Assembly: GCA_025917655.1 (NCBI GenBank)
Contig: CP084612.1
Location: 1,984,001-2,048,000, forward strand
DNA from: Chlorella sorokiniana
Lineage: Eukaryota; Chlorophyta; Trebouxiophyceae; Chlorellales; Chlorellaceae
Length of the DNA stretch: 64,000 bases
Direction of reading: 5' to 3'
Part shown: piece by piece, positions 1 through 64,000 of the stretch
Numbering within the stretch: position 1 is the stretch's first letter
Layout: each line of letters opens with the position of its first letter
Notes under the pieces: generated by a model
What the model saw: the letters and a program-made list of their open reading frames with translations, nothing else
Told to the model about the DNA's origin: nothing
Database searches by the model: none
Translations under genes and position numbers: made by a program

Positions 1-835
1 CGGCCGCCGCTGATCGCCGCCCGCGTGGAGAGCACAGGTAAACTTGCAACATGGGCAGTGTACGTGTGTTGTTGTTAGGTACTGCTATCAGCCGCTGTCC
101 CCCATAGCCGCCGCTGCCTGCCGCTGGCGCCGCTGCCTGCCGTTGCTGCTGCTGCCGCCGCTGCTCTTTGCCGCCGCTGCCTGCCGCTGGTGCCGCTGCC
201 TACCGCTGGCGCCGCTGCCTGCCACTTGCTGCTGGTGCTGCAAGCTGTTTCTCGTTAACTGCTGGCCTCATTTCCCTTACGACAGACTCATGGCTGACCC
301 ACGTGACACCCGCATTGCTGAGCTTGAGGAGTTGCTGGCTGCCGCTGAGACCGCGCGCCAGGCCGCCGAGGAGGAGCGAGATGCCGCTGAGACCGCGCGC
401 CTGGCCGCCGAGGAGGAGCGAGATGCCGCTGAGACCGCGCGCCTGGCCGCCGAGGAGGAGCGAGACGCCGCCAGGCAAGTGCTTGCCTTCTGGGATGCAC
501 TGGTCGCGACTGTGCGGCAACGGCGGCGAGGCGGTCGTCAGCCGTTAACTTGTCGCATGGCTGCGCGCCTCGTGTGATGCAGCCCCCAAGTCAGAGCTGT
601 CTTGGAGGTTTTCGCTGCCATCCCCGAAGCCGGTGCTGACGAGGACACCTTGGTGGACGATCTGCTGAAACTCGTGCCCTGGAACGGAGTTTCCAATCTG
701 ACGAACAACTCAAACAATCGCATGAGGCAGAACCTTATTAAGTTGCGGGAGCTTGGCGCGCTGTGTCGCACCAACGGAGTCGTCTCTGTGGCACGCATGC
801 CCAAAGCAATTGAGATTGCCCACTGGTTTCACTGA
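1..835 (+). pseudogene. Coiled-coil gene fragment (copy 1 of a local family)
   Basis: This looks like a remnant or incomplete model of a host gene. A probable splice donor lies near 36 (AG|GTAAAC), followed by a pyrimidine-rich stretch to about 285. From ATG 290 the frame reads MADPRDTRIAELEELL and runs into a highly charged coiled coil made of tandem 14-residue blocks rich in AETARLAAEEERD, which are three near-identical 42-bp DNA units (about 340-475). A second open stretch at 602-835 (AVLEVFAAIPEAG... IEIAHWFH, then stop) could be the next exon. The intron-like stretch and donor recur near 2290-2520 on the same strand and near 1640-1800 on the other strand, so these pieces are duplicates. 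I do not recognise the function. The coil plus a nearby U-box (2.7-3.2 kb) would fit an E3-ligase-like family, but that link is inference. Confidence 0.4.
340..475 (+). repeat. Tandem 42-bp repeat, about three units
   Basis: Three direct copies of a 42-bp unit (GCCGCTGAGACCGCGCGCC...GAGCGAGAT) lie head to tail. Each encodes a 14-residue block of coiled coil in the ATG-290 frame. The units are almost identical, which points to recent expansion by slippage or unequal exchange. Confidence 0.85.
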
Positions 836-1145
836 AGCACTACCAGCGCTGTATTTTGATGAGGGGCCAGCCGGCATGCGAGCCGTCCCCAGTTTGTTAC
901 TGTCACCTGATTTGCTGGTTGCGGGTGCACACTTGTAATTCACAGAAAGGATGTGTCAGGACATTTCAGGCGGCGACGGCAACAGGTATGTGAGCAGCGG
1001 CGACGTTGCCAACAGCCGCGGCAGCAACCCGCGCCGATAAGCATCTTATGCGGCGACGTTCTCAAATGCCGCTCAAACTGAAATGTGCCCGCATACGGTG
1101 TCTGCTGAAAAAGCGGCAAGCATACTCCGCCAACTCTTATGCCGC

Positions 1146-1621
1146 TCAGCTAGCTTTGGCGCCTGGAATGATGACTGCGCCTTGGTTGTTCACCTTGTTC
1201 CTCACCCAACCTGTCACCGCAGGTCGCAAGGCATCCTGGGTCCAATCGCCGGCCGCAGCATAGCCCTCACTGAAACTGCCAGTTGCAAGACCCTCCTTCA
1301 CCAGCTGATCGAAAAGCTTTGAGACGGCGTCATCAAACCGACGAGCACCGCCGTTTGTAAAAGCAGTCTTCACAAGACCAGCGTCAATGGGGTCGCCGAC
1401 ATGTCGAGTCATCAAGCAGCGCACCACTTCATCAATCACTGCCCTCCTGCAAGTAACGAGCACCGGGAGCAAATAAGAAGAGATGTTCGATAGTCTTGTA
1501 AGCGGCGCAAACGTCTTAGCATTTCCAACACATACTTGCTTGCGTCGAAGGCCGCCTTGAACTTGTCGGCCAGCTCCTGATCCAAAGCGCTCAGACGATC
1601 CCAGTCTGCTTGGGTAAGCAT
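1146..1621 (-). pseudogene. Opposite-strand hypothetical gene fragment (copy 2 of the local family)
   Basis: On the minus strand an ATG at 1621 begins MLTQADWDRLSALDQELADK, a short helical frame. About 60 codons later another frame continues with CRRAVIDEVVRCLM, DPIDAGLVKTAF, LFDQLVKEGLATGSF and ends IIPGAKAS before a stop at 1146. The sequence upstream of this ATG (1640-1800) resembles the pyrimidine-rich leader of the plus-strand copies at 80-285 and 2330-2520. It therefore seems to be an inverted, diverged member of the same family. The product is not recognised, and the join between the two frames (around 1440-1500) could be an intron or a slip. Confidence 0.35.
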
Positions 1622-1929
1622 AGTTCTGCAGTGCAGTTAGAAAAGCAATGGGAAAACAACGACGACTGCCCCCGGCTGTGTAGCCAGCAGAGCGCAGTTG
1701 AGCGACGGCAGCGGCAGGCAGCGGCAGCGGCGGCAGCAGAGATAGCCTTGGCGGCGGGCAGAAGTGTTGGGCAGCGGCTCCCGGTGGCAACAACACGCAC
1801 CCCCTGGCCGTTTTTTAAGCCAAAATCTCGCCTGTGCACTCAGCGACAGACCGGTGAACAGCAGCGGCGCCGGCCAAGTCGCCAGCCAGGGCTGGGTTCT
1901 ACAAAGTGCTGACAGGTGCAGGTTGCTTG

Positions 1930-1972
1930 CAGTCTGCCTGCAGGTTGCCTGCAGGTTGCCTGCAGGTTGCAG
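1930..1972. repeat. Short direct repeat TGCCTGCAGGT, three units
   Basis: The 11-bp unit TGCCTGCAGGT is repeated head to tail within about 1930-1970, then gives way to unrelated sequence. It lies between family fragments and has no coding role that I can see. Confidence 0.75.
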
Positions 1973-2029
1973 CCGGCCCACGGGTCTGCCCAGAGTACCG
2001 CGTTGTACTCCTGCACCCCGGAGAACCTC

Positions 2030-3202
2030 CCGCGTGTCTGCGCAAAATGCAAAACCCTCCCTTTTCGTTCCAGCCAACACCGACAAGCCACTGGACCGCC
2101 TGGGCGCCGCCATCGCCGACCGCCTGCCGCCGCCTTTCGTTTTGCCGCCTTTTGCACACCTGGGTGAGCGCATTATTGAGCCAGACGCACAGCAGCCACC
2201 GCACGCCGTCAAGACTTGTTTCGAGTTACAGGAGTCCCGGGGCACGCCAAACTGCTTGGCTGATTGCTGCCGACGCTGACCCGCCGCCTGCAGGTGAGCT
2301 TGCAACGCGGGGTTGTACGTGCTTTGTTGTTGAGGGATGCTGCTGTCCGCGGCTGTCCTCCATGGCTGCCGCCGCTGCTTGCCTCTGCCACCATACTGCA
2401 GCTGCCTGCCGCTGTTCCCCATGGCCGCCCCCGCTGCCTGCAGCTGCCACCGCACTGCAGCTCGGCCCATTTTGCGACAGGCTTGCTTCCATCGTGGTTT
2501 TCTCAGCTCTCACTTGCAGCATTCATCTTGTTGCCGCTTTCCGGTTGCGACCGTTTCTTCGTTCTTGTTGATGCTACAAAGCGCATGCTGGTGCTGATGT
2601 TCAATGTGTCGAACCCCATATCATCCTTGCAGTTCCATGCCAAGCGACGTGCTCTCGTTTAAAGATGAGAAAGGAAAAGTTTCGCACGAGCAAATGTTGT
2701 TGCCCACCTCACCCGTGGCGAGTGGGCGTTCGTGGGCAACGGCGCAGTGGGGGCTTTGCTCGTCGCGGCTGGATTTCCCACTCTGCAAGCTTTGCGCGAC
2801 GCCGACGTGGACGATGCCACCGGAGCGGGACCTGTTCAGCGTTTGAATCTTTGCTATGAACACGGTGAAGCCCATGTTCCCAACTATCAAAGACGCGAGC
2901 TGGCCAAAGCGGTACGCAAGGCGTACAATGCATTTGCCGTTATTGCTAATGCTGAGGATATGGATGCTCCGACTTGCTTCAAGTGCCCGTTGTCTTTGCA
3001 CTGGATGCATGACCCGGTGATCACACCATCGGCTTCACTTATGAGCGGTCTTGGATCGAACGATGGGTTTTGAGCGATGCTCGCGATCCGCGAGGATAGG
3101 AGACTGTGACGCTTGCGCAGTTAATCCCGAACCGCAATTTGCAAGATGCAATTCAACGGTATAGGGCACATGAAGAGTTTTTGATTGTTCCATGGTAATG
3201 GT
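2030..3202 (+). pseudogene. U-box domain gene, broken (copy 3 of the local family)
   Basis: An upstream exon-like frame (about 2030-2280) reads FVPANTDKPLDRLGAAIAD and ends before a donor-like AGGTGAGC near 2293 that matches the donor of the copy at position 36. After a pyrimidine-rich stretch, the frame from about 2692 reads FVGNGAVGALLVAAGFPTL and leads into a clear U-box: CFKCPLSLHWMHDPVITP (to about 3030), then GFTYERSWIERWVLSDARDP in a frame shifted by one base, then LAQLIPNRNLQDAIQRY to a stop at about 3196. U-boxes bind E2 ubiquitin-conjugating enzymes; the order CP...DPV.T..GFTYER..I..W matches the family. The one-base shift near 3032 and an in-frame stop near 3089 suggest a decaying gene, although sequence error is possible. 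Base use is less GC-rich than the genes further right. Confidence 0.65.
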
Positions 3203-3460
3203 TCCGTTGTAATGGCTGTCCCAACCAAGCGGCGGCACCAACGGCGGCAGGCAGCAACAACGGCGACGGCAAAGAATTTGTTGGGGTTCCGCTCTTGACC
3301 TGTCGGAGTCTGTCACTAGGTCATTTCCGACACTCTTACGGCCCGGCGGGGTTCATTTTGACGCCGACGTCGCCCGAATCGGTTGTCGGAGTACGTCTTT
3401 GGGTGGGTTTCGAGAGCCGGCACGGTTGTCGGAGTCCCGATCCGGGTTATCGCGATCGAT

Positions 3461-3860
3461 TCCGACGCCGGGGTCTTCAATTCCGACGCCTTGCCGGTGT
3501 CGGACTTCTCATCATGCTCATTCCGACTCCGGGCTTATCAATTCCGACGGCTCGCTAGCCGTCGCAGTCTAGTCTCGGAGTTTGTCGGAGTTGATTCCGA
3601 CCCTTGCTAGCCGTCGCAGGTGTGTGTGTCGGCTTCGATTCCGACGCCGGGGTCATCGATTCCGACGCCTTGCCAGTGTCGGACTTCTCATCATGCTCAT
3701 TCCGCCGGGGTCCTCGACTCCGACGCCTTGCTAGCCTGTCGCAGTCTGGTCTCGGAGTTTGTCGGAGTCGATTCCGACCGTTGCTAGCTGTCGCGATGCG
3801 GTGTCGGAGTCGATTCCGACGCCGGGGTCATCGATTCCGACGCCTCGCCAGCTCGCGCCA
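3461..3860. repeat. Satellite-like tandem repeat, period about 175-179 bp
   Basis: The phrase TCCGACGCCGGGGTC recurs at 3461, 3640 and 3815. Copies 1 and 2 share a long continuation (ATTCCGACGCCTTGCC, then GTGTCGGACTTCTCATCATG); copy 3 diverges after the first part. Between copies lie GTCGCAGTCT and CTCGGAGTTTGTCGGAGT. Each unit contains shorter inverted parts (TCGGAGT / ATTCCGA), so single strands could fold. No gene is visible here; open frames across it are by-products of the repeat. Confidence 0.85.
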
Positions 3861-4584
3861 GGCCCATTCCGACGCCCGGGTCCCGTCGGACTCCGACGCC
3901 CGCGGTGTGCCGCCCACGGGCTTCCCGGATTTCCCGGATTTCCCGGGGACTCCGATCGGCGGCGTGCGGGATTATCTCTGGCCAGACCCCTTTGACTTAC
4001 TGCGAAGACTTGCCAGGTGTACCTTTAACTAACCCGTCTTCGATGCACTTTCTTCGATCCCCAATCAAACCTCCGACCCCCCAACATCAATGCCCGTCTT
4101 TGATCCAGCGTGGAGGCGCCGAGTTTTGGGCCAACGCCGAACTCCATTCTGTTTTTATGAATCGTTGTTTCGCGGGTCTTTGAAGCCCGTGCGGGCGGCG
4201 ATCTCGCCATCGGCTGGTTTGGTGAACACTTGAACATTAACAAGGCTTTGTATGCCCCTCGGAAGAGCGCTAGATTGTGCAAACCTCACAAAGTATGAAA
4301 TTTTCACGAGATATGCAGCACGGACGGTGCATTCTTGATGGGTTATCGCCGGATTGGTTCCCCTGCTCCGCTGCCGCCAGCACTTGAAGCGTTCACCGTT
4401 GCTCATATAAGTCATTGAAATGAAATCTTAGAGAAAAAAGACGCTGGGCGCCTTTGTGTGTTTGACCCAATTGAAGACACAGTTAGGGGTAACCGTCTTC
4501 GATTGATGAGAAGGGGATCGAAAGGGACCGAAGACCACGTGTCGTGGATTGCATCATCGAAGCCGCCTATCGAGTAATTAAAAG
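3861..4584. other. No gene recognised
   Basis: This 720-bp stretch has balanced composition and fragments resembling the satellite at its left edge. CCGTCTTCGAT is echoed near 4028 and 4494. I found no exon I could support, so the promoter and first exon of the next gene may lie here unseen. Confidence 0.5.
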
Positions 4585-7500
4585 TCTCAACTCGCGGCCG
4601 ATTCCAACAAGGAGGTTGTCAAGATCCAGCGAGTAAGCGGTGCCGTCTGCTTCACCCTGCTTGTGGCGGTCTGCATCGCAAGGTCGAAGGCAAATGCCAG
4701 TGGCCGAGCGCTGGGGCGCTCCCGCGTTGCTTCTCTCTTTTGCAGCGGCTGGTGAAGGCTCGAATCGAGAAGGCTCGGATTGACATAGACTCTCTGATTG
4801 ACAAGCTTGACAAGTACGAGAAGGCGTGGCAGGTGGGGCTGCGCTGTTGTGGGCGGCCGCTGACATGGGCGGCCGCAACAGCAGGCCGGCTTTGAATTAA
4901 GCCTGCAGCTGTTCAAGATCCACTGTGCTGGTTGTGCTGTCCTTCCCGTGACTGCGAGCTTCTGCCCTCTGCTCCTTGCTGCAGAGCTTGCGTGATGCCG
5001 TGGCTGCCCAGCTGGGGGAGGGCTGCCCCGAGGAGCTGTCTGGCTTGGCGGACATGCTGGCGGGCGGCGCGTTGCTCATCCGCACACCCGCATCAAGCGC
5101 TGAAAGCCAGCATCAAGCGCTGGAAGCCGCTGCTGCTGGTGATGCAGTACTGCAGGTGGGTGTGTTGGGCAGGCTGCGGCCCCTGACTGGGTGCTCATTG
5201 GCGACCACAGCTGTGTTCACGCTTCACCCAACTAGCAGACCGCTCCTGCGGGCGGCATGCCTGCACCTACAGAATTTTTGCACGCCCTCAGACCTATGCA
5301 TGGATGGCTAAGGGCCGGCCTGCTGCTCAACTGCCCTTTGTTGTCTCAATATCATGCAGACACAGCGCAAGTTTTTCAGCGAGATACCGTCTGGACTCGT
5401 GCAGCGCCACATGGCCAACCCCCAGGTCTGGGGCCGCGCAGCCGCGACGTCCGTGCAGCCTTGCCAACAGCAGCGGCTTGAGTACTGCGACTTTGTTTGC
5501 AACCTTCCGCAAGCTGGTCGCATTTTGCAAACTCACACACAAATGCGTGTGCATGTACACTCAACTTCTGTGCAGGGAGCTCGCCAACATGCCGCTTCAG
5601 ACGCAAAGGGCGACGAGGGTGCGCAGCACGGCATCCCAGGCAACCATAGTGAGGTGGTTGGTAGCCCGTTGATTGACCAGCAGGCAGGGGCAGCTCATGA
5701 GGTCCGCGATGCGAGCAGCGACCGATATGCCGACGTCTATGACGACCGCAGCAGGGCAGGAGGCAGCCATTTGAGCGACGGGCAGGAGCATGGCGCTTCT
5801 GGAGAGGGTGCTTTGTCGTCACTGGGTTATGATGTGGCCAGCGGGCGTCAAAGCCCTGTGCGCTAGCAAAGCGTCTGATGCGCCTGCGCCTGGCCAGCCC
5901 TCCCAGCCCCAGCGTGCAGCGGCGGGCTGGCACTCGTGTGCGGCTGCCGCAGGGCGGCCCCTCTGTTGGAGCAGCTCAGGCAAGCCTGGCTGGTTGTGGG
6001 AAGCCGCCGCCGCTGGGTTGGGGCCCTTGGTGATGCAGGCATATGCCTGCATGGGACATGCTTCTGGCCGCCTTGCTGCCGCTGCACCGAGCTGCGTGCG
6101 CCTTTCAGCAGAGCCTGGTGGCCTGTGCACTCTAGCCAGGGCCTTGCTTGCAGGGACATACCTGCTGACGTTCATTGGGCACTTGCTCAGTCGCCGAACC
6201 CGCTCCCTGCGTGCAGCCCACCCTCGAAAAACGCAGAGGCCGGCCCCGAGAATGAGCCCCCAACCCAGCTGTGCACGCCGCTCCAGTTTGCCTTTGGCAG
6301 GATGAAGGCACGTGTCTGCTTCGCGAGGGCAACGAGGTGAGGCTGCGCGGCGGCTGCGGCGGCCTTGGTGGTTGAGCAGAGGTGCCTTCAGTTGCTTTGT
6401 TGGGGCTGCCTGCTTGGTCCATCAGGCGTTTCTTTGCTGCAGTGTTCTGTGCTCTGCTGTGGCAGTGCATGCGCGTGCTGCAGCCTGCCGGCAAAGCCAC
6501 TTCCTTCTCAGTGCTACGCAGCCCTCTTTGCTGCCGCTATTTGCATTGCCTGGCTCCCGACCGTGTGGGTGCTGATCAGCATGATGAGGCTGGCCTCGGC
6601 CCCTCTTTTCCGGTTGCAGTTGTTGCTGCTCATCATGGCCAATCGCACCAGCGCCAAGTACGCTTGCCTGGTGGTGGGCGCGGTGGGACTGCACACCACG
6701 GCTGCCGACGTGGCTGGATTGACAGGAAAGGGCGCACCCTGGCAGGAGCGGAAGGGCGGCTTCCAGCTGTTCTGGAAAAACACCAGCAACGTTCTGGTGA
6801 GTGCCAGGGTGGGAAGAGTGGGTGAAAATTGACGCTTCATGGGTGTGTTCCTGCTGCAATGAATACTTTCACGTTCTCGTTGTTGGGATGCGTGCGCTTG
6901 AGTGAGCGTGTGTTGCCGTGGGTTGCCCACATGTCGGCGCCAGTCGGCCTGCATCTGCCATCCAACTTTACGCTGAGATAGCTGCTGCTGCCTCCATGCG
7001 GCCCACGCCCCCCCCCCCCCGCCTGCAGCGCGCTAAGGCCCTGGCTGGCGGATGCCTGGTTGTGGCACAGCAGTGCCTGCAGCAGCTGGGCACCGCTGGC
7101 GGCGAGGCTGTGGGGCTGGGGCTGGGCCTGCACCGCGAGCCGTGCGCGCTGGACGGCGGCAGCAGCGAGGGCCACCTGTGCCTGCGCCTGCGCGTGAGCC
7201 GGCAGTTGTCGAATGTTTCCGTGCTGGCAGACGGCTCAGGTGGGGATGGGTGGGGTGGGATTGGATTGCGGACACTGCAAACTGCAGAGAGCCCACAGAG
7301 AGCCATTTCGATTGTGGGAATTCCCCTGAGGTGGCCGCAGCCGCAGCCACCAGCTGTGCGCACCCTCATGCGCCCTGGTGTGCTCCATGGGCTGGGCTGC
7401 GTGGCGGGAGCCGCGTGGCAGACTTGCAGCCAGCAAACAGCGTGTTAGCCTCTTGATGCATCTCCCTCAAGCTTGCACTGGCACCTGCTGACGTTGCGCT

Positions 7501-8078
7501 GCTATGCTGCCCGGGCTGCCCTCCTTACTGCAGACATTGAGCCTCCCGAGGACTTGGAGGTGCGGCCTTGCTGGCTGGGGCTCTCAAGGGGTTCTTGATG
7601 CAGCCTGTGCCTGCTGCGCCACTGGCAGCTGGGTGGTGACTCCCGCTGCAGCTGACAGCACTGAAAGAAGCGCTGCCGCTGGCCGCCGAAGTGCTTCCTG
7701 TGTGCCGTGCCATTCTTCGCTGCTGTGCAGGAGGCTGAGCTGCGGCTGGCGGCCTTCCTGTCCGCACTCGATGCATGGAGCGCACCTGTCATGGCGGCCT
7801 TCCACAGCGAGCAAGGGCTGCAGAGCGCTCTGGCAGCCATGAAGAAGGTGGTGGGCACCGCGCTCATGTGCCCTGGCGGCTGCCGCCAGCTGTTCACCCA
7901 TAAGGGGTACACGCCGTGCGAGGACATCCCCGCGGGCGTCCAGGCCGCTGCCAGAGTGTACAGCGCTCTGGCACGTGGCGGCTGCCCTGGGGCGGAGGAG
8001 CAGGCGGCGGCTGCCAAGCGGCTGGTGCAGGAGCTGGAGGGCTTTGGGGAGCGGGTGCGTCAGCAGCACCCCAGCTAG
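4585..8078 (+). CDS. Unrecognised multi-exon gene, coiled coil plus hydrophobic segments
   Basis: Exons supported by splice signals and frame continuity are 4585-4632, 4746-4832, 4985-5155 and 5360-5425, then, after an unresolved middle, a coding stretch ending at 6796 followed by 7029-7239, 7534-7559 and 7731-8078. The early exons form a charged helix (KEVVKIQR, then RLVKARIEKARIDIDSLIDK). The middle (5570-6620) holds hydrophobic stretches such as LLAGTYLLTFIGHLLS and LFRLQLLLLIMANRTS that may be membrane segments. The last exons encode a soluble helical tail (FLSALDAWSAPVMAAF, VQELEGFGERVRQQHPS) to a TAG at 8076-8078. Phases agree at the four junctions I could check after 6796 and at the early ones. 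The true start is unknown. I do not recognise the family; an algal membrane protein is inference. Confidence 0.5.
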
Positions 8079-8576
8079 CCGCCCGCCTGACCGGCTCAGT
8101 GGTGTGAGTGCGGCTCTGCCGCCACTCCAGTGCCTCTTGCTCAGTCCCCACCGCCGCCCCGCAGCAAAGGGGCCGTGTGCGACAACCGTGCAGGCTGGTT
8201 AGCAGACATCAGCAGCGGTTTTTTAATCAGCCTCTTAATTTTCCCTGCACACTGTAGCCATGTAGAATCCCACCCCGGCACCTTTTTAGGACCAGTTTTG
8301 CTCAGCCCTCACTGCTCAAAGGTGTGGACTCCAGCCTGCTGCAGGACACACTGCTCCAGTCCTCCCCTCGTCAGTCCTGTCCCTCATATATAATTCTTGC
8401 AGCAGCAGCACACCAAGAACTCTTGATCTATTACAATTTGCCCATGTAACACAGCAGAACATCAGCATTGCAGTCGTCTGCTTAGCCGCTGTGGAGCTGC
8501 GCCTAAATTGAAAGGCGAGCCGGCCACCCAGCCTCCGCCATTCCGTCCTGCATGCGAGTCATCAGCTGCTGTCCTG
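8079..8576. other. Convergent intergenic spacer
   Basis: About 500 bp separate the stop of the plus-strand gene (8078) from the stop of the minus-strand coiled-coil gene (8577). It contains AT-richer 3'-UTR-like sequence (TTTTTTAATCAGCC near 8220, CATATATAATTC near 8385) and no exon. Confidence 0.6.
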
Positions 8577-9660
8577 CTACGCATCGCTGCTGTCGCTCGC
8601 ATTGGCGCTGGCAAAGCCCAGCACGCTCTGCAAGAGAGCAAGGTAGCAGCATGAGTGTAAAGGGTGCAGGGGCTGGGGAAGGGGGCGCCGGGCGCGGGCC
8701 AGGCGCAGAATGTACTGGCGACATCGCGCCCGATCCGCCCACCTGGGGGCTTGGCACCTCGGCATCCAGCCACAGTTGCCCCGGGAACAGCAGCCCCTGC
8801 ATCTGCAAGCCATCACAGAATGTAGAAGGAGCATGGCGGTAGGGCGTCAGGCTGCCAGTGGGTGGGAGTGGGTTGGGCACGCCAGAGGGGATGGGTGGAG
8901 GCCCGGCGGCAGCCGCGCATCCCCAGCCCGCTACGAACCATGGCCATGTTGGTGCGGGCCCTCAACTCCCGCCGCGCTCTGTCCCTCCTGCTGGCGATGG
9001 TGCGTGGAGAGTCTGGGGGTGGGGGTGGGGGAGAATGCCCAGCAAGCGGGCCAGGGGCTCCAGCTCCCCTTGCAGCCCGTGTCCAGCATGCACACGCTCC
9101 AGCCGCTCGTACTCGGCGCGTATCTCCTGCTCACACAGCAGGTATGGCAGCAATCATGAGTAGTAGGGCATCGCTCACCACATATAAACAGGGGGTGTAC
9201 GGCGCAGCTCATACACGGTCGCCCCCTGGCTTGGGACACCCACCTCCAGCACAGCCTCCGATTTGGCCGCCTTTCGCCGAAATTTCTCCTTCTGCGTCCT
9301 TTCCGCCAGCAGTTCCTGCACGCAGGTGGAGCGAAACCCTCCAGAATTGAACTTTCAATGAGCAAGGAAGGCGGCCTTGCGAGACAGGGTTGCTCGCCTT
9401 ACATACAGAGAAAGCACCAAAGAGGGATAAACATACACACGGCGGCCACAGGCTTCCCGCCCACCTGAGCGGTTTGGTATCGCAGCGCTTCCTCACGTTC
9501 AAACCGTGCATCTTTCAAGTCAGCTTCCTGCACATTTCTTACAGCGATGTCGGGAATGCACGCTAAACGCCGGCGCAACCTGCATGTGGCACATATTTAC
9601 CTGCCGCAACCGCAACAACTCGTTATCCGGGTCAGCCACCGCATCAGAGAAATTTGCCAT
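8577..9660 (-). CDS. Small coiled-coil protein, unknown function
   Basis: Seven exons join in phase without any slip: 9601-9660, 9465-9527, 9244-9315, 9096-9129, 8939-9012, 8743-8802 and 8577-8627. They give a 137-residue protein from ATG 9660 (MANFSDAVADPDNELLRLRQ) to a TAG at 8577. Residues 10-90 are strongly charged and helical (EADLKDARFEREEALRYQ, ELLAERTQKEKFRRKAAK, SRRDRARRELRART), typical of a coiled coil. The tail is short and less charged (LLFPGQLWLDAEVPSPQ, ASANASDSSDA). No signal peptide, membrane segment or catalytic motif is visible. A diverged copy of its first exon and intron edge lies at 13155-13240 on the same strand. I do not recognise the family; a structural or cytoskeletal role is only a guess. 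Confidence 0.75.
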
Positions 9661-9847
9661 GATGTTTGGAACGCAATAGATGCTCACAACACCCCGCTAA
9701 AGGTCGGGTTCCATGTTTTCTGCTGCGTAGCCCGCTGTGCGCGGCGTGCGCCAACAATGGAGCACCATTTCCTCCGCTCTGAGCCCCTTGAAGAACCTTG
9801 TGAGCCGTAAATTATAATCTAAATGCTCTACCATCATTCAAGTGTAA

Positions 9848-11040
9848 TGAGGCGGACTGTGGCCCCGGGAAACGAGAAGACTTTAAGGGTCCGGGCGCCT
9901 CGCAGCCGGGCAGTGGCAGCGCGAAGCCTATACCTCAGTCAGACGCATACCGGTAAGCATGATGTCCATTCGGCTTACGAGGCAGCAGGCCGCCGGGAGT
10001 TGGCAGTCATCCAGGGAGGGCTCAGGCAAGCCTCCTTAGCCTTGGCACCCCCACCCAAAGTGCATCAGCACACTGTCTCTCAAATACTCCCACCCCAATC
10101 CCCGTCACTGGCAGCCGAAGACCTTCTGGCGACCTTCTGGCGACCTTCCGCGCCATCGCGACAGCGGCCAGACCGCCATTGGCGAGGAGCAGGTGGAGGG
10201 GGAAATCTGCAGAGCCAGCTAGCCGCTGCGGGACGCCACTGCGTGCTCGACCACCCTCAAATTTGCCGAGCATAGCACTGTGGTGAGAATGCGGAGCAGC
10301 AGGGCAATGTGCCGGCAGGTGGGTGCTCGATGCAGGGTGGCGAGTGCAGGCGTGGGATGGCGGGAGGGCAGTAGGCACTGCAGGTTTCTGCAGCGTTGCA
10401 ACAAGGCACAGGCAAGGCAGCAGCCTGCTGAGCTGCAGCTCATTTTGGCAAGGGTCAGGTTGCCTCTCTGCACGGCTCATCTACCCATGGCGCCAACAAG
10501 CGATTGCTGCCAAGATCACTGCTTTTCGCCCACTTGCACGCCCTGTTTCCGCTGCTGCAGCTGTCTCTCGAGGTGCAAGGCCGCGCCGAGGAGCTGGCCA
10601 GCGACAGCGAGGAGATGCGCGCCGCGGCCATCTCTGCCATAGGTGCCCGCCGTAGCTGCAGCGGGCGTTGCGGAGCAGGTGGATGGCCCTTGTCGACGCA
10701 TCTGTGCATGGAGACACGCTGCCGCAATGAAGGGCAGGAGACAGGGGGCAGAGGCCTGCCCGCCTGTTGCCTGCCACGCGCCCCTGCCCCTCCCACACCC
10801 CCGACCCAACCCCTTCCCCTTGTGCGCAGGGCGCGGCTGGCCACGCAGTGTTCACCAACACGTGAGACAGGCCATGGAGTACGATCACGAGGCCGCTGCG
10901 CTGCCCAACTTCAGGCGAGCGGGGCGAGGCGGGGGGGCAGACAACACTGTCGCGGTCCTCGCAGTAATGTGCCTGCAGCTGTTGCTGACCAGGAGCCCGG
11001 CGCTGTCAGAGCTGAGTGAGGTCACAGGGTGGTGGTGACG
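9848..11040 (+). CDS. Hypothetical gene, partial model
   Basis: A possible first exon starts at ATG 9848 (MRRTVAPGNEKTLRVRAPRS) and ends at CCG|GTAAGC near 9954; its basic, serine/alanine-rich start could be an organelle transit peptide. A further plausible exon, about 10105-10190, starts after GGCAG. The best-supported exons are 10561-10650 (LSLEVQGRAEELASDSEEM, ending ATAG|GTGCCC) and about 10831-10916 (GRGWPRSVHQHVRQAMEYD... LPNF), which join in phase. The frame between the first and second pairs does not join cleanly, so exon borders are uncertain and the gene may be decayed. No family is recognised. It lies directly upstream of the large inverted repeat at 11135. Confidence 0.35.
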
Positions 11041-11134
11041 GATTTTGCATGCCCGCTTCCTCTCACTTAACCATGGCTCGCATGCCAGCGCTGGGCGCTG
11101 ACGCTGGCACGTGCCCCTTTAAACCCTTCCTTAC

Positions 11135-11590
11135 CTACCTTGATGTCGGTGGTGGTTGAATCGTTGAGAAGGCTCACATCGCGACGGAAGGCGGCAGGGT
11201 CCAAAGCCGCCATCGCGGGCGACTGCAGCGCCCAAGGAGTGGCCAGCCACTGTTAAAAAGGGCAGCCTCAGCCTCTGGCAGCCATCTAGGTAGGCTCCCC
11301 AGGCAATGTTCAGTTCCCGGCTGCACAGCACAAGGGAGCACAGTCAATAGCAGCAGCACGATGGGCTGCCTGCAGACTGCGCTCCCTTGTGCTGTGCAGC
11401 CGGGCAGTGAACATGGCTTGTGGAGCCTACCTAGATGCATGCCAACGGCTAAGGCTGCCCTTTGAAGAGTGGCTTGCCACTCTGTAGGCGCTGCTGTCGC
11501 CCGCGCTGGCGCCTCTGGACCCTGCTGCCTTCCGTCGCGATGTGAGCCTTTTCAACGATTCAACCACCACCGCCATCAAGGTAGGACACG
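11135..11590. repeat. Large inverted repeat, arms about 210 bp, short spacer
   Basis: The sequence 11378-11590 is repeated as its reverse complement at 11135-11346 with high identity, separated by only about 30 bp. Shared landmarks include CTTGTGCTGTGCAGCCGGG, GGAGCCTACCTAGATG, CCTTCCGTCGCGATGTGAGC and CAACGATTCAACCACCACC. Each arm carries the same exon-like sequence ending in a donor (ATCAAG|GTAGG): DPAAFRRDVSLFNDSTTT on the right and DPAAFRRDVSLLNDSTTT on the left. The arms differ by small changes, so the duplication is not brand new. A single strand could form a very long hairpin. Confidence 0.9.
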
Positions 11591-12060
11591 AGTCCCGTAC
11601 CCTTCATGGGGTGTGATCGAACTGCAAGAGCAGCCAGGGCAGGATCCCGTGGATCGTGCTGGGCTCGGGGCCTACTGATTTAGTGATTTGTAGGGGCCTT
11701 TAAAATCACAGAATTTTCTGCAAGCAGCAGATTGGCACCCTTGGGCCGCTCTGCCGCTCCCGCAAGCAGCCTTCAGCCCCGCAGTCTCAATTGTTGCGGC
11801 ACCCCAAACCTGCCCCCAAGATGTTGTCTAGACCAGTCATGGCAAGTTGCAAGGGCTCCAGCAGTTTTGATGAGAGCTGCAGCAGGCTCGCAGCAGCGTT
11901 ATGGACAACGTCGTAGCCCTGTTGAAGTGCAGATTGGCCCAGCACGAGAATCTGCAGGGCAGTGTGGTGGCGGCCATGGAGCGGGGGAGGCGCACGTGGA
12001 CCGCGTCGACAACGCCCTGAAGGAGGGTGGGTGGCAGGCTGGGGGCTAGGGGCTGCCCAC
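11390..12060 (+). pseudogene. Exon remnants on the right arm of the inverted repeat
   Basis: After GTGCTGTGCAG the frame reads AVNMACGAYLDACQRLRLPF and EEWLATL, meets TAG, and continues ALLSPALAPLDPAAFRRDVS to ATCAAG|GTAGGA near 11581. The TAG could be part of a 3' splice site (CTCTGTAG). A later exon-like stretch, about 11887-12040, reads LQQARSSVMDNVVALLKCRL and HENLQGSVVAAMERG, then shifts one base to HVDRVDNALKEG. The pieces could belong to one host gene whose left-arm copy was inverted. With a stop and a slip this is more likely a remnant than a working gene. The function is not recognised. Confidence 0.35.
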
Positions 12061-12478
12061 AAAGAGGCTGGCGCATCCAGGCACGACGCTGCTGGGGCAC
12101 CCACAGTTCATGCCGTCCCCCTGCCATTAGACACGCTCTGGCTGCCGCAGTCCCCACCCCACCGCCCCCGCTGCAGCCCTCAAGACAAGTGCTTTGAGAT
12201 CCGGGCGCCCCGCCACTCGTCCCGCCGCTGTGGGCGAGGAAAATCTGGTGCTGCAGGGGCATTGGCTGGCTGGTGGTTGGGGGCAGTGGGGCAGTGCTCA
12301 TGCGAAGGTGCGCCATTGAATGGGAGACTCCCAGCCACAGCTGCGCAGGCATCCATGGCAGCTGCTGCAAGCTGTCGACAGACCGGCCGCAACCCTGCTT
12401 TCCCTTTGCTTGCCTCGCCAACCTAGTCCCATGCCCCTCAATGCAATGCCAGCTCGCTTGCCCCGCTGCAGGAGGGGC
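12061..12478. other. No gene recognised
   Basis: This 418-bp stretch lies between the exon remnants and the second inverted repeat. A possible exon near 12178-12265 (LKTSALRSGRPATRPA... EENLVLQ) follows a CTGCAG acceptor-like site, but nothing else supports it. Confidence 0.4.
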
Positions 12479-12680
12479 GCTCAGCAGTCGGTGCACGTGC
12501 ACCACACCCCCGCTGCGGGCCCCAGCCGCCGCACCGGCGCCGTCACCTTGACACCCGCCCCGCCCTGCCTGGAACACGGCTGCCACCCTGGCTCCACGCG
12601 GGGCAGGTGTCACGGTTGCAGCGCCGGTGCGCCCGCTGGGGCCCGCGCGGGGTGCGGTGCACGTACACCGACGGCTGAGC
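12479..12680. repeat. Second inverted repeat, arms about 82 bp
   Basis: The left arm starts GCTCAGCAGTCGGTGCACGT and the right arm ends with its diverged complement (ACGTACACCGACGGCTGAGC). The arms share GGGCCCCAGC, GCACCGGCGC and the pair TTGACACCCGCCCCG / GCGGGGCAGGTGTCA. About 36 bp of GC-rich spacer lie between them. The arms are roughly 80-90 percent alike by eye. It lies 900 bp from the larger inverted repeat. Confidence 0.8.
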
Positions 12681-12789
12681 GGCCCCCCATGCTCCCAGGA
12701 CGGCGGGCAGCGGTGCGGGTATGCAGCGCCCCACAGCCAGCCCCATGGGCCAGCCTGCGCATGGCGCCTGCCAGTGAGGGGACGGGCTG

Positions 12790-13240
12790 CGCAAGCTCAG
12801 CAAAATACGCAGCCTGTCGCTTGCACTCGCTCTTGAACCCGCCGCCGCTGCTCCATGAAGTCTGATGCCCTGCCTCGCTGCTGCCTGCGCAGGGGCGGCC
12901 CTTCGGATCCAGAGGAGCCGCCTTCTGTGACGATGAGCGCGCTGTCTCTAGAGATCTGGTGCCCAAATCTGGTGCCCAGCAGCGGCGCGAGCGCACGGGC
13001 GCCGCCGCCTCCACCGCCACCGCCACCTTCCAGCGCCAGAGTCGCCAGCGCCCGGCGCCCGACGCTGGCCAGAGCGAGTTGTGCATGGGATTGGTCCAGT
13101 GCCTGCAATGCACGTGGCCATTTTTATATTGAATGCCGGTTGCCGGCCCAGCCTGCATGCAGCCTGCGCATGTGGCACAATCACCTGCCGCATTTGCAAC
13201 AACTCCTTCTCCAAGTCAGCCAGTACTAGTGAGAGGATCA
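12790..13240 (-). pseudogene. Broken duplicate of the coiled-coil gene's first exon
   Basis: On the minus strand 13180-13232 reads ADLEKELLQMRQ followed by GTGATT, matching the first exon of the coiled-coil gene at 8.6-9.7 kb (ADPDNELLRLRQ then GTAAAT). The flanking intron sequence also matches (GCATGTGGCACA and ACCTGCCGCA on the plus strand in both places). No in-frame ATG precedes it and the later exons of the parent were not found, so only the 5' end was copied or kept. Another minus frame near 12800-12850 (ECKRQAAYFAELAQPVPSL) may be unrelated. The copy shows the parent's 5' end once duplicated or moved about 3.5 kb. Confidence 0.6.
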
Positions 13241-13498
13241 GGCACACTGAACATGAGTGTACTGCAGTCAGCGGTAGCGAATATATCGGGGTTTCTGGGT
13301 ATGAATGTCTGCTCCATGCTTGTGATGCTTAGGGGCAGCTCCCCCTCCTGTAAGGAACAACAGGCCCGAATCCGCCGCCAGCTGGGCTGAAGTTGCAGAA
13401 GCAGCTTGAGAGTCCCACAAGCACTCAGCCTTACAACCAGATCACCCTGCCAGGCAGGGCTGCATGTATGCGGCTGCAATCTCAAGCAGGCCCAGCCT
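13241..13498. other. Likely 3' region of the LRR gene
   Basis: No exon could be supported in this 258-bp stretch. One minus frame stays open across it, but an adjacent frame of the LRR gene stops at 13499, so I treat it as 3'-untranslated or intergenic. Confidence 0.4.
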
Positions 13499-16400
13499 TC
13501 AGAGCAACGTCGGCGGCAGCGGACCGCCGGGCAGGCTGCCGCTGCGGCTGCTGGCCCCGCTGTCTTTAAATGCTGCGCTGTGCAGCGCTGCCGCCGCCGC
13601 CTGCAGACGCCGCGCTGTTCCCTGCGCTGCCCTCCTTGCTGCCGCCCACCGCGGAATACAGGCGCTGCCCTTCCGAATGGCGGCCCGCAGAGTCGGCGCC
13701 TGCGTCGGCCCAGCTGCTGGCGGCGCTGACGTTTGGCCCGGAGGGCAGGCCGCCGCCGCCGCCGCCGGGCGCCCACGCCGCGACCCCAGCTGGTGCACCA
13801 GCGCCGAGGGGACCGTGGTGTGCGGCAGCATCTCAATGCCGTCCCTGCCCGACCCCAGCGTGGACCGCACCACCGCCGCCAAGCGCGCCCAGCGGCCCGT
13901 ACCGCCGCCGCCGCCGCCGCCGCCGCTGGCGTCGCCGCTGCGGCCGCGCCGCAGCAGGCTCTCCCTGTCCCTCTCGTGCTGCGCTGCCTGAGCGCGTCTT
14001 GTGCGCCGCAGCCACAGCGCGCGCCCGCCGCCCCCACCGCCGCTGCCACCGCCAGCGGCAGCACAGTGGCCAGGCCCACCAGCAGTGCGAGGCGGCCAGC
14101 GCTGGAGGGCTCGCCTGCGCCGGCCGCACCGCCGCCGCCCGCCGCCGCCCCGGGAACCCAGTTCGGCGGCCGCGTTGCGTTTGGGTGTGGCTGCAGCGCC
14201 ATCATCGGCACCACCTCGGCAGCACAGGGTGGCAGCTCCAGATCGCCGCCGGCCCCGGGTGCGTCAGCCAGCTGCGGCAGGGCGCAGCGGGTGGGGAGGG
14301 GTTGCGTGTGCGTGTGAGTGTGTGTGTGCGTGCCCACGGGTGGGGGGAGGATGGGGGAGAGGTTTGCTGTGAGGGGCACAGCTAGGTGCCGGCAGGGTCG
14401 GCTGGGCGGGGGAGGGCAGGGGGCACCCCAGGTAGAAAGCGCCGCCGCCGCCGCACCGAGTGAAGAAGGGCACCGCAAAGGGGGCCTTGCACCATGCCGC
14501 CGGCACGCTTCCCTGCACCCCCGTGCCAAACAGGTCCCTGCAAAGCGGGGAGGGGGTGGGAGGGGGAGCAAGGGTGTGGAAGCGGCGGCGGCGGGGCAAA
14601 GGGAGCAAAGTGCAGAAGTGGCAGGCATGACAAGGGCAGGGTGCAGCAGTGGCCGCGGCATGACGGAGCAGCGCGCAGCAGAAGCGGCGGCGGCCAGGAA
14701 AGAGGAGCAGTGGGGAGCGGCGGCGCAGCTCACAGGTCCCGCAGGTTGGTCCAGGGCAGCTTCTGGGGCAGGTCCCCTCCCAGACCAGGGTTGCCACCCA
14801 GGCGCAGCAGCTGCCCGGGGGCGGGATGTTGGGGATGGGGATGGGGACGGGAGGGCTGTTAGTTGATGCCCCGCTGTCAGGTGTGTGGGGGGAGGGGGGA
14901 GCAGGCATTTTTGATCCGGCAGAAGCCAGTCCTGCAAGCAGGGCTGGCGGTCGAACGTGTGGTCCGCAGCAGAGAGGGGCAGCGGATGAGGGAGGGGGTG
15001 GACAGGTGCACCGCATGCAGCAAAGCTTCCGCCTGCCTGCAGGTTGAGCAGCGCGCCGGAGGCCAGCCAGGCCGGCGGGAAGGCGGCGCCGGTCAGCTGG
15101 TTGTAAGAGGCGTCCAGAAAAACAGCTGCCAAGAGGGTGGGGGGTACAAGTGGGAGGAGTTGGGTGAGTCAGGAAGGGGAGGCAACGGCAGGGGTTGGCA
15201 ATAGGGGGAGAGGCGGTGGTCTGAGCTGGCACGGGAGCTGGGAAGGCACTCTCAGCAGGGCCACTGCAGAGTCCTGTTTGCCTCAAAAGACGATGAGGCA
15301 GCCCAAGCCAAAAGCCGGGCGCCCTGACACGAGGCGCGCAGCCAGGCTGCAGCGCAGAAGCAGCAGCGGCTCCGAAGCAAGCCAAGGGCGCCTCCCGGCG
15401 CGCTCCGGCCGGCAGCGGCGGCGTCCAGGGCGGCTTGCCTGCTGCGACGAGGCCCACTCCGGGGCAGGCTCCCCGCCAGGCGATTGCCCGTCAGCTGCGG
15501 GCAAGCGCAGCACAGCAAGGGGCCAGGTCAGCCCGGAGCTGCAAAGGGCAGACAGCCTGCGCGCCCATTGCGCCCAAGGCAGCCGGCAGGCATGCAGCCC
15601 GGGTGTGGCAGGCAAGCAGGGGTAGAAAGGACAGGCGGGGCAGGGGAGACGAGCAGGCAGCGGTGGCGGGCCCCACCTGCAGTTCATTCAGGTGAGGGTG
15701 GAACTCAAACAGGTGCGGTGGCAGCGTGCCCGTCAGGCCCAGCGCGGACAGCGTGCTGCAGGACGCGGCAAGGGTTTGTGTTATGGGGATGAGCACACTG
15801 TGTGGCGTGCATACTGTTTGGGTGTGTGTTGGGGGGTGGGGGGGGTGGAGGGGGCCGGGAGATGCACACACAGCCCACAACTGCACAAACCTGTTGTTGC
15901 TCTTCGGCCAGGCGACGTCGGCAGCAACGCCCCCACACACTCACACACAACCGCCGTCGACCCAACACCCACACACACCGCCACCCCCACGCGCGCAGCC
16001 AGCGGCAGGGCGGCAGCGGCGGCTCACAGGCTGCGCAGCGCGGGAAGCCGCCGTCGGCCCAGGCCGTGGGCAGGGTGCCGCCCAGGGGCAGCTGCGCAAT
16101 GATCAGCTCCACAAGGCGCGGGAAGCCGGAGGCCCACTCGTTCGGCAGGCCCGTGCCGCCGCCGCCGCCGCCGTCGACCCGGCCGGCAGCCGGCTGGGTG
16201 CTTGCATCCTCCTGCTTCCCCCTCCTGCCCCTCCACCTCGTCGTCTGAAGGAATGGCGGCCTGCCCCGCGCGGTGCCCGCGTGGCGGCCGCGTCGGCGGC
16301 GCCGGCGCCGGCTTCCCTGCACGTTGAGGTGCTCCAGCGCGCGAAAGCCGCCCGCCCAGCCCGGCGGCAGCGCCGCGCGGCGGCGCCGTGCGGCAGCGTG

Positions 16401-17959
16401 AGCAGCATCTGGCGCAGCGCGGGCAGCACGTCGGGCGAGGCGCCCCATGAGGCGGGCAGGTGGACGGCTGGCTCTTCATCAGCCAGCGTCAGCACAAGGG
16501 TTTTCAGGGCGGGCAGCGCGCCGGCGGGGATGTCAGGCAGGGGCCCCGGCAGGCAGCGCGAGGAGATGGAGAGCCTGCGAGGGCGTGGGGAGCGGCAGAG
16601 GGAAGGGTGTAGCGGGGGAAGGCTGCTGCTCTCTGCCCAGCCCACACCCGCCCACTGCGCCGTCAAAGTAGATGGGGGTGGGGGCAGCCCACCCTGCGAG
16701 CATGGTGCCCCTCAGCGACCCGCCAACCCGCCAAACTCGCCCCTCCATCCCAAACCCAGCCACCCAGCACCACCCCCTACTTCCACCACCCACCAGCCTC
16801 CGCCCAACAAGAGCTTCACCTGCGCAGGCGAGGGAAGGCGCTGGGCTCCAGCCACCCTGGCGGGAGGCAGCCTGCCGGGAGCTGCTCCAGCCCGGGACCC
16901 AGCTGCGGGGGTGGGGGATGGGGGTTGACGGCGGTGAGGTGGGGATGGGGGTGTGTGGTGGCGGCGTGGGACCCAGCATGCGCTCATCGGCGGGGCAGCG
17001 GCCACAGCGGCCTCCCTGCCGTTGCAGAATTGCCAGCATGTGTGTGCGTGCGTGCATACAACTGTTGGTCGATTCGATTGTGAGGGGTGCGCGAGGCGCA
17101 TACACATAATAGGCCCAGCATGCAGATCTGTCACAGCCGCCGCCGCAGCAGCAGCAGCAGCTCAGACCTCCAGATCGATGAGCCATTGCAGGCCCGGCAG
17201 CAGCGCCACAAGCTCCGCCACAGCCGCCTGCGCAGCGGCGGCGTCACCGTGCGGCGCCACAGCCGACTGGGGCGATGCAAAGCCCTTATCCCACAGCGCC
17301 CTGCAGCCCTCGGGGGCGGGGGGGGCCGGGGGGCGCGCTCGAGCGCATCAGTCCCTAAGGGGGCACCATCAAGCCGGCAACCAAACAGGGGTTGCCACCA
17401 GCGGCCTGCGAATCGCCAGCTGGCGCCACCGCTGCAGGGCCGCAACAGAACAGCTGGCGACACGCTGCCCGGCAGCGCCGCTCACAGGCGCGCGACGCGG
17501 CCGTCGTCGTCGCACGTGACCTGTGCCCAGCGGCAGTGCGGCGCGCGGGGTCGGCGGGGCCCAGCCCTCCGCCATGTGCGTCATGCGGGAGCCTGCCGCA
17601 CGCACTAGCTCCCGCATCTGCTGCATCAGGCCCGCTGCAGCAGGGTCGAGTGGCGGTGAGGTGCAACCATGGCAGGGTTGGGGGCGCACAGGAGGGCTGA
17701 GCGATGGGAGCGGCGGGGTACCGCCAGCTGCTCGCGTGGGCAACGGCGGGAAGCACTCAATCGGCAACTTGCTAGTGGGGGCTCCTTGTGCTCTCCGCAA
17801 CATACCTTCTTCCTCCAGCGTGGCAGCCTGTGGCGCAGGCGCGGCAGACGGCAGGGCAGCCCGTGACAGCAGCAGCACCGCCAACAGGAGCGGCGGCAAC
17901 GCCCTGCAGGTGCCGGCGGCAGGCGGCACTGCACAAGTCGGGTGACAAGGGCCGGCCAT
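13499..17959 (-). CDS. Leucine-rich-repeat surface protein, possibly decaying
   Basis: From ATG 17959 the first exon (17806-17959) encodes a hydrophobic signal peptide (ALPPLLLAVLLLSRAALPS). The next exon (about 17488-17640) has GLMQQMRELVRAAGSRMTHM and then, one base out of frame, CRWAQVTCDDDGRVARL, the usual cap before plant-type LRRs. LRR exons follow leftward: LVALLPGLQWLIDLE (about 17165), LPAGCLPPGWLEPSAFPRLR (about 16850), FRALEHLNVQG (16320), LVELIIAQLPLGGTLPTAW (16080), LGLTGTLPPHLFEFHPHLNE (15690), LTGNRLAGSLP (15490), FLDASYNQLTGAAFPPAWL (15080) and LLRLGGNPGLGGDLPQKLPW (14760). A membrane helix (LALLVGLATVLPLAVAAAV, about 14060-14120) and an alanine/arginine-rich tail end it. Frame slips near 17545, 16350 and 15480 mean it is decaying or the sequence has errors. 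No kinase domain was seen. Confidence 0.6.
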
Positions 17960-18545
17960 CCCCCGTTTTGCCGCGTCCCGTCGGCGCCAGGGGCCTCGGG
18001 TTTCCGCCGGAGCCGAGCCCCGTTTCCGGGCGGGGCTCTACCGCAGCAGCTTTTGGAGGGGTTTGAGGCCGGTTTGTGAACAAAGGTATTTGCACGAGCA
18101 GAGGCAACAGAAACGCCCGACGTCTTCGCGGAGACCTGCTGCCGCAGCAGCGGGGCCGCAGCGTGCATCTTGCCGCCGCCTCCCTGCCCCTCCCTGCCTG
18201 CCCCTGTCGCGTGGTGGACGCCTAGCAAGTTACAGATTCAGGAATGCAAAGATACAAAGACCGACTTCCCGGGAAAAACGGTGCAGATGCGCCATATCTG
18301 GACATGTGAATGAGGGCCGCAGCCGCGAATAGCGGGCGGCACCTCAGCAAGCAGCGTGGTTGGGTATCATGCATACTGTGTGGACAGTAAAGGAGGCCAG
18401 TTTGAAAGTTCACCCTACAAATAGAATGCGACTTGAGTCTCACAGCCTTGAGGGCCTATCATGTTTGGCCGGCGGCACCCTGCCACGCTGGCCGGCGGTC
18501 ACGGCAGCATGGGTGCCTGCATACGGTGCTCGCCACTGCCACAGC
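17960..18545. other. Upstream region of the LRR gene and 3' side of the MARVEL-like gene
   Basis: This 586-bp stretch contains GTTTGAGGCCGGTTTGTGAAC and an AT-richer part (18228-18430) but no exon. It should hold the LRR gene promoter and the 3'-UTR of the next minus-strand gene. Confidence 0.5.
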
Positions 18546-20277
18546 TCACACCACCACCTTCCCTGCAGAGCCTCCCTTGCTGAGGTAAGCGCCGCGAGCC
18601 TCCTTCCACTGCAAGGGCAGTTTGGATATTGAGTTCAGCCGCCCAACACGCTTGCTGCCTCGAGCCATCGCCGCACACGCAGGAGCTCTTTGAGTGGGCT
18701 CAGAGCGTTGCAGCGCCCACCCCCAACCCACCTTGCTGGAGCGGTGGTTGAAAGGCGAATCATCGTATCGCTCGTAGCGGACAGCGCCAGACACAGACTC
18801 TGGGCAGGGAGGGAGGCAGGGACAGCGGCAGGGTGGCTCGCACAAGCTGCGAGGACAGGGCAGACCGCCGCTTGCAGGCCTCCTTGCTGCAAGCGTCGGC
18901 AGCAGAGGGACGAGAAGCAGTTCCAAGAAACGACGATCGGCATCAGGGGAACACAGGTTGGGGGCAGCAGCTGAAGAGGCCAGAGATGCGGAGTGTGTTG
19001 TCGCACCCGAGAGCTCCAGGTCAGAGTGGCGGATGCGCAGGTGGCTCCTCGTCACCGCAGCCACCACAGCGCTCAGCCTGCGCCAGTGGCGGGCAAACAA
19101 GGAAGATAATGTGCTGGGGACCGAGCTGAGTGCCAAGTGCATGTGGCACCAGCTGGCAGGGCAGTACACCCCCTAGTCCCTAGCAAAGGACTGCTGCCTG
19201 GCAGCTGCGCTCACCCCCACAGGCCCGTCTCCGCCCAGCCCATGGCCCACACCGCGGTGCGCGCCGCCTGCCGCGGCAGCGGCGGGCTGGCCTGGTCGGC
19301 GCGCACGCCATAGGCGGTGGCGGTGGCTGCAGCGGCGGCCCACCACGCCGTCAGGGCCACGCCCAAGCAGAGCTCCAGGGCTGCGCAGCAGCGAGCTGAG
19401 CGGCGAGGGAAGCACTGCAGGGGAGGGGCAGCAGAGGGGCAGGGCGTGCTTGCCTCTTAAAACCGCGATGGCGACCAAGCCTGGCTGCCCGCCTTCACAA
19501 ATAGCGCTGCTCCCTCGGCAAGTGCCTGCATCCGGTGGCACCACCGCCAGCGCCGCCTTCCATGCAGGCAGGCGGCAGGGTGTTGCTCTGGGCTGCGCGC
19601 CGCCCACTTGCCTGCGTGACGAAGAGCAGCACGGAGGCGACCAGGCTGACGCCGATGACTACGTATGTGAAGGCGCAGAGGTTGACGCTGCGTAGGAGGG
19701 GGGCGGCAGGCGGGGCTAGGATGAGCGGCAGCAGACAAAGGTGCCGGTGGACACTGCCGTGCAAGACGGGTGGTGCAAGAAAATGAAGAACTGTGCGGGC
19801 ATGCAAATGACGTTGACCACAGGCCGAATGCTGGCCCAATGCGCTCTGTTTGCAAGCGGCGCGGCGGCAAGCGCCCACCTGCCCGGGCTCATGAGGCAGA
19901 CGTTGTCGGCTGAGGCCACCGCCCACCAGCTGGGGGCCCAGCGCCAGCCGCCGCTGTAGTGCCACAGCGCCTGGCGCGTCACGACTGCGATGGCCACGGC
20001 CACGCTGATCTGCATGAAGGAGGACAGCTTTGCTGGCATCTCGGGGCCGAGGCGGCGGCGGCGTGCGGCGGGAAAGGCCAGGGCAGTGCCTGGCAGGCTG
20101 CCTGCTGTCCACCAGGCCAAGCTTGTCCGCACTGGGCCCTGCCTTGGACGCTAGACGGGCTGCCCGGGCTTTCAACCTTCGCAGGAGCTGCCCTCTTCCG
20201 TGTTGGTGCGGCTGCCCTCGCACCTGGAGCAGCGCCAGGATGTAGGAGGCGGCTCCCAGGGCCTCAGTGGACGCCAT
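18546..20277 (-). CDS. Four-helix MARVEL/CASP-like membrane protein (first copy)
   Basis: Seven exons join in phase with no slip: 20224-20277, 19879-20138, 19612-19687, 19215-19414, 19007-19077, 18732-18799 and 18546-18608, giving 263 residues from ATG 20277 (MASTEALGAASYILALLQ). Four hydrophobic helices are visible: SSFMQISVAVAIAVVT (about 60-75), LCAFTYVVIGVSLVASVLLF (about 108-127), LELCLGVALTAWWAAAAATA (about 145-165) and TAVWAMGWAETGLWG running into LSAVVAAVT (about 185-210). The tail is polar (VRYERYDDSPFNHRSSK, then WKEARGAYLSKGGSAGK). The third intron starts with GC rather than GT (ACGCAG|GCAAGT). Four helices with small loops fit the MARVEL/Casparian-strip-like group, which organises membrane domains; this is by pattern only. 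The fourth helix resembles that of the gene at 30.9-33.4 kb. Confidence 0.7.
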
Positions 20278-21563
20278 CCTGGCCAGCCTGGCAGACTGGT
20301 GGGAGGGGCGCTGCTTTCAACCCGGCAAGGACCACCCCTACGCGGGTGTGCGCCTACCAAGAGAATGGAGAAAGGCTTTTCAGCGCAGTGAGCAGCAGGC
20401 GTGCACGAAAGAGCCGTGGCTGCTGCCCAAGCTGTTGAGCGCCGCAGGCTTTCCTCCTTGCCCTGCGGCATGGTGCCGACAGCTGGCAGGTGATCTGGAT
20501 TTTGGAGTGCTTTCTTGCCAATGCAACTTGCATGAAACTTCTTGATGTCGTATCCAGTCGAGTGCTGGCCCTGTGAACAGAAGTGCTTGCTCCACAAGCT
20601 CAAGCTTTGCACGCAGGCGGCGACCCAAGCTGGCTGTGGCGGCAGAGCGTGGCGGCATAGCCTGGAGCGACACCGCATTGGGATTAAATAGCGCAGCTGT
20701 CCACAAGCTATATGCACCGAACAACTGACTGCATTCTGTTATTCAGCTGGCTAGTGGAGTGACTGGTTGCTCCCTCGCTGTGCCCCCGGGCAGCCAGGCG
20801 CCGGCGCCGCCGATGAGGCCTATTGAGGGCATGGTGTTCCTGGCCGCCTTCGTTAAAGTTTGGACACGCGATACAACACGAAGTGATTCCCTTTCTCAAA
20901 CGCTCGCAAGGGAGGGGGCGCGCCGAGCATTGTGTTTGCTGAACAGCCCTCTGTACCGCTGCATTTCACCACTAGGTGTCGACCGCATGATTGTACTGAA
21001 TCATACCCGATGAAGCCCGTTCAGCAATCACGGAGAACAGAGAACCGTGCTCTGCCGTGCTGTGCAGGGTGCCATCTCTCTTGAACCCATGCCATCTTTG
21101 CCCGGTCCAGCTTTCTGTGCTTCATATCAATTTGCAGTGCTCCCACGAAGTCGTGTTGCAAGTTCCTTGTGTGTCGAGTACGTCTGTCGCTGTGGCCTGC
21201 GTTGTGTGTGTCGCGCAGGCGGCCCTTGTACCCTTCATCGCCCTGTCACAGTCAGCCATTACCTCTCTGTTTATAGTATGCGGGCCTTGAAGCTGGCCGG
21301 GTGAGCTGCGTCACCGTGCAACACGCAAAGCCGCTTCTATGGACAGGCTGGCTGTCCCGGAGATGCTATACATAATCTTTGTGTATTATTCCAGCGACGG
21401 CTGGCCTTCCGACAGCGCACGGCACCTGGCTGGCAAGTTGCCGCTCTCAACTCCCCCGACCGTTGCTGTCCTTCGCTGCAGGCTCTCACCAGACCTCGCT
21501 TGCCCGACCAGCCCCGGTCAGAACCCTCCACCCCGCGCACCCCCACTCCCCGCTCCTGGTCTC
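20278..21563. promoter_or_regulatory. Divergent upstream region, MARVEL-like gene and PP2C
   Basis: This 1.29-kb gap separates the start of the minus-strand membrane protein (20277) from the first supported PP2C exon (21564). Its middle is less GC-rich (20700-21400). I see no exon with convincing signals, but a 5'-UTR exon or an earlier PP2C exon could be hidden here. Confidence 0.45.
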
Positions 21564-24340
21564 ATGCGGCGGCTCCGCACCGCGCATCTCGCGGCGGCGG
21601 TGGGGCACGCCGCCGCCGCACACCCCTGTGCTGCTGGAGCAGGTGGCCGCTGTGCCCCGTGGTGTGGGCCCGGGCACCCCTGCGCCAGCTACGGCCCTGA
21701 AGGCGCCGAGGCTGCAGCCGAGGCGCAGCCTCAGCCGGTGCACGACTGCCTGGATGTGAGCAGCCAGGTGCGGACGGCGGCGCCCTGCTGCTGTCCCCAC
21801 TCGCTGCCGACTGGCATCTGCGCTGCTGCTTTTTGCTTTTTTCCCAAGCTTCGCGATCCTCCTCCTGTGCCCGTGGCCGTACCCCCAGTTGCTGGCGGTC
21901 AGCCTGACCATGGATGAGTATCGGGCGGCACGGCTGACCAGCGACGGCCTGCAGCAGCAGCTTGGCAGCGCCGGCGGCGCCGCTGGGGCGCGGCCGGGAG
22001 CGCGCCCGCCAGCGGTTCCCGCGCCCGCCCTGTCCCACCTCACCTTGGCCTCGGCAGACCTTGAAAGCATGGGGCTGTGCAGCCACTGCCGCTACCCCTG
22101 CTACCTCAGGTGGGGCGCCTCGCGTGGGCCCACCGCTACGCTTGCACCATGCATTCTCTCCTTGTCCTCGCCCTGCCCGCCTGCCGCCCCCTGCCATGCC
22201 CTGCGTCGGGCTGCGCCGGCCTGTTCGCTCTTGTAAACACTCTCGGCGTTGTGCCACTGCTGAGGAAGGCTTTCCCTCGCCGCCCTCTTCCCCCATTTGC
22301 CTCGCCAACGTGCTTCCCACAAGCCTTCGCTCTTTCACCAAGTCCCACCGCCATGTTTGCAGCGGCATGCCCGTCTGCGAGGCGTGGCACTACCTGCAGA
22401 TGTGGGACGCCGATGCGCCGCTGAAGCCGCGTGGCTTTGACAGCGCCGCCGCGCTGCGCGTGTCTGGAGTGGCAGGTGGGTGTAGCAGGGCACGGAGGCA
22501 CGATTCCAGCGCGTCGCTTTTGCAGCAGGCGGGGTGATTTGCTGGCCTGTGCTGTGCCCTGCAGCTGCTTAGGTGAAGGATCCGTTGAGGCTCTGGCCAT
22601 CTGTGGTCCTCAGCTGCTGCGCTCCCCTGCACCGCCCGCCCTCCATTCCAGACATTGCCGCCGTGTCCAGCGGCGGCCGTGCCAACGGCCGCTGGAAGCC
22701 CGATAACCAGGACGCTTTCCTGGTGCAGCCCACCGCCTCTCCCGCTGCGGCAGGCAGCGTGGGTGCCAGCGAGGTGTCTGCCGCGGCCGCAGAGGCCCCA
22801 GGCGCGGCAGCGATCGGCGTGTTTGACGGCCACGGGCGCCTGGGCGGCGCGGCCGCTGCCATCGCGCGCCGCGCCATGTCGGAGCGGCTGGCGGCGCTGC
22901 TGCCGGAGGGCGGTGCTGCCGCAACGTCTCGCAGCATGCCCGCTGCGGACGACCTGCTGCGCGGCTGCTTCGATGCGGCCGACGCCGCGCTGGCGGCCAG
23001 CGGCAAGGATTTCTCCAAGAGCGGCTGCACCGCCGTGCTGGCCCTGCTGGACAGAGGCGGCCTGTCGGTGGGCTGGGCGGGCGACTCTCGTGCAGTGCTG
23101 GGCGTCTGCGGCGGCCCTGCACCCCCGACCGGCGGCGCCACAGCGACGTTGAATGTTGCGGCCGGCCCTGCTTCGTTGCTGGCGGCAGCCGCCGGCAACG
23201 GGTCCCTCTCCTCAGGCTCCTCGTCGGGCAGCTTTGACCTGGCGGCAGCAGCTGCATGCGCAGCGGTGCCGCTGACACAAGACCACAAGCCCGACCGGTG
23301 AGGCCGCTGGCAGCGAGGGTGCCTGTGAGGCGCTGGAAAGGTCCCAGCAGCGGTGCCTGCCTCCTGTGCATGCTTCCAGCTCCGTCTGGTGCTGGCACCC
23401 CCAGTCGCCGCTGCCATTCGCTCGTTTCATGCTGCTCTGTTGCATTCCTCGCCAAGTCCCCGAAACCCGAGCTGCCCCTCACCCTGCCCGCGACCCCCAC
23501 CCCCACCCCCCAACCTCCCCCACCAGCCCCGAGGAACAGGAGCGCATCGCTGCCGCGGGCGGACGCGTCGCGCGCATCGCCACCGACCGCAGCGGCAACC
23601 TTGTGGGCCCCTCCCGCGTCTTCACGCCCGGCTGCTGGAGCCCTGGGCTGGCGCTGAGCCGCGCGCTGGGCGACACGCGTGCGTGGGGGTCTGGGGCGTG
23701 CTGCGGAATGCCCTCTCCCGTGCCGTGGGGCATCTTGGCACGCTGCGCACTGGATTGGCCATGCCCATCTCTCACCTCTCACCGTGCCTGTTCCGTGCCT
23801 TCTTCCTTTTCCGCAGTGGCCTCCAGTGTGGGGGTCACCTCCCAGCCCGAGGTCACCCTGCTGCCGCTGCCGCTGGCCCCGCGCCCGCGCCGCCCCGCCA
23901 CCACAGACGCGGCTGTTTCCAACGCCGCCGCCGCCTCCTGCTGCTCCTCGGACAGCGGCAGTCGTGCCGAAAGTGGTGCTGGCTGCACAGACCGGCATAT
24001 CCTTATTGTGGCCAGCGATGGCCTCTGGGAGTGGATCAGCAATGCCACCGCGGTCGGCATCGCGGCCTGCGCGGCCAGCGGTAAGCGTGACCAATGCCAC
24101 GCAGCTGTCTCTGTTCTGCCGCCGCGCTGGGAGGCGCATCCTGCACACACAGTCAAGGGTTCTTCTGCGAATGCGATGTGTATGCCCGCCTCATTTGCTG
24201 CGGCTGCCTGCCGGGCCCTCCCCGCAGCCGACGACGCGGCGCACGCTCTGTTGGAAGCCGCGCAGAAGCAGTGGGCGGTACGGTACCGCGGCCGCAACTG
24301 CGACGACATCACCGTCGTGGTTGCCTTCCTCCACCGCTGA
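21564..24340 (+). CDS. PP2C-type protein phosphatase with N-terminal cysteine cluster
   Basis: Seven exons join in phase: 21564-21767, 21889-22109, 22363-22475, 22652-23297, 23527-23678, 23817-24080 and 24228-24340, about 570 residues. From about residue 183 it is a complete PP2C domain, a metal-dependent Ser/Thr phosphatase: GRWKPDNQDAFLV, FDGHGRLGG, SGCTAVLALL, VGWAGDSRAVLG, TQDHKPDRPEEQERI, LALSRALGD, GVTSQPEV, ILIVASDGLWEWISN and CDDITVVVAF. The metal-binding aspartates (FDGH, ASDG, CDDIT) are present. The first 180 residues are not part of the phosphatase: they hold LAVSLTMDEYRAARLTSD and CSHCRYPCYLSG, then VCEAWHYLQMWDAD. Serine- and alanine-rich inserts (about 350 and 440) enlarge the domain. 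The start ATG is the first in frame, but earlier exons are possible. Confidence 0.9.
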
Positions 24341-25489
24341 AGTGGAGGCGTGCTACACCGCCCTCACCACCCCGTCTTGGTCGCCTACCATTCCCTGCGG
24401 CGACGACGCTGCCAACTTCAAGGCAGATGCTAGTACCCATGCAAGCTTGTTTTTGCCAAATGTGTCTCAACAACAATCTGGACCAATGCGCGCGTGTGCA
24501 GCGCAGCAGGTCCCCCACCCGTGCTGCGGTCGGCCAGCCGAAGCTGCCATCGCTGAGGCTGCCGCCAGGTAGCCGCCTTGATCTCCACCACAGCCTTCCT
24601 CCTGCTGTCACCCTTGCCCTGCCGCCGCAGGGCCGCTCGCGTGCTGCCCTGGGCTGGCCCCGTCCCATTCCCCTTGTGTCTCGACGGTTTCGCTGAAGCG
24701 CAGTTTTCCCGTTTGTACAGTACCATCTCCAAGCGCCGTTCATTTTTCTCGTCGGTTGGTTTCGCTGCACCGCTGCCCTTGAACTCTACACGCTATTTAT
24801 GCCTGCGATTGATGTTTGTTTCATACCGTGTACTCCACATCTGCTGCAACGACTCCAATGTTCGGCCTCTTCCTATGCATGACTGGCTCGCCAGGCTTTG
24901 CATGTGCAAACTAAACGTTGGAGCGTTGCGCTTGCACTCCGCCGCCTCTCCCGGCTTCCACACGCGCACAGTGCGGCTGCAGCCCAACGCTGTGCGCGCT
25001 CAAGTTTTGACCACCCCAGCTGATCCCGACCCGCGCCACTTGCTCCCTTTTCAGTGAGCGCAGTCGCTGCTGCACGATTGTAGGAGCGCACACCGATCTA
25101 GCCGCAGATCAGCACTTGCGCTCACTATTCCCGCCTCCACCCTTACAATCTGTGTTCATCTGCTAGCTTAGTTACAGCCAGGTTCCCAATGCCATGCCAT
25201 GCCATGCCACCGCCCCAGCGTTTCTTTTCGCCAACAACGGATTTGATTGGAACGTGAGATACCGGGTGCCTGTAGAATATGTTGAGAGCCAGCAAGCGCA
25301 CATGAAAAACACGCTCACTTGCAGTGCTGGTATGGGCTGTCTCTGCTGTGGGCTGCTTGGGTTGTCAGGCCACACGCCAAGCTGTCCAAGCCGTGGTGGG
25401 TGCGCTGCTGGGGCGCCAGGCGGCACGTTTATTGATGTCGGCCAGGCCAGGCAAGGGCCGGCGCGATCACTCTTTGTCCTTCTCGCAGG
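24341..25489. other. 3' region of PP2C and spacer
   Basis: This 1.15-kb stretch follows the PP2C stop. It contains AT-richer 3'-UTR-like sequence (24700-24850), an ATGCC pentamer repeat at about 25189-25208, and an open frame from about 25194 (LFANNGFDWNVRYRVPVEYV) that I cannot confirm. It ends in TTCTCGCAG, a 3' splice site directly before the small frame at 25490. Confidence 0.4.
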
Positions 25490-25660
25490 ATGGGTCCCGC
25501 CGAGGCAGGCGACGAGGAGCGTGGCCTGCTGCAGGAGGAAGAGCCGGCCTGCACGCCGGCCTGCGTGTGGGCGGAGGTGCTGTGATACGGCCAATACGTC
25601 CTTCCTATCGCGTTGGTGAACGCCATCCTGCTGCTGCTGCTCTGGCGGCTGCTCAGCTAG
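25490..25660 (+). CDS. Small acidic/membrane-tail reading frame with in-frame TGA (possible selenoprotein)
   Basis: ATG 25490 lies one base after a good 3' splice site (TTCTCGCAG|G). The frame reads 31 residues (MGPAEAGDEERGLLQEEEPA, then CTPACVWAEVL), meets TGA at 25583-25585, and continues with YGQYVLPIALVNAILLLLLW and RLLS to TAG at 25658-25660. The head is acidic; the part after the TGA is an ideal single membrane helix, as in tail-anchored proteins. If the TGA is read as selenocysteine the product is 56 residues with Sec at 32. A SECIS-like hairpin lies at 25691-25752. Alternatives are an 80-nt intron from 25577 (GAG|GTGCTG) to 25656 (CTCAG), which would remove the TGA and helix and leave a long open frame downstream; a base error; or a dead gene. 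An upstream coding exon is also possible. Confidence 0.35.
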
Positions 25661-25690
25661 CGGCCGGGAAGCGGCGGCGGCGTGCCGCCC

Positions 25691-25752
25691 ATGACGCGCG
25701 GCTGCCCAAACTGAGCAGGGCTCCTGTTGCCCCTCGGCGGCAGCGCGCTGAA
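25691..25752 (+). promoter_or_regulatory. SECIS-like hairpin
   Basis: Folded by hand, the RNA has the layout of a eukaryotic SECIS. ATGA begins at 25691; the quartet UGAC (25692-25695) faces UGAA (25749-25752), matching the UGAN/KGAW consensus with G-A and A-G pairs. Above it, 25696-25700 pair with 25744-25748, G25701 is bulged, and 25702-25706 pair with 25739-25743. AAA sits unpaired at 25708-25710, about 12 nt above the quartet, as in known SECIS. An upper stem pairs 25713-25715 with 25733-25735 and 25718-25720 with 25730-25732 around a 9-nt loop. GC-rich DNA folds easily, so chance is not excluded. Confidence 0.4.
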
Positions 25753-26244
25753 CCGCGCACGCCTACCTTTCAGTGCTGGCTTTCGAAGTTTTCCCCACTC
25801 CCTTCTTCTGCTATTGTGCCGCCAGCCTGCTGCCCCGCCCACTTGCCCTGCCTCCGTTGCACCCACCTGGTCGCCCTGCATCCTGGCACATCAGCACTGC
25901 TTGCCAGCACGCCATGTCACATGATACAAAGCGTCCAGCGTGCAGCACAGGCGGTCAAGCATGCCTGCCCCAATAGCAGCGCCCTGGAGACCCATCGCCC
26001 CACGCTCAGAATGGCACATCCTTCTCCAGGCAGCCGTCGCGCCTGCACCGCAGCCCTGCCGAGGTCGGCGAGCACGGCGTGGTTGGCTTACACCCCCTCA
26101 AAGGCCGCTGTGAGGGTGCATTCCATACAAGGACCAGCTGCCGGCCGGGGGCCACGGGACGGACCGCCGCGCCGCCATCCGCCGCTCAGCGCCCGCCAAC
26201 ACGCTCGCGCTGCTCCCTTGTCGCTCCGCTGCTCTGCTCCCCTG
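25753..26244. other. Spacer between the small frame and MOS2/GPKOW 3' end
   Basis: No exon with support was found in this 492-bp stretch. One plus-strand frame stays open but has no coding character, and it sits at the convergent end of two transcription units. Confidence 0.5.
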
Positions 26245-29200
26245 TCACTCTGCGTCCCAGGCATCCAGGGGGCCCACATACTCCGCCACGTCGTCAAGGC
26301 TCAGCTTCTGCACTGAGAAGTCGCTGGTCAGCTGCACCGCCGCCAGCCCGGTTTCTGCGGGACAAGAACAAAGCGGGCATGAGGAGCAGGGGCAGGGGGT
26401 GACCAGAAAGGGCCCAGCAGCCTGGCAAGCCCGGCCTGAGCGCAAAAGTGTGGCAGTACAAGAGACCAGGTGCAACAGCCGCATCAAAGAATGTGCTCCG
26501 GGTTGTGGCGGCACAAGCGAGCACGGCTGACCAAGCATCATGCAGCAGCAGCAGGCCGCAGCATGCCCACTCCCCCATGCGCAGCGAAGTGCCCGCCGCG
26601 GCTGGCGCACCCGCGTTGCGCTTCAGCAGGCGGCCCTGCTTGCCGCGCAGCGCTCCGGCCAGCACCAGCACCGGGGTGCCCTCCGCCGCAGACACCACCG
26701 TCTCCAGCTGCGACTGGTGCAGGTCCTGTGGGCATCCCGGGGGAGCAGGAGCAGGCGGTGTGTATGTGAGTGCGTTGAAGCGGGGTGGTGGGGCATCGGT
26801 GTGGCATGGAGTTGGGTGGCGCGGCGCCAGCAGGCAGGTGTCGTTGGGGTGGTGGGGTGGAACAGCGGAGGCCGAGCAGCTGAGTGGGTAGCCCAGCGCG
26901 TGCCGCCATTCCGCAGCACACGTGAGGCGTGCAGCTGTGCCAGGCGCCGTGCATGCTGTGCACTTGAGGCCAGCCTTGAATCAGGCAGGCAGGGGGATGG
27001 GGACATGCCGCTATGCAGCGCCAGCCGCGAGCTCACCAGCACGCTTTCCTTCACATCATCCACAAACACGTCGCACACTGCGGCAGAGCGGAGCATGGCG
27101 CAGCGGAGCCGCAGGTGGAGGGCATTCAGCACATTGCACGCCGGGCGGGCGCCAGACCGCAGGCAGGAAGCGGCACAGCGCGGCACAATGGCAGAGCGGG
27201 GTGGTCGCCAGCAACAGCCCACTGCCAGACCCGCCACACCGCCGAACATCCCGGCTGCCCGGCCCCAGCATCTCAGCGTTGCTGCTGCTCGAAGAGAGGC
27301 GGCGCCAGAAGGAGGACAGAGCGGTGGGGCCCAGCAGGGGGTGGGGGCGGCGCACCCATGGGCGTCTTGACGTCCACCACCGTCCCTTTCTTCAGGTAGA
27401 GCTTGCCGCCCTTGGCGCGCTTGTCCACGATCTTCACCCTGCCCACAAGGGAAGGGGCAAGCGGGGAGGGGGTTCGTAAAGCAGGGCGAAGGAGGCTTGC
27501 AAGGATTCCACCCTTAACAGGGCAGCAAGGTGGCTCAAGAGCTCGGCTGGAGCCACAGGAGCATGAGGAAGGGAGGGCAGTGGCGCAGCACAGCGGGCAG
27601 GTCACACGGCGAGGAGACTCGATGCAAAACAGGGCAGCCCCACCGGATGCTGGGCATGAGCCACGGCCGCTCGTCGCGGTGCTGCGGCGAGGCGTCGCGC
27701 TCCCGCTTGCTGCGCTTGCCCTCGCGCTCCTGCCGGCCGTCGCGCTCTCCGCTGCGGCCGCCGTCTGCGCCAGCACAGGGGTTTGAGCGAGAAGGGGTGA
27801 TCAAATGTAGAGCGCAGAACGGGGCTGCCTGGAGGTGTGTGTGAGGTGTCGGGGGATCTTGTGTGTTTGAGGCACAGGGGGCTAGGCCAGCGTGCATCGA
27901 AGGCAGATACACACAGGACACACAACCGAAAACGCGGGTGCCAGCAGAGGCGAGCCGCGCACCGTTTTTGCCGCCGCCCGCTCCCGCCCGCCCTCCCGGC
28001 TGGCGGGGCGCCGCTCTCCCTCCTCCTTCTCCCCCAGCTCGGAGCAGCGTACGGTCACCGCCTCGTACGAGGGAAGCAGCCGCACTCTCGCACGCTCTGC
28101 GGGGGAAAGGAAGCGGCAGGGCGGCACGGGGGAGGTGGGCGGCAAGGGCGGGCATCAGCACGGGCGGCGCATCCGTGCCTGCTTGACACCATAACGGGCA
28201 AGCCGGGAAGCAGGTGGGTGATGCGGATGGCAGGTCGTGGGGTGTGAGGGGGCCGGGTGGGTGGGGCCAGCACAGCCAGAGGCAGCTAGGGGTCCGCACC
28301 CTCCCAAGCACCAGCACAGGCCGCAGCATGTTCAGCTGGGTGCAGGGCAGCACGGCGCAGCATTTAAGCCTGGAGTAGTCCCCCCCCATCCCCCCACTGC
28401 GCTCACCCGACCGCCCCTCCTGCTTGGGTTCCAAAGCCACCACCTCACACATCAGCCCGCTGTGCCGCCCCTCCACCACCCGCATGACCTGCGGCGGCAA
28501 CACCAGAGGCTGGGGTGAGGGTGGGGGCCTTGGGGGCTGCACAGCCAGCCCGGGCACAGCAGTGCCGCCTTCCAGAGGGGCAGCGGCTCAGGCCCGCTTG
28601 CGCCATCTATCTAGAGAGAGAGAAGAGAGAGAGAGAAGAACACCCCACTTCAACCACTGCCGCCTCCAGCGCTCTCGGACCGCCTGCTTCGTAGCCCCTT
28701 TGGCTCTGACGCAGTGACATCGTTGCACCCCCGCTTCCCCTCGCACGCCGCCGCGTGCCAGTGCCAGCGGCGGAGGCCCCATTCTAAGCCGCAGCCGCGT
28801 TTGCCCACCTTGCCCGCGTGGACGCCCTCCCTCCGCCGCTCTTGCAGCGCCTCGCCCACCGGCTTGCTGGCGCGCTGCACCCCCTCCGAATCCACGTACA
28901 CCAGGTCTTTCTTGTCGCGGCTCTCGCCTGGTGGGAGGAAAGACGAGGGAAGGAAAGGGGGAGTGAAGTGGCAGTACGGGGAGGAGAAGGGCAGGGGACT
29001 TTGTCTGCAGGACTTTTTCTGCAGAGGAAAAAGAGATGACATGCGCTCAGCTGCTGGCAGTCCGCCGCCCAAGCCAGCCTCCCCAGAGCCCACCCGGCTT
29101 GATGTACTTCTTCTGGTTCTGCTCAGGCGCTGGCGCCGCCCCAGCCCCAGCCGCTGCGGCCGCCTGCAGGAGCAGCCAGAACGATGCACGGCCGGCAGTG

Positions 29201-30538
29201 AGAGCGCATGTGCGGGCACGAGCCAGGCGCACGCAGCCTGGCATGTTCCGCCTGTCTGGCGGCGGTGCTGCACCAGGTAGCAGCACGGGGAAGTCAGGCG
29301 CAGCAGGCGCAGCAGCCGCAGCAGGCGCAGCAGCCGCAGCAGGCACAGCGGGCGCAGCGGCGCTCACCGCACGAGCTCCTTCGCCTTCACCTCCTCCTTC
29401 ACGTTGCGCCCGATGGCCTTGCCCTCCGTCCAGCCCATGCCGCTGCATTGGCGGGCAAGGGCGGTACGAAGCGAGTGACGCCCGGCACGTGGGTGCCAGG
29501 ATTTCCACCTGCGCTGCCTGGGCTGGCCGCAGCAGCACGGTGCCGGCGCAATACCCGGAGGTGTCGCGCAGCATACATCTCGTGCCGCCCCGCATGCACC
29601 GAGCATGCCCAGCAGCAAGCCTAGCAACAAGCTGGTGCAGCAGGAAGAGGCAGCCCACGTGCAGGGCTAGCAGACAGACAAACGGGCGGCTGGCAGGAGG
29701 GGAGGCACCCCCTCACCGCAGCAGGGCCATGCCAAACTGGTCCACCGGCATGGCGGCGTAGGCATCCAGTCCGGCCTCGGGGGCAGCGCCTGCAGGTCTT
29801 CCCTGCGGTACAGGGGCGGTACGGGTGGCGATGATGAGCTGGACGAGGGGAGGCTTGCAGCAGCCCGCCCTGGTTGCGTGGAAACAACAACAGAAAACAC
29901 AGCCTACTTGAGCTTGGCGGCGTCGCGGTCGGCGGGCACCGCCGCTGGCTGCTGCTCCTGCTGCTCTCGCTGCTCGCCGCCGCCGTTGGCCGCCTCGGCC
30001 GCCGCCTCGCCGGGCGGCTGCGCACGTGCAGGCCGTAGGTGACCGCCTGCTGCGCCACCGCTGTGTCGTGCTCCGCCGTCTCAAACTTCTCTATGCCCTC
30101 CCCCTCCACTTTGTCTGCCGCCTCGGGCAGGTAGCTGGGCTTGAACTTGCCGGAAGCCGCGCTGCGCAGCAAGCGAGGCAGGAAGGGAGGGGAGGGTTGT
30201 GAGGCGAGCGCTGCTGCGGCGCAGGAGCGGCGGCAGGCGAGCGGCAGCACGTTGGGAAGGAGCAAGAGCTTGCGCTGCTACTCCCGTGCAGCGCGATGTT
30301 CTCCGCAGCCTCACCGGTATGAGTTTTCTTGCTTGGGATGACCAGCGGGCCCTGCTTGGCAGCTTGGCCCCCGCAGTGCGCAGGCCGCCGTCGGCGCCAA
30401 AGCCCAGCACCTCCTCCCGCAGCGGGCCGTCCCGCCGGCCGTCCTGTTCGTCCGCCACCCGCCGTGGAGCCGCTTTCTTTGCTGCTGCCGCCCCCAGGGA
30501 CAGAGTGAAGCCCCCGCCTTGCCTCCGTCGGAAGCCAT
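26245..30538 (-). CDS. MOS2: MOS2/GPKOW-type G-patch and KOW splicing factor
   Basis: About 13 exons encode a protein collinear with Arabidopsis MOS2 and animal GPKOW, nuclear RNA-binding proteins that activate the spliceosomal helicase. In order: FTLSLGAAAAKK near the start (30538), KFKPSYLPEAADKVEGEG and TYGLHVR (about 30100), MPVDQFGMALLR joined to GMGWTEGKAIGRN, the G-patch (29400-29760), RPQRLGLG (29150), first KOW VMRVVEGRHSGLMCEVVALE (28450), RPWLMPSIRVKIVDKRAKGG and KLYLKKGTVVDV (27400-27670), second KOW VLVLAGALRGKQGRLLKRN (26650) and SLDDVAEYVG before TGA at 26245. About seven single-base slips are needed (for example near 30514, 30350, 30010 and 29150), mostly in G, C or A runs. 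Family and order are certain; the slips look like sequence errors in a living gene. It shares a 363-bp upstream region with the next plus-strand gene. Confidence 0.9.
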
Positions 30539-30901
30539 CACCCCTGCCGGCGTTTGTACTGAATTGCTGGGAATCAGTGGTATGTTGAGCTGACGATCTC
30601 GCTTTTCTCTGCTGGAAAAGTTGGTTCAGAGCGCGGAGAAACAAGTGTGTTCCTGAACCGCGAGCTGCAACGCTGGGATATGCCTGTGCGGAAAAATGAA
30701 AGCATGCACGTTGTAAGAATGCAGTGCAGCGCTCTGTAGAGCTTCATTCCAAACCCGAGCGCCACATGTGCGACAGCCTGGCCTTGGCTGCAGTATCTTT
30801 CTGCTGCCTGTAAAGGCCCCGCTGGCGTTATTTTTTCACACTCGAATCCACATCTAAACCCGTGAGCAACTGCTAGGGCTGACAGCCAAAAGCCTCACAA
30901 A
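30539..30901. promoter_or_regulatory. Divergent promoter region, MOS2/GPKOW and MARVEL-like gene
   Basis: Only 363 bp separate the two start codons. The stretch is AT-richer than its surroundings (for example GTTATTTTTTCACACTCG near 30829) and probably carries both promoters and 5'-UTRs. No TATA box or named element can be assigned. Confidence 0.5.
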
Positions 30902-33367
30902 ATGGCGCGGGCTTACCCGGGCCAGGGCAACCCCTTTGGCCCGCTGTACATGCTAGCAGGTCTTCTGACGGTGAGACTGCTTCCGCACGTGCTGCTGGGC
31001 CCCCTCTCTGCCACGCGCTTCTCCCGCAGGATCTGCCACCCCGCGGCCTCTGCTTGGTCTGCTGCGTTGCGCTGCGTCGTGCATCCACAAGCTCATCGGG
31101 GATCGGCAGCTGACGGGCGAGCCGCTGGCAAGCCGAACCGCTACCTAGGTTCCGCCGCACCGACGGTCACCGCCCGCCGGCCCTGGCCCCCTCCCGCTTC
31201 CTCGCAGCTGGGCTGCTCTGTCGCCATCCTGGTCATTGTCAACGTCTACCTTTGGTGTAAGCCTCCATGATCTGCAGCCTTTGACTGCCCGTGGTGGTAG
31301 CCAGGCGGTGCAGGCTCCGAAGCATCTTGGGTACCGTCTGTGCGGCGAGAGCCACCTCTTCACCTTGGGGTCATCCGCGCCCCTCCCACCCCCAACTGCA
31401 GACACCACCTATTACTACGGCAGCGGCTTCATAGTCTGGAGCAATGTGTGCTACATGCAGACGCCCACCAGCCAGGACAGGTGGGCGCGCGCCAGCGCAG
31501 CAGCCGCAGCCGGCGCTTCCGCTCCGCCGCAGCAGCCCCAGGGCCTGCACCTGCATCCCATCCCCGCCCCCTACCTTCCTACAGCGCCGCACCTGGTTGT
31601 CTGTCGTGGCCATCTGAACACCCCCACCACCTTCCCCACCACCCCCTTCCCCCCCTCGGCTGCGCCTCCCTGCAGCGACATCAACATTTGCTACTACTCC
31701 TGGGCGGCGGCGGGCGTCGGCATTTTCCTCTCCCTCTGGCTCTTCTTCATGCAGGTGGGTGCACGACGCCTCACAGCGGCGCTGCCTCTGGGGTACTGCA
31801 TAGGTCGTGTTACTGGCACGTTCAGCAGGGGGCGGGGGTTGTTGAGAGGGTGGCCGCACGTCATGGCCCAGCTCGTGCGCAGTCTCGCTGGCTGAGACAT
31901 GCAGCTCCCAGCTTGCGGTCGAGGCGGCTGCGACCTGGAAGGGTCGCCGTGCGTGCTGGCATCCACACGCTTGCCTGCACAGCCAGGCTGTCGCTGCCCC
32001 TTCAACCCCCCACTAGGGGATCATCTCTCCAAGAAAACACAAGGGCACGCACGCACGCACGCTAATCACTCTCCCTCTTGTTCGCCCCATCTACGAACAC
32101 GACTGAATGTCGCCCCGCGTCCCTGCAGATGTGCTCGGGCCGCTCCCGCCACATCCCGTGTGTGAGGTCATGGTGTGCCTGGTGGCCGTGCTGTGGTGGA
32201 TTGGCTGCGCAGTGACCGGTGCGTGCTGGCGCCGCAGCAGCTGCCATGCCTGCAGTGCAGGGGAGCTGCCGCCCCGGGGCCAGGGAGGGTTGGTTGGGTG
32301 GATGTCGTTGTTTGGGCGCCGGTGCAGACAGCAGTCGCGGCTGCTGCTGCGTGCTGCCCCGCCCTCCTGGCCTCATGTCCACGCCCGTCCCCGCACCACC
32401 CCAGCCCCTACCCGGCCCTTCACCTACCCTCAAACCCACGCATGCCTTCCCCCAAAACGCACGGCATGCAGGCACGATTTACGGCCAGAACGCCGACGAC
32501 TTTGCAGCCAACCCGCCCTCGGGTGCCAGCAACGAGGAGTATGCTGCGGTGCTGGCCGACAAGCAGGGCTGGCGCACGGGTGAGGAGCGGCGCCGCCGCC
32601 GACCGAGGCTGGGTGGCTGGCATGTTTGTTGGTCACACGGGCGACACGAAACACCGCGGTGGCTAAGCAGCCGCCGCATGTGCCACTTGGCTCCTCTCTG
32701 GGTCTGGGTGACGCCGAGAAGGGGGTGTGGGGGCTTCCCTGCCCGGCGCGGCCCGAACGGTGCACCCTCGGTCCTGCCTGGCCCCACCCCGTGCCTGATC
32801 CCCTCTGGTGCCCCCCCTCCCCACCACCCACCACCCAACCCCGGTCCTTTGCTGCAGCCGTGTGGGCGCTGGCGTGGGCGGAGATGGGCATCTGGGTCAT
32901 CTGCCTGCTGGCCACGCTCAAGGATTGCCCGCAGCGCGGCAAGCCGCCGCCGGAGCCCAACATGGCTGGCGGGGGCTACCCTGCGGGTGCGGCGGTGGGG
33001 CAGCGGAGAGCCTGCTGCGCGCGCGTGTGTGTGGTTTCAATGTGGTTGACTGAGGGGGCGGTGCAGCTGTGGAGTGTGGCAGCGGCGGCACATCAGGCGC
33101 TGCCGTGGCGAAAGCTCGCTGCGACATGTGGCTGCCCGCAGCCCGCAATCAGCCCAGCCAACCCTGAAATGTCCCCCACTCCCACCCCTGACCATCCTCC
33201 GCAGGCGCCTACGCCCAGCCTTACACGCAGCCGCCGCCTCAGTACGGTTACGGGCGCCGCCGCCGCCGCAGTACGCCGGGTACCCCCCCCGCCGGCTCCA
33301 CCTACCCGCCCCCGGCCAGTCGCCTTTCCAGTCCAGCGGCGCCCCCGCAGGCTACCCGCCCGCCTGA
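30902..33367 (+). CDS. Four-helix MARVEL-like membrane protein with Pro/Gly/Tyr-rich tail (second copy)
   Basis: Exons: 30902-30970 (MARAYPGQGNPFGPLYML), an unclear one about 31030-31148, 31208-31256, 31402-31480, 31676-31754, 32129-32218, 32472-32579, 32858-32986 and 33205-33367. Hydrophobic segments: SVAILVIVNVYLW (with YMLAGLLT before it), YSWAAAGVGIFLSLWLFFMQ, EVMVCLVAVLWWIGCAVT and AVWALAWAEMGIWVICLLA. An exposed stretch between the last two is polar (TIYGQNADDFAANPPSG, NEEYAAVLADKQGW). The tail reads GAYAQPYTQPPPQYGYG and ends GAPAGYPPA, a low-complexity cytoplasmic tail. One-base slips are needed near 32165 (HIP to VCEV) and three times in the tail. MARVEL proteins shape membranes in vesicle traffic and junctions. 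The final helix closely resembles that of the gene at 18.5-20.3 kb, so the two are probably paralogues. Confidence 0.7.
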
Positions 33368-33720
33368 GTCCGTCCACCGTCTGCGCCGCCGGCACCTGCG
33401 GCGGCAGCGCCGGAGCCGCCTGCGTTTGGCCAGTCCTTTTCTTTTGCAGCGCGGCAGCGGCGCCTGGGCCCCCTGCCATGCACGCCGCACTCGTCCTCAG
33501 CGCCCCACCGCCGCCTGCTCCCCCGTGGGTCCCTTTCCGTCGCTGCTTGCCGCCCCACCCCCAACCCTTCCCGCCCCCTCGCCCTTTTGTGCGTCTGTGT
33601 TCCGTGTGACAAGCAGCGCTGAGCACAAGGGTGGCACCACGAGACAGTGGTTGCAGGAGCCTTGCGGATGTGGGGAGTAGCTGCGTGCCATGGCCCCCGC
33701 CCCGCGTGTCCCGGCCCCGA
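33368..33720. other. Convergent spacer, MARVEL-like gene and VPS50
   Basis: This 353-bp stretch between two stop codons must hold both 3'-UTRs. No exon is visible apart from continuing frames of the low-complexity tail. Confidence 0.5.
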
Positions 33721-36700
33721 TCAAGCGCCCGCCGGAGCGCCGCCCGGGCTCAGCGCCTCCAGGTGGCCTTGCACCTGCGCCAGCAGCGCCGCTTTGTCCC
33801 GCTTCTTCATGCCGCTGCTCTCCGCTATGCAGGCCACCAGAGCCAGCACCTGCGCGGTGGGGAGGGGTTTCACAGCACACGTGGGGAGTGGAGCGGGCGG
33901 CGACGCCCAGGCTCAGCGGGGTGGACCCATCGCTTCGACCAGAATGCAGCCGGGCGGGGGCACTGGTGGTGCGCGTCCCCTCAACACAACACGCCCAGCC
34001 GGCACCAGCCGACGCTCCGCAGGCGCTGCCTGAACCCAGCCCGTACACGGCATGCCCCCGTCCTGCCAGCGTCTCAGGCGGCAAGTCAGCCGGGCAGGCG
34101 CGACCCACCTGCGGTGGGGAGTATTCTGGGTGGGTGGCGGCCCAGTGGGGCAGCTCTGCCAGCGGGATGTAGAAGGCCTGCGGGCGGTGTTATGGGGGGG
34201 AGTCTTTCTTGGGGGCTTAGGGCAGGTGAGCGTGTGTGGTGTGAAGGGGCGGCTTACGGGCAAAGGGCACTGGGTGTGTTTGGGAGGGGGTTATAGGGAC
34301 AGGTGAGTGCATGTGCGTTGAAGGGATGTGTGTGGCGGAGACAGAAGCACAGCGTGGATGCGACGTGTGCTGGCAGCTTCTGGAGGCTTGGCAGCGCCCA
34401 GCAGCCACACTCCCAACCGACGCCTGCTGCACGGACCGCTGCACAGCGGCTGCCGCCGTTGTGCCGCCTGCCCGTTTGCGAACGCCTTCCTTTCCTTCCC
34501 CTCGGTTTCCCACACCCACCTTGACATAGGCATCTGCCAGGCGCAAGTCAGGGGCCACCCCGGGAGGCAGCACGCGAGCCAGGGCCCGCTGCACGCCCTG
34601 CAGCGCGGGGGCAAGGCGGTGCGGCGGCAACAGGCAGACAACCTGTCAGGAAGGAGGCGCAGGGCACCAGCGGCGTAGGGGGCGCAGGAGGCGCTGCGTA
34701 CTCCGCTGCTGTAGCGTTAGGTGGCGAAGCTGCCAGGGTAAGAGAGAGGCAGAGGAAGCTGCGGGACTGGCAGATGCCCGCCGAGCAGCCTTACCTCCCA
34801 CCCCCGCCTGCAGGCCCACCGACATGGCGGCTGCCACTGTCCCTCACACCCCATCCAAATCAACCCCGGGCAGGCACAGCTGCCAGCTTCTGCACAACCC
34901 CCACCTGCAGGTCCAACGACATGGCGGCCCGCCCCTCCAGGCTGCACCGCGCGCGCGCGACACGCCCTCCAGGCACGCCTCCCCAACGTGCGCCGCGGCG
35001 GCGGCCCACAGGCGGCGGGCGGCGGCAGGGTCCAGCCCGGGCACCTGGCAGGGGGGGGGGGGGTGAGCGCGTGGGTTTGTGATTGTGGGGCCCGAGGGTT
35101 GAAGGTGGGGACCGGGGTAGGGGGTGGGGTTCAGGGTGCGGGAGCAGGCTTGCCATGAGCAGGACGAGACTGGCATGAACACAGACCCTGCAGCAGAGGC
35201 CAGCCGACACCCCTGTTGTGCCCCCCCCAAAAAAAAAAAAAAAAAAAAAAAAAAACAGGCCCCTGTTCCCCTTTCCCCTCTGCAGCCCACCCAAACTGAG
35301 CCCACCTGCTCCAGGCGGTCGAGCAGCAGCTCCAGCTGGCGGCGCAGCTCCTCCACCCAGGGCGCGTGCCCGGTGGGCGCCTCCGCCAGCACCCAGTTGG
35401 CGGCGCCCAGCCGCTCCGCCAGCCAGCGCAGCGCAGCAGCAGCAGGCGCGGCTGCGGCGCAGGGAACAGGCAACCGGGGGCAACAGGCATGGGTGAGCGG
35501 GCGAGGAGAAGGAAGGACCGGTGGTAAGGGCAGGAAGCGCTGCACGGCCGCCCCTCGCCGCCAGCCACAGCCCACCGGCATGCACTGGCACGGCCAGGCC
35601 AGGCAGCGCCCGCCGCCTGGCAGTGCTGACACTGCCTGCCCCCTGGATCAACCTTTCAGCCGCTACAACCTGAACAGCAAACCCAAACGAACAGCGTCTC
35701 AGCCCGCAGCACCCACCTGCACGCATGACAAACTCCCGCAGGTCTTCCGCAGCCCCGATGGTGCGGGTGAAGAATGCGTCAGCGGCGGCGGCGCCCTCGG
35801 GCGGCAGCGCAGCAGCCAGCAAGGGGCGCGCTGCGCGCAGCTGCGCCGCCACCGCCAGCAGCGAGTCGGCGGCAGCGGCGCGCTCCAGCAGGCCGTACAG
35901 GTTGCCTGGGTGGCTCACCACGCTGATCTCCGCCGCTGCCGGCACGCCAGCCGCTGCTGCCGTTGAAGGCGGGGCCCCGGCAGACGGCGGGAAGCCGTTG
36001 GCGGCGGCGCGCCCTGCGGAACGCCCGCCCGGCGGCCCCGTGCGGCTGCGCTGCCGCCGCCAGGGTGCTGGGGCCGCTGCCGGGAGCGTGCGCCGGAAGT
36101 ATTGGGAAGCTGCGCTGGGCTGCGGTGGCGCCGCTCCCGCCGCCGCTGCCGCCCCTCCAGTCAACCCCGCCGCGGCCGAGGATGCGCCCGCTGACCCAAG
36201 CGCCCGCGCCAGCTTGGACCCGGCTGCGCCGCAAACAGCTGCTGGTACTTGCCTATGCTGTCGCTCGCGATCCGCGCCACCGTGCCCCTCAAGCGCGGCG
36301 TCAGCGCCTCGGCCGCGCCGCCGCCGCCGCCAGGCATCCCGCCGCCGCCGCCGCCGCCGCCGCCCGCTGCCGCCGCTTGCTGCTGCGCCGCCGCCAGGGC
36401 CTGCTGCTGCAGTTCCGCCAGGCTTACGTCTGAGAAGGCGACGAAGACGTGCAGCAGGTAGAGCTCGAACAGCTCGCAGAGGCCGGCGAAGATGGCGGGC
36501 GCCGCGGAGCCAAGCGGGCTGCAGAAGGGGGGATCGGGAGGGGGGTGTTGGGCTCGGGGTTGGGTGTTGGGGCGGGAGCAGGAAGAATACAGGGAGAGCC
36601 ACCGGCAGGCAGATGAGGAAAGGGTGGAAGCATGACTAGGGTGGAAGGGAGGGAAGGGGAATGATTGCACAGTGTGCAAGGTGGACAGGGCGCGCAGATG

Positions 36701-37033
36701 CAGGCCGAGGTGGACTGAGGGGCGCGACGCCGCTCTGCCACGGACCCATCCCTGGCGCCTGAAACCCCCTATAAAGCTGGCCCTGTCCCGGAGAGCCCCT
36801 CATGCCGCCTCTGCCGAACCCTTTCCGAACTCCACGGCTGAACCGGGAATCGTGGCCTGCTTGATGCTGACACGTGGCGCATCCCGTCTAGCAGACCACA
36901 CGTGCCCCTCCCCAACTCAGCCGAGGGGGCACCCACCGCATCAGCGCCGCATAGTCGCGCATCCACTTGAACATGCGCCAGGAAGAGTTGGTGACGACGT
37001 CCGCCGCGCCGCCGTCCCCCGCCGCCGCCGCCG

Positions 37034-37071
<38 letters not shown>

Positions 37072-37868
37072 TGGCCCATCCACGGCTATGGGATCCCCTG
37101 GCACGCATCAATTAGCAAACCGCAGACAGAAAAGTTTGGGGCATGCGCCGAGCGGTGAAGCAGAGTCCCGCAGCACACAGACAACCGCGCGCAAAGCACG
37201 CCGTGCGGCGTCCCCCCGCATGTCGACGCTCACCCAAGCCCTCCTCCGCATCCGTGTCAGTGGCCGACTCCGACTGCGCGCTGCCGGGGCGGGCGGCGCT
37301 GCCTGGGGGAGCCGGCAGCGGCGTGTTGCTGGTGGTGAGGGGCACCCCGTATTCATCGACCTCCAGCAGTTGCCCCCCGGCTGTCGTCGGTGCCTGCCAG
37401 GCAGGCACAGGGCCAGGATGGGCAGTCAGGCCGAGCCGCCAAGCACGCGCAGCAGGGACGGACGGCAACGCACGGCATGCGCAGCGAGGGTGGCCTGGCG
37501 GCGGGGCAGCGCGGCGGCCGCACCCGCGGAGCCGCCAAAGCCCAGCTGCTGCTGGCGGCGGCGGCGCGGGGAGCCCTGCTTGCGCCACGGGTTGCCCTGC
37601 ACCACCCAGCGCTCAAAGGCCGCCAGCGGGTGCTCGCCGCCGCTGCTGCCGCCGTCTCCTGCGCCGTGCCGCCCCTCGGCGCCCAGCTGAGCAGCCACCG
37701 CGGGGCTGCTGGCCGGGCTGCTGCCGCTGCTGCCGCCGCCACGCTCGTCGCCGCTGCTGGGGCGGCCGCGCAGGGCGGCCGCCAGGCTGGGCAGCTCCGC
37801 CGGCAGCTTCCCCACAGCTCCTTGTCCAGCATGCTGCTGAGGGCCTGTACAGGGGTGTGTGTGTGTGT

Positions 37869-37915
<47 letters not shown>

Positions 37916-40900
37916 GGGATAATCTGGAGCACCAGCCCACAGCTCTTCTTCGCCTGGCAGCTGCCACTCAAAAACCTGTTCGTACGCCTGGCACAGCGCT
38001 GCTGTCAGGGCAAGCACCGTGCTGGCCGCCCTGGCAGCAGCCACGATGGTCAGACCATGCTCGTGTGCAGTAACCAACCGAAGAGCGTGTGCTGTGTTTG
38101 CTGACCCGCCCAGCCCGCCCGCAACAAATCAAGCAGCAATGGGCAAGCTGGCGGGTCACACCCAGCTCCCTGGCTGCCTCACCTCCACGTTGGCGTGATG
38201 ATAGAGGCGGAAAAACTTGGCGCTCTGCCGCTCAAGCAGGGAGCGCAGCAGGGCGCAGGGCGCCCCGCAAACGCCTCCCCCGCCGCTAGCAGCCGCTGCG
38301 TCCAGTCCATGACCTGACCGGTGGATGAAAGGGCAGGATATGGGGGTGGGTGGGGTGGGGGTGGGAGGCGGGCAGGGATGAGACTGGGGCGCGCGGGCCC
38401 CCACGGCAGCCACCACAGAGCACGCTCTGCCGGTGCAGCCGCTGTTTTCAATAGGTGACAGGGCAGCGTCTTGTCGAAACTGGGAGCATGGCCTTGTCGC
38501 CAGTTCCGCCTCGCCGACCCCGCTTTGAGGCCCACACTAGCCACCCCTCACCCCACAGGCGGCTCCCAGCTCCCCCAGCCCGAGGCGCACCTGCAGGAAG
38601 TGCTCGCCCTCAAAGGCGGCGGGGCTGCTGAGCAGCACGCCCACGCGCCGCGCCGCCTCCTCCCAGATGACCCGCCGCCCCGCCAGCAGGCCCGCGTGTA
38701 CCGCCTGCAGTACAAGCCCCCACTCCGCCTCGTCAGAGGTACGGGCCTCCACCTCTTCCAGCTCCGAGGCGGTACCGCGGCGCAGCTCCATCGCCGCCCG
38801 CCCCGTCACCGCCACCTCGCCCTCGCTGCCGCACGCCTCCAGCTCAGCGCCGCCGCCGCCGCCGCCGCTGCTTGCGCCCAGCGCCGCTGCCGCCGCCTGC
38901 CCCCCCCCGAGTCGCAGGCGGCCGCGACACGGCCCCCTCCTCCCCAGCCGCCGCCTGCGCCGCATGACCGCCGCCGTCGCCACACACGCGGTCCGCCAGC
39001 GCTCGGCGCTGGGCTTGCAGGGCTGTGAGGTCGGCCGCGTGCCGCTCCAGCGCCGCCTCGTGCCAGCGCACCATGTGGAAGTGGCTGACCAGCACGTCAA
39101 ACACCACCATCAGCACGCGGGCCAGGCAGGTGCGGAAGAGGTCGGAGGGGAGCAGGCGCAGCAGGTCCTGCAGTGTCAACGGGGGGAGGGGGGCCGGGGA
39201 GGGGGGCTGACAGTGTGGGTGGTCGGCTGGCCGGAAGGGGGTCGTTTGAAGAGGTCCCAGAGCAGGCCAGGGAGTGTCAGGGAGTGATTCCAATGTGCCC
39301 AGGGCCGGCGCACAGGCTGCTGGGATGGAGGCTCGAGGGGCTGCCGTCCCTGCATGCAAGCAGCTGGGCCTCTCTGGCGGACCGCCCCTCCCGGCCACCC
39401 TGAGGCGGCACACACGGGTGCGCACTCGCCTGCAGCCCTGCCGCTGCCGCGGCCTTCTCCTCGCAGCCGGGCGGGTGAGCAGCACGCCGCGCAAGACCTT
39501 GGTGATGGAGGAGGAAAGCGTGGCGACAAAGGCGGCCTGCACCTCGCCCCCAGAGCCTCCACGTTGCCCAGGAACATGTAGCCCTCCAGGACCTGCGGTA
39601 CCATGGGCGGTACGGTGGTAGCCAGGTTGGGCAGTACCGAGGCGGCATCCTGGGCAGCAGCATGGGCAGAGCAGGGGGATGCAAGCGGGGATGGCGGCAG
39701 CCCAGGAGGGCATGTAGATTGGGGATGACAGCGGGCCGTGATCACGCGCTGCGGGCTTTTATCCCAATAGACACTGCCGTCGTTGCGAGCTGCCTCGGAA
39801 ACGGCTGTGACAGCAGAGCGGGGGTGCGTGCTTGCCGTTCAGGCCGCAGGGCCGGCTGCCTGTGTGTCACACACACCCCCACCTTGGTGTAGTGCGGGGC
39901 GGAAGTCGGAGCAGACGGCGGCCAGCGCCGACTCCAGCCGCTCCGTGGTTTCGCCGTACAGGCGGTTGATGGTGGCGGTCAGCTGCGCAGGGGAATGGCT
40001 GGGGGCGGATCGCAGGTCGCACGCGGGTGCGCATCAGGCGCGGCTGCACCGTGCGCAGCCCAACCTCGGGGCCACCTCACAGTTGACAAACCCAAATTGT
40101 GTGCTGATGATAGTTGCATAGCTGGGCAGAAAAAGCACCTGGATGATCCCTGTCGCAAGATACACGTTGCACGCGTTGCAGCCTGCAGCCCGCCCCTGGC
40201 TTGCCGCCGGCCCTCCGGCCGCCGGTGGACCCGCCCACCCACCCACCACGCACCTCCTGCGCCACGCGCAGCCCCTCCCCCAGCTCTTCCATCGAGCGAA
40301 TGCACTGAGCGCACAGGAAGAAAGCCTCGGCAAACTCGCCCTCCTCCTGCGCCTCCCTGCGCGGAGATGGAGGGGTGGCGGGCGCGGCGGGGGCGATCAG
40401 CAGCCCAACACCGCTGGCCGCGAGTAAGACCTGCAACATGCCAACCCGCAGGCTGACCTCTCGCAGCCAGCACCGCTGACCGTGCGAATCTCATAAAAAA
40501 ACAGCGAGAGGAGCGGGGGACAGAGCAACAAGCAACAAGAAGCATTCGCACTTGAGGGCGCGCTGCAGGTTGTTGGCCTGCTGCAGGCGCAGCAGCGCCT
40601 CCAGCAGCGCGGTCAGGCCCTGCTTGCGCCGCGTGTTGCGAGCGATCCTCAGGTTGCTGGCTACCTGCGGCGACAGCGGCAGGACATCGTGAGCAAACAG
40701 GTTCCAGTTGAAGGCTGCTGACCAACGGCAGGGAACGGCCAACCCTCGACCAGGCAGCGCATGGTGTGTGGTGGGCCTGGCAGACGCGCTGACCAGGCTG
40801 CGACGTATGCTGTACTGCTATGCTGGTCAGCTGCACCGCAGCGCAGGCAGCGCGGCCCACCTCCCGCTGCGCCAGCGCCAGCGCCTCCCGCGCCCGCTTG

Positions 40901-41716
40901 GCGGTGACGTGCGCCGACTGCACCTCCCCTCCACCACAGTCACCTGGGCGGGGTGGAACGCAGGCGGGGGCGAATCATTGCACATTTAATGCTTTATTGT
41001 GTGGGCAGGAATGTGCAGGCAGGAGAGGGCTGTCACAAGAAGCAATTGCTAGCTCCAGCTGCTATTTTGGCGCCTGCTGCGGGTCCCCGAGTGCAGGACA
41101 GGCTGTGCGGCGCACCTCCCCCACGCCCGCCACGAATTTGTCGTAGTTGTGGATGACGTGGGTGGACAGCTTCTCGCTGACTATCTGCATTGGCAGGTCA
41201 GGCTATTGATGGGGAACCCGTGGAGGAAGCGGTGCATGGGTGCGGTAGGGGGGGGGCAGCAAAGCAGCGGGAAGCAGGGCCAGGTGGAACCACACGTCCT
41301 TCAGCCCTTGGCACCATGCTCACTGCTGAACAGGCAGATCGCCAACCAGCAAAGATGACAGCATCAAGCGCAAGCCCCAGCCCACCTCCAGCACGCCGGT
41401 GCGCTGCTCTGCCACGCCCTCCAGCTGGGCCGCATCAAAATTGATGGGCAGCTGGCGCAGCTCATGCTCCAGCGCATCAAACAACTCGGGGGGTCAAAAT
41501 AGCCGGGCGGCAGGTCGTTCAGCGCAGCCTCCAGCTCATCCTCGGTGGACTGGCCGCCCACCAGCACGCCATACTCGGCTGCCCCTGCTGAGACGCGGCC
41601 GCCGCCGCCGCCGCGGGCTGGCCCCTGCTGTCGGCGCCCGGGGAGCCGGCCTGCTTGCGCCGCAACGAGGATGCCGAACGCAGTCCAGACACCAACTTGC
41701 CGAAGGACGAGGACAT
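33721..41716 (-). CDS. VPS50: VPS50 / syndetin homologue, EARP tethering complex subunit
   Basis: This 8-kb gene starts at ATG 41716 (MSSSFGKLVSGLRSASSLRR). Exons leftward give LEAALNDLPPGYFDP and LEHELRQLPINFDAAQLEGV (41400-41560), IVSEKLSTHVIHNYDKFVAG (41130-41190), SAHVTAKRAREALALAQREV (40860), VASNLRIARNTRRKQGLTAL and RLQQANNLQRALK (40550-40670), EGEFAEAFFLCAQCIRSMEE (40290), LTATINRLYGETTERLESAL (39920), then the C-terminal half with LCELFELYLLHVFVAFSDVS (36450), YIPLAELPHWAATHPEYSPQ (34110-34180) and VLALVACIAESSGMKKRDKA to TGA at 33721-33723. The order and phrases match VPS50 (CCDC132/syndetin), which with VPS51-53 tethers endosome-derived recycling vesicles. Low-complexity inserts include a glutamine run encoded by (CTG)n at 37036-37068. 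Frame slips are needed near the start (about 41620 and 41490). Minor exon borders are not all resolved. Confidence 0.85.
35229..35255 (+). repeat. Homopolymer A27 tract
   Basis: Twenty-seven adenines follow eight cytosines within an intron of VPS50 (a T run in the transcript). In DNA this GC-rich it stands out. No target-site duplication or element body was seen beside it, so a retroposed element is not supported. Confidence 0.95.
37036..37068 (-). repeat. (CAG)n run coding polyglutamine in VPS50
   Basis: Eleven CTG triplets on the plus strand read as glutamine codons on the minus strand (DQQQQQQ...NGGGG), between GPD and a glycine run, apparently inside a VPS50 exon. Confidence 0.7.
37855..37913. 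repeat. (GT)n microsatellite
   Basis: About 29 GT units with one AC interruption lie in a VPS50 intron (CA repeat in the transcript). Confidence 0.95.
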
Positions 41717-42143
41717 AGCGCCGATCACAAAAACATTTTGCGCCTAAGCGATCGCTACCATCATTGCCATGGACAACAGCATATTGGCAGCCTGCAGATC
41801 AACAGAACAACGCCAACAGCCCTCCTGCTCCTGGCCGGCCAGTCAACCTTGTGGCGAGAGGGGAGTCGCAAGCCACTGTCCCGGGTCACACATCCTATTA
41901 ATCACTACCGCATGTCGTTGCAGCGAATATCAAGGAGCTGGAAGCCGAGCAGCAAAACAGTGTCCAGGCTGGACTGGGGTGGGGCCCCACGATCTTCTTC
42001 GGCGCGTGTGCATTGCACAGTGATAGATAATTCACGTTTTAACAAGCCGGCACGTCTGTGTGGACTCCTGCCAACCACCCCCGCTTCCTCCGCAAGCCAG
42101 AACAGGCCTAGGGCCGCCGCGCGCGCCTGCCAGCCCCTACAAG
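41717..42143. promoter_or_regulatory. Divergent promoter region, VPS50 and unknown conserved gene
   Basis: 427 bp separate the two start codons. The region is AT-richer (ATCACAAAAACATTTTGC near 41725, GATAGATAATTCACG near 42022) than either gene and should hold both promoters. Confidence 0.5.
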
Positions 42144-44045
42144 ATGAACCTGCCAGCCATGATGGGGCTCAAGCACCACTTCTCCCTGCCGCCGCTGCCC
42201 TGGGCCCCGCGGCGAGACGGCAGCGTTGGCGGCAAGGCCGGCCGCCTGCAGGCTTCCCTGCCCACCCTGCAGCGCCGACCGGAACAGTGGCGCTCGCTGC
42301 TGGTGCATGCTGTGGACCTGCAGGCGGAAATAGACAGCCTGGAGCCACGGCCGTCCCTGACAGGGCGCTGGCGCAAGTGCCCAAAGGCAAGGATGTGGGC
42401 AGCTGCCCGACACGCTGCTGCACCAGCCAGCCTGCATCGCCCGCCCCCAGCAGCGTTCATGGCTGCAGCTGGGCTGGCTGCATGCATTCATCTCACCCTG
42501 CTGTGCTGTGCCAGTGTTGTGGCGGCACGTGGGCAGCCACAGTCGGGGGAGGTGCTCATCAAGGCTGCACCCATATCATTCAAGAAAGCTGCGGACACCA
42601 CTCAAGCTGCCGGCCATGCCGTACCGCCGCTGTACCGCAGGCCAGCGACCCCATGGACGAGGCATGCGACATGGTGGCGCTGCCGTGGGTGCTGCGCAAG
42701 GCGATCGCGGTGCTCAACACGCTCGAGGTGCGGGCTTGGAGTCATGGTGGCGCGAGGGCTGGCTTCGTTCCAGGGTTGCTTCCATTGTCCAGCTGGCAGT
42801 CAGCATGGCGCGGCGGGGCATTGTGTGTTTGAAGTCGCCGGAAAGCTCCGACAATACAGCCAATTGGGGGCTGTGGGGCCCAGTGCTACGTCGCAGCAGA
42901 GGGGCTTCGTTTGGGTGCCCGCACGGCTCCCGCCTCATGCCGCCCCCACCCCTCCCCACCACCACCCGCAGCTGGTGGACTCGGAGACCCATTTCCAGAC
43001 CAACCTGAAGGCGGGGGGCATAATGGACGTCGTGGAAAAGGTGCAGCTGCATGGGATGTGTGTGGGTGGGCGTGGGTGGGCGGGTGGGGGCTGGGGGTGA
43101 ACGTGCAAGCAAGCCCTTCAGCAGCTGGTCCTGCTGAATCTTGTGCGGCTGGGGCCTCGCCCTGTCAGGTGTACTGATGCCAGACCGTGCAACCCCCAAG
43201 CAGCAGAAGCCCTTCCGCAGCTGCGTTGGCTGCAGCACAGCCACCCTTCGCGCCCAGCTGTGCGGCTTCTGCTTGAAACCTGTCCAGCCGTCACCGTTTT
43301 ATCCGCGACCGCCACATCCGCGCCCCACGTGCAGTACCCGTGGAGCGGCGAGAGCGTGGTGCATCCGCGGCGGGACAAGCGGCGCGGTACGCACACCGCC
43401 CATGTGACGCGCACCGAGCGGGGCCCTTGCATCATGTGAGCGAGGGCTCGGTTTGACCCGCTGGCCTGAGCAGGGAGGGGCGGGGGATCAACTGCGGGCT
43501 CTGGCTGCCTCGCGGCGCAGCCTGGCCTGAACGGGCCGGGGCATGGATTTGAGCAGCGCCAGCCTCCACTCTGCTGCTCCAGCTGCCCCCCTCCCAGCTG
43601 GCCGCCTGTCCCGTGCTTATGCCCAGCTCATGTGTCACCGTCTGCATCGCCCCCCACCCCCCCCACCACCCCCACCACCACCCACCCACCCCCCCCCCTC
43701 CCGCAGCTGCACCTGGGAGGACCCTTACGGCGGCGACTGCACCGACACGTTTGAGCTGTCCCCGACGGCGGCACCCTCACGCAGCACACCGACATGAGCA
43801 TCCGCGGCAGCGGGCGGCGCACGCAGTACAAGTGAGGGGCCGCTGGGCCCCCAACTAACTAGTGGCAGGGTTTCCGTGTCGCTTTGCACCCTGGCAGTGC
43901 GCCCTGCGTGGTGCCGGCTTCTCCCGCATGCCTGCACTGCTCAGCGGAGAGCTGTCTGCTGGCGGCGGCCGTCTTCTGATCCGCGCTGTCTGCCGTACCG
44001 CTTCCGGCCTGCAGGACGGTGTTTCACAGGGTGCACCAGGGATGA
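42144..44045 (+). CDS. Conserved protein of unknown function, lipocalin-like pattern
   Basis: Six exons: 42144-42386, 42641-42727, 42972-43040, 43335-43435, 43707-43831 and 44015-44045. The first encodes MNLPAMMGLKHHFSLPPLPW and a helical stretch (LLVHAVDLQAEIDSLE) ending GRWRKCPK. The body reads ASDPMDEACDMVALPWVLRK, LVDSETHFQTNLKAGGIMDV, YPWSGESVVHPRRDKRRGTH, CTWEDPYGGDCTDTFELSP and, after one slip near 43765, GTLTQHTDMSIRGSGRRTQY, then KTVFHRVHQG and TGA. Alternating hydrophobic/polar strands with W and G turns look like a small beta barrel that binds a ligand; this is inference from pattern only. The first intron appears to use a GC donor (CCAAAG|GCAAGG). Phases agree at the other junctions. 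The layout (GRW, SD.MD.ACD, LPW..RKA, RRDKR.G) looks strongly constrained, so it should have algal or plant relatives. Confidence 0.6.
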
Positions 44046-44504
44046 GCCACGAGCCGCGGCCGACCCTACCTGCCGCTGTACCATCAGGACCCTCAGTACC
44101 ACCAAGATCACACACTGGCGGCACGCATGCACCCCAACATAGCAAGGCACAAGCACAGCCGATGCCGGCAGTTTTGCAACCTGTTTTCACCCTGCTTAGT
44201 CTAGCTTTTGCGGTGTGGCCCCTGCATATTGAGAGATCCCACTTGCGCCTCCCCTGGTCTACTCCTGCTCTGAACATCTCACTTTGAACTGTATTTTACA
44301 TGCCGCTCCACCTGCCTGCTCAAGCAGCATCCCTGCTTTAACAGCAGGGAACAGGCATGGCACATGTCACAGCAAAGCAGAGCAGGATGCCGCCGCCAAA
44401 CAGGAAGAGCTGGCTGAGTGGAGCAAGGTCTGGTAAGGTAGGAAAGTAGTGTACAGGATGCATTGACATGTGGCCAACAGCAGCGTACTGCCAGTCCACA
44501 CTGC
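44046..44504. other. Convergent spacer before Fes1
   Basis: 459 bp follow the stop of the unknown gene. The frame after the TGA stays open to about 44205 (GRPYLPLYHQDPQYHQDHT), which could be chance or read-through. The rest is 3'-UTR-like, with an inverted GCAGCATCCCTGCTTTAACAGCAGGG near 44325. Confidence 0.5.
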
Positions 44505-46331
44505 CTAGCTGGCCGCCGCCTCACGCTCCTGTTGCTGCGGCGGCTCGGCGGCAGGCACAGCCACCAGCTGTAGCGCTGCGGGCGGCGCCCGCTGGTGCTG
44601 CTGTCATCCACCACAGCGGCGGCGCCTTCGGCAGAGGGCGGCGCGTCAGGCGGCTTCGGGACATCACGCTGCAGCGCTTGCGCCAGCGCCGCCACCCCCG
44701 CCGCCTCCTCTTCGGCGGCGGGCCAGTCCTCCTTTGGCAGCGCATCCAGCCGCACTTGGAGGGCCTGCAGGGCGGCGGCGAAGCCGCCGTCGCGCTGCAT
44801 GGAGTAGAGGCAGGCGTCGTCGGCGGCCAGCTCCGCCGCCGCCGCCAGAGCCGCCTCGCGCACGCCGCCATCCTCGCTCTCCATGGCGGCGCTGCGGGGA
44901 AGAAGGCCAGCGGGCACGGCACGCACATCAGCTGGCGGGCAGATGGGAGATGGAAGCAGGGAGAGATGCAGCAGCTGGCTCGATAGGGGCAGCGCGGGAG
45001 GAGGGCCAGCTAGCCCAATGCAGGGTGGAGGCCAAGCCCAGCGCGCGTCGATGCCATCCGCTTGCGCACCAAAAACGCACCGCTGCCACCACTACTCCCC
45101 ACCTCCCCCACCCACACAATACACAGGCACACATATCACGCACACCCTGCCGGCTGCTCCCCACCTGAGCGCGGGCAGCATGCCGGCCTCGCAGGCGGCC
45201 CGGCGGTCCAGCGGCACCACCAGCAGCATGTACTGCAGCACCTGCAGGCACTTGCGCTGCAGGCGCGGCTCCCCGCCCTGCTCCGCCGCCAGCTGGACCA
45301 GCGTGGCCAGGCCGCCCTGCTGGCGCAGCCAGAGCAGGGCGGGCGGGTAGCCGCGCACGCAGCAGGAAAGCGCCAGCAGCGCCTTGGTGGCGACCACGGC
45401 GTGCGCGTCGTGCAGCAGGGGCAGCAGGCGCGGCAGCAGCCCGCCCTCCATGAAGGCCTTCTGCGGGGTGGGAAAAAGGGCGGCGGGCGGGCGCGTGAAG
45501 GCACGGCTGTGGGACCCTCGTTTCCCAGTCTTCAAGGCTTCGAGGTGTGCACTGCTTTGGGTGCAGCACCCCAGCAGCAAGAATGAACGCCATGACAGCC
45601 CGAGCGAAGAGCGACAGAGATGCGGCATCAGCGCCGCGCGGCCAAGCGCAGCAAACGTAGGCCCATGAGAGGCCTACGACCCCGCACCTGCACAGGTGGG
45701 TTGTTCTGCACGCATGTGGCCGCCACCTCTGCGGCGCGCCAACGCAGGGAGGGGTGGGGGATCCCAGCAGCTCCAGCAGCGTCTGCAGGCCGCCGATGGT
45801 GCCCAGATCTGAGGGATATAGGCAGGCGGGAGGCGCGCAAGGAGGTAAGTGAATGGGTAACGGTCAAGAGGGCGGGCAGTCGGGACTGCGCGACGAGTGA
45901 ATGCAACGCCGGGATGGCGCTGGAAGCACACGCATCCGAAGCGCCACTCACTCACCCCTGGCCAGATCGATGCTCTCCACAATATCCTGCAGCTCATCCA
46001 GCAGCTGTTCTTTCTGCTCTAAGGTGGCGGGCTCGGCTGCTGCGTCGTTGCCGCCGCCGACACCCGAGTCGCCGCTGTCCAGCGTCAGCTTGATGTCCTG
46101 CATGCGCTTGCTCAGGTCGATCATGGCGCTTTTCAGCGCACCCTCCAGCCAGGCGCGGTCCTCCTCGGACATGGGGCGCGGGTCGGCGGTGCCGTCGCTC
46201 TGCGACATGCTCCACTCGAATAAACCTGCACGGAGGCATTGCACGGTGAGTTCAGACCGCTGCATACTATGTTGGGCGGCTCAAAAGGCTGAACAGGTCT
46301 CACCCTTCCACACTGCATTTTCCGAAGTCAT
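44505..46331 (-). CDS. FES1: Fes1/HspBP1-type Hsp70 nucleotide exchange factor
   Basis: Five exons: 46304-46331, 45956-46225, 45688-45808, 45165-45460 and 44505-44891. The first two join to MTSENAVWKG and LFEWSMSQSDGTADPRPMSE, the characteristic Fes1 start. Then come a helical region (MIDLSKRMQDIKLTLDSGD, LLDELQDIVESIDLARG) and armadillo-like repeats: DLGTIGGLQTLLELLGSP, WRAAEVAATCVQNNPPVQ, LLPRLLPLLHDAHAVVATKA, KCLQVLQYMLLVVPLDRRAA and MESEDGGVREAALAAAAELA. Fes1 proteins wrap Hsp70 to release ADP in protein quality control. Two one-base slips are needed: near 45755 (SPTP to SLRW) and near 44580, after which the tail reads LQLVAVPAAEPPQQQEREAA to TAG. No signal or membrane segment is present, so it is cytosolic or nuclear. 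Confidence 0.88.
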
Positions 46332-46574
46332 GTTGACTGCTTCTTGCGGCTGCCGGTCAGTGCAACTTTTCGGTGTGAGACGTGAAGCGGAAAGAATGCC
46401 TGCCGTGGGCATGTGGACCGAGGCTACGAGAAGCGCCTAGGACAGTCCTAGCTGGCAATCCGGCTTTCTAGCCGCTGCAGGGCCCGGGGCGCGATCTGCG
46501 GAGGTAACCATCGCTCGAAAGCCGCGCACGCTCCCTTGCGCCCTCCAGACGGCCGACAGCGCCGTGATCCTGCA
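46332..46574. promoter_or_regulatory. Short divergent promoter, Fes1 and histone deacetylase
   Basis: Only 243 bp separate the two start codons, so the core promoters must overlap or abut. No TATA box or heat-shock element (repeated nGAAn) is clear to the eye. Confidence 0.55.
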
Positions 46575-49148
46575 ATGTCGCTTTACAAACTTGCCTATGT
46601 TGTAAGGGCAGCCCCTGGACACTGCTTTCCCGACCATCCTGAATGTCCGGAACGGGTGCAAGCCGTCGAAGCAGCGCTTCAACGCATCGGGCTGCCGGGG
46701 CAGGTCAGCGGGCGCTGCCCGCCGCCGCCGCCTCAGACCACGACCGCATCCCACCACCATCTGCTGTGCTTTGCACCCGCCGTGCCCACAGCCGGACGCA
46801 GTGCGGCTGGAGGAGCTGCATCAGCAGCTGCCAGAGGGCCTGCTGGCGGCGGTGCACACGCAAGAGCATGTGGACCAGCTGCGGGCGACGTCGGCGGCGG
46901 TGGCAGGCCCCACCGCCGTGAGAGACCCCGATGATCCAGGTCAGCTGGCGGCCTGACTTTACCTGATTGCAGTCCTGATGCTTTTTGCGTGCAAAGCACC
47001 ATCCCATGTGCGCGGCGGTCTTGCACCTAACCATAATCCCTCTAGCGCTGCAGTGCTGACCGTCACCCGCACCCATCCTGCCCCTGTTTGCCACTGCTGC
47101 AGACGGCCCCACCTTCGCCACCCCCAGCAGCTTTGCCGACGCATTGCAAGCGGCCTGTGCGGCAGTGGCTCTTGTGGATGCTGTGGTGGCGGGCAGCAGA
47201 GCTGGCATCAGCAAGGGCGGTGGCGGCAGCGACGGCAGCGACGGCAGCGGCTGCCCGGTTGGACAAGCGCCGCTCGCCGCCGCCACAGGCTTCAGCCTTT
47301 GCCGTCCGCCGGGGCACCACGCCACCCCGGGCGACCAGATGGGCTTCTGCCTGCTGAACAACGCGGCGCTGGCGGCGCGGCATGCACAGCGCGCCCACGG
47401 CCTGCAGAAGGTGAGCGTCCATCGCCCAGCCAGCCATCGGTCGCTCCACTTTCCCACCTTTGAACACAGCACACATGCCCCCACCGTCAACCCACCCAGT
47501 CTTCTGACCCTGCACAAGCTACGCGCGCCCCCCCACCACCCCCACCCCCACCCCCAGGTGCTCATCCTGGACTGGGATGTGCACCACGGGAACGGCACGC
47601 AGGACATCTTCTACGCAGACCCCTCGGTGCTGCTGGTTGACCTGCATCAGGCGGGGGTGTGGCCCGGCGGCGGCGCGCTGCAGGAGGCTGGCTCGGGTGA
47701 GCCCCTGGAGGGGGAATAGGGTGGGGGGACTTTGCAACGGGCGCGGCGGGCGCCTCCGGACGGGGGCGGTAGGGGGCAATCCCGCGGTGCGCCTTGCAGG
47801 GCGCTGAACGCGCGCGGGTGGCCTGGCCTGCTGTGTGCTGAGCTGCGGGACCGCGACGATCAGCAGCGGTAACGCTGCCCCTGAGCTCCCAAACCCTACG
47901 CCTCATCCCGGCGCGTCTGCTCCAGGCGAGGGCGCGGGGGCCACCGTCAACGTGCCGCTGCCCTGGCATAGCGGGCATGTCGCAGCGCTGCGAGCCTGGG
48001 CGCGCGTTGTGGAGCCGGCGGCGCGCCGCTTTGCCCCCGACCTCATCATCGTCAGTGCCGGTGCGGCCCCTGCTGCACAGCAGGGCGCGCAGCTCTGCTG
48101 CACTCCGCTGCTGCCGGGGCTGCCTGCCGCCGACAGTTGTGCTGCTGCTTCTGGCCTCCCAGCCCTCACAGTCGCAGCCTACACCTCCGCCTTCTGCGCG
48201 TCTTTGTAAGCTGGGTTCTATTCTCCATTTCCTCGCCCCCCCCCCCCCCGCCCGAACCCACCCACCCACGCCCCACCACGCACCACAAGCGCCACCTTGC
48301 CATCCACACACCCCGCACTGGCTGCCCCGCTGCCCGCAGGCTACGACGCCCACCACGCCGACCCGCTGGAGCACCTGCAGTGGCAGGCGGGCACCTACCA
48401 CGCGCTGGCGGCAGCGACGGCCAGCCTGGCGGCGGAGCTGTGCGGCGGCCGCCTGCTGCTGCTGCTGGAAGGCGGGTGGGTTGTCTCTTGTGTGTGTGGG
48501 TGTGTGTGGGTGTGTGTGGGTGGGTGGGTGGGGGTGGGGGGGGCATACGTGCAGTATGGGCGGTGTGAGGCTGCCTGGGGCCTTACACCGAGTGCCCAGA
48601 GTCGTTGGCTCGGAATCGCAAGCTGGCAGTACACCGATCAAGCATGGCTGGGATGGGGGCCAGCAAAGGGGGCGAGGGTCCCCGCAGCGGCGGCCGCTGC
48701 CGGCGTGGCCAGGGCGGTGCAGACGGCAGGGTGCAGGCACCCTTCTCAGCGGCGGGGCCCCCACCCGTGACCGCCCCCCCCGCAGCTACAACCAGGCGGC
48801 GCTGGGCGAGTGCGTGGCGGACACGGTGCTGGCGCTGCTGGGGCGGCCCTCAGGTGCGCAGCTTCAGCAGGCTGCCTGCCTGCCTGCGGCGTCAGCACAG
48901 CTGGCTGCGGCAAGCATTTGCACGCGCGTCCCTTGCTGCCAGGCAGCCTTCGGCCGGCCTGCCAGGCTTGCTGAGTGTGACGAGCAGCCTCCCACGCGCA
49001 GCCCCCCACACACACACTCAAAAAACAACAACCATCCATCCACCCGCAGCCGCCCCACTGCTGCCTGGCGGCGCTGCCGCACCCGGAGCCGCTGCTGGAG
49101 GTCGACGAAGTGCTGGAGGCAGTACGTCGCCTGCACCGCCTGGACTGA
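46575..49148 (+). CDS. Class II-type histone/protein deacetylase
   Basis: Eight exons: 46575-46703, 46792-46939, 47103-47410, 47558-47696, 47926-48060, 48340-48475, 48786-48853 and 49050-49148, about 386 residues. The zinc-dependent deacetylase core is complete: HPECPERVQAVEAAL near the start, GFSLCRPPGHHATPGDQMGF (paired catalytic histidines), LILDWDVHHGNGTQDIFY (zinc-binding Asp and His), GATVNVPLPWHSG, PDLIIVSAGYDAHHADPL (zinc-binding Asp) and LLLLEGGYNQAALGE (catalytic Tyr). The RPPGHHA and DVHHGNGTQ forms are those of class II enzymes and plant HDA8/14/18-like members. The tail reads LAALPHPEPLLEVDEVLEAV, one phase off its donor, so a slip lies at the last junction. A glycine/serine insert (about 47215-47250) enlarges a loop. 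There is no clear transit peptide, so nuclear or cytosolic action is likely. Confidence 0.92.
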
Positions 49149-49751
49149 TGCACCGTGTCGGCGCTGCGCCTGGAGCGCTGGCTGTCGCAAGGCGGCGGGA
49201 GGCTGGCCCTCTCCACCGTGCGCCTGCCCTTGCCCAGCACTGCTGCCTTGTACTGCTGCTGGTGCCCTCTGCTGCGCACCGCCACGTGCTGCAAACCCAC
49301 GCTCACTTGTATACATGTTCATAGCTGAGTTCAGAGCATGATCCACGGACAAGGGGAGGAAAACAAGAGGATATGGCCACTGCGTCAAATCTTGGCTCGT
49401 CTCGGATGCAGCAGGTGTTAATGCGTCGAAAAGGATGGGGGGCAAGGTTTAGCGGGACACAGCTGCTGCTGCACAGCACACAATGTCTCAAATCAAGGCT
49501 TGGCAGGTATCATAAAAGCCGTTTGTGGGAAATTGTGCTGTAGTCCATGTTCAGTTTCTTGGCATCGCGATTGATTGCACCCTGACTTTTCCAGTCGGGT
49601 AGCGGCGCCGCCCAATGCTGCCATCGACCGCCAGGGCAGGCCTTTGATTACAACTTGTTGACTGTTTCCAGGTAGCCCGACCGCGAGCTGACATGCCGCT
49701 ATCAGGGACCGGAGCAGCCGGTGGCGGATGCATCCAGCCGGAGGACGAGTC
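49149..49751. other. Convergent spacer, deacetylase and cysteine-rich gene
   Basis: 603 bp between two stop codons. It becomes AT-richer (49300-49620), as expected for two 3'-UTRs, and holds no exon that I can support. Confidence 0.55.
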
Positions 49752-50833
49752 TCAGGGGTCCACGCACGGCGCCTGGCCACGGCAGACGGTGCCAGCGGAG
49801 CAGCCAAAGCTTTTGCCACCCAGGCAGAAGGAGCTGCAAAAGGGAGGATTGAGGGGCGCGCTCGGTGACGGTGCGATGACCAGGAGCAGCGGCATCACAC
49901 GCAGTTGCTCCGAAGCAGCAAAACTGCCAACAAGACCGTTGTCAGCCCAAATGGCCGGCTGCCCACAGGCAGACAGCGAGGCGAGCCCGCGGCGGCCGGG
50001 CCTGCACGTGTCGTAACGCGACACTAGGACAGGCGGACGCTTGCCCCCTGCCCCCTCCCTCCCCCGTTCCCTCTCCATGAACAATGCGGGTGAGGCGGCG
50101 GCAGCGTGCAACTCACGTGCTTGACAGGCAGGAGTACTCTCCCAGGGCGCAGGCGCCCGTGCTCTGGGTGCCGCGGCAGGGTGCCAGCCCCCTGCCGGCG
50201 CCCCCGCGGCACTCGGTGCCGGTGGCGCAGCGGAACAGCTTGCCGCCGTGGCAGTAGGTGCTGCACCGGGGGAAGGGGCATTCCGGGCAGAGCGCAGGCA
50301 ACCGGTGGCGTTAGGTCTGGTGGATGGCAGCAGATCAAACAGGCAGGCCGCCACAGCGGAAGCCAGGCCTGATGAATGGCACTCATGGCAGAAATGCTTT
50401 CAGAGGACTGTGGGTGAGCCGCGGGGCCCAGGGACAGCGCCCTCACGTGTCAGAGGCACACACAAAGTCGCCGAAGGGGCAGGTGGGGTTGACGATCTTG
50501 CTCACGCAAGGGCTTCGGGAGCTGCCCGCGGGCGGCGTGGAGCAACGGGTTCCTGTGGGGCACCTGAACCGCTGCTTCTTGAAGCAGAAGAGGCTGCAGG
50601 GAGGGAGGGGGCAGGGCGGGGCACGGGCAGGCGGTGAGCGACGGCAGGAGCGCACGGCGTCTGCAGGCGCCGGCGGGCACAGACACTCCTGCCCCCACGC
50701 GCGGGAGCCGCGAAACCCAGTTGCCGTCTTCGACCCACTTGTTGTTCAGGCAATGGTTGTTGGGCTCCGCGCAAGGCACCGCCGCAGCCAGGGTGACGCT
50801 CAGCAGGAACACCAGGACAGCAAGGAAACGCAT
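49752..50833 (-). CDS. Secreted cysteine-rich protein with three related modules
   Basis: Four exons join in phase: 50739-50833, 50447-50593, 50117-50260 and 49752-49833, giving 155 residues. A clean signal peptide (MRFLAVLVFLLSVTLAAAVP) leads into a mature part with 18 cysteines. A short module is repeated three times: LFCFKKQRFRCPTGTRC, TYCHGGKLFRCATGTECRGG and SFCLGGKSFGCSAGTVCRG, i.e. (F/Y)C..(G)(G/K)..F.C..GT.C. Between modules lie further cysteine pairs (CVSKIVNPTCPFGDFVC, CRGTQSTGACALGEYSC). Each later exon brings one module, starting within a codon after the second base, which suggests growth by exon duplication. The spacing recalls small carbohydrate- or chitin-binding modules; a cell-wall or defence role is inference. 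I do not recognise a named family. The even cysteine count fits disulfide bonding outside the cell. Confidence 0.75.
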
Positions 50834-51545
50834 GTCGAGAGGTTTCGGGTGCGAGGCGGGATGGATGCAAGTGTCGGAGGAAGACTACAGGAAGCAACGA
50901 AAGGACGTGAGATCCTCCCGTGCGCACAAAGTTTCCATGCGCTCAGAGTCGTTGCCAACGCGACCAAGCGCACGAAGAACGCAGTTTATGGTGCAAATGA
51001 ACGAATGGCATTTGGGCCCGAGAAGGCGGGTGGAGGGGGAGCCCTGGGGAGAGTGCGGCGGCATCGGTCGTCGCTGGCGGCAGTCCGTCGCCCTGGGCTG
51101 TCCCTTGTTGCCGCCATGTTGAGCAATCAAACTGACAGCGTGTCTTATCATTGATCATTGCCCGGGGGATCCCAGGGACCTGCTTATGGGTACCATGCCG
51201 TGTGCATCCAAAACCTGACTGCACCGTGTGGGCCCCGCGTCAGGCGGCGTTCTGCCCTTGGCCTGCCTGTCCCGCTCACCGGCGCTGTCTGCCCGCACAC
51301 CCATCCACTGTAACTTTGTTGGATGTCATCCTTCTGTCTCTAACAGAGATGGATCAACCTCTACCTCTGGGGATGCGGCTGGCAGCGGTCGCCCGCTGAC
51401 CTCGCATACTGTCAGCCAGGCTCGCACGGACATGACGCGCTTGCACGCTTTCACCATCTTTGTCCGCTTCAATCCCATTTGTACGCTGTCTACAGCCTCC
51501 AGCACCCGTTTCTGAGGTCACTTGCTACAACGCCAAACAGCAGCG
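50834..51545. promoter_or_regulatory. Divergent upstream region, cysteine-rich gene and CCB1
   Basis: 712 bp separate the start codons. The CCB1 side (51280-51545) is less GC-rich. A 5'-UTR intron cannot be excluded. No specific element is recognised. Confidence 0.5.
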
Positions 51546-53965
51546 ATGCAAGCCTCCCGGCTTTGCTCTGTCAACCACATTTCAGCTGCAAATGTTACCT
51601 GTCAGCGGCCATGCAGCCTGGGCCGACCAGCTGTGGTGCCGGTGCGGCGCCTGCATGTAGCAGCGGCCTCCCGGCAGCAGCAGGCAGCCAGCAACAGCAG
51701 CAGCCAGAGCGTGCGGCCAACCGAGCCGCCGGCGGCCCGCAACGCTGGCTCAGCTGGCAGCGCTGTGGGCGGCGGCGGCGGCGCTGCCTGCCGACGCTGC
51801 CGAGCTGAGCGGCGGGCCCCCGGCCTCCTCTTACTACGTCAGCCTCGGCCTCTTCCTCATGACTGTGCCAGGTGGGCACATTTATCAGGATCTAATGCCT
51901 CGGGGTATGCATGCCGCGCAGGAAGCTGCATGCTGGGCGCAGAGCGGCACGGCATTTGTGAGAGGCGCCCGCCGGTTGCACCCACCCCTTGCCCCAGGCC
52001 TGTGGTCCCTCATCAAGCGGGCCCCCAAGGCCAAGATCAAGCGCAAGACGTACGAGGTGGCAGGGCCGGCAGACGTGAGTGCGGGAGATGCCGGAGCGCA
52101 ATGCTCGCCCGTTTGTGGGGCGGCAGCAGCTGGGCCGGATCCCCGTGCCTTGTGGTTCATGCTCACAGCCCCCACCCCGTCCTGTCTTGCGGCAGCCTGC
52201 ATGACCGCGCCGCCAAGGCGACGCCGTTCCGCTCTGCTGCGGTATCAGCCATCCTCCTGAGCAGCTCTTCGACCCCCCCTGCCTCCCCCTCCCGCGCAGC
52301 CGGCCGCCATGCCGCTGGACGCACGCGCGCGCCAGATATTCGACTACTTCCGCAAGTACAACTACAGCGTGAAGGATCGGGGGAGGTGATTGTGTTTGAG
52401 GGCGTCTACGCAGCCTCAGCAAGTGAGCTGGGCTGGGTGGGTGGGTGGGTGCCTGATTCCTCGCTTGATGCGGGTGCGGAGGAGTGGGGATGCGGCGCTG
52501 GAGCGGGGAGATGGTTTCCGTTGATGTTGCGACCACGGGGTGCCCAGGCAGCCGTGCGCGTGGCGTAGCTGCAGCACACTTCATCGGACGCAGCCTGCTG
52601 GAGCCGGAGCAGTGCCTTGCTGCTCAAGCGGAACAGCTCGCGGCTTGATCCGAGGGCCTGGCCGGGTTGCTGGTTGCTCAGCACCTGCCGCCCCTTCCCC
52701 TGCCCCCCGCGCCCCCTTTCTTCATCGCAGGTCAGGCCGCGGCGCTGGTGCTCTACACCCTCATCGGCCTCGCCAGCACCGCCCTCGTCCTTTCCATCAC
52801 GTTGCCGCAGGTGAGCCGGGGGCGGGGAGATTTAACGGGAGATTCGGGCAGAAAGCGTGCGGCTGGCGGTGTGCGCACCAGTTCGTGCACGTGCGCGTGT
52901 TGGGCTTGCGGCTGGAGGCAGCTCCTTTCCCCCTGGTCACTCCTTTGCGCCGTTTGCACAGCGCCCCCACGCTGTTCCTGCCACAGCTGTGGTTGCCTCG
53001 TGGCAGCAGCGCCCCTCTTTGCCCACCCTGGCTGCCTCTCCCTACCGCTTCACGCCCCGTCCAACCATTGCCAGGTGCCAGCTGGTTGCCTCACCCTCCT
53101 CGCCTTTCCCCTCTGCGTCTCCCCTGTACCACCCCGCTTCCCTGCTTGCGCTCACACTCACACAAGCCTTTCCCCCTCCCCACCCCCCACCCCGCCCCAC
53201 GCACACACCAGGTGCTAGGTGCCAGCTGGTTGCCTCACCCTCCTCGCCTTCCCCTCTGCGTCTCCCCTGTACCACCCCCGCTTCCCTGCTTGCGCTCACA
53301 CTCACACAAGCCTTTCCCCCTCCCCCCCCCACCCCCCCCCACGCACACACCAGGTCGGCAACTGGTGGTATGCCCTGTGCCTGGTGTCCCCCGCCGCCGG
53401 CGCCTACTACTGGCGCAACGCGGAGCGCACCGAGGAGTTCCGCGTCAAGATGGTCACCTCTGACGACGAGCGCACCACCGACATCGTGGTGGAGGGTGGG
53501 TGGGGGGTTGGGGGCAGGGTGGGTGGGTGTTTGTGTGGGTGGGTGGGGGGGGGGGCAGGGTGGGTGTGAGTGGGTGGGTGGCGGGCCAGGGTGGGTGTGA
53601 ATGGGTGGGTGAGTTGGGCGGTGTGTTCTTTGTGGAGGGCGGGCTCTGAGGCGGGAAGCAAGGCGCTGCGGGGGCGGCAGCGTGCGCTCGGGTGTGTGGG
53701 TGAGAGAGTGCCCCTGGTGCCGAGGCTGGGTGGGCGGTGTCACTTGCTGGTGAGGGTCCTGCGCGGGGCCCCTGCCGCCGCCTGCTGGCCATCCCCGTCG
53801 GCCAGCAGTTTGGCAGGCTTGGAACGGAGGGCTAGCCCTGGCCATGACGCCGCCTCACGCCCCCGGTACCGCCCTGCAGGCGACGACGAGGAGATTGAGC
53901 GGTTTTGGAAGGAGCTGGGCCTCACAGAGAAGGGCAAGGTGCTGGTGAAGGGTATCCTGGGCTGA
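51546..53965 (+). CDS. CCB1: CCB1, cytochrome b6f haem c(n) assembly factor, plastid
   Basis: Six exons: 51546-51871, 51998-52074, 52300-52422, 52731-52810, 53354-53495 and 53880-53965. The first encodes a Ser/Ala/Arg-rich chloroplast transit peptide (MQASRLCSVNHISAANVTC) and a membrane helix (SSYYVSLGLFLMTVPG). The rest matches CCB1 (cofactor assembly of complex C, subunit B; DUF3529): LWSLIKRAPKAKIKRKTYEV, PLDARARQIFDYFRKYNYSV, VIVFEGVYAAS, ALVLYTLIGLASTALVLSIT, NWWYALCLVSPAAGAYYW, DDERTTDIVVEGDDEEIERF and GLTEKGKVLVKGILG. In Chlamydomonas and plants CCB1 acts in the thylakoid membrane to attach the extra c-type haem of cytochrome b6. Two slips are needed: one in exon 1 between the transit peptide and the helix, and one in a G run near 52380 (DRGG to EVIV). 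Intron 4 carries a tandem duplication of its 3' splice region. Confidence 0.92.
53074..53353 (+). repeat. Tandem duplication in CCB1 intron 4, two 3' splice sites
   Basis: A segment of about 137 bp (53074-53211) is repeated almost exactly at 53219-53353. Both copies begin GGTGCCAGCTGGTTGCC and end in a pyrimidine tract plus CACGCACACACCAG. Both ends are good acceptors; the second is the one that continues the CCB1 frame. Confidence 0.9.
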
Positions 53966-55395
53966 AGGCGGCATGTTGCGGTGGCGGCACTGAGCGGCGG
54001 CGGTGGCCGCGGCGGCGGCGGCACCAGCTTCCCCCTCTCATGTGGTCGCGCCATCTGGCTGGGTCGTGGTCCCGCCGCCGCCATCTGTCGCGCCGGCTGC
54101 GACCCGGCTGAGAAGCTAGAAGCACTCACTCCTGCGGTGGGTGTCGCGTGGGTCCCTTTATGGCCTGCGCAGCCAGCAGCCGAGAAGCTTTGTGGGGCAG
54201 CAGCGCCCCCGCCCCCGCCCGCGGCTGTAAGCGGATACCGGAACCGTGCCCGCCAGGAGTGGGCAGGAACTGGCGTGTGCCCCTTGGCCTCCTCGCATTA
54301 TTCCGCCCACCGCCTGCTGGGGGCGCGGCCGCGGGCAGACACCGCATGCAGCCTGTTGCTGCAGTGAGCCGCACGGGTGCTGCCTCCCACCCTTTCAGCC
54401 GTGAATCCAAGTGAGCGCGCGCGTGCGCGCCCACGCCCTCCCCCTCAGACACACACACACTTTCCCTGCCCCACACTCGCAACTGGCACCCGCTGCCCTG
54501 CTTGGCCATTCATCCTGTTGTTTGCACCTCTTTTGCCGCCTTAAATCACTGGCAGGACCGCGGGCCGGGCCGCCGCGAAAAGCAGAACCTACCACCAGCG
54601 GCAGCGCAGCGCCAGCAGGACGAAAAGTCGGGCTTGTACAAGTGCATGTGGGAGGGTCGGTCCTTCCTACTCCGTGCCTCTACATCGGCCGAAATAGCAG
54701 CAGTCAGGAGGCAGACAGGTGTGTGTCTCAATTTGTGTGAGAGGTGGGCCCATCACTGCCGCTACCCTGCACACAGGGGCACTTAGCCGGGTTTCTGGAA
54801 TTTTGCGGGTCCCCGCATCGTTTCTGCGCGTGAGGATATGATGTGCCCGCATGTGGTGGCCTTGAGCGCTTGGCCTGCGGCTGAGACTCACAGCCGGCTC
54901 AGTGGCCATTCACAGCGCTGCGCCAGTAAAGGCCCCCGTCACAGGGGGACGGGTCGGTTCATCAGCCCTAGCGCGCGCCTGCTGCTGTTCCCACACCCGT
55001 TATTTAGGCTTAGCAAGCCACAAGCGCTTCGACCACTGCAGGGAACAGCTTGGAGCACCAGGCCCGTGTGCCAGCAGCGCTGTGGGGCTCCTGGACACCC
55101 GTTCCCAGTTCCAACAAGCATGAGAGTCACTAAGGCGAGTTTTTTGTAGCGCTGGCTGCTCCGCGAGGGGCGGTGGAGACCCTCCTGTTTGGGACAGCCC
55201 GAGCTTGGCCCCGCGTGTCTTGTTCTCGCGTTTTCCAACTATGTGGAACACAAACGAGCGGCAGCCCGCGCGAGCCGCAACCAACCTCAGCCTACCAACG
55301 GAGCGGAGCTCGCCGCCCCGGGCGCTGGGGATACGAACCAGCCGCTGCCCTCGCAGGACCTTTTCAGCGTGCTCCCTCCCGTTTTACACGTTGAA
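53966..55395. other. Spacer between CCB1 and SBP2
   Basis: 1.43 kb with no supported exon. The first part should be CCB1 3'-UTR; the last part should carry the SBP2 promoter. An open frame about 54560-54780 (QDEKSGLYKCMWEGRSF) lacks a start and splice signals. Confidence 0.45.
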
Positions 55396-58300
55396 ATGTG
55401 CAGCGGCGGGCCCATGTCGCTCCAGGGCCGCTTACCCCAACCTTGCCACCCCCTGCCGCCGCCCGCCCACGCAGGCCGAGGTGCGCGCCCCCAGTCCCCG
55501 GCAGCAGTGGCCCCCTACCCAGCCCTGGATGCTGGCACCGTCATTGCGCAGCTCGTCAGCAAGCAGGAGGAGCATTCCGCGGGCAGCATGACGCCGCCGC
55601 TGGAGAGCCTGCTGCGTTCCATGTCGCTCGCCGCCGCCCCAGCTGGCGCCGACGACAAACCACATACCGGCCCAGGTGAGGGCGCCTGCCAGCCTGCACG
55701 CTGCATGCGGCTGTGCAGTGGCAGGGGGCCTCGATTCGCGCATGTGGGCTTGTTTGGGGGCTGTGAGGGCGGGCGGATGCCACAATCGACCCAAGGCGAG
55801 CCAATGAGGTATTTCCGTGAGGCAGGCAGGTGCAGGGGAAGGGGAGCTGTGCGATCGAATCATAGACCGGCCGCTGACCGCTGCCACGCCCCGTCCTTGC
55901 TGCAGGCGCCGCCGCCGGCCCCTCCAGCCGCGCCGGCGGCCCGGCCAGCGCCGCCACGTTCGAGGCCGCGCTCAACAGCTGTGCGCTGGCGGTTCTGCAG
56001 AAGCAGGGCACCCTGAGGTGCGCTGCCGCCCCCTCTGCTCCGGCTGCTGCGCCGCCTGCAGCCTGCCGCCCGCTGCGACACAGCGCCGGCCCACAGATGC
56101 TCCCATCGGTATCATCGCCTTGGCACAGCAGCCCTTTCCATGCGCCGATGAGCCTACTACGTCACACGGACCCCCTGCGTGACGGGCAGACACCCGCACG
56201 CTGGCCTTCACACCAGCCACACCCATGCCCCGCCAACCTCTCCCGTCACTCCTCCCTCCACTCATTCCCCTGCCCCCGCAGCGGCGACGGCAGCCCTCAA
56301 AGGACAGTTTTGAGGGCGCCTCCCCAGCGGGCCTTCGGCTGGCGGCACCCGCTGAGAGCCTCCCGCTCCGCCCCCGGCCTCCCTGTCCGAGCTGCTGCGC
56401 CAGGTCGACGCCGCAGCCGCCGGCAGCCCGCCCTCCACGCCCCACCTGCACCCGGCGCGGCAGCGCCCATGCTCTCCGTGTCCCTCGGCGCCTACAGCAG
56501 CGGCAGCCCGGATGCCACCACGCCCGCGCCGCCTCCGCATGTGCTTCTGCTTCCGCCTCCGCCTCGTCCGCCGACCTCGCTGGCGCCGCCGCGCTGCCGG
56601 CCCGCTTGCTGAGCGAGCGGCTGCAGCAGCAGGCAGAGCGTGCCCAGCGCCCAGCAGGCCCAGCAGGCCTGTCGCCCGGGGCTGGAGGCCGCTCTGGCGG
56701 CCGAGGGCGCCTGGCCGCCAGCAGAGGCTGACCTGGCGGCGGCGGGCAGCCACTCCTGGTCTGCCCCAGCGGCGCTGCTGCTGGGCGGCGCACCGATGCC
56801 TGCGCCGGCCCCACCGCTGGCTTGCCTGCCGCCGCACGCCCCCTGGCAGGGCTGCAGCAGCAGCCCGGCGCCGACCTGGCCGCGCTGCAGCTGCAGGACG
56901 GCTGCTGGGCGGCCGCCGCCGCCGCGCTCTCCCTGGGCGGCAGCCTCAGCCTGCCGCCGCCCGCGGCCGCCGCCTGGCCCGGCCCCGAGCTGTCCCAGCT
57001 GCAGGCCCTGCTGCAGTCGCAGCGGCAGGGGCAGGCGGCGGCGGCGGCCCTGCACCAAGTGCAGCAGGCGCACCAGGCCCGCCTCTCCCACCCCGCCGTC
57101 CTGCCCGGCACCGCCCTGCCGGCGTTCCCTGGGGTGGAGCACCAGCTGGGCCTGCCGCCGGGCATGTGCCACAGCGCCCGGCTGCCTACCCCCACCTCCT
57201 GTCCCAGGCAAGCAGCGCTGCCGGATCGTTTGCTTGCTGCCGGATGTTGCGACGGTTGTGGATCCCGGGCTGAGAGTGTGCGCGTTTGGTGTGTGTGGAG
57301 GCTCTGCTGTGGTAGTGAGCTACAGCTTGGGTTGGGAGGGAAACAAGGGGTTTCAGCTGGCGTAACCCCACCCGCCCACCATCTCCTCACACGCCCCCGC
57401 CCTGCCGCTGCCGCCATCAGCGGAACCCACCTGTCGCCCACTTTACCACGCGCGCCCCCCGCCCGTAGGCCGTGCTGCTGCCCCGCCGCCGCCTGGTGGA
57501 GCAGCTGCCCCCGAGTGCCTTGTGGGCCTGGGCGCCGCGTACCAGCCGTACTGCACCCAGGTGCGGTACAGGTGGCTGCAGCGGGCGGTGTACTGCTTTT
57601 GCACTGTCTTGCAAGCCCCCCGCCCCTGCCAGTCACACTTGATAAATCCACCCTTGCCCCCTTCATCAATGCAGATCATCTCTGACCGCCTGAATGAGGC
57701 CGCCCAAGCCTCCCTCACCGCAGTGAAGCTGCTGCAGGCGCGCGGTGCCGCGCTGCTTATAGTTACTACAGTAACAGCACGCCCATCTGCTTCTACCCGC
57801 ACGCAAAACAGCCAGCCTGCCGCACGTCCGCTCTCAGCGGCTCTGACGCTGCTGCCGCCAGCTGGCGACTCTGGCCATTCCGACGAGTTCGCTCCGGCCA
57901 TTCCGCTTGCCACACAAGTTGAGGAACCTCCCCAACCTCACAAACCCCTCCCACACACCCCCACCTCCCCCACAGCAGGGCAGCGACCCTCCCGCCGCCG
58001 CCCGCGTCTTTGGCCGCCGCTACTTCTGCTCCCTCAAGGAGGTGAGCGGGCACTGTGGTGCTGCATCCCTTCTGCTTCGTGAGCTGTGCTTTGTGGACAA
58101 TGTGTATGGCGGTGCAGCAACTGGTCTTGCCTTGTTTCTTTGGTTGTGGTGTGTGGGTGAGCCGGTGAGTGGTGAGGGCGGGGCGGGTGAGGGGTGGCCC
58201 TTGCTCGGGTCCCTGCCCCCCGGGGCCCTGCCTTGTCCCACAAACACAGCCGCCACGGCGCAAACATAGCTGTGGCCAGTGGCGCCCCCAGCTTCCCTGC

Positions 58301-59522
58301 CCCACCACCAACCCACGCACCCACACACCCCCCGCCCCCACAGGTGTCCAAGGTTGTGCCCTCTGCCCGCTGCCTGGTGGTGGCCCCAGACGTGCGCGTC
58401 TCCCCACCGCACACATCAACCCCGTCAGGGCGCTGCAGGTGGGACCCCTCTGGCCCCCAGTCCGCATGGTGACGCCCAGCCGCGTCGGGCTGCTCGCCAC
58501 GACATCGCCCCTCCACAGGCTGTGCTGCCCCGCCGCTCGCCGCTGGGGGGGGCAGGAGCGTCGCGCGTGCCATGCTTGTTTTGTGCCCCACCCCTCCCCG
58601 CCCGCAAACACCCTGCCCGCGAATACCCTGCCGCAGCGCTGCCGCCGCCTGCCGCCGCCGAGTGCCACCCCTCCTCGCCGCTTCGCCGCCACCCGCCGCT
58701 GCGTCCCACCGCCTGCCCGCCGCACCCCCGCTCGCCGCCTGCAGCGCATCCTGCGTGATGCCGAGCTTCACGGTGTGCCCGTGGTGTTTGCTCTCAGCCG
58801 CAAGGGGATCGGCCAGGTGGGCTGGGCAGGGGCGAGAGGGGGTGCGGCGGCGGGGGAACTGCCGCTTGGCCGCCACGGGAGGCATTTTTTCTGCCGACAG
58901 CCCTATGGGGCTGGCGCAAGCAGGGATGCTTTTTGACTGCAGCAGGTGCCGCCGCTGTTTCGGTGGCCACCGGCATGCTCTGTTTACAGCCGTTCCATGC
59001 GGGAATGGGGGAGAGGGGGGGGGGGGGCCTACCGAGCCTCGCTCCAAGCTGCACCGACCGTGCCGCTCGCTTCTCTTCTGGCCCCTCCCCGACTCTGCCC
59101 ACCGCGCCGTCGGCCTGTGGCCCACGTATCGCAACGTACCGCCTGCCTGTACCGCCTCCGTCCCGCAGGTGTTTGGCAGGGACAAGCTGATGTCAATCGT
59201 GGCGCTGATGAATCTGGAGGGGCTGGAGGGCAGCTACCGCGCCATGCTGGATGAGGCCATCAAGGTACCGCTGCGGTCCCGCATAGATTACTGCCTGCGC
59301 TGCCTCCCCCAGCATCGCCGCCTGCTCTTGCCAGTCCCGGCCCGCCGCTGCTGGGAGTAGCGGGGTGCTGCAGGCCCGTAGCTGGCGGGGGTTGGGGTGC
59401 TCCCCGCTGCAAAAGGTGCCCCCTCGAGTTGCCAACCCCCGCCCCCTCGCGCCCTTCCTTCCTCGCTACAGGGCCGTCAGCTGTTCGACCAGCACCGGTG
59501 CGGGCAGCTCCTGCTGGGCTGA
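55396..59522 (+). CDS. SECISBP2: SECIS-binding protein 2 (SBP2) homologue
   Basis: Supported exons: 55396-55675, 55906-56017, 56282 to about 57207, 57469-57560, 57675-57744, 57984-58041, 58344-58438, 58745-58816, 59169-59264 and 59472-59522. The N-terminal half is low complexity (Ala, Gln, Pro) with TVIAQLVSKQEEHSAG and ELSQLQALLQSQRQGQ. The C-terminal part matches SBP2's selenocysteine-incorporation and L7Ae RNA-binding regions: AYQPYCTQ, IISDRLNEAAQASLTAVKLL, RVFGRRYFCSLKE, VVPSARCLVVAPDV, HINPVRALQ, RILRDAELHGVPVVFALSRK, GIGQVFGRDKLMSIVALMNL and YRAMLDEAIK, ending DQHRCGQLLLG. SBP2 binds SECIS hairpins in 3'-UTRs and recruits the Sec elongation factor, so UGA is read as selenocysteine. Slips occur near 57500, 57744 and 58410; exon 3 frames are uncertain. 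The start ATG is the first in frame and could be wrong. Confidence 0.8.
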
Positions 59523-61727
59523 GCGGCGGCACCGCTGCCACCCGCCCGCCCCCAGCTGAGCCGCGATCAATAAACAAATGCAATTCATCAAGCCTGCACT
59601 CCAATCCAGCAATCCTGTTTCATTCCGTCGCACGTGGGCCCCTGCCATTCTTCCGTCTTTGCCCCCTCTCCCCTCTCTTGCGGTTGCCCCGCACCCCCTC
59701 GTCCGGCCACACACCCCACACCAACGAATGCCAATTTTGTTAGCGCCCTTTTCCGCACGCCGCGCTGCCTTGCTGCCTGGGTGGCGCCCCCCTCCCCCCT
59801 CCCGGCTGTGCCCGCAGCTGGTGTTTGGGCCACTGCGCCCGCTGCTCGAGCAGCCGCGGCTTTACTTTACTACCTGCCTTGCGTCTGACCATTACCCTCC
59901 TCTCATGCCTGGCGCCACTTCAGGCCGCACCAACGCCGTCACAGCCACCACCCCGTTCCAACTTGAATAACGCGGCCAACGCCCGGCTCGCTCGCAAGCT
60001 CACACCCTACCCCTGCCGCCCTTCCTTCTCGCTCGCCGTCACCCTCCCCACCAATGTGTACAAATCGCCGCCTCGGGATTGCCCCGACCCTTGCACTAAT
60101 AACACTGGAGCCGACCCTCATTAGATGCACCGCATCAATCCAATGAATAGCCCGAAATAGCCGCCCCGCCCCGGCCTTTTGTTTTCCTGCCAACACCAAC
60201 TCTTCTTTTTGGCGGCACTGTCCGCAGTCCTGGAATTCCGGAGCATCCCCCCCCGCTGTACCCGCGCCTGCCTCACAAACGCACAGTCCAGCCACCTTTT
60301 AGCCGCCCGCTGCAGCCTGCGTCTCGCCAGCGCTGCGTGCAGGCCGGCCACGCACCGCTGCCAGGCCTTTGGATCAATCCTCCCTCTCCCGTCCGCCGCC
60401 GGGCCCCGCCGGGCGCCCCTCTGGTGTGTTGCACTGCCCTTCACGTGGTGGTGTGCCGCCGTTGCGCGTTGCTGCGCGCGGTGTGCCGCCCCCTCTTTCC
60501 TCCCTCCAACTGTGCCCTGCACCTGTGTCCCCCAAGCTCTGTACCCCCTCTCCAAACCAGTGCCTCGCCCCTACCCAGGTCCTTGTCGCTTCTGTGCCCT
60601 CCAGACCCCTTTCACTTGCCCCCCCCACCCCCCCCCCCCAGTGCTAGTGTCCCCCTCAGGCTGCACCCGCCAATTGCAGTAAACTCCTTTTGAGCGACGC
60701 AACTGCGCCGACTCCTTGCCGCCCGCCTGCAGCGCACCTGTGCGCGTGCGGAACTTGCATGGGGCCCTGCTCTCGCCTCGGGCACCCCCTAACGAACAGT
60801 GGTCCCTCCCCCATGGCGCCCCAGGGCATGCGCTTGCTGCGTGTGTGTGTGTGAGGAGTGCCGTGTGTGGAGCCCACTAGCGGCCCGCCCCGCCTCCAGC
60901 ACACCCCTGTCGACAACAAGCAAAGCACCCACCCTGTTGCCGTGGGCGCCGCTCTGCGCCCCCTTGCGCCACTGGCCCTCCCCACCGCGTGGCCGCCGTG
61001 CATCCCTCCTCCCGCAACCTACGTCAAGCCTCCCTGCGTATGTGCCCCCCTTCGTACCGTGATGCCGCTTAAGATGAGAAGATCGCAATGCGCCGGCCCC
61101 ATTCTCCCTTTCCGCCCGCTTTCCTCTGCCCGCTTTCCTCTGCCCGCTTTCCTCCTCCAAAGAACCCAGCACCAGCTTTGAGGGCAAGACTTTCAGAAGG
61201 GCAGGCACCTGACCGCTGGGCGTGCGCTTTCTGTGCGCCCCTGCCTCTTTTAAACCTGAATGAAGCATGCCTGCGCAAGCAGCTGGCCGGCTGGCTCGGA
61301 AGGAGAGCACTAGAGGGAGGCGGCCGCGGCACATCGCTGTGGGCGGCATGGGGGCGTGCATTGTGGCGGGCGCATCCTGCGGTTACAGCAAAGGGGGCTG
61401 GCGTGGTGCAGCTGCCCATAGGAACGGGGGTGCCGTGAGACAACAAATATGGGTCAAACCATACAGCTTCCATTGGTAGAGAACAATACAACAGCGGGGC
61501 GGTGTGCCGGAGGCTCGCCCAGCGCAGCAACAGCCTGGCTGGAGGGATGTGCAGCAGCCTGTGCCGGGCTCCAGATTGCGTTCAAGGGGGTGGGGAGCAG
61601 GGCGGTGAGGGTGAGCCGTGGTGTAAACTGGCTGAGGGTGGGGGTGGGGGTGTTAAAAGGGGCGACCCGCTGAGAGTGAGTGCTGCAGATCTTTCCTTGC
61701 ATCTCAGCTGCAAAGCGGCCTGCAACT
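59523..61727. other. Long convergent spacer, SBP2 and Q/P-rich gene
   Basis: 2.2 kb between two stop codons. Cytosine-rich runs (60630-60640) alternate with 3'-UTR-like sequence; AATAAAC at 59568 shortly after the SBP2 stop could help 3'-end formation. CTGCCCGCTTTCCTC repeats tandemly near 61128-61150. No exon is supported. Confidence 0.5.
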
Positions 61728-63316
61728 TCAGAAGAAGTCTGGTGGGCCGTCGTGCTCTGAGCCAGCGCTGCCGATGTGCCCGCTCCCGCCGCTGCTGGCC
61801 AGCCCGCCGCCCGGCAGCAGCTCCCCGTGCAGCAGCCACTCCGCGTCGGCACCCGGCGGGCTGCCGGCGGCTGCTGCTGCTGCTGCGCACCCTGCATCGA
61901 CGGCTGCCGCTGCTGCTGCGCACCCTGCATTGGCGGCTGATGCTGCTGCTGCGCGCCCTGCACCGACGGCTGATGCTGCTGCGGCAACAGCGCCGGTGGC
62001 GCTCTGGCGTCGCTGCCTTGCTGCACGCCGCCGCTGCCCTCCCGGCTCAGCAGCGACAGCTCCGCAACACGAGGCCTGCCTGGGGGCGACCTGCAGGCAG
62101 CAGCAAAGGGGGCAAAGGAAAGGTAGTGTGCTGCGATGAGCCAGAGGCCTGTGGGACGGCCACGGGCAAGAGCTGGCGATGGCGTTTTCCGCCCAGCAGG
62201 CCGCCGTTCCCCTGGACAAAAGTAGGTCGCAGGGCGCAACGGCAAGGCAGCACAGCGCCGCGGAAAGGCAGCCCACCTGCCCAGCCAGGCCTGTCGGCCG
62301 GGTGACCCCGCTGCCGCCGCTGCCGCCGCCTGCTGCAGCGGCGGCCGCTGGAGGGGGAGGAGGGCGGCTGGGAGGCTCCCCGCGGCGACGCGGCGGCAGC
62401 GGGCCCCCGGCCAGCTGCTGCTGCCGCTGCTGCTGCGGCTGTTGCGGCGGGGGGCGAAGCCGCGCTGCTGGAACGGCGGCTGCGGCCGGGAGCCGCCGCG
62501 GCCGGGCGACGCCGCCGGCGAGCGCTGCTGCTGTGCCTGCTGCGCCTGCTGTGCCCCGCTGCGCTGCTCATACAGCGACTGCAGCAGCAGCTGGCTGGCG
62601 GCCAGCCGCTCCTCGGGCGCCGCCGCCTCGCCGCCGCCCAGCGCCAGGCTGGACGCCAGGCTGGGCTGCCCGGCGGGCGCCGACGCTGGCTCGAACGCCG
62701 CCATGCCGCCGCCGCCGTAGGCCGGCCGGCCATCGTGCGCGGTGAGTTCAGCCGACCCGAAGATTCCGCTGGCAGCTGCCAGCCCGACCCCTCCGGTGTA
62801 GCCCCGGGCGGCCAGAGCGGCGGCCGCCAGCGCGGCGGGCGAGGGCCGCGGCGGCCCCGGCGGCCACCGCGGCGGCGCCCGCCAAACCCAAACGCCGCCC
62901 CGCCGCCACCGCGGGCGCGTAGGGTGCGGGGGGCGCCTCCGCCACGCGCGACAGCTGCAGCAGCAGCTGCTGCCCCGCGGGGTCTGGCTCCCAGGCGGGG
63001 TAGGTGGCGGCGAAGGAGAGGAAGCTCTTCTCCAGCTTACCCTGGCGGCTGCGCAGCAGCTTGGGCGCCTCGGCGGGGGAGCCGTACCGAGGGTTGCCGT
63101 GGCGCTGCGGTGTGTGTGTGGGGGGGGGGGGCAAGGGGGTGGGGGGCAGGAAGGCCATGTGTGTGAGAGCGTGGAGTGGCAGGCGCGTCGTCCTGGCCAT
63201 GCGCAATATCTCGGTCCGCGCTCTCTCCGGTTTGCGCCGTTCCCGACAAATGCGCACAACGCACCTGCACCTTCCCGATCATCCCAAAAACCCATGTGTC
63301 TCTGGTGGCCGCCCCC

Positions 63317-63355
<39 letters not shown>

Positions 63356-64000
63356 CCCCTGCCCCACCCCCGCCACCCCCTCACACACCCACCTGGAAGT
63401 CGAAGGCTGCCAGGGAGCACACGTCCCCACCCCCTCCACGTGCGCAGTGTGCTGCTCCACAAACGAAAGCACCGCGCCTGCGCAAGCAGCAGAGGGCAGC
63501 TCGCAGCCAGGGGCAAGGCGTACAAGCAGGCGTGCGCCGGGCAAGGCGGGGAATGCGGGCGCAGCAGCGCAGGCAGCACGCGGGCTGAAGAGCTAAAGAA
63601 GGCGAGGGCCTGCGGCGCACCCGCGCACTGGGGCAGGCTGAACCAGAGGAGCAGGGGGTGAGCAGGATGGAGGCGAGTTCCTCCAGGAACAGCAGCGCCT
63701 GGTACTGCAGTGCGGTACAGGCGGCAGGCGGTACGGTGAGGCGGTACGGGCGGGGGCCGCAGGTGGCGACGCAGCAAGCAGGGGCAGGGCGTGGCAGGCA
63801 TAGCAAAGCCGGCCCAGCGCTGCACGCTGTTGCCTGCCCTGTCATCTGCACCGCCCATCCCGCCCGGCATGCCCACCCACGCGCATGGCATGGCGGCACT
63901 CACATGCCACCAATCAATCCCCCATGGGTGGCCGCCGCCATCCCACCCAACCGGTCACTGCAGCCGCCACCGCCACCACCCAACACTACAGCCACCGCCA
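61728..64000 (-). CDS. Q/P-rich protein of unknown family, cut by the window edge
   Basis: The gene runs leftward from beyond 64000. Exons show YQALLFLEELASILL (about 63670-63715), VLSFVEQHTAHVEG and, after a one-base shift, CSLAAFDFQ (63395-63475), then a long exon (about 61730-63110) that starts GNPRYGSPAEAPKLLRSRQG and KLEKSFLSFAATYPAWEPD, QQLLLQLSRVAEAPP, and passes through alanine-, serine- and glutamine-rich low complexity. Near the end a block QQQHQPPMQGA is repeated three to four times (61890-61990), and one frame ends SGHIGSAGSEHDGPPDFF with a stop at 61728. The conserved first half is helical; no catalytic motif is seen. An adaptor or scaffold role is only a guess. Frame changes within the long exon may be slips or an unseen intron near 62070-62270. 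Confidence 0.5.
61885..61990 (-). repeat. Tandem 33-bp coding repeat (QQQ.QP..QGA)
   Basis: Three to four copies of a 33-bp unit lie head to tail on the minus strand. Each encodes an 11-residue block such as QQQHQPPMQGA, inside the Q/P-rich gene. Confidence 0.8.
63319..63353. repeat. (CA)n microsatellite
   Basis: About 17 CA units lie in an intron of the Q/P-rich gene, beside the exon that ends AAFDFQ. Confidence 0.95.

Follow-up and report, generated by a model that had tools for sequence, protein, structure and literature searches.

A TGA-interrupted frame with a hairpin downstream

The window analyzed here is a stretch of 64,000 nucleotides (G000:C10:1984001-2048000) within a 38.8 Mb genome of 15 contigs. 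Its forward strand carries the 56-codon frame with a TGA at codon 32 that the initial annotation had described (Table 1). This is the only TGA before the TAG stop, and with the codon read as selenocysteine (U) the frame (25490-25657) translates as MGPAEAGDEERGLLQEEEPACTPACVWAEVL-U-YGQYVLPIALVNAILLLLLWRLLS. On the basis of frame and composition, the UGA lies within a predicted coding frame.

The RNA that follows the stop codon is predicted to fold into a hairpin of the SECIS type. The quartet, stem, unpaired AAA and upper stem that had been proposed by hand all reappear in the computed fold, which adds a helix I below them. In this fold, computed for 25675-25768, AUGAC (25691-25695) faces UGAA (25748-25751), both within an internal loop; helix II consists of 10 pairs with one bulge, and an apical stem-loop stands above the unpaired CAAA. 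The hairpin does adjoin the stop, as had been stated, but the spacing is 31 nt rather than 30 nt, counted from the end of the TAG at 25660 to the SECIS TGA at 25692. Judged by sequence and predicted fold, a SECIS element lies in the 3' UTR of the frame.

Table 1. Positions of the features discussed in the text, numbered from the first letter of the window
Feature	Position	Strand	Basis
Codons 1-31, acidic head MGPAEAGDEERGLLQEEEPACTPACVWAEVL	25490..25582	+	ATG context (A at -3, G at +4); coding score
In-frame TGA, codon 32, proposed selenocysteine	25583..25585	+	
Codons 33-56, YGQYVLPIALVNAILLLLLWRLLS, predicted transmembrane tail anchor (residues 37-55)	25586..25657	+	coding score, hydropathy, AlphaFold2
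TAG stop	25658..25660	+	frame end
Candidate SECIS element: helix I, AUGAC/UGAA quartet, helix II, CAAA, apical stem-loop	25676..25767	+	predicted fold
Hypothetical intron (80 nt), disfavoured	25577..25656	+	coding score, donor
L7Ae-domain, SBP2-like gene, exon pieces (possible SECIS-binding protein)	57847..59360	+	

The coding signal continues through the TGA

Frames interrupted by TGA are common: of the 1297 TGAs on the two strands of the window, 239 are preceded by an ATG-initiated frame of 25 or more codons and followed by at least 20 further codons. What distinguishes the 56-codon frame is its composition, not the interruption itself. Composition was assessed with a codon score whose training set comprised 22 exon segments (1041 codons) of the same genome, obtained from family searches (three of these segments, in L014, L022 and L075, fell below the family cut-off). 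Codons 1-31 score 10.9, which is matched by 0.97% of the 80,829 stop-free 31-codon stretches in the window, and 23 of the 24 codons after the TGA score 7.8, which is matched by 1.47% of 90,714 stop-free stretches. When the flanks of the gene are taken as non-coding, a score of 10.9 is reached by none of 1053 and none of 481 stretches, and a score of 7.8 by 0.23% of 1308 and none of 593. Across 25200-25760, scanned in the three forward frames, the 56-codon frame is positive in 60-nt stretches starting at 25502-25622, and elsewhere positive values are confined to a different frame, in stretches starting at 25200-25260. Finally, among 271 TGA-interrupted frames of the window with at least 20 codons from ATG to TGA and at least 15 codons after it, both halves are coding-like (at least 10 and at least 7, respectively) in a single case, the frame described here; the runner-up has one half at -9.2. 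The coding signal is therefore continued through the TGA in the same frame. Upstream, the short frame MPCHATAPAFLFANNGFDWN (25194-25260) has a weakly positive coding score and is followed by GTGAGA; it might belong to the same transcript, as a 5' exon or a uORF region.

A base error at the codon-32 TGA appears less likely. A protein search returned an identical 31-residue protein, ending at this codon, that is recorded on four contigs, the longest of 31 kb; these cannot be the 2.2 Mb contig of the window, which argues against an error, with the limit that such a record gives the end of the peptide and not which stop codon comes next.

The hairpin resembles the SECIS elements of other genes in the genome

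Four further genes of the genome provide a standard for the hairpin. Two glutathione peroxidase (GPx) genes (L010 and L013) have a UGA at the catalytic site (NVASE-U-PLQNVNY and NVASK-U-GLTSVNY) and are followed by hairpins of the form ATGAC...CCAAAC...CGAC, found in a loose scan whose other, less fitting matches in the same loci were set aside. A SelK gene (L076) ends in GGGGUAR-stop, with a hairpin 282 nt past the GGUA site, and a SelU-like gene (L073) contains GULFCWELA, also with a hairpin downstream; a stricter scan of 10 loci turned up these two hairpins and no other place. All four are likely selenoprotein genes. In their hairpins ATGAC is followed after 11-12 nt by AAA, and the 3' quartet is CGAC, CGAC, CGAA or TGAC.

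The window element shares this core (ATGAC, 11-12 nt, AAA, [CT]GA[AC] and a helix II of 9-10 pairs) and differs from the GPx, SelK and SelU elements in its apical part, which is longer than theirs, and in a bulge of one base in helix II. At -29.6 kcal/mol it is also the most stable of them. It is the single match on either strand of the window to the SECIS pattern of this species and, when a looser SECIS pattern is applied to the window, the most stable match. All six hairpins considered (window, two GPx, SelK, SelU and SelT-like) start with ATGAC, the A and C of which were left free in two locus scans and required in the random-control scan. On the forward strand of the window, 25753-26260 holds no polyadenylation motif TGTAA or TGCAA, a point against the selenoprotein reading; in SelU and SelK, by contrast, a TGTAA follows the SECIS element after about 180 nt.

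The SelT-like gene (L068, G000:C3:3808000-3816000) was dropped as a selenocysteine gene, its exon reading FCTRSFKG and no CxxU being found in the right place. Despite this, a SECIS-like hairpin is present at 5613 of the locus; possibly selenocysteine has been lost and the SECIS is a relic, or the assembly is at fault here. A GCUG pattern used to look for TrxR gave 50 matches, three of which were inspected and none of which was convincing, and a search of the genome for Sep15/SelM found no match. The four MsrA-like loci (L015, L016, L018 and L022, the last below cut-off) have Cys (GCFW) at the active site.

To gauge how often such a hairpin arises by chance, 78 Mb of first-order Markov sequence with the composition of the window was scanned. 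It contained 956 raw ATGAC-N11-12-AAR motifs; 18 matches had at least 8 stem pairs, five reached -17 kcal/mol or lower and none reached -25 kcal/mol or lower, compared with -29.6 for the window hairpin. In the genome itself ATGAC-N8-11-CCAAAC occurs 124 times (58 + 66). We folded the 28 non-repeat places among the 100 listed matches (contigs C1-C9) and the window's own, the 23 others being unlisted, and 3 of these 29 places, the two GPx elements and the window's, formed a stem of 10 pairs with an energy of -26 kcal/mol or less. Among the remaining 26 the best has 8 pairs and -6.6 kcal/mol, and none of 13 distinct repeat versions that were folded exceeds 8 pairs. Judged against these controls, random and genomic, which are not blind because the pattern was set after the hairpins had been seen, it is very unlikely that the hairpin arose by chance. 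The repeat versions belong to a 22-mer, ATGACCGATGAGGCAGCCAAAC, which with a one-base variant accounts for 72 of the 100 listed pattern matches on C1-C9 and clusters in one stretch per contig (for example C2:3046453-3093984); it is perhaps a centromeric or retroelement repeat.

Generic measures are less discriminating. The total folding energy is ordinary for the composition (z of -0.05 over 109 nt and -1.74 over 94 nt), and whole-hairpin z-scores do not set the element apart; one of the genome's own GPx SECIS elements has a z of just -1.06. A covariance model built from the two GPx hairpins places the window element 5th of 29 weak matches in the window, a two-sequence model being too weak for ranking matches. 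Rfam returned no SECIS family in the window, either at the curated gathering score or at E<=10, in a run that left out the known SECIS elements of the genome. At 11304-11416 the window also holds a long, nearly perfect inverted repeat, on which three miRNA-precursor families score, all below their cut-offs; it is perhaps a MITE or a small-RNA hairpin. From its core features and predicted fold, we regard the hairpin downstream of the 56-codon frame as almost certainly a SECIS element.

Selenocysteine machinery

A tRNA-Sec gene with anticodon TCA is located at C8:2116329-2116415 and scores 67.6 bits, above the cut-off. The window had also been said to encode an SBP2 homologue; when four exon pieces at 57.8-59.4 kb are joined, SBP2 is indeed the best PDB match, but the match is weak (E=0.048), the Pfam L7Ae domain scores 14.4 bits against a cut-off of 22.1, and the pieces give no match when left unjoined. 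An SBP2-like gene in the window is therefore plausible, and the use of selenocysteine in this genome is indicated by the tRNA-Sec together with the Sec-GPx, SelK and SelU genes and their SECIS elements, with the SBP2-like gene as a weak addition.

Alternative readings of the locus

Several other readings would account for part of these observations. In one, the SECIS is real and serves a larger or differently spliced gene, with 5' exons in 24341-25488 or with another UGA, so that the 56-codon frame would be a last exon. An AG stands directly before the ATG (..CTCGCAG/G ATG), and the 25200-25320 region, with its weakly positive coding score in another frame, runs into GTGAGA. When this stretch is joined at the AG, however, it misses the 56-codon frame (from the coordinates, for the one join considered), there is an in-frame TGA at 25433 with no in-frame ATG from there to 25490, and in 25290-25490 the remaining scored stretches have negative values whichever of the three frames is read. 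The ATG at 25490 is itself in a good start context, and a larger gene of this kind seems unlikely.

Less probable still is the alternative named in the initial annotation, in which the gene is an ordinary one, a short intron (25577-25656 or similar) removes the TGA and the hairpin is incidental. The GT...AG borders are present and 80 nt is a possible length, but splicing is disfavoured mainly by the coding score, which is positive in frame within these 80 nt and negative in the frame that would be read next. The donor, GTGCTG, is also unusual: when 20 exon ends were tried, 5 lacked a usable GT, and 14 of the 15 homology-placed donors have G at +5. A homology-placed donor in L008, GTGCTT, does resemble the candidate, with T at +5 like it. 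Splicing would moreover place the hairpin within coding sequence, and a hairpin so far above chance is hard to reconcile with an incidental one. A third reading, which we consider the most improbable of these, has the 31-residue peptide end at the TGA, or an ordinary amino acid inserted by read-through, with the hairpin as a SECIS relic or decoy. From sequence, read-through is indistinguishable from selenocysteine insertion, and a relic SECIS is conceivable in this genome because a SECIS-like hairpin also follows the SelT-like gene in which no CxxU was found. At the present locus, however, coding composition and a complete membrane helix have been kept after the TGA, and no core feature of the SECIS has been lost. 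The gene upstream, which by eye looks PP2C-like, was rejected as the one served by the SECIS: its TGA lies 1.35 kb off and its read-through extension does not resemble coding sequence (positional GC 0.77/0.53/0.63).

Of all the readings, the one with the best support is that of a small membrane protein whose UGA is decoded as selenocysteine. The assignment of the initial annotation is supported in that the hairpin matches the SECIS elements of the genome's own selenocysteine genes, a tRNA-Sec with anticodon TCA is present and the coding signal runs through the TGA. We are accordingly fairly confident that the locus holds a short selenoprotein gene of about the shape described, with 56 residues, a single helix, a UGA at codon 32 and a SECIS downstream.

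Predicted protein and proposed mechanism

The membrane helix past the TGA that had been noted is recovered by calculation: residues 37-55 are strongly hydrophobic, with a Kyte-Doolittle mean of 2.35, and single-sequence AlphaFold2 predicts one helix spanning residues 23-55, with a mean pLDDT of 78. Inspection by eye reveals no signal peptide, and with its hydrophobic C-terminal anchor and acidic N-terminal head the protein is most likely tail-anchored, the head facing the cytosol. It contains EERGLL, which fits the acidic dileucine sorting consensus; a vacuolar or endomembrane location would agree with this. Sec32 is placed where the head meets the membrane, close to Cys21 and Cys25, and these residues could form a redox pair.

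The mechanism that we propose begins with an mRNA that, by sequence and predicted fold, bears the SECIS hairpin in its 3' UTR. As in the known eukaryotic pathway, SBP2 and eEFSec would use this element to bring Sec-tRNA(UCA) to the codon-32 UGA; of the parts needed, the genome supplies a tRNA-Sec gene and, less surely, an SBP2-like gene. The product would be a 56-residue, single-helix protein with an acidic N-terminal head and a hydrophobic C-terminal anchor, which may act as a thiol/selenol redox switch or reductant at the membrane surface, forming a selenenylsulfide with Cys25 or Cys21 that glutathione or thioredoxin would reset. This redox role, including the selenenylsulfide, is a tentative suggestion.

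Comparison with known selenoproteins

The protein search returned nothing but the identical 31-residue truncated form, and the small protein has no homologue in Pfam (E<=10), the PDB, viral contigs or GTDB genomes, the DNA collections among these being viral and prokaryotic and holding no algae. No paralogue was found in the same genome. Among known selenoproteins, SelK is likewise a small single-helix protein, but its helix comes first and its Sec lies near the C terminus, an arrangement also seen in the SelK of this genome, whereas in the candidate Sec stands ahead of a C-terminal helix; the SelK_SelG domain (PF10961) does not match the candidate, and neither does any other Pfam family at E<=10. 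SelS (SELENOS/VIMP) is a single-pass selenoprotein, as the candidate would be, and its Sec is thought to form a selenenylsulfide. It differs in being larger, with an N-terminal helix and a penultimate Sec, and again the candidate has no Pfam match.

The membrane selenoprotein MSP, described from Ostreococcus, Chlamydomonas, Volvox and Dictyostelium, is similar in being a predicted membrane selenoprotein found in green algae; according to that description it has two Sec residues (PMC2375036), whereas the candidate has one UGA before its stop, and it is by this description that the two are set apart. The same paper mentions good SECIS candidates in Ostreococcus tauri for which no reading frame could be assigned (PMC2375036). 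A survey of the selenoproteomes of 137 algae reports 42 families, of which three are new, and places Trebouxiophyceae, the class that includes Chlorella, among the green algae with the smallest selenoproteomes, at 0-5 selenoproteins (PMC7539508). For Picochlorum 11 selenoproteins are given, found by matching known ones (PMC11092101). Searches of the open literature listed no earlier description of the 56-residue protein.

Implications

Taken together, the locus most likely encodes a new small selenoprotein family, predicted to be tail-anchored with Sec beside the membrane. That the family is undescribed and, at 56 residues, among the smallest eukaryotic selenoproteins, with Sec at the membrane surface, UGA decoding that decides anchoring and selenium that switches the protein between two forms, is a fuller proposal that we moderately favour. 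Its frame was found through a hairpin and a coding signal, with no homologue to guide the search, which suggests that very short selenoproteins can escape detection when they have no known relatives. Since the Sec codon precedes the anchor, decoding of the UGA would decide whether the protein receives its membrane anchor at all, and with this codon ahead of the sole membrane helix, selenium-dependent anchoring is directly testable. If the proposal is true, selenium supply would switch the product between a soluble 31-residue peptide and a membrane form.
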